A stretch of 39,355 nucleotides of DNA from Dysgonamonadaceae bacterium. Lineage in GTDB: Bacteria; Bacteroidota; Bacteroidia; Bacteroidales; Azobacteroidaceae. Below are positions 1 to 39,355 of this stretch, piece after piece. Positions within the stretch are counted from its first letter, which is position 1. Each line of letters opens with the position of its first letter. Location: positions 1 through 39,355 of the forward strand of contig JAIRKO010000050.1 of the NCBI GenBank assembly GCA_031260045.1, read 5' to 3'. Below the pieces are notes generated by a model, which did no database searches, had not been told where the DNA came from, and was given only the letters and a program-made list of their open reading frames with translations. The position numbers were made by a program, and so were the translations under genes.

Positions 1-2
1 TA

Positions 3-272
3 AATAATATCACTAAAATACTTAAAAAGGGAGGTGTTTTCTATTTTTCCGTTCCAATGGGAAGTACACAAAGAATAGAATTTAATGAGCAACGTGTGTT
101 TTCGCTGGATTACCTGATGCGGATTTTGACGCCCGACTATACAATCAAGTCATTTGCGTATGTAAACGATAAGGGCGACTTGGTGGAAGATGCCGAATTG
201 ACGGAAGAAAATATCAAATCAAGTTTTTTGTGCTGGTACGGATGCGCTATTTTTACGTTGATAAAAAAATAA
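3..272 (+). CDS. DUF268-family protein, 5'-truncated by window edge
   Basis: The reading frame is open from position 3 with no start codon before the window edge, so this is the C-terminal 89 residues of a longer protein. The ATG at 57 is probably internal, because family-like sequence (LKKGGVFYFSVPMG) lies upstream of it. That block, the following RIEFNEQRVFS and the end YGCAIFTL resemble the C-terminal part of DUF268, a family related to Rossmann-fold methyltransferases and found in polysaccharide gene clusters. The activity of the family is not established to my knowledge. Only 3 nt separate its stop from the glycosyltransferase start at 276, so the two are probably co-transcribed. Assignment rests on remembered family motifs and is fairly confident; the function is open. 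Confidence 0.7.
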   Translation, partial: NNITKILKKGGVFYFSVPMGSTQRIEFNEQRVFSLDYLMRILTPDYTIKSFAYVNDKGDLVEDAELTEENIKSSFLCWYGCAIFTLIKK

Positions 273-275
273 ACA

Positions 276-2012
276 ATGGTAGATACTGTTATTTTTTCTT
301 TCGACCGCGCCATGCAACTTTCTTTACTCTTGGAAAGTATTGTCCGGCACGACATTCATAAATATCTAAATGTCAATATCCTGTTTTGTTATTCGGCGGC
401 GGAATACAAGAAAGCATACAAAAAACTGCAAAACAAGTATCCGCAATTCGGATGGATAGAAGAAACCGTTTTTAATAAGCCCGAACTCAATTCCGACTTC
501 GATTTTTGTTATTGGCATAATTACTATTGGTGGTTAAAATATAAGCATTTACGTAAAAATAAAAGTGATTTCAAACATATAATCTTGCAGATTTTGTCAG
601 GCAACAGAAATAAGTCGGTTATGTTTTTGACAGACGACAGTGTTTTTTATCGCGATATTGAAATTTCAAATATTCAAGATGAAAAAACGGCGTTTAGTTT
701 AAGGCACGGTAAACATCTTGCAGACGGCGAATATAAAGAAACAGAAAACGGTATCGAATGGAATGTGTATGAAAATGACGAAACTACCGATTGGGGCTAC
801 CCTTTTTCAGTCGATGGGCATATTTACAATAAAGCCGCACTGTTAAAAATCATCCGGAAAATCATTTTCAACAATCCGAATACGATGGAAGGCAATATCG
901 CTTGCTATTTCAAAGAAAAATATTTATTTCCGCAAATGAAAGCGAACAAATGCAGTTGTTTGGCGGGATTTGAACTGAACCGCGTGCAGGCGATTGTCAA
1001 TAATCATCATTTGGGAATTTCGCAAGAACAATTAAACCGGTATTTCTTAGACGATTATCAACTGCAAATTCAATTTGATACCACACAAATTCAATATTTC
1101 AGACCGGAAATCGAATTTATTTACGCGCAAAAAAAAGGAAGAGAAAATAAAAATTTATCCATGATGAGAGAAATCGGTATCTCAGTTATAACGCCGGTTT
1201 ATAACCGGCAGGATTGCATCGGGCGTTGCATCGAAAGCGTTGCCAATCAGCATTACCCGAATGTTGAATATTGGATAATTGACGACGGTTCAACCGATGC
1301 GACTTCTTCCGTTATTGATAAATATGCTCGACAATATCCGTTTATCAAGGTTTGCCGGTTTGAAAAAAACAGGGGCGTGAATGCCGCCCGCAACTACGCC
1401 ATACAAAACAGTTCCAAAAATTTTATCCTGTTTCTCGACAGCGACGATTATTTTACGGAAAACGCCCTATACATGATAGACCAAACTATTTCGACGCATC
1501 CCGAATATCGCCATTATTTGTTTGCGCAAGATGACAGAATGAGTTATTACAATCAAAATCCTTTGCTGCTTGGAGAAACCGCCGAACTTACTTTTGCCGA
1601 TTTTTTGACGGGAAAAGCTGCCGGCGATTTTCTGCACGTCATATCCGCCTCTTTGTTACAGGCGTTTCCTTTTGATGAATATTTGCGGATTTATGAAGGT
1701 TTGACTTTCCTGAGTATTTATAAAGAAGGGCAAAAGCAATATTTTACGAAACAAATACTTGTGAACCGCGAACGGGGACGCTCCGATTCGGTAACAAAAG
1801 AATATTTTTTGCATAACACCGACACCGTCAGGAAACAAATTCAGGCATTAAGTGAAAATTTGCTGCTTTTTGAAGCGGATTATAAGCAATTGGGGGCGGA
1901 AAAAGAATTGCAGGCGTTAAAACGCAGGCTTAACATGTTGAAAACAGTATTGAAATTTTGGTTTTTATTAAAACCGGCTATCTTTGTTTATTCGTTTGTC
2001 AAACATTCATGA
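276..2012 (+). CDS. Two-domain glycosyltransferase with C-terminal GT2 domain
   Basis: A 578-residue protein. The C-terminal half from about residue 302 is a clear family 2 glycosyltransferase: ISVITPVYNR at the start of the GT-A fold, IIDDGSTD at about 334-341, and FLDSDDYF with the DxD-type metal and nucleotide-sugar site at about 388-390. It should move a sugar from a nucleotide donor to a surface glycan, on the cytoplasmic side. The N-terminal roughly 285 residues (VDTVIFSFDRAMQL, then VMFLTDDSVFYRD near 115-127) look like a second GT-A-like domain of a type often seen in Bacteroidetes glycan clusters, though I cannot name its family. Internal methionines at 296 and 297 sit at the domain junction, which suggests a fusion. 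It follows the DUF268 gene closely and overlaps the next gene by the ATGA at 2009-2012. Confidence 0.85.
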   Translation: MVDTVIFSFDRAMQLSLLLESIVRHDIHKYLNVNILFCYSAAEYKKAYKKLQNKYPQFGWIEETVFNKPELNSDFDFCYWHNYYWWLKYKHLRKNKSDFKHIILQILSGNRNKSVMFLTDDSVFYRDIEISNIQDEKTAFSLRHGKHLADGEYKETENGIEWNVYENDETTDWGYPFSVDGHIYNKAALLKIIRKIIFNNPNTMEGNIACYFKEKYLFPQMKANKCSCLAGFELNRVQAIVNNHHLGISQEQLNRYFLDDYQLQIQFDTTQIQYFRPEIEFIYAQKKGRENKNLSMMREIGISVITPVYNRQDCIGRCIESVANQHYPNVEYWIIDDGSTDATSSVIDKYARQYPFIKVCRFEKNRGVNAARNYAIQNSSKNFILFLDSDDYFTENALYMIDQTISTHPEYRHYLFAQDDRMSYYNQNPLLLGETAELTFADFLTGKAAGDFLHVISASLLQAFPFDEYLRIYEGLTFLSIYKEGQKQYFTKQILVNRERGRSDSVTKEYFLHNTDTVRKQIQALSENLLLFEADYKQLGAEKELQALKRRLNMLKTVLKFWFLLKPAIFVYSFVKHS

Positions 2013-4861
2013 GAAAAACAATCCGCATATTAATATTTTGCCTGTTTGCCGCCTCCGAAGCGGCGGCTTGCTATCCGGTTGTCCGCAATTTTTCAAAAAC
2101 CAATTCGGATGCCGGAACGCAAACCCGGAAAATTATCCAGCATGCCAACAGCGCGATGTACTTTGCCGACAACAGGGGTTTAACGGAATACAACGGCAGC
2201 CGGTGGACGGTTTACCCGATGGCCGGCGGCGGGAATGTAAGCGCGCTGTATTACGACGAAAGCGATAGCCGCATTTATGCGGGCGCCGCCGGCGAGTTCG
2301 GTTATTACGGACACAACCGGCGCGGGATGTTGCAATACCGTTCGCTCTTGCCATACGTTCAGCCTTCCGACCGCAGTTTTGGCGAAATTCGCAGCATCGG
2401 GAAAAGTCGCGGCGTCGTTTTTTTTCAAAGCGACAGGGAAATTTTCCGCATGGACGACGGCAAGATTACCAAAACGGATTTCACTTGCAAAATCGAATGT
2501 GCGGCGTTTGTCCACGATGTTTTGCTGGTCGCTTCGATGGAAGAAGGCATTATGAGCGTGAACGGCGGTTTGGTAACGCCTTTTCCCGGCGGCGAACAGT
2601 TGAAAGGCAAGCAGGTATGCGCCATGCGTCCTTTCCGCGAAAAACAGATTTTGTTTGTTACCGCAGGCAACGGGCTGTTTCTCTACGACGGACTGTCCAT
2701 CCGTCCTTATGAAACGGATATTGACCCGTTTTTGCAGCAAAATCGGGTACTCTGCGCCGAAATCAATGGGACGCAACTTGCGTTGGGAACGCTTCGCAAC
2801 GGCTTAGTCGTTAAAAATTTGGAAACAAACGAAACGACTTACGCCAATGCCGCTTCCGGTTTGCAAAACAATACCGTGTTAAGTCTGGCTTTCGACAAAC
2901 AGGGTAATTTGTGGCTGGGGCTGGAGCATGGCATTGATTATGTTATGATTAACTCGCCGGTTTACCACCTGCTCGGCGACGGGCGGCGTTACGGTTCCGG
3001 TTACTGTTCCTTCGTTCGCGATAATCAGTTGTATTTGGGAACCAATCAAGGGTTGTATACCGTTTCGTTTCCGGTGCGTTCTTCGCCGGAGCCTGTTTCG
3101 GTGCATCTTTACGACCGGATTGTCGGGCAGGTTTGGAGTTTGGAAGAAATTCAAAATACGCTTTTCTGTGCAACCGATCGGGGCGGATTTATCCTGCAAA
3201 ACGGAACGGCGTTGCCTGTCCCGAACGTTGGCGGCACATGGAAATTCCTTGAATTAAAGCGTCATCCGAACTGTATTTTAGCTTCTTCCTACGCCGGATT
3301 TTTCCTGATGGAGAAAGACGGCGACCGGTGGAAATTTTCCCGTTATATCGGCGGTTTCAACCGGTCGGGCGGAATGTTTGAAGAAGATTCGATTGGAAAT
3401 ATCTGGTTTTGCCACCGGCAGGAAGGCGTTTACAAACTTGCGTTCAACGCCGATATGACCCGCTTTTCGGTCAATCGGTTCGGCACGGACAAGGGACTTC
3501 GCAGCAACCAAAACAATGTACCGGCAAAAATTGACGGCGAAATTATTATTTCCGGCGACGGCGGATTTTTTCGCTACAATCCCCACAACAACCGAATGGA
3601 ACATGCCGAAGATTACGAGGCGCGGTTTGGGATTCATGCTCATGCTTTGCGGCTCATGCAAATGCCTTCGGGCGAGGTTTGGTGCGTTTCGCCCGATTAT
3701 TGCGCCGTCGGCGTGAAAGAAAAAAACGGGCGGTACAGGGTGTGGCAGCCCGCGTTTTTTTCTGCGCTGAAAAACAGGCTGATTTTCGGATTTGAAAATT
3801 TCACTCCCATTGATTCGACCGGCGGCGTCCTGATTGGCGTCGAGAACGGTTTCATGCGGTTTGACGGGAATCGCGCCAAAACCCTGTCCCGCTCGTCGCG
3901 GACTTTCCCAATCGCAATTCAAAAAGTATTTCTGACCGGCGACAAAGATTCGCTCATATCGGGTTATTTGCCTAAACAGCATCAAATTCCGACATTTGAT
4001 TATCAAAACAATTCCATCCGGTTTGAATATGCGGCGGCGGAATATCGCGGCGAACATGCGGTAACTTACAGCGTTCGGCTTGAGCATTTCGACGCCGACT
4101 GGTCGGCTTGGTCGGAAAGCAATACCAGAGCGTATGCCCAATTGCCCAAAGGCAAGTATACTTTTCGCGTGCGGGCGCAAAACGACTTGGAGGCAGGCAT
4201 TGCGGAAACCGCCTATCAATTCGTGATTTTGCCGCCGTGGTATAAAAGTATTTGGGCTGTCCTGATTTATTTGGTGTTCCTGACCGGCATTGTTATCCTG
4301 TTAATCAAATATATACGCAAAAAAATAAAGGAAAGCGCACGCAAAACAAAAATTAATCCTGCGCAGGAAATACAGGAAAAAGAAACCGGAGAAAATCAAC
4401 AGTTGCAGTTTGAATTGCGGCAAAAATCGCAGGAATTAGCCAATGCGGTAATAAACCTCGCCCGAAAAAACGAGGTTTTGCTCGAATTGAACCGGATTAT
4501 CGAAAAAACGTATGGGGATATGAAAACGGTCGACGCGCTCCCTTCCATCACCAAACGCATGAGAACCATGCAAAAGGAAATTAAGCAAAACATTGATCGC
4601 GACGATTACTGGAAAAGATTTGCCGAAAACTTTGATTTGATTTACGAAAAATACCTCAAACGCCTGAAAGAACGGTTTCCCAATCTCTCGAAAAACGATT
4701 TACGCATTTGCGCTTACCTGAAAATGGGGATGAGTTCAAAGGACATGGCGCCGCTGCTCAATGTTTCCTACCGCAGCGTGGAGACGATTCGTTACCGCAT
4801 TCGCCAAAAGATGGATTTGGCGCGGGATGTGAATTTAACGGATTTTTTGCAGGGATTTTGA
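2009..4861 (+). CDS. Membrane-bound propeller / Y_Y_Y / LuxR-type transcriptional regulator
   Basis: I place the start at 2009, in the ATGA overlap with the preceding stop, rather than at the in-frame ATG at 1958. From 2009 the product is 950 residues and begins with a good signal peptide (MRKTIRILIFCLFAASEAAA). Residues about 25-670 form a periplasmic regulator propeller; GNLWLGLEHGIDYV is a typical blade motif. A Y_Y_Y domain follows at about 675-738, then one membrane segment (IWAVLIYLVFLTGIVILLI, near 746-765), a coiled-coil region, and a C-terminal LuxR-type helix-turn-helix (LSKNDLRICAYLKMGMSSKD, then NVSYRSVETIRYRIR). There is no histidine kinase or receiver domain, so signal and DNA binding appear to sit in one chain. 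Its position after glycan genes hints at control of surface polysaccharide or carbohydrate use; that is inference. Confidence 0.85.
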   Translation: MRKTIRILIFCLFAASEAAACYPVVRNFSKTNSDAGTQTRKIIQHANSAMYFADNRGLTEYNGSRWTVYPMAGGGNVSALYYDESDSRIYAGAAGEFGYYGHNRRGMLQYRSLLPYVQPSDRSFGEIRSIGKSRGVVFFQSDREIFRMDDGKITKTDFTCKIECAAFVHDVLLVASMEEGIMSVNGGLVTPFPGGEQLKGKQVCAMRPFREKQILFVTAGNGLFLYDGLSIRPYETDIDPFLQQNRVLCAEINGTQLALGTLRNGLVVKNLETNETTYANAASGLQNNTVLSLAFDKQGNLWLGLEHGIDYVMINSPVYHLLGDGRRYGSGYCSFVRDNQLYLGTNQGLYTVSFPVRSSPEPVSVHLYDRIVGQVWSLEEIQNTLFCATDRGGFILQNGTALPVPNVGGTWKFLELKRHPNCILASSYAGFFLMEKDGDRWKFSRYIGGFNRSGGMFEEDSIGNIWFCHRQEGVYKLAFNADMTRFSVNRFGTDKGLRSNQNNVPAKIDGEIIISGDGGFFRYNPHNNRMEHAEDYEARFGIHAHALRLMQMPSGEVWCVSPDYCAVGVKEKNGRYRVWQPAFFSALKNRLIFGFENFTPIDSTGGVLIGVENGFMRFDGNRAKTLSRSSRTFPIAIQKVFLTGDKDSLISGYLPKQHQIPTFDYQNNSIRFEYAAAEYRGEHAVTYSVRLEHFDADWSAWSESNTRAYAQLPKGKYTFRVRAQNDLEAGIAETAYQFVILPPWYKSIWAVLIYLVFLTGIVILLIKYIRKKIKESARKTKINPAQEIQEKETGENQQLQFELRQKSQELANAVINLARKNEVLLELNRIIEKTYGDMKTVDALPSITKRMRTMQKEIKQNIDRDDYWKRFAENFDLIYEKYLKRLKERFPNLSKNDLRICAYLKMGMSSKDMAPLLNVSYRSVETIRYRIRQKMDLARDVNLTDFLQGF

Positions 4862-4939
4862 ACGTTAATACAATAAATTTTATTTGCCGTCGTTTATAAA
4901 CCCGATAACTTTTATGTCTAACAAAATAATGATTTTTTT

Positions 4940-6883
4940 ATGAAACAGTATTTATTCTTTCTTTTAACAACAATTTCGTTTGCCGTTGTCGCTCAACAAA
5001 ATGACCCTGTAATTATGACCATCAACGGGAACGACGTCCGGAAATCGGAATTTGATTATATCTATCGTAAAAATAATACCGACGAATCCATCGAAAGGAA
5101 ATCTTTGGAGGATTATGCCGAATTATTTAAAAATTTTAAGCTGAAAGTAACGGAAGCCAAAGCGCAACGTTTGGACACTTTGCCCGAATTTATCCGCGAA
5201 ATGGCGGAATACCGCGCACAATTGGCAAAACCGTATCTCGAAGATTTGGAAACCAACCTCCCTTTTGTAAAAAAGGAATACGACCGGATGAAATCAATCG
5301 TCGAAGTTAGCCACATTCTGATTCCTTTTCCGAGCGTGCCTGAGAATAACTTCGACATTTTGCCCGCCGATACGCTGGAAACCTACAAAAAGGCGTTTCA
5401 GATTTACAACAGCATCCGCAACGGGGAAAGTTACGACAAAATGGCGCAGGAACACGCCTTTGACGAACAGGGCAAAAAACGCAACGGCTATCTGGGATGG
5501 TTCAGCGGATTGCAACTGAATTTGCCGTTGGAAAACGCGGCTTTCAGCCTGGAACCCGGAGAGATTGGGATTACCCGCAGCAACTACGGCTACCATATTG
5601 TTAAACTGCTTGGGAAACGCGAAAATCCCGGAAAAGTCATGGCTTCCCACATTTTAATTGCGCTTTCGGGAAATGCCGACGAAACGCAAGTCGCTGCCGC
5701 TAAAAACACAATCGACTCCATTTATAACGCCCTGTTGAACGGCGCCGATTTTGCCGTGCTTGCCAAAGAAACTTCCGGCGACAAGGGCAGCGCGACCAAA
5801 GGCGGCGACCTTGGATTTTTTGAATACGGACGGATGGTGCCGGAGTTTCGAGACCATATTTTTGCCCTGCAAAACAACGGCGAGATTACCAAACCGTTCA
5901 GAACGCCGTTCGGTTTCCATATCGCCAAACTGACCGGCAAAAAACCGTTGGAATCCTTTGAAGAAAAAGAAAGCGAAATCGAAGAAATACTGAAACAAGG
6001 CGGATATACCATTGATTTGTTTACGCCCGGCATCAACAAACTGAAAAAAGAATTTGGGTTTTCCAAAAACAACAAGAACTACAAAAAATTAATCGTTTCC
6101 GCAATGACCCTGTATCCGACCGATAGCCTGTATGAGGCTGCCTATTCCAACAGTCCCGACGTGTTATTCAAAGTGGGCGATGTTAATTATACGACTGCCG
6201 ATTTCATCGAATTTTTGAAAAAAGATCCCTATTCGCCTTATAAAGTGTCGACGGAATTGGTTGCCGAAAGGTTGCGAGCGTATGAATATTCCGTGTTGTT
6301 GGATTTTTTGGATAAGGATTTGGAAAATCGCTATTCGGAATTTGCCGATTTGGTGCGGGAATTTCGCGACGGTTCGCTGATGTTTGAAGTCAGCAAGCGC
6401 GAAGTTTGGGACAAGGCTTCGTCTGATTTGGAAGGTTTGCAAGCATTTTTTGAAGCCAACAAACAACAATATTTGTGGAGCGAACCGCATTTCAAGGGAT
6501 ACGTGGTTTTTGCAAAAGATGGGTCGACCAAAAAGAAAATGCGGAAAGCCACAGCCGAAATGCAGCCGGATGAAGCGGTGGCTTTCCTGAAAGAAAACTT
6601 TAAAACGGACGAGGTTTCTGCCGTAAAAACCGAAAAGGTTTTAGCCAAAAAAGGCGAAAATCCGTTTGTCGACGAACAGGCTTTCAAAACGGGCAAAGCC
6701 AAAAAAACGAAAGATTTCGGCGATTTCTTCCTGCTGGGAAAAATAATGAACCAGCCGGAATCGTATGCGGATGTTCGCGGGACGGTCATTACCGATTATC
6801 AGGATTATCTGGAATGGCAATGGATTGAAGCCTTGAACAAGAAATATCCGGTTACGATATATAAGGATGTATTAATTCCATAA
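4940..6883 (+). CDS. Periplasmic SurA/PrsA-like peptidyl-prolyl isomerase with two parvulin domains
   Basis: A 647-residue exported protein with signal peptide MKQYLFFLLTTISFAVVAQ. An N-terminal chaperone segment (VIMTINGNDVRKSEFDYIY) is followed by two parvulin domains. The first spans about 119-225 and begins VEVSHILIPFP; the second spans about 230-335 (ASHILIAL, then GDLGFFEYGRMVPEFRDHIF and FGFHIAKL). The remaining roughly 290 residues match nothing I can name and may form a further substrate-binding part. Such proteins accompany outer-membrane proteins through the periplasm and catalyse proline isomerisation. It is the first gene of a run ending with mutL. The 78-nt gap upstream holds no recognisable Bacteroidetes -7 box. 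The family call is firm; whether it or the gene at 7589 is the functional SurA cannot be told. Confidence 0.88.
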   Translation: MKQYLFFLLTTISFAVVAQQNDPVIMTINGNDVRKSEFDYIYRKNNTDESIERKSLEDYAELFKNFKLKVTEAKAQRLDTLPEFIREMAEYRAQLAKPYLEDLETNLPFVKKEYDRMKSIVEVSHILIPFPSVPENNFDILPADTLETYKKAFQIYNSIRNGESYDKMAQEHAFDEQGKKRNGYLGWFSGLQLNLPLENAAFSLEPGEIGITRSNYGYHIVKLLGKRENPGKVMASHILIALSGNADETQVAAAKNTIDSIYNALLNGADFAVLAKETSGDKGSATKGGDLGFFEYGRMVPEFRDHIFALQNNGEITKPFRTPFGFHIAKLTGKKPLESFEEKESEIEEILKQGGYTIDLFTPGINKLKKEFGFSKNNKNYKKLIVSAMTLYPTDSLYEAAYSNSPDVLFKVGDVNYTTADFIEFLKKDPYSPYKVSTELVAERLRAYEYSVLLDFLDKDLENRYSEFADLVREFRDGSLMFEVSKREVWDKASSDLEGLQAFFEANKQQYLWSEPHFKGYVVFAKDGSTKKKMRKATAEMQPDEAVAFLKENFKTDEVSAVKTEKVLAKKGENPFVDEQAFKTGKAKKTKDFGDFFLLGKIMNQPESYADVRGTVITDYQDYLEWQWIEALNKKYPVTIYKDVLIP

Positions 6884-6891
6884 GTAAAATT

Positions 6892-6947
6892 TGAGTTACA
6901 AGTTACGAGTTACAAGAAAGGCATATTTACCCGTAACTTGTAACTCA
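6892..6947. repeat. Perfect 16-bp inverted repeat (hairpin) in intergenic gap
   Basis: Positions 6892-6907 (TGAGTTACAAGTTACG) are the exact reverse complement of 6932-6947, with a 24-nt loop. The left arm runs into a second copy of GAGTTACAAG at 14-bp spacing. The hairpin lies between the stop of the isomerase at 6883 and the lipoprotein start at 6957, and no U-tract follows, so it looks like a processing or stabilising structure or a mobile repeat, not a terminator. Compare the similar word-like repeats before mutL and after the gene ending at 29468. Confidence 0.7.
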
Positions 6948-6956
6948 TTAATTAAC

Positions 6957-7562
6957 ATGATTATGAAATTACTAATCGGAACAATTATTGCCTCCCTGCT
7001 GCTGGTTTCCTGCTCCCGATTGCGACCGGGAACGGGCGGCGATGTGATTGTGAGAGTGGGAAACGAAACGTTGAAGCGAAGCGATTTGGAGGAAAATATC
7101 GCTCAGGATTTGTCATCCAACGACAGTATTCTTGCGGCGGAGCATTTCATCAAAACGTGGATTATGGATGTTTTGATGTATGAGGTTGCCGAAAAAAACA
7201 CAACCGATATGTTGCGTATCGACCACTTGGTTGAAAATTACCGGAAATCGTTGATGATTTATCAATATCAGGAACAACTGGTTAATGAAAAGGTGAGCAA
7301 ACAAATCACCGATCAGGAACTTGCCAAGTATTACGAAATCAACAAGGACAAATTCAGGTTGGATAAATTTCCGATGCAGGGGATTTTTTTGACGCTTGCC
7401 GATTCTATATCGCAAAACAGCGTTATACCGTTTAGATACGCTAAAACCATTGTTCGGGAAATGCTCGTTAATCAACGGAAAATTGATTTTTTGCAAGCAA
7501 CGAAAGATGATATGTATCAACGGGCGTTGGATAAGGGGGAAATTCAGTTTTATAAGCAATAA
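6957..7562 (+). CDS. SurA_N-like periplasmic lipoprotein without parvulin domain
   Basis: The frame is open from 6891, but that start would place the inverted repeat inside the gene and the signal peptide internally. Starting at ATG 6957 (or 6963) gives about 200 residues beginning MIMKLLIGTIIASLLLVSCS, with lipobox LLVSC, so it should be a lipoprotein. VIVRVGNETLKRSDLEENIA resembles the start of SurA_N chaperone domains, and the helical rest (LAKYYEINKDKFRLDKF) fits that fold. No parvulin motif is present, so it is probably a chaperone without isomerase activity. It lies between two SurA-like isomerases and probably works with them on outer-membrane protein transit. The 3' neighbour begins about 26 nt after the stop. 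Confidence 0.7.
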   Translation: MIMKLLIGTIIASLLLVSCSRLRPGTGGDVIVRVGNETLKRSDLEENIAQDLSSNDSILAAEHFIKTWIMDVLMYEVAEKNTTDMLRIDHLVENYRKSLMIYQYQEQLVNEKVSKQITDQELAKYYEINKDKFRLDKFPMQGIFLTLADSISQNSVIPFRYAKTIVREMLVNQRKIDFLQATKDDMYQRALDKGEIQFYKQ

Positions 7563-7588
7563 GTATGTGTAAAAAACATTATTTACAT

Positions 7589-8959
7589 ATGAAAAAATTC
7601 TTACTTTTAATTTCGATTGTTCTATTCAATGGAATGGCGCTGCAATCACAAAGCAATGTCATAGACGAAGTTATTTGGATTATCGGCGACGACGCCATTC
7701 TTTTGTCGGACGTCGAAAACCTGCGTTTGCAGATGCAATTGGAACGACAGCGCATACAGGGCGACCCCTATTGCGTAATCCCCGAACAGATGGCTATTCA
7801 AAAACTGTTCCTGCATCAGGCGAAAATGGACAGTATCGAAGTTCCCGATTCGCGGGTGCATCAGCAGGTTGAAATGCAGGTGAATTACGCCATCAATCAG
7901 GTCGGTTCACGGGAAAAATTAGAAGAATATCTGGGAAAATCCCTGAACGCCTACCGCGAAGAATTGCGCACCAACATAAAAGAAAGCGCCATCGTCCGGG
8001 AAGTGCAGGCAAAACTCGTGGAAAACCTGAAAGTTACCCCTTCCGAAGTGAGAACTTTTTTCAACAAAATCCCGCAGGACAGCCTCCCTTATATCGAAAC
8101 GACCGTTGATGTGCAAATCATGACCGTCGAGCCGGAAGTTTCTTTGGCTGAAATCGACAACATCAAAGAGCAGTTGAGGGATTTTACCGAACAAGTTACC
8201 GGCGGGGGAAAACAGTTTTCCACGCTGGCGCGGCTATATTCTCAGGACAAGGCTTCTGCCGAAAGGGGCGGCGAACTGGGTTTTGTCGGAAAAGGACTGT
8301 TGGATCCCGAATTTGCCGCCGTCGCCTTTGAGTTGAACGACCCGAAACGGGTTTCGCGGGTTGTGAAAAGCGAATACGGGTATCATATTATCCAACTTAT
8401 TGAAAAGCGCGGCGACAGGATTAATGTCCGCCATATTTTGCTGAAACCGGAAATTACTACGGAACAACTCGCCGAAGCCGTTCAAAAATTAGATTCAATC
8501 AGGACGGACATCCTGAACGGAAAATTTACTTTTGAAGAAGCCGCGCCCTACCTTTCCGCCGATAAGGATACCCGCAATAATCAGGGTTTGATGGTCAACA
8601 GCGACGAAAGCCGGTATTCCGACCGAACCGGAACTTCCCGCTTTGAAATGAACGAACTGCCTGCCGAAATAGGAAAAGCAGTTTACACAATGAAGGCGGG
8701 CGATATCTCAAAACCCTTTACCATGATTAACGCCAAAGGTCAGGAAATAGCCGCCATCGTGAAACTGAAATCCCGAATAGACGGACACAAAGCCAATCTG
8801 TCGGAAGATTTCCAAGCCTTGAAATCTATGGTGGAAGCCCAAAAACGCGAACAAATCATCAACCAATGGATTACCAAAAAACAAAAGGAAACCTACATCC
8901 GCATTCACGATAATTGGAAAAACTGCGACTTTGAAAAAGATGGATGGGTACAGAAATAA
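7589..8959 (+). CDS. surA: SurA-type periplasmic chaperone / peptidyl-prolyl isomerase
   Basis: From ATG 7589 the product is 456 residues and begins with the signal peptide MKKFLLLISIVLFNGMALQS; the upstream in-frame ATG at 7565 would put eight residues before it. The order is that of SurA. A SurA_N domain (VIDEVIWIIGDDAILLSDVE, ending near residue 170) comes first. The first parvulin domain follows (VDVQIMTVEPE to YGYHIIQLIEKR) with the signature GGELGFVGKGLLDPEFAAVA, then a second domain beginning INVRHILLKPE. Length and layout agree with the family. SurA escorts unfolded beta-barrel proteins from the Sec exit to the BAM complex. The gene overlaps the OstA-like gene by up to 29 nt, indicating coupled expression and a shared role in outer-membrane assembly, as in the lptD-surA operon of Escherichia coli. 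Confidence 0.88.
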   Translation: MKKFLLLISIVLFNGMALQSQSNVIDEVIWIIGDDAILLSDVENLRLQMQLERQRIQGDPYCVIPEQMAIQKLFLHQAKMDSIEVPDSRVHQQVEMQVNYAINQVGSREKLEEYLGKSLNAYREELRTNIKESAIVREVQAKLVENLKVTPSEVRTFFNKIPQDSLPYIETTVDVQIMTVEPEVSLAEIDNIKEQLRDFTEQVTGGGKQFSTLARLYSQDKASAERGGELGFVGKGLLDPEFAAVAFELNDPKRVSRVVKSEYGYHIIQLIEKRGDRINVRHILLKPEITTEQLAEAVQKLDSIRTDILNGKFTFEEAAPYLSADKDTRNNQGLMVNSDESRYSDRTGTSRFEMNELPAEIGKAVYTMKAGDISKPFTMINAKGQEIAAIVKLKSRIDGHKANLSEDFQALKSMVEAQKREQIINQWITKKQKETYIRIHDNWKNCDFEKDGWVQK

Positions 8960-10568
8960 CGCCGCTAAAACAACCGCCTGCCTTTTCCTTTTCCTTGCAA
9001 TATTTTTTACCGGAACGGTTCAAACTTCGTCGGCACAGAAAAGAACGGGTAAATTCACCGTCGAGTACGCCGATTCTTCCGGTCTGCGCGATCGCAATGC
9101 CCAGATTTTATGGGGGAATGTCGTTTTCCGGCACGACAGTACGTATATGTATTGCGACAGCGCCTATTTCAATCAGTCGGCAAATACGATGGAAGCTTTC
9201 AGCCGCGTGCGCATTGAGCAGGGCGACACCTTATTTATATATGGCGATTACTTGCATTACGACGCCAATATACAGTTAGCCAGACTTCGCCGGAACGTCC
9301 GCATGGTCAACAGGGATGTGATTTTGCTGACCGACAGTTTTAATTACGACCGGATCGCCGATCTTGCCTATTATTTTGACAACGGACAATTGCTTGATTC
9401 CGCAAACAAATTAAAATCCGTTTACGGACAGTATTCGCCGCATACGAAACTCGCTCATTTCAAGGATTCCGTCCAACTGACCAATCCGCAATTTGTACTC
9501 GCCTCCGACACCTTAGTATATAATACGGAAAACAGGATTGCCGACATTGTAAGTCCCACCGTCATCCGTTCCGACAGCGGAACAGTCTACACCAATCGGG
9601 GCTGGTACAACACCGCTACCGAAGAATCGCTGCTGCAAAACCGTTCCCTCGTCGTGAGCAAGGACAAAACCAAAACGATAACCGCCGATTCCCTTTTTTA
9701 TAACAAACCAACCGGATTTGTCGAGGCTTTCGGCAATATGGTTTTGAACGACACGGTGAAAAAGGTAATCCTGCTGGGCAATTACGGGTATTACGATGAA
9801 ATCGGTAAATTTGCTTTCGCCACCGATTCGGCGCAGATGATTGAATATTCCCAAAAAGACTCCCTGTTTGCTCACGCCGATACCATGATGATGACCACCG
9901 TCGCCGGCGAAGAAAGGGAAATCAGGGCATATTACGGCGTTCGTTTTTATCGCGTCGATTTGCAGGGCGTTTGCGATTCTTTGCTCTTCAATACCGCCGA
10001 TTCCGTTCTGAACATGTACAAAAACCCAATCCTGTGGAACACCGGCTATCAACTGAACGGCGACACAATTAAAATCCTTTTCAACGACAGCGCCATTGAA
10101 CGAATGAATGTGTTGCGATACGCCTTTGCCATACAGAAATTAGAAACCGCCGGCGATTCGAGTTATTTCAACCAATTGAAAGGAAAAAATCTAACGGCGT
10201 ATTTTCGTGGCGGGGAAGTCTACAACATGCACGTGGACGGAAATGCGGAGTCCGTGTATTATCCGGTCGACGAGGCGGACGGCTCATTTGTCGGACTGTT
10301 CAAATCGGTAAGCAGTTACATCAATTTCGACATAAAAGACCGGAAACCCGTCCGCATTGTCTGGTATCCCGAACCCGACTGCGATATTCTGCCTCTTTCC
10401 GACCTTACGCCCGCCGATAAATTCCTGAAAGATTTTATTGATTACGATTACCTCCGTCCGAAAAGCAAAACAGATATATTTTTGAGAGTGAAAATGAAAG
10501 TGGAGGATGTTCCGCAGCCGCGTAGAGCGCTTGGGCGGCGCAAGCCGAATACATCCCATGAACCCTGA
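8931..10568 (+). CDS. OstA/LptA-like outer-membrane assembly protein
   Basis: A 545-residue protein starting at 8931 inside the surA 3' end; ATG 8940 is a second possible start. It has an N-terminal export signal (TTACLFLFLAIFFTGTVQTS) and a long series of OstA-type beta repeats. Examples are AQILWGNVVFRHDSTYMYCD and ADSLFYNKPTGFVEAFGNMV, in which a transcript-like phrase of writing, holding and covering strands recurs as in LptA and the N-terminal part of LptD. By family this places it in the periplasmic route of lipopolysaccharide or lipooligosaccharide to the outer membrane. The C-terminus (roughly the last 25 residues, rich in Arg and Pro) is not family-like. It is probably translated together with surA. 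The call is firm for the family; the precise substrate step is inferred. Confidence 0.8.
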   Translation: MKKMDGYRNNAAKTTACLFLFLAIFFTGTVQTSSAQKRTGKFTVEYADSSGLRDRNAQILWGNVVFRHDSTYMYCDSAYFNQSANTMEAFSRVRIEQGDTLFIYGDYLHYDANIQLARLRRNVRMVNRDVILLTDSFNYDRIADLAYYFDNGQLLDSANKLKSVYGQYSPHTKLAHFKDSVQLTNPQFVLASDTLVYNTENRIADIVSPTVIRSDSGTVYTNRGWYNTATEESLLQNRSLVVSKDKTKTITADSLFYNKPTGFVEAFGNMVLNDTVKKVILLGNYGYYDEIGKFAFATDSAQMIEYSQKDSLFAHADTMMMTTVAGEEREIRAYYGVRFYRVDLQGVCDSLLFNTADSVLNMYKNPILWNTGYQLNGDTIKILFNDSAIERMNVLRYAFAIQKLETAGDSSYFNQLKGKNLTAYFRGGEVYNMHVDGNAESVYYPVDEADGSFVGLFKSVSSYINFDIKDRKPVRIVWYPEPDCDILPLSDLTPADKFLKDFIDYDYLRPKSKTDIFLRVKMKVEDVPQPRRALGRRKPNTSHEP

Positions 10569-10632
10569 AATTCCATTTTTCAATCATAAAGAGTATGATA
10601 AATCAACTGTTTAACAATATAAAAATAGGGTT

Positions 10633-10710
10633 ATGGCAAAAATAGAAAATGAAATACAGTATAATTGGGCGGAGAAAAGAGTTGAAGAACTGCTTCCAAT
10701 TTGGGAATAA
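10633..10710 (+). pseudogene. 25-codon remnant of a HigA-type antitoxin gene
   Basis: A short frame ATG 10633 to TAA 10708-10710 encodes a peptide containing ENEIQYNWAEKRVEELLP. This is very like the N-terminus of helix-turn-helix antitoxins of the HigA group, which often begin with an E-x-Y-x-W-A-x-x-R-V-E-E-L-L-P pattern. The rest of the antitoxin (the acidic linker and the helix-turn-helix) is absent, and no toxin gene is seen nearby. The frame stops just before the direct repeat and the mutL start. I read it as a leftover of a lost toxin-antitoxin locus; a functional micropeptide is possible but unsupported. Confidence 0.5.
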
Positions 10711-10713
10711 ATA

Positions 10714-10738
10714 TTAGTTCTTAACGCTTAGTTCTTAA
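10714..10738. repeat. Direct repeat TTAGTTCTTAA x2, dispersed-family member
   Basis: TTAGTTCTTAA occurs at 10714-10724 and again at 10728-10738, separated by CGC, giving a 14-bp period. The stretch TAACGCTTAGTTCTT (10722-10736) recurs exactly at 15498-15512. The element lies directly upstream of the mutL start. Related words (AACTAAGAAC) occur at 15307-15318 and in the hairpin at 29491-29554. Confidence 0.6.
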
Positions 10739-10746
10739 TTTATTTT

Positions 10747-12522
10747 ATGAGCGATATAATTCACCTACTCCCCGATTCCATCGCCAACCAGATAGCGGCA
10801 GGCGAAGTCATCCAGCGTCCATCATCCGTAGTAAAGGAACTGATGGAAAATGCCATCGACGCAGGCGCCACAACCGTTTTGCTGAACCTCAAAGACGCCG
10901 GACGCAGTTTAATCCAAGTGATTGATAACGGAAAAGGAATGTCCGAAACCGACGCCCGCATGGCATTTGAACGCCACGCCACATCCAAAATCGCCGCCGC
11001 CGACGATTTGTTTGCCTTGCATACAATGGGTTTTCGAGGCGAAGCGCTGGCTTCGATTGCCGCCGTCGCCCAAGTCGAACTCAAAACAGCAAGGGCGGGA
11101 GACCGTTTGGGAACGCTCATCCTGATTTCGGCTTCACAAGTGGAGGAACAACAAGCCGTCGCCGCCGCTCCCGGAAGCATTTTTTCCGTGAAAAACCTGT
11201 TTTTCAACGTACCGGCGCGGAGAAAGTTCCTCAAGTCAAACGACACGGAATTAAGGAATATCCTTGCCGAGTTTGAACGCATTGTATTGGTTCATCCGCA
11301 AATCGCGTTCGATTTCCGCCACAACGATACGGAAGTTATGAATCTTCCGCTCGCTAACTTGAAACAGCGGATTCTCAATGTTTTCGGGAAAAGGTTAGAA
11401 ACGCAACTGCTCTCCGTTCATGTCGAAACGTCGCTGGTTTCGCTAACCGGTTTTGTCGGCACGCCCGATTCCGGCAAGAAACGGGGAAGCCTGCAATACC
11501 TTTTTGCGAACAGCCGTTACATGCGCCATCCCTATTTCCACAAGGCGGTGATGCAGGCTTTCGAGCCGTTTATCCACGCCGGCGAAATGCCGAATTATTT
11601 CCTGTATCTGACGGTCGATCCGGGCTGCATCGACGTAAACATCCACCCCGCCAAGACGGAAATCAAATTTGAAAACGAACAAGCCATTTGGACGATTATT
11701 CATGCGGCTGTGAAAGAAGCCATCGGGAAAACCAACGCCGTTCCAAGCCTCGAATTTGACAGGGACGGCGCTATCGACATGCCGATTTACCGCAAACAGG
11801 CAACGGTTGCCGAGCCTCCTAAAACCAACCTGAACCCACGATACAATCCATTCGATTATCCTTCCAAACCGGCTCCCAAACAATGGGATAAACTGTATCA
11901 AGACGATTCGTTTTCGGAAAAAACCGCCCCCGCCCAACAAATCGAAATACTTACCGAAGAAAAGAAAACAATTATTTCTTATAAAGGAAAATACTTGATT
12001 ACGCCCCTGAAATCGGGATTGAGCCTCATTGACCAACATCGTGCGCACGTGCGGGTTTTGTTTGACGAATACATGCAACGGATGCGGCAAAAGCAGGGCG
12101 TTTCGCAAGGCGCATTATTCCCCGAAATCGTTTCTTTTACGCCTGCGCAAGCCACCGTTTTGCCTTTTTTGCTCGACGATTGGGCGTATATGGGCTTCGA
12201 TTTGTCGGATTTGGGCAATCATTCCTATGCCGTCAACGGAATTCCGGCGGGGCTGGAAACATCCGATATAACCGGAATCCTTCTGGACATGGCGAACAAA
12301 GTCGTGGAAACCGGTTGCGAAGTAAAAGAGGAAATTACGGAAACTTTGGCGCGGGCTTTGGCAAAAAAAGCCGCGCTTCCCTACGGGAAAATCCTTTCGG
12401 GAGAAGAAGCGACCGAATTGCTTGCGCGGCTTTTTGCTTCGGATTCGCCCAATTATACTCCCGACGGGAAATTGATTATCCTGATGCTTTCGGAAGAAGA
12501 ACTGTTGAAGCGGTTTAATTGA
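10747..12522 (+). CDS. mutL: DNA mismatch repair protein MutL
   Basis: A 591-residue MutL. The GHKL ATPase motifs are all present: ELMENAIDAGAT (motif I, near residue 32), DNGKGM (motif II, near 60), RHATSKI (near 76) and TMGFRGEALASI (motif III, near 97), followed by the transducer region with NVPARRKFLKS and IDVNIHPAKTEIKF. The C-terminal dimerisation domain starts near 400. MutL links mismatch-bound MutS to strand removal in the cytoplasm. Where endonuclease-type MutL proteins have DQHA(x)2E(x)4E, this one has DQHRAHVRVLFDEY, so the catalytic glutamates are replaced by V and D; as far as I recall this is usual in Bacteroidetes. The start at 10747 follows an AT-rich leader and a short repeat. 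The gene ends a run of envelope genes with which it has no obvious functional tie. Confidence 0.95.
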   Translation: MSDIIHLLPDSIANQIAAGEVIQRPSSVVKELMENAIDAGATTVLLNLKDAGRSLIQVIDNGKGMSETDARMAFERHATSKIAAADDLFALHTMGFRGEALASIAAVAQVELKTARAGDRLGTLILISASQVEEQQAVAAAPGSIFSVKNLFFNVPARRKFLKSNDTELRNILAEFERIVLVHPQIAFDFRHNDTEVMNLPLANLKQRILNVFGKRLETQLLSVHVETSLVSLTGFVGTPDSGKKRGSLQYLFANSRYMRHPYFHKAVMQAFEPFIHAGEMPNYFLYLTVDPGCIDVNIHPAKTEIKFENEQAIWTIIHAAVKEAIGKTNAVPSLEFDRDGAIDMPIYRKQATVAEPPKTNLNPRYNPFDYPSKPAPKQWDKLYQDDSFSEKTAPAQQIEILTEEKKTIISYKGKYLITPLKSGLSLIDQHRAHVRVLFDEYMQRMRQKQGVSQGALFPEIVSFTPAQATVLPFLLDDWAYMGFDLSDLGNHSYAVNGIPAGLETSDITGILLDMANKVVETGCEVKEEITETLARALAKKAALPYGKILSGEEATELLARLFASDSPNYTPDGKLIILMLSEEELLKRFN

Positions 12523-12550
12523 TAAATTAACATTTTACATCCGAAAAACA

Positions 12551-12582
12551 TTTGAGATTTCCGAATAAATATTATACCTTTG
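12551..12582 (+). promoter_or_regulatory. Bacteroidetes-type promoter of the ferredoxin gene
   Basis: TTTG at 12551-12554 and TACCTTTG at 12575-12582 are separated by 20 nt, an exact fit to the primary sigma factor consensus TTTG-N19-21-TAnnTTTG. Transcription should begin a few bases after 12582, leaving a leader of about 35-40 nt before the ferredoxin start. Confidence 0.8.
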
Positions 12583-12625
12583 CTGCGTAATAAAATATTA
12601 TTAATCACTAAAAAACATTAAAAAA

Positions 12626-12793
12626 ATGGCTCACGTAATTACCGACGACTGTATCGCATGTGGAACTTGCATTGACGACTGTCCCATTGGGGCAATATCG
12701 GAAGGGGATATTTACAAAATTGATCCTGAAGTATGTACTGATTGCGGAACATGTGCAGACGCATGTCCTTCCGAAGCAATCAGAGAGGCATAA
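12626..12793 (+). CDS. 2[4Fe-4S] ferredoxin
   Basis: A 55-residue protein (MAHVITDDCIACGTC...) too short for many gene finders. It carries two CxxCxxCxxxCP motifs, CIACGTCIDDCP at about residues 9-20 and CTDCGTCADACP at about 37-48, each binding one [4Fe-4S] cluster. This is the classical bacterial ferredoxin fold, a soluble low-potential electron carrier used by enzymes such as pyruvate:ferredoxin oxidoreductase; none of its partners is in the window. It has its own promoter at 12551-12582 and a strong terminator after it, so it is probably a well-expressed single-gene unit, in keeping with an anaerobe. Confidence 0.95.
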   Translation: MAHVITDDCIACGTCIDDCPIGAISEGDIYKIDPEVCTDCGTCADACPSEAIREA

Positions 12794-12821
12794 GCGTTTC
12801 ACCGGAAAATCCGAAAAACGG

Positions 12822-12879
12822 TAAGGGGGTTTTTGAAGATAAGGGCTTGACCCGAATTTTCAAAACCCCCTTAGTTTTT
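12822..12879. terminator. Bidirectional rho-independent terminator
   Basis: TAAGGGGGTTTTTGAA (12822-12837) pairs with TTCAAAACCCCCTTA (12859-12873) with one bulged T, followed by GTTTTTG on the plus strand and by an A/T-rich run on the minus strand. It sits between the plus-strand ferredoxin and the convergent HlyD-type gene and can serve both. Confidence 0.8.
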
Positions 12880-12884
12880 GCTTA

Positions 12885-14123
12885 CTATTTCTTCGCGCTT
12901 TCGCGTACATTCAACCTCAACCGCCCCAAAAGCGACAATTTCCCTCTCACAATTTTCCCCCGCCCCTGCATATTGGGCAAAAACGGCAACTCCTTATTAT
13001 AAGTAGTCGTCAGTTGGTCGGGAAGATTGATTTCCACAACACAAGAATCGCGATTCCCCGTTAGTGGCGTCATGTTACTCACCGTGCCGCGAAGAATACC
13101 GTATTCCTTTTCAGGAAAATTTTGCACCCGAATATTGACCCGCATCCCCGTTTTGACCCTCCTCGCACGAGCGGCAGGCAAAACGGCTTGCCCGATAATC
13201 CGGCTCTGGGAAACGGGAACAACCGTAAAAATCTTTTCGTCCGGCGAAACGTTCCGGTTTTCGACCCGCTTGTCGGCAAACAGAACTTTCCCATCCGCAG
13301 GCGACAACAAAACGTAAGCCGTCTCCCATTTCCCGATTTCCGTTTGCAATTGCGAAACCCGCGCTTGCAGCTGCGTTTGCAGGGCGGCTGTCCTCTCGGC
13401 GTCCTGTTGTTTGGTATCCACGAGGGCTTCTTTCATTTGGCTGATGCGAAGTTTCAGGCTGTCCAAATTGGCGCGCATCTGCTCGCGTGCGAGTAGAATT
13501 TGCCGGTAGGCGTTCTCGGATATTTCCATTTCTCTTGCGGGAAGCGCTCTTTCGACAAACAACAGCGAGTCGCGACGATGGTTTTTCTGCGCCCGCAAAA
13601 ACCGTTCTTTTATAATCCGTTGCCGACTGAGCAACTGCGCGTATTCTTCTTCATATTGGGCGATTTGTTCGCGGGTAATCGTTATTTTTCGCGGAAAATA
13701 GAGCAAACGCCTACATTCGGCGTATTCAAACAAAGCAGTGTAAAACGTTGAAAAAAACGGTTGCAACGCGCCGACTTGCAGGTTGCTGTCGGGCAGGCAA
13801 ACGGTTGTGTCCCTGGGGTTGGCGGGCGGGATGGCGAGGTTTTCCAAAAACCGTTTCAAGGAAAGTACGTCGTCGGTTTTCGCGGGATTATTGATGACGG
13901 CAAGGTAATCGCCGCATTTCACTTCCTGATGGTTCTTGACGCGCACTTGGCTGATTTTCCCCTCTGTGCGGGCGATGACCGCCGCCGGCGGCACGGAACC
14001 CGTCAGCCTTACCGGCACGGAAATAACGGAAGGATATTTGACGAAAACGCCTATCGGCAGGAGGATTGCCGCAACAATCGCCCAGCGCTTTACTTTTACA
14101 TTTATGCCGTTTCTGATTTCCAT
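12885..14123 (-). CDS. HlyD-family membrane fusion (periplasmic adaptor) protein
   Basis: A 412-residue protein with one N-terminal membrane segment (WAIVAAILLPIGVFVKY, residues about 14-30), a short biotinyl-lipoyl-like half (VIARTEGKISQVRVKNHQEV), a long alpha-helical hairpin at about 150-280 rich in Glu, Gln and Arg, and a beta-barrel second half (LLSPADGKVLFADKRVENRN). This is the layout of adaptors that join an inner-membrane ABC transporter to an outer-membrane channel, usually for peptide or bacteriocin export. The expected peptidase-containing ABC transporter is not next to it. It lies 54 nt downstream of hemW on the same strand and may be read from the same transcript. Family firm; exported substrate unknown. 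Confidence 0.82.
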   Translation of the reverse strand: MEIRNGINVKVKRWAIVAAILLPIGVFVKYPSVISVPVRLTGSVPPAAVIARTEGKISQVRVKNHQEVKCGDYLAVINNPAKTDDVLSLKRFLENLAIPPANPRDTTVCLPDSNLQVGALQPFFSTFYTALFEYAECRRLLYFPRKITITREQIAQYEEEYAQLLSRQRIIKERFLRAQKNHRRDSLLFVERALPAREMEISENAYRQILLAREQMRANLDSLKLRISQMKEALVDTKQQDAERTAALQTQLQARVSQLQTEIGKWETAYVLLSPADGKVLFADKRVENRNVSPDEKIFTVVPVSQSRIIGQAVLPAARARRVKTGMRVNIRVQNFPEKEYGILRGTVSNMTPLTGNRDSCVVEINLPDQLTTTYNKELPFLPNMQGRGKIVRGKLSLLGRLRLNVRESAKK

Positions 14124-14177
14124 GTTTTTACCGTAATATTAATGGCTCGTCATCTCACGCAATAACGCGACGGGGTT

Positions 14178-15293
14178 TCATGCAGAAAAAAACAAATCCC
14201 GAATAATCCCATCCGAAACAAAAATACCCTTCCGCGTGAGCCGCAGCCGCATCCCATCCCGCTCCAAACACTGATTTTCGATATATTTCTGCGCCTGCCG
14301 CAAACAATAATCCGTTTTTTCCTTCCCAAACGGTACGGTCGGCTTCGCCAAATCGACGCCTTCCCGCGTGCGCAGGCGGGTGAGTATAAAATCGTTATAC
14401 GCTGTCGGTTCATCAATGATTTCGACGTTTTCCGGCGTTTGCGATTCGATGTATTTCGCAATCGACGACACATTCCATTGCCGACTTCGCCCGTTGTAGG
14501 AATGCGCCGCCGCCCCGACGCCCAAATAATGCGTCCCGTTCCAATACGACGTATTATGTTTGGAACGGTAGCCGGGCAGGGCGAAATTGGAAATCTCGTA
14601 ATGTTCAAAACCGGCGTCCGCCATTTCCTCCGTCAATATTTCAAACAGGCGGACGCTCGTTTCCTCCTCTGCCGGTCGCACCTGCCCGTGTTGCAGGAGG
14701 GCGTAAAGCGGCGCGTTTTCCTCATAAGTCAGGTGATACGCCGAAATATGCCGAACGGACAGGCTTTTCGCCTTGCGGAGCGTGTCCCGCCAGCCTATTT
14801 CATTTTGTTCGGGCAAACCGTACATCAAATCAATGCCGATGTTTGTAAATCCTTTTTCCTGCAAGCGTTCAACTGCTTTGGCGGCAGTTTCCGCAGTATG
14901 CCGGCGATGCAGGAACTTCAATTCCTTATCGTCAAAACTTTGTACGCCCACGCTGACCCGATTGAACGGCAAATGACGAATCGAATCCACATACGTTGCC
15001 GTCAAATCGTCGGGATTGGCTTCCATCGTGATTTCGGGCGCGGGGCGCAAAGCGAAAGCGGAAAGGGCGTGGAAAATTTTTTCAAACTCCTCGACATTCA
15101 ATTGCGAGGGCGTGCCGCCGCCGAAATAAACCGTTTCGACCGTTTTGTTTTGCAGGTAATCCCGCCGTGTTTCCAGTTCCCGACAAAGGGTTTCCAGATA
15201 CGGGCGTTTCATTTCGTCGTGTGTGGACGAAACGAAATCGCAATAAATGCAGCGTTTTTTGCAAAATGGGATGTGGAGATAGATGCTTGCCAT
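14178..15293 (-). CDS. hemW: HemW-like radical SAM heme chaperone
   Basis: A 371-residue radical SAM protein. It starts MASIYLHIPFCKKRCIYCDF, with the CxxxCxxC motif that binds the SAM-coordinated [4Fe-4S] cluster. Typical family blocks follow: VETVYFGGGTPSQL, EITMEANPDDL, RVSVGVQSFDD, GIDLMYGLPEQ and YEISNFALPGYRSKHN. Length and motifs match HemW rather than true HemN coproporphyrinogen dehydrogenase, which is about 450 residues; older annotations call such genes oxygen-independent coproporphyrinogen III oxidase. HemW binds heme and is thought to deliver it to respiratory proteins in the cytoplasm. A repeat-rich region lies upstream, so its promoter could not be defined. Confidence 0.88.
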   Translation of the reverse strand: MASIYLHIPFCKKRCIYCDFVSSTHDEMKRPYLETLCRELETRRDYLQNKTVETVYFGGGTPSQLNVEEFEKIFHALSAFALRPAPEITMEANPDDLTATYVDSIRHLPFNRVSVGVQSFDDKELKFLHRRHTAETAAKAVERLQEKGFTNIGIDLMYGLPEQNEIGWRDTLRKAKSLSVRHISAYHLTYEENAPLYALLQHGQVRPAEEETSVRLFEILTEEMADAGFEHYEISNFALPGYRSKHNTSYWNGTHYLGVGAAAHSYNGRSRQWNVSSIAKYIESQTPENVEIIDEPTAYNDFILTRLRTREGVDLAKPTVPFGKEKTDYCLRQAQKYIENQCLERDGMRLRLTRKGIFVSDGIIRDLFFSA

Positions 15294-15349
15294 GACGGGG
15301 AGTTAGGAACTAAGAAACTGCTTTGAATTTAAATTTTTAATTTGTTTTT

Positions 15350-15486
15350 TCCGGATTGCTTCCGGATTTGCTTTCGCTGGTAACGTGTGCGGTGTTCAAT
15401 CTTGCGCTTCGCCTTCACAGGTAACGTGTGTGGTATTGCAACCCCACTGCGTCATTGCAAACCGCGCATCGGTGAAGCAATCCGGA
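15350..15486. repeat. Palindromic dispersed repeat element, 137 bp, with internal direct repeats
   Basis: The ends TCCGGATTGCTTC (15350-15362) and GAAGCAATCCGGA (15474-15486) are exact inverted copies. Inside, GGTAACGTGTG(C/T)GGT(G/A)TT occurs twice (15379-15396 and 15420-15437), 41 bp apart. The right half (GTCATTGC ... GGTGAAGCAATCC) matches the element at 20743-20841. There is no coding capacity. It fills most of the 294-bp gap between hemW and the gene at 15588, and looks like a MITE- or REP-type repeat. Confidence 0.65.
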
Positions 15487-15519
15487 TTAATCATTAATAA
15501 CGCTTAGTTCTTTCACAAA

Positions 15520-15562
15520 CCGCCCCCGCTCAAAATCCTTTTCCGGCTTTGAACGGGGGCGG
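15520..15562 (-). terminator. Rho-independent terminator of the coiled-coil gene
   Basis: CCGCCCCCG (15520-15528) pairs with CGGGGGCGG (15554-15562), and the stem extends by six more positions with one mismatch. On the minus strand it is followed by TTTGTG. It lies just downstream of the small gene that ends at 15588. Confidence 0.7.
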
Positions 15563-15587
15563 CTTGTATGTGCAATCGGCAACGCGC

Positions 15588-15902
15588 CTACCGCTTGTCT
15601 TCGATACCAAACTCGCGCCACGAGGGTTGAGGGATGTCGATTTTGATAATTTTGCGGGCTTTGGCAGCCTTTTTCTGCATGGTGTCAAGCCGTGCGTCTA
15701 ACTCGGCGGTTTTTTCCTTGAGTTTGGCTTTCAGCGTTTCCTGATCTTGGTTCAGCGAGATGCAAGCGTCTACGTCAGATTGCAGGTCGTTGGCAAATTC
15801 CAAGTCGATTTTACGATCGGCAAGCACGTCCTGATGCGCTTTAATACCTTTCACCATAATTCCGGTGCTAATGATTTCCTGAGATTGCGTTCTTTGTCTC
15901 AT
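15588..15902 (-). CDS. Small coiled-coil protein of unknown function
   Basis: A 104-residue acidic-basic protein that I do not recognise as a named family. The N-terminus is polar (MRQRTQSQEIISTGIMVKGI). Residues about 35-85 form a heptad-rich coiled coil (LKAKLKEKTAELDARLDTMQ), and it ends with a conserved-looking tail, PSWREFGIEDKR. It has no signal peptide or membrane segment, so it is probably cytoplasmic and oligomeric. It has its own terminator (15520-15562) and a likely -7 box upstream, and a 21-bp tandem array begins about 120 bp upstream of its start. That makes it a genuine expressed unit. Real gene: fairly sure; function: none assigned. Confidence 0.65.
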   Translation of the reverse strand: MRQRTQSQEIISTGIMVKGIKAHQDVLADRKIDLEFANDLQSDVDACISLNQDQETLKAKLKEKTAELDARLDTMQKKAAKARKIIKIDIPQPSWREFGIEDKR

Positions 15903-15939
15903 AGATACATCTTTTTAAGTTATGTGGGATATTCCGCAT

Positions 15940-15947
15940 CAAAAGTA
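15940..15947 (-). promoter_or_regulatory. Probable -7 box for the coiled-coil gene
   Basis: On the minus strand this reads TACTTTTG, a fit to TAnnTTTG, about 40 nt upstream of the start at 15902. No TTTG is found at the expected -33 distance, so it is a half-match. Confidence 0.4.
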
Positions 15948-16025
15948 CAACTTATTTTTTATTCGATGCATCATTCGGACACTGTTTTGTAACATGTTTT
16001 TTTAAAAATATAGTTGACGTCAATG

Positions 16026-16262
16026 CAATGTCATCTAACATTAAACCAATGTCATCTGACATGAAGCAATTGTAAGCTGACATTGAACGATTGTAAGATG
16101 ACATTTAACAAATGTAAGATGACATGAAGCAAATGCAAGATGACATTTAACAATTGTCAGATAACATGAAGTAAATGTGAGATGACATTTAACAATTGTC
16201 AGATGACATGAAAGAAATGTAAGATGACATTTAATAATTGTCAGATGACATGAAGCAAATGT
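16026..16262. repeat. Tandem array of eleven 21-bp units with dyad symmetry
   Basis: The word GACAT (or AACAT) recurs at 16037, 16058, 16079, 16100, 16121, 16142, 16163, 16184, 16205, 16226 and 16247, a strict 21-bp step. Units mostly alternate between a GACATGAAGCAA and a GACATTTAACAA version, so the higher-order period is 42 bp. Each unit holds a small dyad such as ATGTCATCTGACAT or TGTCAGATGACA. There are no unique spacers, so it is not CRISPR. On the minus strand one frame is open through the whole array as a heptad with Cys-His-Leu-Thr, but it has no start codon. The palindrome TTGACGTCAA lies just before it at 16014-16023. Confidence 0.9.
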
Positions 16263-16380
16263 GAATAAACTTTAATAAAAAGCGAGGTCGACAAGGCGCA
16301 TATCTTGATTGATGACGCCGATTTGAACAAAACATTTTATTTTTTCCGGATGGCTTCGCCGACATTTTTTATGCCAATCG

Positions 16381-16412
16381 TTTGGTAAATCCATGCTTTT
16401 CATGTATGTTTG
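16381..16412 (+). promoter_or_regulatory. Bacteroidetes-type promoter upstream of WbsX gene
   Basis: TTTG at 16381-16384 and TATGTTTG at 16405-16412, 20 nt apart, match TTTG-N19-21-TAnnTTTG exactly. Transcription should start near 16418, which gives a 5' leader of about 160 nt to the ATG at 16577 but only about 40 nt to the small frame at 16459. Confidence 0.7.
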
Positions 16413-16458
16413 CAGCCATAAATACAATTTTTAATTTTTACTAAACATAATATATCAC

Positions 16459-16557
16459 ATGAAGACTTCGACACAAAACATTGTTTCTGTGTTTTTTACT
16501 TTGAATAATTGTGATGCATTTTCGGCTCAAAAGGCGAGCGGTTTATCGGAAAAATGA
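16459..16557 (+). CDS. 32-codon leader or remnant ORF, signal-peptide-like
   Basis: ATG at 16459 follows an AT-rich stretch typical of Bacteroidetes start sites and lies about 40 nt after the predicted transcription start. The frame (MKTSTQNIVSVFFTLNNCDA..., then FSAQKASGL) ends in TGA at 16555-16557, 19 nt before the glycosyltransferase. The N-terminus is weakly like an export signal with an FSAQ cleavage-type end. It may be the stub of a lost secreted protein whose promoter now serves the next gene, or a short leader peptide. I cannot tell which. Confidence 0.35.
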   Translation: MKTSTQNIVSVFFTLNNCDAFSAQKASGLSEK

Positions 16558-16576
16558 AGAAGAAAATTAACCGTTT

Positions 16577-17665
16577 ATGCAAAAAATAAGAGTAATCGCG
16601 CTTTATCTTCCGCAATTTCATCCCATACCGGAAAATGATTTGTGGTGGGGGAAAGGTTTTACGGAGTGGACGAATGTCGGCAAGGCTAAATCGTTGTTCA
16701 GAGGACATTATCAGCCCAGAGTGCCAGCCGATTTAGGCTATTATGATTTGCGTTTGCCGGAAGTGAGGCAAGCGCAAGCCGATTTGGCGCAAGAATATGG
16801 CGTTGAGGGGTTTTGCTACTGGCATTATTGGTTCGCGAGCGGCAAGAAATTACTGGAACGCCCGTTTAGTGAAGTGTTGTTGTCGGGAAAGCCTGATTTT
16901 CCGTTTTGTCTGGGATGGGCTAACCACAGTTGGAAAGGGAAATACAGCGGAGTGAACAATAAAAACGCGCTGATTGAACAGCAGTACAACGGCGTTGAAG
17001 AGTATGCGACGCATTTTTACGAAGTTCTTCCGGCTTTCAAAGATAAACGATACATTACGGTCGACGGCAAGCCGTTTTTCCTGATTTTTGACCCCGAGTT
17101 TCAAGACGCGCCGGTTTTCATTGATTGTTGGCAAAAATTGGCTGTGGACAATGGTCTTCCGGGTATTCATTTTGTCGCTCATACTTATCAATCCGGTCGA
17201 ATACCTGCTCTCCTGAAAGCGGGGTTTGACGCCGTCAATGTAGTGCGTCTTTTCGATTATCAACGGGTTGGAATTTCTTTGTTACAACAAGTTATCAATA
17301 AAATTAAAAGAGAAGTTTTCAACACGGGTTTTTATCCCGAATACCGAGATGCGATGCGCTTTTTTTCAGGGGAAGAAGATGCTGAACCCCATGTATATCC
17401 CACAGTTGTTCCCGATTGGGATCATTCGCCCAGAACAGGGGCATACGGTTCTATTCTGAAAAATGCAAGCCCGGAACTATTTGGAAAACACTTGGCGCGA
17501 ACGTTCAACGATGTGAAAACCAAGCCGCAGCAACAGCGGATTGTCATCATTAAGTCGTGGAATGAGTGGGGGGAAGGGAATTATATGGAACCGGATTTGA
17601 AATTCGGGCGAAAATATTTAGACGCCTTAAAAAAAGCAATTGAAAATGTTGCAGGCGAGCCGTAA
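16577..17665 (+). CDS. WbsX-like glycosyltransferase (GH99-like fold)
   Basis: A 362-residue protein of the Glyco_tran_WbsX family. Signatures include the opening IALYLPQFHPIPENDLWWGK, the block GFTEWTNVGKAKSLFRGHYQ, YGVEGFCYWHYWF near residues 75-87, FCLGWANHSW, and IIKSWNEWGEGNYMEPD near the C-terminus. Family members have a TIM-barrel related to glycoside hydrolase family 99 and occur in O-antigen and capsule clusters, where they are thought to act in glycan assembly. No export signal is present, so it acts in the cytoplasm. Unlike most relatives it stands alone here, 14 kb from the glycan genes at the window start. Its 3' end is 14 bp from the convergent nrdJ, with no clear terminator between. 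Confidence 0.87.
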   Translation: MQKIRVIALYLPQFHPIPENDLWWGKGFTEWTNVGKAKSLFRGHYQPRVPADLGYYDLRLPEVRQAQADLAQEYGVEGFCYWHYWFASGKKLLERPFSEVLLSGKPDFPFCLGWANHSWKGKYSGVNNKNALIEQQYNGVEEYATHFYEVLPAFKDKRYITVDGKPFFLIFDPEFQDAPVFIDCWQKLAVDNGLPGIHFVAHTYQSGRIPALLKAGFDAVNVVRLFDYQRVGISLLQQVINKIKREVFNTGFYPEYRDAMRFFSGEEDAEPHVYPTVVPDWDHSPRTGAYGSILKNASPELFGKHLARTFNDVKTKPQQQRIVIIKSWNEWGEGNYMEPDLKFGRKYLDALKKAIENVAGEP

Positions 17666-17679
17666 CCCGCCCTGCCGCC

Positions 17680-20217
17680 TCATCCGCACTTCGCATTCCC
17701 GCAAGAAGAGCATCTCAAACACCCTTCCTGATAAACCAATGTTTCTTGTCCGCAGTTCGGGCATTTCTGTCCCTTCGCCAGCACGCCGTCCTGTACGTAT
17801 TTTTTCAATGCGCGTTCCACGCCGTTTTTCCATGTGTTGATGGATTGGTCGTTTAACTGCAAACTTCCCACCAACTTAATCACTTGATCGACAGGCATCG
17901 AATAACGCAGCACGCCGGAAATCAGTTTGGCATAATTCCAATATTCGGGATTGAATTTTTCGGACAGTCCCTCGATGGTTGTCTTGTGTCCGCGCTTGTT
18001 GGTGAATTGAAAATCGTAGCGATTAGCGCCGGTTTCGTCCTGATTTTTGATAATCGTGCCTCTCGTCAGGTTTTTCGGCAGGAAAATACCTTCTTCCTCA
18101 TCGTTGATACCGGTAAAAATTTCGTAGGGACGATCATTCAGCAAGCCGACGAAAGCAATCCATCGTTCCTTATTATTCTGAAACTTAACAATGTCCGCCT
18201 CCAACTCGCGGGGACGTCTCGCAACAATAACCGGCGGTTCGAGACAATCCTTGTCTTTCTTTTTTTCATCGGAAGTGGCTACCAGCACGCCGCTGCGCGA
18301 ACCGTCGCGATAAACCGTGCAGCCTTTGCAGCCCGATTTCCACGCCTCAATATATAGTTGATTGACTAATTCCTCGTCCACGTCGTTCGGCAAATTAATC
18401 GTAACGCTGATGGAATGATCCACCCATTTTTGCACCCGCCCCTGCATCCGGACTTTCTGCATCCAGTCCACATCGTTGGAAGTCGCCTTATAATAAGGTG
18501 ATTTTTCGATCATTTCGTCCACCTCTTCCGACGTGTACTTTTTGGCGGTCGGATAATTGTTGGCTTCCATCCAAGTTACGAATTTGTGATGAAAAACGAT
18601 GTATTCTTCCCACGAATCGCCCACATCGTCGACAAAATCCACCTTGACGGCAGAATCGTTTGGGTTCACTTTACGTCGCCGCTTGTAAACCGGAAGAAAA
18701 ACCGGCTCGATGCCCGACGTTGTTTGCGTCATCAAGGAGGTTGTTCCCGTCGGCGCGATGGTTAGGCAGGCGATGTTTCTGCGACCGAATTTTTTCATTT
18801 CGTCAATCAGTTTCGGGTCGGCTTCTTTCATTCTCAGCAGGAAAGGATTGCGTTCTTCCCGCTTTGCGTCGTAATGTTCAAACGCGCCGCGCTCCTTCGC
18901 CAAGATCACCGACGAATGATAGGCAGACAAAGCCAGCGTTTTCTGCACTTCTTCGGCGAAATCGGTGGCTTCGTCCGTTCCGTAACGCAATCCCAATGCG
19001 GCAAGCATGTCGCCTTCGGCGGTAACGCCAACGCCCGTGCGCCGTCCCATCAACGTTTTTCGGCGAATTTTTTGCCATAAAGCCCGTTCGGCGTATTTCA
19101 CTTCTTCCGATTCCGGATCGCCGTTGATTTTATTAAGAATGGTGTCGATCTTTTCTGTTTCGAGGTCGATAATATCGTCCATAATCCGTTGTGCATAAGT
19201 AACGTGCTTTTTGAATAAATCGAAATCGAAAGTCGCGTCCGGCTTGAAAGGATTTTTTACATACGAATACAGGTTGATTGCCAACAACCGGCAGCTATCG
19301 TAGGTACACAAAGGAATTTCACCGCACGGATTGGTGGAAACGGTTTGGAAACCCAAATCGGCATAACAGTCGGGCAGTGATTCTTTTAGAATCGTGTCCC
19401 AGAAAAGAACGCCCGGCTCGGCGGATTTCCATGCGTTATGGATGATTTTTTCCCAGAGCGCTTTGGCGTCAATTTCTCGCGTCCATTCAGGATTTTCGAC
19501 GTTGATGGGATAGGTTTGCACGAAAGGTTTATTGCCCGTTACGGCGTTCATGAAATCATCGGTGATTTTCACGGACACATTGGCGCCGGTTACTTTTCCG
19601 TCCGTCATTTTTGCGTCGATAAACGATTCGGCGTCGGGGTGTTTGATGGAAACGCTCAACATCAACGCGCCGCGTCGACCGTCCTGCGCCACTTCGCGCG
19701 TAGAATTGGAATAGCGCTCCATGAAAGGAACCAAACCGGTGGAGGTGAGCGCCGAGTTTTTCACCGGCGAACCTTTCGGGCGGATGTGCGAGAGGTCATG
19801 ACCGACGCCGCCGCGGCGTTTCATCAACTGCACCTGTTCTTCGTCGATGCGGATAATCGCGCCGTAGGAATCAGCCGCGCCGTCCAATCCAATCACAAAG
19901 CAATTGGATAATGAAGCGATTTGGAAATTGTTGCCGATGCCGGTCATCGGACTCCCTTGCGGAACGATGTACTTGAAATGGTCGAAAAGATTAAACAACT
20001 CCGTTTTCGTCATGGGGTTGGGATAATTTTTTTCGATGCGCGCGATTTCGTTTGCCAAGCGGTGGTGCATGTCTTCGGGCGTTTTTTCGTAAATGTTGCC
20101 GAAAGCGTCTTTCAGGGCGTATTTGCTTACGAAAACTTTGGCGGCTAACTCGTCGCCACAGAAATAATCAAGTGAAGCTTTGCAGGCTTCATCAAAAGAA
20201 TACTTATTGTTCTTCAT
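17680..20217 (-). CDS. nrdJ: Class II (adenosylcobalamin-dependent) ribonucleotide reductase
   Basis: An 845-residue NrdJ that reduces ribonucleotides to deoxyribonucleotides using adenosylcobalamin to form the thiyl radical, so it needs no oxygen and no separate radical subunit. Key sites are visible: the first redox cysteine in SLSNCFVIG (C106), the radical cysteine and glutamate in STNPCGEIPL (C298, E300), the second redox cysteine near 309, and the phosphate-binding loop IAPTGTTSLM (about 488-496). A four-cysteine zinc-ribbon-like tail of CPNC and CSSC type closes the protein and should carry the reducing pair. Length fits the long class II group with a C-terminal extension. I found no cobalamin riboswitch upstream. 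It is downstream of prs on the same strand but separated by 672 bp. Confidence 0.93.
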   Translation of the reverse strand: MKNNKYSFDEACKASLDYFCGDELAAKVFVSKYALKDAFGNIYEKTPEDMHHRLANEIARIEKNYPNPMTKTELFNLFDHFKYIVPQGSPMTGIGNNFQIASLSNCFVIGLDGAADSYGAIIRIDEEQVQLMKRRGGVGHDLSHIRPKGSPVKNSALTSTGLVPFMERYSNSTREVAQDGRRGALMLSVSIKHPDAESFIDAKMTDGKVTGANVSVKITDDFMNAVTGNKPFVQTYPINVENPEWTREIDAKALWEKIIHNAWKSAEPGVLFWDTILKESLPDCYADLGFQTVSTNPCGEIPLCTYDSCRLLAINLYSYVKNPFKPDATFDFDLFKKHVTYAQRIMDDIIDLETEKIDTILNKINGDPESEEVKYAERALWQKIRRKTLMGRRTGVGVTAEGDMLAALGLRYGTDEATDFAEEVQKTLALSAYHSSVILAKERGAFEHYDAKREERNPFLLRMKEADPKLIDEMKKFGRRNIACLTIAPTGTTSLMTQTTSGIEPVFLPVYKRRRKVNPNDSAVKVDFVDDVGDSWEEYIVFHHKFVTWMEANNYPTAKKYTSEEVDEMIEKSPYYKATSNDVDWMQKVRMQGRVQKWVDHSISVTINLPNDVDEELVNQLYIEAWKSGCKGCTVYRDGSRSGVLVATSDEKKKDKDCLEPPVIVARRPRELEADIVKFQNNKERWIAFVGLLNDRPYEIFTGINDEEEGIFLPKNLTRGTIIKNQDETGANRYDFQFTNKRGHKTTIEGLSEKFNPEYWNYAKLISGVLRYSMPVDQVIKLVGSLQLNDQSINTWKNGVERALKKYVQDGVLAKGQKCPNCGQETLVYQEGCLRCSSCGNAKCG

Positions 20218-20263
20218 GTTATATCTATTTTTATTATTTAACTTAATTTATTTGTTTATAAAC

Positions 20264-20370
20264 CGTCGTTATTGCGGGCGTAGCGAAGTGGAAATTTGCA
20301 ATTCCCTGCAAACCGCAACGTAATTCCGTCCTGCTTCACCGTTTTGCAATTTGCTGGCGACGACTGCGAC
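20264..20370. repeat. Degenerate member of the GAAGCAATCC palindromic repeat family
   Basis: CGTCGTTATTGCGGGCG at the left resembles the CGTCATTGCGAAGGCG of the element at 20743-20841. GCTTCACCGTTTTGCAAT (20333-20350) resembles GCTTCATCGTTTTGC in that element. The terminal arms are eroded. It lies in the predicted leader of nrdJ. Confidence 0.4.
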
Positions 20371-20389
20371 AGTTAAATTGAAAAACCGG

Positions 20390-20419
20390 CAAAGTAAATT
20401 GAAAATTAGTGTAGTCAAA
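20390..20419 (-). promoter_or_regulatory. Possible nrdJ promoter
   Basis: On the minus strand TTTG (20416-20419) is followed after 18 nt by TTACTTTG (20390-20397). It deviates from consensus in one -7 base and in spacing. It would give a leader of about 165 nt, which contains the degenerate repeat. Confidence 0.35.
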
Positions 20420-20742
20420 TATCCCTTTTGGATATTAACAACGCAAATAAATGATGTGTGAGATGAAATAAAAAGGATACCCTGTGTTTATTTTCACGTG
20501 TCAAAGTTAACAATCTTTTTTCCTTTTAAACGGGGGTTTTATGAAAAGTTTTCCACAATGAAATATAATTATTTGGTTGTAAATAAAATAAAATTTTAGA
20601 AGGTTGAAAAAGTTTTCCAAAACGAATTTTTTTTTAATCAAGAGTTTATTTAAAAATAAACTTTTTAAATAGGAAGTGATGAGAAATAAATAATGAGTGA
20701 AAGTTTTGTGGATTTGATAGGAAGTTAATAAACGGTATGTTC

Positions 20743-20841
20743 TTTCTGGATTGCTTCATCGTTTTGCGGTTCGCAATGATGCGGAGGAGTTGTAAAACCG
20801 CACACGTCATTGCGAAGGCGAAGCCTGAAGCAATCCAGAAA
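20743..20841. repeat. 99-bp palindromic element with perfect 16-bp terminal inverted repeats
   Basis: TTTCTGGATTGCTTCA (20743-20758) and its exact reverse complement (20826-20841) form the ends. Inside, TTCGCAATGA and TCATTGCGAA form a second inverted pair of 10 bp, so the whole can fold into a long hairpin. No reading frame is present. Related copies are at 15350-15486, 20264-20370 and, as one arm only, 29668-29687. Confidence 0.75.
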
Positions 20842-20889
20842 AAACATTTACATGCTATTGATTGCACATTTTATAAATAACAACTTGGG

Positions 20890-21822
20890 TTATTTATTCA
20901 AATACAATGAACTGATTGATTCGTTATTACAAACGCGGCAGATAGCCGTAGCAATCATATCGGCAACCGATATGATTTTCACTTTTTCGCTTTTTTTAGA
21001 ATAGGGAATACTGTCGGTGAAAATAATTTCGGCAAGTTGCGAGCGGTCAATTCGCATGGAAGCAGGGTCAGACATGACGGCATGGGAAGCTATCGCCCGC
21101 ACGGACGCGGCTCCGCCCGACATCATCAAATCGGCGGCTTTGGTAATCGTTCCGGCGGTATCCACAATGTCGTCCACCAAAATAATGTCCATGCCTTCCA
21201 CGTTGCCGATAATTTTCATTTCGGAGATTTCGTTGGCTTTTTTGCGTAGTTTGTAGCAGATAACCATCGGCACATTCAGGTATTTGGCGTAGGTGTTGGC
21301 TCTTTTGGTGCCGCCGACGTCGGGCGTGGCAATGACTAAATTTTTCAATTTCAGGTTTTTGATTTCGTCATAAAAAACAGTGGAAGCGTAAAGGTGATCG
21401 ACCGGAACGTCGAAAAATCCCTGAATTTGGTCGGCATGCAAATCCATCGTGATTAAACGGTTGATACCGGCGACGCCCAACAAGTCGGCAACCAATTTCG
21501 CGCCGATGGCTACGCGCGGATTGTCTTTGCGGTCTTGCCGCGCCCACCCGAAATAAGGGATGACCGCTATGATGGACTTTGCCGACGCTCGTTTGGCGGC
21601 GTCAATCATCAGCAGCAGCTCCATCAAATTGTCGGATTTTGGGAAAGTCGATTGAATTAAAAAAACATGCGAACCGCGTATGGATTCTTCGTATGCGACG
21701 GAAAATTCACCGTCGGCAAAATACTGGATGTTCATTTTTCCAAGCGGACATTGCAGGCTTTTGCATATTTTTTCCGCCAGATACCGGGAATTTGTGCCGG
21801 AAAAGACTTTGTATGGAACCAT
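20890..21822 (-). CDS. prs: Ribose-phosphate pyrophosphokinase (PRPP synthetase)
   Basis: A 310-residue protein of normal family length. It makes 5-phosphoribosyl 1-diphosphate from ribose 5-phosphate and ATP in the cytoplasm, the entry point to purine, pyrimidine, histidine and NAD synthesis. Visible signatures are the FADGEFSV block near residue 35, IPYFGWARQDRK (ATP site, about 93-104), ITMDLHADQIQGFFDVPVDH (metal and regulatory loop, about 125-145) and the PRPP loop ILVDDIVDTAGT (about 215-226). The start at 21822 has no competing upstream ATG. A -7 box is found about 50 nt upstream. An AT-rich 9-bp hairpin overlaps its stop codon (20873-20897) without a U-tract. Confidence 0.95.
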   Translation of the reverse strand: MVPYKVFSGTNSRYLAEKICKSLQCPLGKMNIQYFADGEFSVAYEESIRGSHVFLIQSTFPKSDNLMELLLMIDAAKRASAKSIIAVIPYFGWARQDRKDNPRVAIGAKLVADLLGVAGINRLITMDLHADQIQGFFDVPVDHLYASTVFYDEIKNLKLKNLVIATPDVGGTKRANTYAKYLNVPMVICYKLRKKANEISEMKIIGNVEGMDIILVDDIVDTAGTITKAADLMMSGGAASVRAIASHAVMSDPASMRIDRSQLAEIIFTDSIPYSKKSEKVKIISVADMIATAICRVCNNESISSLYLNK

Positions 21823-21869
21823 GAGTATTAAGTATGTGTGAAAAATTTAATTCTATATTTTATGCGCTG

Positions 21870-21877
21870 CAAAATTA
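21870..21877 (-). promoter_or_regulatory. Probable prs -7 box
   Basis: Reads TAATTTTG on the minus strand, a TAnnTTTG match, 48 nt upstream of the prs start. It sits in the short gap after the T9SS gene. No matching -33 TTTG was found. Confidence 0.4.
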
Positions 21878-21888
21878 CATCAATTTTT

Positions 21889-24789
21889 TTATTCGGCGCG
21901 TTTGATGAAAATTTTATGAACCGATTCGCCTGCCGCCGTTTTTATTTTAACAAAATAAACGCCTGCATTCAAATCATTTACCGGCAGGGAAGAAATGCCC
22001 TGTGCGCCCTCTTTGCACAAACGACCGGTCATGTCGTAAACGGAAAGACGCTCCACCGGACTTTCCGACCGGATGAACAGAACATCCCCGACCGGATTAG
22101 GATAAACCGCCGCAACAGAGCGTGTTTTTGATGGAGGAAGCACGCCGGTATTTGGGTTTCCGGAATCTTCGATGCGTCCAAAGCCGGTTGCGGGCGAATA
22201 GGTGCGGATTGTATAGGTTTCGCCGACAACGGCGGTTTCAAAACTTTGTCCGAAAATCAGGTCGTCGTTTAGTTTCACGCCATCGGCATAGACGTTGTAT
22301 CCTATAATGTCCGTCGCCGGTTTTGCTTCAACCGTTGCGCTGTCCGATACATTTCCGATAATCGCCCAATTGTTTACAAAACGGGCGTCGGTCAGCGTTT
22401 TCCATGAAAGCCCGCCGTCTTCGGAATAGATATCGCCTTTTCCGCTTACCGGGCGGCGGGCGCCGTCAACGCCGATGGGTTCTTCACTTGTATCGTGCGC
22501 CGTTACTTCAATTCCGAATTTCAGGTCTTTGCCGTCGAGCGCTATCGGATTGTCCAACAGGAAAGTATTCCACGCATTGGGCGTAAAACTGTCGATTGCT
22601 TTATCGACAATCCGCTGTCCATCGACAAATACCGCCTGTTTCAATTGGGTGGCTACCGTTGGGGAAGCGATTTTCCTGTTTACATATACCGTAATGGACG
22701 TCAGGTATTTACCCTTGTAGAGGTTTATATCGGTTGTATCGAAATGATTGGCAGCGATAAAGTTTTTGCCTTCGTTTCCAATCGAATAGCGTTTGGGAGA
22801 ATGAGCGTATGTTAAGGCGTAGAGGTTGGTTTGCGGATTTTTCCAAGCCAAGCGGACGTTATTTTCCGTTTTTTCCGTCGGGAGATTTTGTGAAACGGCG
22901 TTCCCGTCGGGTGGGGAAGTCGCGACGGTAATGTCGTCGAAACAAATGGATTTTGCGCTCACCGTATGATTTGCGCCGGTAATCCGGAAACGCACCCTGA
23001 ACAGTTTTCCGGCAGCCGTTTCCGATAAATCCAGAATATCCGCTTTCCATTCCATTGACAGTCCGAATGTGTATTTATCAACATTTTGCCATTCGTTGCC
23101 GTCGTAAACATCAATCAACAGGGTATCGGGCGTGAGCGATGTTTCCATGTAATAATCCGGTTTCACCAAAAAGGACAGGAATATGCGGGAGGCATTTGTA
23201 GCGTCTAAATATTTGGACGTTAGCGAAGCGGAAAATTCCTTGTTGGGAAAAAACTCTAAATTGTTAAGGCGAAATACCAAACCGGTTCCGTTTTCGACAC
23301 CCGCATTGCTGTAAACATGCCATTCAATTGGTAGCGACCGGTGGTTCGTTTCCGTAGTCCAATAGTTTGCCGTAAGATTGAGTTTGTCGAAATTTTCGCG
23401 TAGCGGCAGGTCGTAATTGTTGACGATCACCGCTTGCGCCGTGTTGGAAAAATTGGAATGTTTATCGCCATAGATGGCGGTTACCTGATAGTTGTAATAA
23501 CCCGGCGGCGAAATATTTGCGTCGGTATAGGTTAAACTTTCCTGATTCACGGTTGTCAATAATTGCTGATTGCGGTAAATGGCGTATCCGGTTGGGATTT
23601 CGCCGTTTTCCGGTTCGGGCGTTTCCCAGTTTAGGATTGCGTTGTTTCGGTCAGCAACCGGTATGTCGGTTGAAAGGTTTTTGGGAAACGGATATAGGGT
23701 AACGGGATTTATTTTAAGTACATACGCTTCTCCATCGTATCCGGTTTGCAGGCAAATTGCAAACGTCCATCCTTCGGGCGTAACGGCATTGATGGAAAAA
23801 GTGACTGTTTTATCGGTCAAAGCCTGCCAAAGGGAGGTTGACTTTATCGGTTCCAATTCGGTTGTATCGGTATAGGAAACAATGAAATCGCCGAAATCCA
23901 TAAATCCCCATTTTTTGTCCCAAATAAAAGCCCGGTCGATGCCGTTCGGTCTGTATACGCCGAAAGCCAAACCGTTGTTATCCACCGCATTTACCCTAAT
24001 ACCTTCCGGAATGAAAGTGATTTCTGCGCTTTCCAAGTTGTGGATTCCGGCTGAAGGATCGGCGTCCCCGCCATTGTGCGAAAAACCGGCATATTTGCCG
24101 TTTGCGCTGACGCACACATATTCCGAGTAGGCGTCGGGCGAAAACGGCAGTTCGTAGTTGATAGGCGATTTCCATAAAATAGCCTTCCGCCCTCCGTCTG
24201 AATGAATGAAGCCGACGGCGGTTTGCCCATCGTCGGCAATGTCAATGATATTTCCCTGCTTAATGTCGTCCGGATGCGCCCATTCCGCGCCTGTCCATCC
24301 GCCGGTTTCGTTTTTGCTCCAGCAATACGGGAGGGTCGGGATATAATCGTCCGTCGGCTTTTTTGAATAGCCCACAATGGTTTGCCCATCGGGCGTGATG
24401 CGACGCACGGAAGAACCGTTGCTTGCCGTTGGCTCAATAAACAATCCGGCGCCCAAACTGCTCCATCGGCTTGCGCCCTGTTCCCGATAGCCGCCGCTTG
24501 ACAGCGCAACTCCATTGATTGTATCGTTGAAATTGCCGACTATCAGCCCGTCGTCGGTAACGCAATAAGGATAAACGCTTTGTCCCAAATCTTCAACAAC
24601 GCCCGATTGGGTATCCCAAACAAAACCGCGACCGTTGGATGAGTGTGTGAGACCAGTAACGTAGCGTCCGTTGTGTGAAATTTCATAGACAACGCCGCCA
24701 GCTATCGGACCCCAAAGTTGCGCCTGAATTTCTGTCGTTAATATTCCCGACAGTCTCCATAAACCGATTAAAAAAACCAATCTTTTCAT
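21889..24789 (-). CDS. T9SS-secreted HAF-repeat / fibronectin type III protein
   Basis: I start it at 24789, where a signal peptide begins (MKRLVFLIGLWRLSGILTTE); the frame extends to 24846, but that would overlap the upstream gene and bury the signal. The product is 966 residues. Residues about 25-380 are HAF-type repeats, with phrases such as GRGFVWDTQSGVVEDLG and ISHNGRYVTGLTH. A fibronectin type III domain follows at about 385-480, then two beta-rich adhesion-type modules (about 485-660 and 665-840, the second with IYSEDGGLSWKTL). The C-terminal T9SS sorting tail opens VYPNPVGDVLFIRS and contains the LNAGVYFVKI motif. It should be exported by Sec, moved out by T9SS and anchored or released at the surface. 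A paralogue lies at 29730-32768. Ligand unknown. Confidence 0.85.
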   Translation of the reverse strand: MKRLVFLIGLWRLSGILTTEIQAQLWGPIAGGVVYEISHNGRYVTGLTHSSNGRGFVWDTQSGVVEDLGQSVYPYCVTDDGLIVGNFNDTINGVALSSGGYREQGASRWSSLGAGLFIEPTASNGSSVRRITPDGQTIVGYSKKPTDDYIPTLPYCWSKNETGGWTGAEWAHPDDIKQGNIIDIADDGQTAVGFIHSDGGRKAILWKSPINYELPFSPDAYSEYVCVSANGKYAGFSHNGGDADPSAGIHNLESAEITFIPEGIRVNAVDNNGLAFGVYRPNGIDRAFIWDKKWGFMDFGDFIVSYTDTTELEPIKSTSLWQALTDKTVTFSINAVTPEGWTFAICLQTGYDGEAYVLKINPVTLYPFPKNLSTDIPVADRNNAILNWETPEPENGEIPTGYAIYRNQQLLTTVNQESLTYTDANISPPGYYNYQVTAIYGDKHSNFSNTAQAVIVNNYDLPLRENFDKLNLTANYWTTETNHRSLPIEWHVYSNAGVENGTGLVFRLNNLEFFPNKEFSASLTSKYLDATNASRIFLSFLVKPDYYMETSLTPDTLLIDVYDGNEWQNVDKYTFGLSMEWKADILDLSETAAGKLFRVRFRITGANHTVSAKSICFDDITVATSPPDGNAVSQNLPTEKTENNVRLAWKNPQTNLYALTYAHSPKRYSIGNEGKNFIAANHFDTTDINLYKGKYLTSITVYVNRKIASPTVATQLKQAVFVDGQRIVDKAIDSFTPNAWNTFLLDNPIALDGKDLKFGIEVTAHDTSEEPIGVDGARRPVSGKGDIYSEDGGLSWKTLTDARFVNNWAIIGNVSDSATVEAKPATDIIGYNVYADGVKLNDDLIFGQSFETAVVGETYTIRTYSPATGFGRIEDSGNPNTGVLPPSKTRSVAAVYPNPVGDVLFIRSESPVERLSVYDMTGRLCKEGAQGISSLPVNDLNAGVYFVKIKTAAGESVHKIFIKRAE

Positions 24790-24823
24790 TATCATTTGTT
24801 TTTTTGTAAAAGGCAACTGCAAT

Positions 24824-25726
24824 TCATGGTTTTGCGTCATAGACATCTTCCTGTTTCAGGATACTGTCCACTTCTTCCTCCGGCAAATCCGCCAGTTCTG
24901 CAATGTCTTTGACGGACATGCCTTTTTGGAATAATTTTGAGACGTATTTTGCTTGTACTTTTTGCTCGCCAATCGCAATCCCCTGCTGCATCCCCTCGCG
25001 GCGAGCATGGTTCATCCCACTGTTGTAATCCATCTCAGCCATCTCGCGACTGTGATAAAGACGCAACATGTCTTCATCCTGCAAGACCTGACTTATTTTT
25101 CTCAACGCTTTTTCTATTGCCGTATCCATAGCCGTTATTTTTTCTATTGTTTCTTTATTCGTGTTTTTGTCAAAAAAAGCCAGCCACCGGTGAAGGTCGT
25201 TATGCTCAATGTCTTTTTCCTTCAAGTGGCGGTATTTGACCATGTCGATGAAATGTATTTCCAGTACGTCGGTGAGCATAAAATCTTTGAGGCTGTCTTC
25301 CCAAAGATGAAAACTCGTATGCATGGCGTCTACCGGAAACAATTCGCTGCCTAAAATATTGATGGCTATCACTCGCGGCAACTGCGAGTAATCTTTCCCC
25401 GAACGGATGCCTTTAATGTATTCGCGACACCAGTAATACAGGCTTCGCTTCGCCATGTTGCCCACCGTTTGAAGTTGCACTTCGATGTTCACCTTTGTGC
25501 CGTCGTTCATCACGGCGCGAACGTCCAAGACGCTGGCTTTGTCGCCTTTGATTTCGGCGGACAAGTTCCTGTTGCCGAGAATTTTTACCGCTACAATTCC
25601 GTTCCTGCCGGTTTTTTGTAACACGGCGTTTAAAAAAGCAAGGAGTTGTTCCTCGTCGCCCTCTTCACCCATGTATTTCATGAATAGATAGTCATTTAGC
25701 GGGTTTGGTCGTTCTTCTTTTTTCAT
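24824..25726 (-). CDS. Rpn-family PD-(D/E)XK nuclease / putative transposase
   Basis: A 300-residue protein of the Rpn / TIGR01784 (PDDEXK_2) family, whose Escherichia coli members are DNA endonucleases that promote RecA-independent recombination. The opening NPLNDYLFMKYMGEEGDEEQ is typical, and the catalytic region is ASVLDVRAVMNDGTKVNIEV followed by Q, giving the D...ExQ of the fold at about residues 67-85. The C-terminal part (AMDTAIEKALRKISQV, then GMNHARREGMQQGIAIGEQK) is the usual helical tail. Such genes are often multi-copy and mobile, though no terminal repeats are visible here. The stop is 34 nt before the start of the T9SS gene, so transcription may continue into it. A -7 box lies about 30 nt upstream of its start. 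Confidence 0.87.
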   Translation of the reverse strand: MKKEERPNPLNDYLFMKYMGEEGDEEQLLAFLNAVLQKTGRNGIVAVKILGNRNLSAEIKGDKASVLDVRAVMNDGTKVNIEVQLQTVGNMAKRSLYYWCREYIKGIRSGKDYSQLPRVIAINILGSELFPVDAMHTSFHLWEDSLKDFMLTDVLEIHFIDMVKYRHLKEKDIEHNDLHRWLAFFDKNTNKETIEKITAMDTAIEKALRKISQVLQDEDMLRLYHSREMAEMDYNSGMNHARREGMQQGIAIGEQKVQAKYVSKLFQKGMSVKDIAELADLPEEEVDSILKQEDVYDAKP

Positions 25727-25754
25727 TGGTATTGGGTATTGGTTAATGTTTGCG

Positions 25755-25762
25755 CAAATATA
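25755..25762 (-). promoter_or_regulatory. Probable -7 box of the Rpn-family gene
   Basis: TATATTTG on the minus strand, a TAnnTTTG match, 29 nt upstream of the start at 25726. There is no good -33 element. Confidence 0.4.
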
Positions 25763-25799
25763 AATCTATTTTTTGAAATAAGCAGTACATTTTTCTTCT

Positions 25800-25825
25800 A
25801 AAAATACCATATTTGAGGTATTTTT
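25800..25825. promoter_or_regulatory. Perfect 9-bp dyad between divergent promoters
   Basis: AAAAATACC (25800-25808) and GGTATTTTT (25817-25825) are exact inverted copies with an 8-nt centre. The site lies between the Rpn promoter (minus) and the promoter of the gene at 26001 (plus), so it could be an operator for either. Confidence 0.4.
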
Positions 25826-25857
25826 ACTAATCATGATACATAAACAATGAATTTTTG

Positions 25858-25887
25858 TTTGCAATTTATAAAAATGCATTACTTTTG
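25858..25887 (+). promoter_or_regulatory. Promoter of the Ig-like T9SS protein gene
   Basis: TTTG at 25858-25861, then 18 nt, then TACTTTTG at 25880-25887. The -7 box is a full match and the spacing is one short of the usual 19-21. It predicts a leader of about 105 nt. Confidence 0.55.
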
Positions 25888-26000
25888 TAGTTCATTTATC
25901 GTTAATTGTAATTCGTAATCTGTGAATTTCAAATTTTTATACGATTATATAAAGGTTTTAGTATATTGTTTTTGAAGGAGTAATTTAATTTTATTTTGTT

Positions 26001-29000
26001 ATGAAAAAGATTTATTTGAGTTTATTAGTGTTTTTTATCAGCGCATCGGTTTTTGCCGCCGGCTGGTTTCAGGATTTTTCATCGGGAAGACCGAGTATTT
26101 ACACTTCGGAAAATGAAAATACGGCGCCTGATGATGAATGGTATATTACGGGAATAAGCGGTTTATTTTCCAATAGTGGATGGAAAGTTCAGTGGAGTTA
26201 CGACCAAGGCTTAAAGCCTGCTGGTTCGTTTATTTTTTTGGATGGAGTAAGTAGTGTTGGTGACCTCACCGAATTTTCGTTGGTAAGTCCGGCATTTACG
26301 CCTACGGATGCCACCGATTTATATTATAGAATTCAGGAAATCAAAGTTTCCGATTACCCCGACGCAGGCGCCGAAGAACTTTATCTGGAAATTGCCAGAA
26401 AAATAGATAATATCTGGACATGGACAAACACAACCAATGTACTTGCCGATTTGGTCGGGCATAATGTTTCGACAACAGCGGCGACTGTTTTACATGCGAA
26501 TTTAAGCGATTATGCCGATCAGCCAATTAAAATCCGTTTTCGGGGAACAATAGCTACAGGAAATTTTGTCGCAGTGATTTACAGCGTAGCATTAGTTAAT
26601 AATACGGTTACGGATTTAGCGGTGAGCGCATCCCCAAATATTATCTCTCAAATTCCGAAACACCACGCCGGACAGGCTTTAAATGCTTCGAACGTTTCCG
26701 TACAAAACCAAGGAGGGCAAGCCGTTGCGACCGGTGCGGCAACCGTAACAGCAAGCGTTGCCGGTAGCGACATTGCAACAGCAAGCGTTTCGGCTTTGCA
26801 GCCATTGGAGTTATCCTCAACGTTGACTTTCACTCCGGCTTTTGCACCGCAATCTTTTGGAGAGTATCAATTTCAATACGCCTTAACGAATGACGATAAT
26901 AATGCCAACAATACGGCAACGTCGAATACATTCGTGGTTACGCCCAATACATTTGCTTCAGACGCCGGTACGGTGGAGAGTACTACCTCTAATCAGTACG
27001 GTGATATAGGAAAAAAATTCACATTAACGGAGAGCGAGAGGATAGAATCCATTTCGTTAGGGTGGGGAAAACTTTCCACCGATCCGGTCAGTTCGGATTT
27101 TCAATGGGTGATCTATCAATTGAATGCAGACGGCAGTTTGGCAAGTACAACGCCGGTTCATACTTCGTCCGGTACGCTTACCCGTCCAAACAATGCAACC
27201 ACGCCTCCCAACGACCGTGTAGCTACTTTTGAAACCTATCCGGTTGGACAGAACTTGGAAGCAGGAAGTTATATTTTTGGCGTCAAGAAATCGGCAAACG
27301 TGGGGCTTGGATCATCTGTAGATGATCACAGCGTTTATTATTCTATTGACGAGGGCGTATTGACGCCTAATTACGGTCAAAATTTGCTAATTCGCGTCAA
27401 CACGGCTTCCGACATCACGCTTTCCCCGCCTGTCGCTACCAGGGCGGTAGGCATTAACGATACGATTTTTATCGGAGGGTCTGCCGTAACGGGGCTTGCT
27501 GCTTCTCCCGAAATCGCAATCGTCAAAAAAGACGGTAGTGCGCAGGTAGCGGGTATTTTCGCTTCTTATGCCGCCAATAAAGTAACGGTTGCTCACAACA
27601 CTTTTGAATATAATACGGAATATACGGTAACGATTCCGGCAAATACCCTTACGGGATATCCAGCGGCGCTGAGTTGGTCGTTTACCACCGTAGCCCCGCT
27701 TGAGGCAAAAATATTCTCTCCGGCTAATAATGCGGAGAATATAGTTCCGGATGCACCGATTACCGTAACTTTCGATCGGGATATTCCGGCAGGAAGTTCG
27801 TTTTCGGGCATTACCATTGCAACAGACGAAGCGACGCCTGTTTCCGTAGCCGATGTATCCGCTACGTTTGAAGGCAGCGTGTTAACCATCGCTCATGCTC
27901 CTTTTGCAATAGGCAAGAAATACAAAGTAACTATTCCAGCTACGGCTAACAATGAATTGACGGAGGCGGTTTCTTGGGTATTTACAACCGTACAGCCTTT
28001 TGGTCTTGCGTCTACCAATCCTTATTTTCCGGCAGATGGGGATACCGAAATTGATTTGCCTCTCAACAATATTAGAGTAATTTTCAACCAACCGGTGAAT
28101 ACGGCGAGCACGCTGAACGGAATTACGATAAATGGCGTTCCCGTTCCCGTAGCGTCAACAACGATTGGCATAGGAAATCAGAATAATCGGGTAACTATTA
28201 ATACTTCCAACATTATATTTGAACCCAACACGATTTATACGGTAGTTATCCCTGCCGGCGCTATTTCGGGATATGATGAGGTAATTACCTGGTCGTTTTC
28301 TAAGCTGGAAATAGCAGTCGTAGGTACCCTGCCTAACGACAGTGCCAAAGATGTATCCTTAGATACGGAAATATCGGTGGAATTTAATAAATCCGTCTTT
28401 AAAAACGGTTTCCCGCCTATTCCCACTATTACAGCAGAAGGCGCTCCGATAGCCGGCGTTAGCTATGAGGTAGATACCGTAAATAATCATAAAGTGATTA
28501 TTTCGCATACCGAAGCATTGGCGCCGGAAACGGAATACACCGTAACTCTTCCCGCCGAAGCCGTTGGGGCTTGGGGCGAAGATATTGTATGGAAATTCAC
28601 CACAGGCGCAGGCGCATCCGAGCTTCAAATTGTCGGCTTTACGCCTGTGGATAGCGCGGAAAATGTGGCTGTGCTTCACACCGTTGAAATAACTTTCAAC
28701 AATCCGATTACGCTCGGCAATACCGACGCCATCAGGATTAACGATGATGCGCCGACTTCGGTAACCGTCCAAAACGATACCCGATTGAGACTGAACCATG
28801 CCGCTTTCGCTCCGAATACGGAATATACGGTAACCATTCCCGCCGGTTCGGTGGTCGGATACGACAGCGATACGAGTTGGACATTCACGACGGTACCCGC
28901 ACTCGTTTATACGACCTCGCCCGCCAATGATGCAATCGACGTCGCTTTGGACGCTCCTTTGCAAATTGGATTTAACAGAGAGCCTTTGCGTCCGCGACTT

Positions 29001-29468
29001 GGTTCGCCTAATATTACTGTTACAGGGGATAATGGCGAAACCATAACGGTTTCCGGCAATACATGGAACGCATCGGGCGACACCCTGACGATTGCCCATG
29101 CACCTTTTGATCCCGGCGTGAATTATACGGTAACTGTTGTTGCTACGTCTATCGTCGACCTGAACGACTGGAGTAGCGAGCAATCGGATATTGTTTGGTC
29201 GTTCACTACGGCGTCGCAAGGCGCCGGAATTCAAACCGTTAAAGATGTAAACGGGGTTTATCCTACATTTTCGCACGGCGAGATAACGGTGATTTCCAAT
29301 CCGGGTTCGCGGATTAAAATCGTGGATATAACCGGTGCGGTTCAGGCTACTTATCGCTCGGCGGACAAGCAATCCGTTATCCGTTTGGATGCTGCACCCG
29401 GCGTTTATTTTGTGGTGATTGAAACCGGTAAATCGGCGGCTGCCTACAAGATTGTTCTGCAAAAATAA
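26001..29468 (+). CDS. T9SS-secreted protein with about six SbsA-type Ig-like (Big_5) repeats
   Basis: A 1155-residue surface protein with signal peptide MKKIYLSLLVFFISASVFAA. Residues about 21-200 form a jelly-roll-like module (WFQDFSSGRPSIYTSEN), and about 200-315 a CARDB-like module (VTDLAVSASPNIISQIPKHH). Residues about 320-465 form a further beta module. Six Ig-like repeats of roughly 95 residues then run from about 470 to 1070. Each has an xTVTIPAxxxxxY pattern and ends in WxFTT, as in NTEYTVTIPAGSVVGYDSDT. The last 75 residues are a T9SS sorting tail (SNPGSRIKIVDITGAVQATY, APGVYFVVIETG). Such chains act as extended stalks for adhesion or for holding other domains; there is no catalytic domain. 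The repeats differ enough in sequence to be old. A long hairpin follows the gene. Confidence 0.85.
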   Translation: MKKIYLSLLVFFISASVFAAGWFQDFSSGRPSIYTSENENTAPDDEWYITGISGLFSNSGWKVQWSYDQGLKPAGSFIFLDGVSSVGDLTEFSLVSPAFTPTDATDLYYRIQEIKVSDYPDAGAEELYLEIARKIDNIWTWTNTTNVLADLVGHNVSTTAATVLHANLSDYADQPIKIRFRGTIATGNFVAVIYSVALVNNTVTDLAVSASPNIISQIPKHHAGQALNASNVSVQNQGGQAVATGAATVTASVAGSDIATASVSALQPLELSSTLTFTPAFAPQSFGEYQFQYALTNDDNNANNTATSNTFVVTPNTFASDAGTVESTTSNQYGDIGKKFTLTESERIESISLGWGKLSTDPVSSDFQWVIYQLNADGSLASTTPVHTSSGTLTRPNNATTPPNDRVATFETYPVGQNLEAGSYIFGVKKSANVGLGSSVDDHSVYYSIDEGVLTPNYGQNLLIRVNTASDITLSPPVATRAVGINDTIFIGGSAVTGLAASPEIAIVKKDGSAQVAGIFASYAANKVTVAHNTFEYNTEYTVTIPANTLTGYPAALSWSFTTVAPLEAKIFSPANNAENIVPDAPITVTFDRDIPAGSSFSGITIATDEATPVSVADVSATFEGSVLTIAHAPFAIGKKYKVTIPATANNELTEAVSWVFTTVQPFGLASTNPYFPADGDTEIDLPLNNIRVIFNQPVNTASTLNGITINGVPVPVASTTIGIGNQNNRVTINTSNIIFEPNTIYTVVIPAGAISGYDEVITWSFSKLEIAVVGTLPNDSAKDVSLDTEISVEFNKSVFKNGFPPIPTITAEGAPIAGVSYEVDTVNNHKVIISHTEALAPETEYTVTLPAEAVGAWGEDIVWKFTTGAGASELQIVGFTPVDSAENVAVLHTVEITFNNPITLGNTDAIRINDDAPTSVTVQNDTRLRLNHAAFAPNTEYTVTIPAGSVVGYDSDTSWTFTTVPALVYTTSPANDAIDVALDAPLQIGFNREPLRPRLGSPNITVTGDNGETITVSGNTWNASGDTLTIAHAPFDPGVNYTVTVVATSIVDLNDWSSEQSDIVWSFTTASQGAGIQTVKDVNGVYPTFSHGEITVISNPGSRIKIVDITGAVQATYRSADKQSVIRLDAAPGVYFVVIETGKSAAAYKIVLQK

Positions 29469-29490
29469 CGAACAATAATTAGGGAACTAA

Positions 29491-29554
29491 AAAAGTTAAG
29501 AACTAAGAACCAAGAGTTGCGTGACGCGGCGGAGGTTCTTAGTTTTTAACTTTT
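29491..29554 (+). terminator. 21-bp stem hairpin after the Ig-like protein gene
   Basis: Positions 29491-29511 pair with 29534-29554 over 21 bp with one G-U position and a 22-nt loop, followed by AATTCTTTATCTTTT. The arms contain GTTAAGAACTAAGAACC, so the structure is built from the same AACTAAGAAC words seen near mutL and hemW. It probably ends the transcript that starts near 25893. Confidence 0.6.
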
Positions 29555-29667
29555 AATTCTTTATCTTTTAAGTAAATATTGATAGATTACTTCACATTCT
29601 TTTATAAATGTTGTATTTACCTCTCTCTGTAATTTATTTATATAACACAGAGTTACACAGAGAAACG

Positions 29668-29687
29668 GTGAAGCAATCCAGAAAAAA
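29668..29687. repeat. Single arm of the GAAGCAATCCAGAA repeat
   Basis: GGTGAAGCAATCCAGAAAAA matches the right end of the element at 20743-20841 and the GGTGAAGCAATCC of 15471-15483. No left arm is found nearby. It is preceded by CACAGAGTTACACAGAGA, a common dispersed intergenic phrase. Confidence 0.45.
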
Positions 29688-29729
29688 TTTTAAAAAATAA
29701 TATAATTAAATTCTTAATATCTTTTTATC

Positions 29730-32700
29730 ATGAAACATCTATTATTATCACTCCTATTTTTTTCCATTCCTCTTACCCTGCAAAGCCAATCGCTTACAAT
29801 TATCGAAAGCGACAACGGGGGCATTTATCCACACGCGATTTCGACCGACGGGCGATACGTAGTCGGACAGGTCGGTTTGGGAACTTCAACGGTAGGGCAT
29901 CACACATTTGTATGGTCTGCGGCGGATGGTTTGGTTGAATGGGATCAAAATGCGGCAAATCGCGACGGCTTGGGGTCTACCGGCGTTTCCGTTTCATTAA
30001 ACGGGCGTGTGGTCGGCATGTCGCCCGATACCGCGCATATGCTGATAACCGACTACGCTGAAAAGGAAAAGCCTACCGAACCCCTGTATTTTCCTTTAAT
30101 TACGGCGTCTTTCAGGGATTACGCTGCGGAAGCGTGGACTACGCTGCCGCTTTTGCCCGATATAAAACCGCTTTCTTATGGTTTCGGAAGCCGGACATAC
30201 GATATTTCCGACGACGGGAATATCATTGTCGGCGGTCAAACGCCGGGCGGTCAAAGTCAGCGTTTCTCAGCCGGTTACTGGGATGTGAGCAATCCCGCAC
30301 AAATCGTGTATCAGCCTTTGTTGACCAATGCCGCGCCGGGTTATGGTTCGGTAGCGAGCGCCATTTCCGGCGAAGGACAGGTAATTGGCGGTCAGGAAAC
30401 CGATAACGGCAACAACTACACGGTGCTTTGGATAAACGGCGAGAAAAAGCGCATCGCCGCCACTTCGGGCGAACCGGTGAACGCCATCAGCCGCAACGGC
30501 GCGTACGCTGTTTTCCAAAACGACCTGCGAGCCGTTATATACGCGGTAGACAAGGAGGAATTGACCCGTTTGGATGCGGGTGCGGAGGTATCTACGCCGC
30601 TTGCCGTTTCCGACAACGGCGTGGTGGTCGGTTATTGGAACAACAATTTCACCCTTACCGGCGAAAAGCGCAAAGCGTTTATCTATTCCCCTGCGCTCGG
30701 AATGCTTGCGCTGGAAAGTTTCCTGAACAGCCGCAACATCGCTTCCCCGCTGGATTCTATTTTGGTGGCGAGCGGCATTTCAGCCGACGGCAGGGCGGTT
30801 ACCGGATTTGGTATGAAGAACGGCAAAGTGGTGGGTTTCTACGTCGAAATACCCGAAATTTCCGGAAACCTGCTTCCCATACGGAATATCGCCGTGAATA
30901 CGCCGGTTTACGGAACGGCGGAACTGACGTGGGACGCGCCCGAAATTTCGGATGAAAACACACCGGTAACCGCTTATCGCATCTACGAAAGTGAAACCTT
31001 GCTCGAAACGGTCGACGCCTCAACACGCCGTTTCACTTTGACCGCCATTCCGGACGGAACTTATCTTTATTCCGTCAAAGCGGTATACGGGCAAACAGAG
31101 GCTATCGCGGGGAAAACGGTTACGCTCACGATGAGCAAAAAAACGATCCCGTTCTACGATCCATTCAGCGATTATCAGCCGGGCGGCTATGTGGCTGATT
31201 TGGGTCGCATTTTGGAAGAAATTCCGCTAAGCACAGGCGGTTGGGATGTTTCGGCGCATACGGTTCCTTTCAGCGACACGTGGAAAATCAACCAGTCGGG
31301 TCGTCCGCCCTATTCGGCGAGGTTTGTCGCTCCGCTATCGGGCGAATACAGCGAATCGCTTAGTTCGCCGTTCTTTGATTTGCGGGAAGCCGAAGATTTA
31401 TTCCTCGCTTTTGAGGTGGGCATTCCAAAAACGCCTGCGCCCAACAGGGAAAGGTTGGCGGTGGAAATATACGACGGCGAAAACTGGCGCGGGGTGGATA
31501 CAATCCCTGCCGACGGAGGGACAGCCCTTTATACCAATTTTTATTACGATGTGAGCGAATATGCTGGCAAAGATAACGCCCGTATCCGTTTCCGGTGCTT
31601 CGGAACGGCAAGCACGGGCATCAACTGGTTTGTCGAAAATGTGGAACTGACCGACGGCGCGAGTCGCATTGTCGTAAAACCGCCCTTGGTCGTGCAATCC
31701 CATTCGGCTACGGACACTACGGTTCACATCAACTGGTCGGATCCTTACGGAAATGTGTCTCTGCGCTATCTGTTTGACGATAACGCTTACGGCGCGTTGG
31801 GCAATGATAAATATCCCTACATCGTCGCCAATATGTATCCGGCGGAAGATTTGAGCGCTTACGAGGGATATCGGCTAACTTCCGTTTCATTTTGGCGGAC
31901 GACCAATGAGGCTTTGCCCCCGTCGGCGGCTCAGGCTAAATTCCGCTGGTTTGTTTCGCAGGGCGGGGAACGGCTGTTTGCCGACGAGGTGATTAATCCG
32001 AAACTCATGTGGAATACCGTTCGGCTCGACGAACCGATTGCCGTTGATGTAAGTAAGCCGCTCTATTACGGGGTCGAAATAACGGAAGCCGACCCGAATG
32101 ATTTTCCGATAGGTTCGGGGGCTTATTATGTACTGGGCGAAACGGAGATGGCATTCCTCACCAAAATAGACGGCAGGGGCAACCTCTATTCGGAAAACGG
32201 CGGCGAAACTTGGAAAAAAGTATCGGACGACGGCGGTGATTTTATTTACGACCTTTTCTGTATCCGCGCTACGTTGTCCAAAGATCCCGAATTATTTTCT
32301 TCTTTAACCGCGCGGCGTATTTTGGGATATAAAATTTACCGCAACGGACAAAGCCTGTTGGAAGAAGAGCAGGGCGGGGATTATTCCGTTCAGCTAAACA
32401 ATTTTACCGACGTCAATCCGCCTGCGGGCGAACTTTGCTATACGGTAAAAGCCTTGTATGCCGATTATGAAGGGAATACGCTTTCCGAAGGAACGACCGG
32501 GTGCGTTACGGTAACCGCGATACAGCCGGTTCAAAAAACAGGTCGGTGGAGCGTTTATCCGAATCCGGCGAAACGAAACGAAGTAATTCGGGTGGAAGTT
32601 GATACGGAGCAAATCGGTCGTTCCATCCGCCTTTACGACCTTGCGGGAAAAGCGGTGAAAGAAATCCGTACAAACGCCCGCGTAACGCCGCTCAAACTAA

Positions 32701-32768
32701 ATGTAGCGCAGGGAATCTATATTCTGGAAATTACGAATGGTGAAAAATTGAAACTGATTGTGGAATAA
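29730..32768 (+). CDS. T9SS-secreted HAF-repeat protein, paralogue of the gene at 21889
   Basis: A 1012-residue protein with signal peptide MKHLLLSLLFFSIPLTLQSQ. HAF-type repeats fill about 20-375 (HAISTDGRYVVGQVGLGTST, HTFVWSAADGLVEW). A fibronectin type III domain follows at about 378-470 (AELTWDAPEISDENTPVTAY), then a jelly-roll module at about 475-655 and a second beta module at about 660-860. That module has NLYSENGGETWKKV, the same phrase position as in the paralogue. A further fibronectin-like stretch leads to the sorting tail WSVYPNPAKRNEVIRVEV, ending LKLNVAQGIYILEITNGEKL. Order and motifs match the protein at 21889-24789, but here an extra repeat unit and a longer tail region are present. 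Extracellular, surface-associated; ligand unknown. A hairpin terminator follows at 32778. Confidence 0.85.
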   Translation: MKHLLLSLLFFSIPLTLQSQSLTIIESDNGGIYPHAISTDGRYVVGQVGLGTSTVGHHTFVWSAADGLVEWDQNAANRDGLGSTGVSVSLNGRVVGMSPDTAHMLITDYAEKEKPTEPLYFPLITASFRDYAAEAWTTLPLLPDIKPLSYGFGSRTYDISDDGNIIVGGQTPGGQSQRFSAGYWDVSNPAQIVYQPLLTNAAPGYGSVASAISGEGQVIGGQETDNGNNYTVLWINGEKKRIAATSGEPVNAISRNGAYAVFQNDLRAVIYAVDKEELTRLDAGAEVSTPLAVSDNGVVVGYWNNNFTLTGEKRKAFIYSPALGMLALESFLNSRNIASPLDSILVASGISADGRAVTGFGMKNGKVVGFYVEIPEISGNLLPIRNIAVNTPVYGTAELTWDAPEISDENTPVTAYRIYESETLLETVDASTRRFTLTAIPDGTYLYSVKAVYGQTEAIAGKTVTLTMSKKTIPFYDPFSDYQPGGYVADLGRILEEIPLSTGGWDVSAHTVPFSDTWKINQSGRPPYSARFVAPLSGEYSESLSSPFFDLREAEDLFLAFEVGIPKTPAPNRERLAVEIYDGENWRGVDTIPADGGTALYTNFYYDVSEYAGKDNARIRFRCFGTASTGINWFVENVELTDGASRIVVKPPLVVQSHSATDTTVHINWSDPYGNVSLRYLFDDNAYGALGNDKYPYIVANMYPAEDLSAYEGYRLTSVSFWRTTNEALPPSAAQAKFRWFVSQGGERLFADEVINPKLMWNTVRLDEPIAVDVSKPLYYGVEITEADPNDFPIGSGAYYVLGETEMAFLTKIDGRGNLYSENGGETWKKVSDDGGDFIYDLFCIRATLSKDPELFSSLTARRILGYKIYRNGQSLLEEEQGGDYSVQLNNFTDVNPPAGELCYTVKALYADYEGNTLSEGTTGCVTVTAIQPVQKTGRWSVYPNPAKRNEVIRVEVDTEQIGRSIRLYDLAGKAVKEIRTNARVTPLKLNVAQGIYILEITNGEKLKLIVE

Positions 32769-32777
32769 ACGAGCAGT

Positions 32778-32817
32778 AGGGGCGAGGCGAGCTTGCCCCT
32801 GTTGCTTTTATTGTTTG
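32778..32817 (+). terminator. Rho-independent terminator after the HAF-repeat protein gene
   Basis: AGGGGCGAG (32778-32786) pairs with CTTGCCCCT (32792-32800) with one G-U pair and a 5-nt loop, followed by the T-rich GTTGCTTTTATTGTTTG. It lies 10 nt after the stop at 32768. Confidence 0.75.
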
Positions 32818-33290
32818 TTGTTTGATTTATACGCCAAGCCGCAAATAACCCCCGTCATTAGATATGCCTGTTGTAAGCCTTTCGCTCTCTGTCGGTCATC
32901 AATCCAAATCTTCCTTGTGGCGCAAAGGAAACTTTGTATTAGAGTGAACTTTTGCTCGCCTCTGTAACCACGGAAAGAACAAATATCCGTTTTCTTATCT
33001 ACCACGATCTGAACCTTTATCGTATGTCGTTTTTTTACCCGAATAGTACTTTCTTTGACCTTTTGCAGGTCGTTCGATGGGTATTTCGGTACTATCCCAC
33101 AAGTACTACTTCAACTTCGGTTTCGGGGTCTATCAACGCTTTTTTGCCAGACAACCTGAATAACCCGCAACGAATCAGCACTGTTTCAACCCTCTGTATC
33201 GTTCTGCAAACGTTAGATCATTGGTGATTCCGTAACTTACGCCAATACAATCAAATGTGCGCATTCCTTATAATACTCCAACATCATGAG
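32808..33290 (-). pseudogene. Decayed IS5-like (DDE_Tnp_4) transposase
   Basis: Translating the minus strand in alternating frames gives consecutive pieces of an IS5-group transposase: IGVSYGIT, then SNVCRTIQRVETVLIRCG, LSGKKALIDPETEVEVVLV, DSTEIPIERPAKGQRKYYSG, and RHTIKVQIVVDKKTDICSFR. The last frame runs to a stop at 32808. The DSTE aspartate is the first catalytic residue. Frameshifts lie at the C run 33096-33098, the T run 33030-33036, and at least two more between about 33205 and 33270, so errors of sequencing alone are unlikely. About the first 100 residues and the IS ends are missing. It joins directly to the capsid gene near 33295. Non-functional. Confidence 0.75.
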
Positions 33291-33590
33291 AAGCAAACTT
33301 TCTGACTTGTACATCTTCATACCGAGTTTCGGAAGTCTACCTCCCGTTGAACGGATAGAATCACGTTTTTTTATCGGTAATGGAGAGTCTAACGCGACAA
33401 CATCAGCGGCGACAATCGACTTACTTACGATTGTTGAATCCCATTTATTGTCATACGACAATACGGGCGTTAACATCCCCTTAAACAGGTATGTAACAGG
33501 CGTTTTGCTGTCATTAACCTTTTCAGTAATTCCTGCTGCAATGGATTTAAACCATTTCTTTACAAATTCTACAAATAATGATGCATTCAT
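33237..33590 (-). pseudogene. Phage major capsid protein, truncated and fused to IS remnant
   Basis: The 117-codon frame begins MNASLFVEFVKKWFKSIAAG and continues with PIKKRDSIRSTGGRLPKLGM, which look like the N-terminal region of the major capsid proteins of Bacteroidetes tailed phages, normally some 330-400 residues long. From about residue 99 (position 33296) the sequence changes to LLMMLEYYKE, which belongs to the IS5-like transposase, and the frame stops at 33237. The chain therefore lacks most of the capsid fold and cannot assemble. Start and orientation agree with the decoration-like gene 13 nt upstream. The capsid call is by position and by recall of the family; moderately sure. Confidence 0.6.
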
Positions 33591-33603
33591 TTTTTACCTC
33601 CTT

Positions 33604-33990
33604 TTAATCTTGAGTGAAACGAATAAGCGGAAGAGCCACTTTGATTTCTTCCGTAATAGGGTACGGACTTACAACCTCATTAACGCTTCCGCGCACCATA
33701 ATACCTACCATCGCTTCGTCGGTTGTTACTGATGCAACAACGACCCCAACAATAGTATGATCACTTGGAAGCGAGTCATACGCTTCCCCATTCACCGGCA
33801 TAGGTTTGTAATTGTCCTTTGCCGTCTCCTTAATAACTACATGCCCGGCTCTAATTGCCTTGAGAGGAAATCCGGTTACGTCCAAAGAGCGTCCGCCGGG
33901 AATACCTTCGATGTAGTTAGTTATCGTAACACTGTCCAATCCGGCATCGAAGCCGGGAATATCAGCGTTATTTAAACTTGTAACTGCCAT
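33604..33990 (-). CDS. Probable phage head decoration-type protein
   Basis: A 128-residue beta-rich protein without signal or membrane segments (MAVTSLNNADIPGFDAGLDS, later VGIMVRGSVNEVVSPYPITE). I do not recognise a named family. Its place between a scaffold-like gene and the capsid start, its size and its beta character are those of head decoration or stabilisation proteins in tailed phages. It is 11 nt after the scaffold gene and 13 nt before the capsid start, so the three form one unit on the minus strand. Apparently intact, though with the capsid broken it has no clear use. Confidence 0.5.
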   Translation of the reverse strand: MAVTSLNNADIPGFDAGLDSVTITNYIEGIPGGRSLDVTGFPLKAIRAGHVVIKETAKDNYKPMPVNGEAYDSLPSDHTIVGVVVASVTTDEAMVGIMVRGSVNEVVSPYPITEEIKVALPLIRFTQD

Positions 33991-34001
33991 TTTTTTTTAT
34001 T

Positions 34002-34655
34002 TTAAATTAAACTGCTAACCACTTCTGTGGTCTCTTCTTTCGACGGCTCTTTTTTAGTAAAGCTGCCGCCTTTTGTTGGAACGCCCAAAGCCGCCCCTTT
34101 GGCTGCAAAATCGGCAACCAAACCGCCAACTTCCGTCGTCGTTTCGGTAACAAATTCATCGAATTCATCTTCCGTCATATCTTTTAACGATATACGACTG
34201 TACGGTTTCTTTAAGTTGTCCGGCAGACTGCTGATAACAGCATCAAGTTTCTGCTTCCGGGTTGTTTCGACTTTTTCGCCCTCCAGAGCCGTAAGTTTTT
34301 CGCTCAAAACTTTGTTTGATTCGATAATAACTTTAGCCCATGCCGGAGTTTCGGTTTTGTCGTCCGGTTCCTTATTGGGTTCGGTTTTTGTAGGCTCCGT
34401 CCCCGGTTCAGCCTTTTGCCCGTCTTTTAATCCGTGCTTTTTTTCATAGTTGCTTACAGCCGTTTGCGTGGCTTCTGTTGCCCTGCGGTCGGCTTCGGCA
34501 TCTATGACTTGTTGAAAGGTAACCCCGTCTACTGCCGGTTGTACCCCTTCTTCCGTTGTAACAGTTTTCGCTAACTTATTAGCTATCCTGCTTAATACCT
34601 TTTCGTCAACCCCCTCAAATCGGGTTTTGAGCGCGTCTAAAATTTTCTGTATCAT
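34002..34655 (-). CDS. Probable phage scaffolding protein
   Basis: A 217-residue hydrophilic, charged, mostly helical protein. It opens MIQKILDALKTRFEGVDEKV, has a Lys/Glu/Thr/Pro-rich linker at about 95-120 (EPGTEPTKTEPNKEPDDKTE), a coiled-coil part at about 125-150 (VLSEKLTALEGEKVETTRKQ), and a C-terminal basic end with a GG turn. This composition and the gene order (scaffold, decoration, capsid) are usual for procapsid scaffold proteins, which guide shell assembly and then leave. No sequence motif proves it. The start at 34655 lies about 25 nt from a -7 box. Confidence 0.55.
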   Translation of the reverse strand: MIQKILDALKTRFEGVDEKVLSRIANKLAKTVTTEEGVQPAVDGVTFQQVIDAEADRRATEATQTAVSNYEKKHGLKDGQKAEPGTEPTKTEPNKEPDDKTETPAWAKVIIESNKVLSEKLTALEGEKVETTRKQKLDAVISSLPDNLKKPYSRISLKDMTEDEFDEFVTETTTEVGGLVADFAAKGAALGVPTKGGSFTKKEPSKEETTEVVSSLI

Positions 34656-34679
34656 AAAAAATTCTTATAAATTTAATGG

Positions 34680-34687
34680 CAAAGGTA
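34680..34687 (-). promoter_or_regulatory. Promoter (-7 box) of the scaffold-capsid unit
   Basis: TACCTTTG on the minus strand, with a near-match ATTG (34709-34712) 21 nt upstream as the -33 element. That -33 element falls in the centre of the palindrome at 34701-34721. Confidence 0.5.
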
Positions 34688-34700
34688 TAAACTTTTTCTG

Positions 34701-34721
34701 AACACTTACAATATAAGTGTT
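34701..34721. promoter_or_regulatory. Palindromic operator-like site between divergent phage promoters
   Basis: AACACTTA (34701-34708) and TAAGTGTT (34714-34721) are exact inverted copies around CAATA. The site covers the -33 zone of the minus-strand promoter and the region about 11-31 nt upstream of the plus-strand -7 box, so one bound regulator could control both head-gene units. No repressor gene is in the window. Confidence 0.5.
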
Positions 34722-34731
34722 TATTTTTTTG

Positions 34732-34739
34732 TAATTTTG
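34732..34739 (+). promoter_or_regulatory. Promoter (-7 box) of the portal unit
   Basis: TAATTTTG matches TAnnTTTG, 20 nt upstream of the portal start at 34760, which would leave a leader of only about 15 nt. No TTTG is present at -33. Confidence 0.45.
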
Positions 34740-34759
34740 CAAAAAAAAATTACAAAAAA

Positions 34760-36136
34760 ATGAAAACACTTGAAGAAATACTGGCTTTATCACCCGACGA
34801 GGCGGTTAAGGAGTTAAAACAAAAATCAGTCGTACTGCCGGAATGGGAAGACTTGAAAAAAGAATATGACCCGAAAGAGCATTCCGTAATGACGGATACT
34901 TCTTATTTGGATGTCGCTACGGATGAAGGGACTATAGAAAAAGTAACCCGTATATCCATCGGATTACAGCGGCTTGCCGCCAAACGAACGACGGAACTCT
35001 GTTTCGGAATACCGGTAAAACGCATCTATAACGCGCAAACCGACGGCGAAAAAGAGGTTGCGAAAGCCATTGAAGCGATACTGAAACGCAACCGCATCGA
35101 AACGGTTAATATTGAGCGCGGCAATATGCTTTTTTCAAGTTGTGAAGTTGCAACTATATGGTTCGCTACGGAAGAGCCGAATACACTGTACGGTTTCGAT
35201 AGCCGGTTGAAATTGCGTTGCCGGAACTATTCCCCAATGAATGGTGATGATATTTATCCGCTATACGATGCGGAAACGGATGATATGATTGCCCTGTCGT
35301 TCGGTTATACACGCAAGAACGGGGACAAAGACATTGAATATCTCGACGTTTACACCGCCGATAAACATATCCGTTACGTGAAGAATAGCGGATGGGTTGA
35401 AGAAATCTCGGAAATATCCTCAATCGGAAAAATACCGGCGGTCTACTGCTTTCGTCAAACTCCGGCATGGGAAGATACCTCAAATATTGTTACCGAAATC
35501 GAATGGGCGCTATCCCGCAACGGTAATTACCTGCGCAGGAATAGCCGCCCGATGCTCGCTGTATTTGCCAACGAGGAAATCGCTACGGAACAATCGCCGG
35601 AAACAAGCAATCAGGCAAAAGATGTGGTGCAATTTCCGGCGGGCGGGGATGCAAAATATATCGTCTGGCAGCAAGCCATTGAGAACTTGAAATACTATGT
35701 CGGCGAGCTGCGGCAGTCGTTCTTCACTCAATTGCAATTACCGGATTGGAGCTATGAAAATATGAAATTAACGCCCATGTCCGGCGAAGCCCGCAAAATG
35801 ATGTTTATCGACGCGCAATTGAAAGTAAAAGACGAATCCGGACGGTTGATTGAAATGCTCGACAGGGAAATAAACGTTATCAAAGCGTTTTTGAAAATAA
35901 TGATGCCGGGTAGAATAAATGACATTGACAGATTGCTGGTTGAAACGGAAATAACGCCTTTCGCCGTTAACGATGACAAGGAAATTATTTCCAACATCAT
36001 GACTGCGACTGCTGGGAAAGCAATCTTGTCGCAACGGGAAGGTATTGCAAATCTGGGATGGTCTAATAATATAGAGGAAACATTGCGGCAAATCCAAGAA
36101 GAAGGCAGTTTTGATGCGCTTGAACCAACAATTTGA
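34760..36136 (+). CDS. Phage portal protein (SPP1 gp6-like)
   Basis: A 458-residue protein with the character of SPP1-type portal proteins: an N-terminal helical part, a central beta-rich wing (GFDSRLKLRCRNYSPMNGDD, YPLYDAETDDMIALSFGYTR), the segment RNGNYLRRNSRPMLAVFANE, and a long C-terminal helix region with LTPMSGEARKMMFIDAQLKV and MLDREINVIKAFLKIMM. Portals form the dodecameric ring at one capsid vertex through which DNA is packaged and to which the tail joins. The start follows a very A-rich leader. The next gene starts 3 nt after its stop. Apparently intact. Confidence 0.82.
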   Translation: MKTLEEILALSPDEAVKELKQKSVVLPEWEDLKKEYDPKEHSVMTDTSYLDVATDEGTIEKVTRISIGLQRLAAKRTTELCFGIPVKRIYNAQTDGEKEVAKAIEAILKRNRIETVNIERGNMLFSSCEVATIWFATEEPNTLYGFDSRLKLRCRNYSPMNGDDIYPLYDAETDDMIALSFGYTRKNGDKDIEYLDVYTADKHIRYVKNSGWVEEISEISSIGKIPAVYCFRQTPAWEDTSNIVTEIEWALSRNGNYLRRNSRPMLAVFANEEIATEQSPETSNQAKDVVQFPAGGDAKYIVWQQAIENLKYYVGELRQSFFTQLQLPDWSYENMKLTPMSGEARKMMFIDAQLKVKDESGRLIEMLDREINVIKAFLKIMMPGRINDIDRLLVETEITPFAVNDDKEIISNIMTATAGKAILSQREGIANLGWSNNIEETLRQIQEEGSFDALEPTI

Positions 36137-36139
36137 TTT

Positions 36140-36430
36140 ATGTTAAAAAACATTCTACTCTTAATTATTGCGCCCTTTGTGCTTGTCCGGCATAAAATTA
36201 TGATTAGTCGCAAGAACGACGCAATCAAAAAGGCGGAAATCCTCTCAAAACAATACGGTAAAAACGTGCATGTGTTTCAAATCGGCAGGCGGTTTCAAAT
36301 CGGCACGCGCGAAGAACTGCGGCGGTTAAATAAAGTTGGTCGTAAAAACCTGATACGGCTAAGTAAATCCCACCTGCTTGATTTCGATTATAGGAATAGT
36401 TTAGTTTATATTGCTCGGCATGACAGATAA
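36140..36430 (+). CDS. Small basic protein in phage head operon
   Basis: A 96-residue very basic protein. The first roughly 18 residues are hydrophobic (MLKNILLLIIAPFVLVRHKI) and could be a membrane anchor. The rest contains KKAEILSKQYGKNVHVFQIG and the duplicated phrase GRRFQIGTREELRRLNKVGR. I do not recognise a family. It fits tightly between portal (3 nt) and the MuF gene (5 nt), so it belongs to the same transcript and is probably a phage gene of unknown function. Confidence 0.6.
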   Translation: MLKNILLLIIAPFVLVRHKIMISRKNDAIKKAEILSKQYGKNVHVFQIGRRFQIGTREELRRLNKVGRKNLIRLSKSHLLDFDYRNSLVYIARHDR

Positions 36431-36435
36431 TCACA

Positions 36436-38091
36436 ATGTCAAAAAATACGGACAAATACAATAAACAACATCTGCGCAATCTCGGATTGACCGAAAAGCA
36501 GATTACAGCTATCTACGATTCAGCAGTAAGGGAAGCCACCGCAATCGGCGCATCCATTCACGATTTTAACCCCCAAAAACCGTTTTCCTTTGCCGACTAT
36601 CCGCAAACCAAGGCAAGGATTGATAAAGCGATTAAAGAACTCCAAACAAATGTAGAAACGATTATTGTTAATAGTGTTCGCTCCGAATGGACGCTGGCGA
36701 ATAACAAGAACAATGCGCTTTGCGATTGGGTATTCGGTAACAATAAACGCAATCTCTCAAAGGCGCAGGAACGCAAGTACTATAACAATAACGACAAGGC
36801 TCTGGATGCCTTTCTGAAACGCAAAACAGCCGGATTAAACCTATCTAACCGGGTATGGAATTATACAAATCAATTCAAGTCTGAAATAGAAATGGGAATT
36901 GATATAGGACTGCGCGACGGGCTTCCTGCATCCGATATAGCCCGCGACTTGAAACAATACCTAAACCAACCGGATACGCTCTTCCGTCGCGTCCGGGACG
37001 AACACGGGCAATTACATCTATCGAAAGTGGCAAAAGCCTACAATCCCGGTGCGGGCGTTTATCGGTCAAGTTATAAGAACGCCATGCGCCTTGCTCGCAC
37101 CGAAAATAATATCGCCTACCGAACCTCTGATTATGAACGTTGGCAGCAACTTGATTTTGTTGTCGGGATTGAAGTGCGCCTGTCCAATAATCATCCGTTC
37201 GCCGATATTTGCAACGACTTGGCGGGGAAATATCCTAAAACATTCAATTTTACAGGCTGGCATCCGCAATGCCGCTGTTATGCGATTTCAATTTTGAAAA
37301 CAGAAAAAGAAATGGAAGCCGACAACAAGCGGATAATGAACGGTGAAGAACCGGCGGCGGATAGTGTGAACTCTGTAAAGGATATACCGGATAACTTCAA
37401 AAAGTGGGTGACTGATAATGAAATTCGTATAATAAAAGCAAACGAAAAAGGGTCTTTGCCTTATTTCCTGAAAGATAACCGGAGCGCGTGGAAGAACCTT
37501 ACATCTGTACAATACATCAACGTTCAGAAAATAAAAGAAACACGACATTTCGCTGCCGAATTTGACAATTCATCAAAAACGATTGCAAAGAATTTAGGCG
37601 TTACCGTTACCGATGTGAACCTGAAATCAGATAAACGTATTTTTGAAAAAGCAATAGTGGATTATCACGGGGATGTATTCCGAGTAAACGATATTATCCG
37701 GAACACGTTCATTGTCCCGGCAAATAAGATACCGGCACTTATATCCGAAATTGAAAAGCAGTTCAATGTGCTGGAATACAATCCTCAATCTACATCTATG
37801 GGCTACACGGGCAATTTGTTTAAGATTTGGGTTCGGGATGGAGTTAAGGGAGAAATACATGTCAATACGCCACAAATGATTTATGCAAAAGAAAAGAATG
37901 CCGAACAATTACTTGGCTCAAAGCTGTTTAATGAAATAAAAACAAAGTCGGGGCTTCCGCATGGGTTGGGGCATGGGTATTATGAGGAAGACAGAGTTTT
38001 GTCAGTGGCGGAAAGACAAGCAGAAAAAGGGAAAGGATTGGTCGAAAAATCAAAGGCTTATTATGAGAAAATAAGAGCGGTCAAATTGTAG
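36436..38091 (+). CDS. MuF-type phage head protein with C-terminal RelA/SpoT-like domain
   Basis: A 551-residue protein. Residues about 140-288 are the Phage_Mu_F / SPP1 gp7 head morphogenesis domain, with RLARTENNIAYRTSDYERW near 218-236 and the Cys/His end FTGWHPQCRCYAI near 272-283. A linker of a kind seen in MuF proteins follows (IPDNFKKWVTDNEIRI, LPYFLKDNRSAW, 317-352). Residues about 390-505 resemble RelA/SpoT nucleotidyltransferases: LKSDKRIFEKAIVDYHGD, NDIIRNTFIV (candidate metal ligand D419 and R422), the turn MGYTGNLFKIWV (Y457 where the guanine-stacking Tyr lies) and GEIHVNTPQ (E473 as the second acid). MuF domains carry variable C-terminal toxins in other phages. A nucleotide-pyrophosphokinase activity is inference; the histidine of the GYxSxH motif is missing. 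Confidence 0.75.
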   Translation: MSKNTDKYNKQHLRNLGLTEKQITAIYDSAVREATAIGASIHDFNPQKPFSFADYPQTKARIDKAIKELQTNVETIIVNSVRSEWTLANNKNNALCDWVFGNNKRNLSKAQERKYYNNNDKALDAFLKRKTAGLNLSNRVWNYTNQFKSEIEMGIDIGLRDGLPASDIARDLKQYLNQPDTLFRRVRDEHGQLHLSKVAKAYNPGAGVYRSSYKNAMRLARTENNIAYRTSDYERWQQLDFVVGIEVRLSNNHPFADICNDLAGKYPKTFNFTGWHPQCRCYAISILKTEKEMEADNKRIMNGEEPAADSVNSVKDIPDNFKKWVTDNEIRIIKANEKGSLPYFLKDNRSAWKNLTSVQYINVQKIKETRHFAAEFDNSSKTIAKNLGVTVTDVNLKSDKRIFEKAIVDYHGDVFRVNDIIRNTFIVPANKIPALISEIEKQFNVLEYNPQSTSMGYTGNLFKIWVRDGVKGEIHVNTPQMIYAKEKNAEQLLGSKLFNEIKTKSGLPHGLGHGYYEEDRVLSVAERQAEKGKGLVEKSKAYYEKIRAVKL

Positions 38092-38094
38092 CAA

Positions 38095-38370
38095 TCATAA
38101 TGCTTGTTTGTGGAGTTTACAACTCGAACTAACCGATTTTTTATATCTCCACGTTACACCGAATGTGTCATAATCTTCTTTGGTTATTTCATAGGGTAAA
38201 CTCATATAGTCAGGATTGCCTAGACGCATGTCTCCATCTTTACTTATCCGGTATTCAGGCTTCAAATAGTAATGTCCTGGACTGTCTGATGTCCATAATT
38301 TAGCAAAACATTCTCCGTTTTCATCTTCGCGGATTACGGCATCCTCTTCGTAATGTGCAAAATACTTCAT
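38095..38370 (-). CDS. Small acidic protein, candidate immunity or antitoxin partner
   Basis: I prefer the start at 38370 (MKYFAHYEEDAVIREDENGE), preceded by an AT-rich leader, over the in-frame ATG at 38415. The product is 91 residues, acidic in the first two thirds and basic at the end, with aromatic-rich LWTSDSPGHYYLKPEYR and SLPYEITKEDYDTFGVTW. No family is recognised and there is no signal peptide. Its stop is 3 nt from the stop of the MuF-RelA/SpoT gene, in convergent orientation. Position next to a putative toxin, small size and acidity are what one would expect of an immunity protein, but orientation opposite to the toxin is unusual. Real gene likely; role speculative. Confidence 0.5.
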   Translation of the reverse strand: MKYFAHYEEDAVIREDENGECFAKLWTSDSPGHYYLKPEYRISKDGDMRLGNPDYMSLPYEITKEDYDTFGVTWRYKKSVSSSCKLHKQAL

Positions 38371-38477
38371 ATTCAAAATATTAAAAGATAACGCCACGTG
38401 CCACTCGCATCCCACCGCCTTGTTTCATGCGCCATCAATAAATTGAAAGCCTTGTCCGCTGTGGCGTATCCTTTGTG

Positions 38478-38485
38478 CAAAATTA
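38478..38485 (-). promoter_or_regulatory. Possible -7 box of the small acidic gene
   Basis: TAATTTTG on the minus strand, about 108 nt before the start at 38370 (63 nt before 38415). No -33 element. Confidence 0.3.
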
Positions 38486-38523
38486 CAAATTATTCATTTA
38501 TAGTCCTAATTATTCCACGTTGT

Positions 38524-38850
38524 TTAATAAACCGGTTTCACAATATCAATCCGCAAGCCGAGAGCTTCTATTATTCGGTAGAACGTTCCCACGCCGGGTT
38601 CAATAACGCCTTTTTCGATTTTTGAGATATAGGCTTTATCTCTCCCTATGCGGTTGGCGAGTTCCGCCTGTGTTATCTTTTCGCTCTTGCGGGCATCAAA
38701 TATAACCTGTCCCATACAATATGCGTATGCTTCCCTGCGGAACTGTTCGCGTTCCGGTGTTCCCACCTTGCCATATTTGCTGTCAAGCACATCATCATAA
38801 TCTTCGATTTGGTGATTATTTACATGTTCCTTTGTCTGCATAATATTCAT
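38524..38850 (-). CDS. XRE-family antitoxin of a RelE/HigB-type system
   Basis: A 108-residue protein (105 if the ATG at 38841 is used). The N-terminal part is polar and binds, in relatives, the toxin. Residues about 55-100 are a classical XRE helix-turn-helix: ITQAELANRIGRDKAYISKI, then EKGVIEPGVGTFYRIIEALG. It follows the toxin gene with an overlap of 26-35 nt, the toxin-first order of HigBA-like loci. It should neutralise the toxin by direct binding and repress the shared promoter at 39159. It lies at the phage remnant's edge and may be phage cargo. Family firm. Confidence 0.88.
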   Translation of the reverse strand: MNIMQTKEHVNNHQIEDYDDVLDSKYGKVGTPEREQFRREAYAYCMGQVIFDARKSEKITQAELANRIGRDKAYISKIEKGVIEPGVGTFYRIIEALGLRIDIVKPVY

Positions 38851-39154
38851 TTTTTATTGTTAATGCCTTTTCTATTTCACCCTTTGGCGTTTGTTGGGTT
38901 TTCTTTTGGAAACCGTTGAACAAAACAACTATCTGTCCTCCGTCGAAAATAAAAAACACACGGTAGATATTACCGTTATACTCCGTTCTTAGTTCATAAA
39001 CGCCGTCGCGGATATGTTTGACAAACTTCACGGGTATTCTATCCTGCATTTTCAGCAAATCAAGTCCGTAATTGATTTTATGCTGTTCTTTTTCGGTGAG
39101 CGTTTCCATGAACGCCTCGAAATACCCGCCGTATGTTTTTATTTTCCTTTCCAT
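38816..39154 (-). CDS. RelE/ParE-superfamily toxin (phage Gp49-like, HigB type)
   Basis: A 112-residue basic protein of the Gp49-like HigB group. GVYELRTEYNGNIYRVFFIF near 50-70 is the core strand pair with the family's ELR and YRVFF motifs, and VLFNGFQKKTQQTPKGEIEK near 77-96 is the conserved F-x-KK-x-x-x-TP segment. Toxins of this group cut mRNA on the ribosome. The gene overlaps the downstream antitoxin. Its predicted -7 box ends only about 5 nt before the start codon, so either the message is leaderless or another promoter is used. Confidence 0.88.
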   Translation of the reverse strand: MERKIKTYGGYFEAFMETLTEKEQHKINYGLDLLKMQDRIPVKFVKHIRDGVYELRTEYNGNIYRVFFIFDGGQIVVLFNGFQKKTQQTPKGEIEKALTIKNEYYADKGTCK

Positions 39155-39158
39155 GCCG

Positions 39159-39166
39159 CAAAGATA
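39159..39166 (-). promoter_or_regulatory. Promoter of the toxin-antitoxin pair
   Basis: TATCTTTG on the minus strand matches TAnnTTTG. A GTTG near-match to TTTG lies 20 nt upstream (39187-39190). It ends 4 nt before the toxin ATG. Confidence 0.5.
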
Positions 39167-39211
39167 AACAAAATAGCAATATAAAACAACTTTCCCGTTT
39201 TCTATTAATTT

Positions 39212-39355
39212 TTAAAGTGAATATTTGATACTTATGATTTTTTTCGATTGTTCTACCATTGCGGCTGTATCAATCCCTAACATCTGATAAAACCTTTCGC
39301 GCCCAACAAGCGATTCATATGCTATTTCAATCACTCTTTTTTCTTCTCTGGTAAA
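39212..39355 (-). CDS. 3' end of an unidentified gene
   Basis: An open frame enters from the right edge of the window and ends in TAA at 39212-39214, giving the last 47 residues of a protein (FTREEKRVIEIAYESLVGRE, later YQMLGIDTAAMVEQSKKIIS). It is hydrophilic and helical. I recognise no family. Same strand as the toxin-antitoxin pair, 57 nt upstream of the toxin start. Confidence 0.5.
   Translation of the reverse strand, partial: FTREEKRVIEIAYESLVGRERFYQMLGIDTAAMVEQSKKIISIKYSL

Follow-up and report, generated by a model that had tools for sequence, protein, structure and literature searches.

The window analysed here, i.e. the whole stretch of 39,355 nucleotides, is an entire contig of a 1.99-Mb draft genome that is 81.6% complete. 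Near its right end, the gene at 36436..38091 (plus strand) encodes a phage head protein of 551 aa, and its C-terminal part raises the question of whether this protein carries a toxin, of which kind, and how the cell that harbours the gene would be protected from it. The preliminary description had read it as a MuF protein fused to a RelA/SpoT-like domain. The locus shows a MuF protein with a Tas1-type domain, the main catalytic motifs kept, a tail that is exchangeable among related proteins and a Tis1/IapK-family gene on the opposite strand. With good confidence, the gene encodes a MuF polymorphic toxin of the Apk2 family, carried by a prophage whose host is of Bacteroidota type.

The MuF carrier and its C-terminal domain

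The toxin ORF is full length and has no internal stop. Its MuF N-terminal part (residues 1-341, 36436..37458, plus strand) matches the PHROG head morphogenesis families phrog_7625 (E 1.6e-86) and phrog_1657 (E 6.3e-33), as well as phrog_35295 (E 1.4e-145), for which no function is given, and strong phage-family matches cover residues 6-351. The earlier claim of a complete MuF domain stands as far as the MuF identity is concerned. Judged by its sequence, however, this part is genuine but divergent, since Pfam Phage_Mu_F (13.4 bits, cut-off 29.6) and TIGR01641 (22.8, cut-off 39.65) both remain below their cut-offs. In the same genome, a second short match to MuF residues 315-355 (48% identity, in a 216-aa frame) is found at G000:C14:1116-1235 on the minus strand (locus L002), perhaps another MuF-linked tail.

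The toxin domain occupies residues 370-551 (37543..38088, plus strand). Residues 374-547 match Tas1 with an E value of 1.1e-25 (35% identity over 175 residues, same fold). The motifs picked out in the preliminary description are in place: LKSDKRIFEK with K397 and K405, D419 and R422 in DIIRNT, G456-Y457, and E473 in EIHVNT. K397, K405, D419, R422, Y457, G459, E473 and N477 are invariant in 29 of 29 aligned proteins, the one from the window included, and together with the Tas1 match this shows that the motifs are not there by chance. The limits proposed for the domain (390-505) were too narrow, as it begins near residue 371 and ends close to the C terminus. For residues 370-551, structure prediction gives the fold of an alarmone synthetase, with Tas1 as the nearest structure and RSH and CapRel clearly more distant. 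A comparison with the RelA/SpoT family PF04607 had been suggested. The fold agrees, but the Pfam scan lists no such family for the toxin protein at E <= 1; PF04607 is present in one homologue, P0024.

The preliminary description had also noticed that the His of GYxSxH is missing, and indeed syn3 of this domain reads G-N-L, which differs both from the SxH of RSH enzymes and from the GxN found in the S. pneumoniae Apk2 that has been characterised. Moreover, H475 replaces the Q beside the syn4 glutamate and is unique to this protein among the 29. These features, and the copy of the neighbouring structured RNA in tRNA arrays of other phages (see below), would fit a domain with the right fold and a different acceptor, which would make (p)ppGpp or pyrophosphorylate RNA, such as the CCA end of tRNA, as in CapRel, PhRel and FaRel2. 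This is improbable, as Tas1 is closest by both sequence and fold and a Tis1/IapK-family immunity gene is present. Furthermore, G459 is found in 29/29 and L461 in 27/29 of the aligned proteins, so the syn3 motif belongs to the group itself.

A 2017 publication reported MuF toxins that carry RelA-like domains (PMC5576092). The Apk2 publication (PMC12226406) describes Apk2 as MuF plus an adenosine 3'-pyrophosphokinase, with 89 homologues, Bacteroidota included, and with (p)ppApp synthesis shown for the proteins of B. caccae, S. pneumoniae and M. haemolytica. The protein of the window has the feature set of Apk2, with a MuF N-terminus, a Tas1-type fold, synthetase motifs and an adjacent IapK/Tis1-type immunity gene. 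By these protein features the toxin is a new member of a known family, given that Apk2 is already published. Like Apk2 of B. caccae, S. pneumoniae, M. haemolytica and P. multocida, it combines MuF and a Tas1-type synthetase in a prophage head module and has a small IapK-type gene beside it. It differs in its syn3 (G-N-L, not G-x-N), the characterised proteins being compared by description. Tas1 with its immunity protein Tis1 (Apk1), from the type VI secretion of Pseudomonas aeruginosa, has the same fold and an immunity protein of the same family, but its carrier is described as a type VI PAAR protein (PMC12226406), whereas here the domain rides on a MuF phage head protein. The kind of MuF N-terminus is shared with Bxa and the MuF polymorphic toxins of Bacteroidales (phrog_16625, named for the Bxa ADP-ribosyltransferase, matches residues 199-373); the Bxa tail is an ADP-ribosyltransferase, unlike the one described here. 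PMC11699363 describes Bacteroidales MuF proteins of the Bxa type whose tails resemble Apk2 and which come with a small ORF and Aph1, and MuF carriers are also listed in PMC12691689. In contrast to RelA/SpoT, small alarmone synthetases and toxSAS, the window's domain lacks the RelA/SpoT Pfam match and the SxH of syn3, sits on a head protein and is paired with a Tis1-type immunity gene.

An alignment of eight MuF N-terminal parts was used as the query against a viral collection, where at least 583 stretches encode the same MuF N-terminus; 80 loci were kept. Among the 79 new loci classified, 69 have tails of at least 60 aa that fall into 13 clusters, and 10 have shorter tails, six of which belong to proteins that end inside their own locus with less than 40 aa of tail. 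Apk-like tails form one of the 13 clusters, with five loci. Tails were clustered by BLAST at E 1e-6, so that remote links between clusters remain possible. One N-terminus with many tails is the polymorphic-toxin pattern. MuF proteins do vary in length and the extension is C-terminal, as would be expected if the domain were an inactive, ordinary structural extension of the head protein, conserved in all related MuF proteins. No such common extension was found, and the diversity of tails therefore strongly disfavours it; with the invariant catalytic residues and the Tis1-type immunity gene, this possibility becomes extremely improbable. The idea of a phage-borne polymorphic toxin is thus supported by the exchangeable tail, the Tas1-type domain and the adjacent immunity gene.

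The toxin domain is present in one of 39 genomes, the window's own (own genome included). First scans of viral and genome contigs with a single sequence as query gave no match, and tblastn of the window's Apk domain against the phage collection returned one record, not from Streptomyces. Two loci, L130 (5001-6809) and L131 (5001-6830), have near-identical Apk tails, one of which lacks, in frame, the stretch with the catalytic D-x-x-R.

The immunity gene and the state of the prophage

The Tis1/IapK-family immunity gene (38095..38370, minus strand, 91 aa) is convergent with the toxin gene, and the two stop codons are 3 bases apart. A profile of its subgroup alone gives no Tis1 match, and Foldseek with the model of the immunity protein gave no match at E <= 0.001. 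In published Apk2 loci, iapK and aph1 follow the toxin gene (PMC12226406), whereas in the window the immunity gene lies on the other strand and the cassette holds a structured RNA. No Aph1 or other HD hydrolase was found in the 1264 bases from the toxin to the contig end, and none was found as a stand-alone gene in the draft genome; the HD_4 matches there are confined to two frames of 763 aa and 746 aa, which have the length of long RSH enzymes. Because the window spans the whole contig, anything beyond base 39355 lies outside the available sequence. Past the immunity gene, an HTH antitoxin-like gene (38524-38850, minus strand) and a RelE/HigB-like toxin-like gene (38816-39154, minus strand; Gp49, PF05973, E 3.9e-22) are observed.

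On the other side of the toxin gene, an ORF of 96 aa without a family match (36140..36430, plus strand) separates it from the gene of an SPP1 gp6-like portal protein two genes upstream (34760..36136, plus strand; PF05133 SPP1_portal, E 4e-32). Adjoining the portal gene, three genes (33237-34655) lie on the minus strand, unlike portal and toxin. They encode a phrog_5824 protein, of unknown function in PHROGs (34002..34655), a small phage protein (33604..33990; phrog_38330, weakly phrog_909, major head protein) and a truncated major capsid protein (33237..33590), which matches a 364-aa relative over residues 1-101 only; no second copy of it was found in the draft. The phrog_5824 match recurs in 6 of 8 related records, in five of them downstream on the toxin's strand; in the record of L008 it is on the opposite strand, ~20 kb upstream. 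A terminase query had no match in the draft genome, in a search run without a positive control. Recognisable phage genes start near 33.2 kb, and left of 29.5 kb most of the ten long ORFs scanned look chromosomal (ribonucleotide reductase, PRPP synthetase, peptidyl-prolyl isomerases, glycosyltransferases, a Por-tail protein). Positions 1-32768 are mostly chromosomal, and 26001-29468 encodes a large protein that combines Big_5 domains with a Por secretion tail. This secretion tail and the named relatives point to a host of Bacteroidota type.

The prophage seems to be rearranged or defective, and rearrangement, decay or misassembly are all possible. With its truncated capsid gene and the unusual order of its head genes, it could be a remnant with a decaying toxin, whose cassette would be undelivered, maybe inactive, and kept for immunity only. 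The unique H475 would also agree with decay, as would four loci of bacterial genomes that retain an immunity-like ORF and the RNA beside toxin-domain remnants: L052 (6124-6351), L056 (6013-6288), L057 (762-953) and L058 (5980-6171). These are orphan immunity cassettes. Against this, the toxin ORF is uninterrupted with its catalytic residues intact, and the breakpoints may be assembly errors because the genome is a draft. A decaying toxin is hence the less likely reading, but one to be taken seriously, and that of an Apk2-family toxin is retained.

A structured RNA beside the immunity gene

Upstream of the immunity gene, a conserved structured RNA lies at 38396..38463 (minus strand), with a closing stem that extends it to about 38385-38470. 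When the immunity regions of seven loci were aligned, this stretch was more conserved than the immunity protein, and its 28-base core was matched by chance in 0 of 100 shuffles. A known Rfam RNA is ruled out as its identity, as Rfam 15 (4227 models) has no gathering match in the window and none at E <= 5 for 38000-38700.

The closing helix formed from the flanks of 17 distinct copies has a mean score of 17.4, versus 10.1 for flanks of different loci, a value reached by 0 of 20,000 permutations; a few of these copies are close kin, and the helix sequence differs in most of the 17. In a 16-copy alignment with a hand-set structure of 17 pairs, 86.9% of the cells are paired and 15/17 pairs vary on both sides; for the closing helix, a fixed register gives 73.9% paired cells, because some copies pair with a shift. 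Covariation amounts to 0.619, versus 0.208 (sd 0.027) in shuffled and 0.11-0.16 in slid alignments. The structure was drawn from the same sequences on which it was tested, which biases the result in its favour, and one of five measures, further pair types, is weak (35 versus 30.4 shuffled, matched by 28 of 500 shuffles); despite both points, the overall effect is large. Single-sequence folding is unremarkable (z of -0.6 to -2.1 in 6/6 sequences), so the case for a structured RNA rests on covariation. It is quite probable that this class is real, structured and without an Rfam match, and the RNA seems new. No RNA in Apk/IapK cassettes was found in the literature, within the parts of the publications that were available, and a survey of structured RNAs of the human microbiome (PMC8040213) may contain the motif.

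Copies of the RNA were found in the window, L043, L004, L006, L007, L049, L057/L058, L081 and L131, where it precedes the immunity ORF (assigned by eye; in L004 an HNH gene lies between them), in L009, L011, L052, L056, L156 and L157, where it lies downstream of that ORF, and in L151, L153 and L163. A fixed 5' leader of iapK is thus not a general description of it, as, again by eye, it follows the immunity ORF in six loci. Three pattern scans of the viral collection, with patterns derived from Apk-linked copies, matched nine contigs. In seven an Apk domain adjoins the RNA; the contig of L151 ends in an IapK-type ORF (by eye) beside it, and in L153 it is near terminase genes, with neither an Apk domain nor an IapK-type ORF. 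In L130, no copy of the RNA was detected. Related phage contigs look identical through the RNA in L151 (10253-10626) and L154 (5915-6257) and then differ in their immunity-like ORFs, so that the element sits at a swap boundary.

Other settings were considered as well. The RNA is not a general Bacteroidales repeat, as it is present in only 2 of 295 genomes of the same order and 1 of 395 of the phylum, the window's own genome counted in both; the copy in the other genome of the order is weak (E 6.9e-5). It is not tied to MuF proteins in general (only 2 of 77 scanned MuF loci, both with Apk-like tails), and it was not found in plasmids. Among Streptomyces phage records, 82 match the L157 copy and 48 the window's copy. 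In the three regions inspected, the RNA lies in unannotated gaps of tRNA or tRNA/tmRNA arrays (L232 5001-5066, L233 4984-5037 and L234 3001-3059), as confirmed by the model. The tRNA-array setting brings to mind Theta ribozymes (PMC10879173); Rfam gave no match for the element. In Karimac, the gene of a VWA-domain protein follows the RNA.

Regarding the hydrolase, 43 clusters of Apk domains (70% identity) were compared, a cluster being scored positive if any member was. The RNA occurs in 14, an HD hydrolase-like gene in 12, neither in 17 and both in 0; absence means little in several clusters because they are cut shortly past the toxin (L007/L171 at 477 bases, L223 at 136 or less) or inside giant proteins. 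Members of positive clusters that are themselves negative are L130 and L194 for the RNA, and L038 and L039 for the hydrolase. The feature starts 72-321 bases past the toxin stop in 13 of 14 clusters with the RNA and 11 of 12 with the hydrolase, the exceptions being the phage of L004 (762 bases) and that of L013 (1700). The hypergeometric probability of this mutual absence is 0.0034, uncorrected for kinship; an earlier count gave 13, 10 and 0 of 27 for RNA, hydrolase and both (p 0.00012). The L163 cluster was found after the RNA motif had already been defined. In a 29-row tree, from which remnants and near copies had been excluded beforehand, each draw yields 1-3 informative independent pairs, which all point the same way (median p of 0.5 by sign test), too few to decide on an exclusion of RNA and hydrolase once kinship is considered.

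Proposed action and significance

By analogy with its relatives, the C-terminal domain very probably poisons bacteria by converting ATP to a toxic nucleotide. ATP would donate a pyrophosphate, which the domain would attach to the 3' hydroxyl of ATP or ADP; this synthesis of (p)ppApp, which we infer from the characterised relatives, would drain adenine nucleotides. If toxicity and delivery by the capsid also follow these relatives, the protein would be built into the capsid and reach the next cell together with the DNA. Protection of the lysogen would come from IapK, which would plug the acceptor-nucleotide site. The toxin would be transcribed with the late head genes, and iapK could be expressed in the silent lysogen since it runs towards the toxin gene and has an upstream region of its own.

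The RNA upstream of iapK probably either affects how the immunity gene is expressed or is a phage RNA in its own right. It could also give Apk2 cassettes a second line of self-protection in place of the Aph1 hydrolase, for example by sensing or sequestering (p)ppApp or a precursor, or by controlling iapK when adenine nucleotides fall, but this is speculative and rather unlikely.

With this toxin, a family by which temperate phages may deliver ATP-draining enzymes gains a member, and its convergent immunity gene, with no hydrolase found, suggests how a lysogen could remain immune as long as the toxin gene is silent. A new lead is the structured RNA, which connects the toxin cassettes of Bacteroidota phages and the tRNA arrays of Streptomyces phages. 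In no case did it occur alongside the HD hydrolase, which makes a testable prediction about RNA in the self-protection from the toxin.
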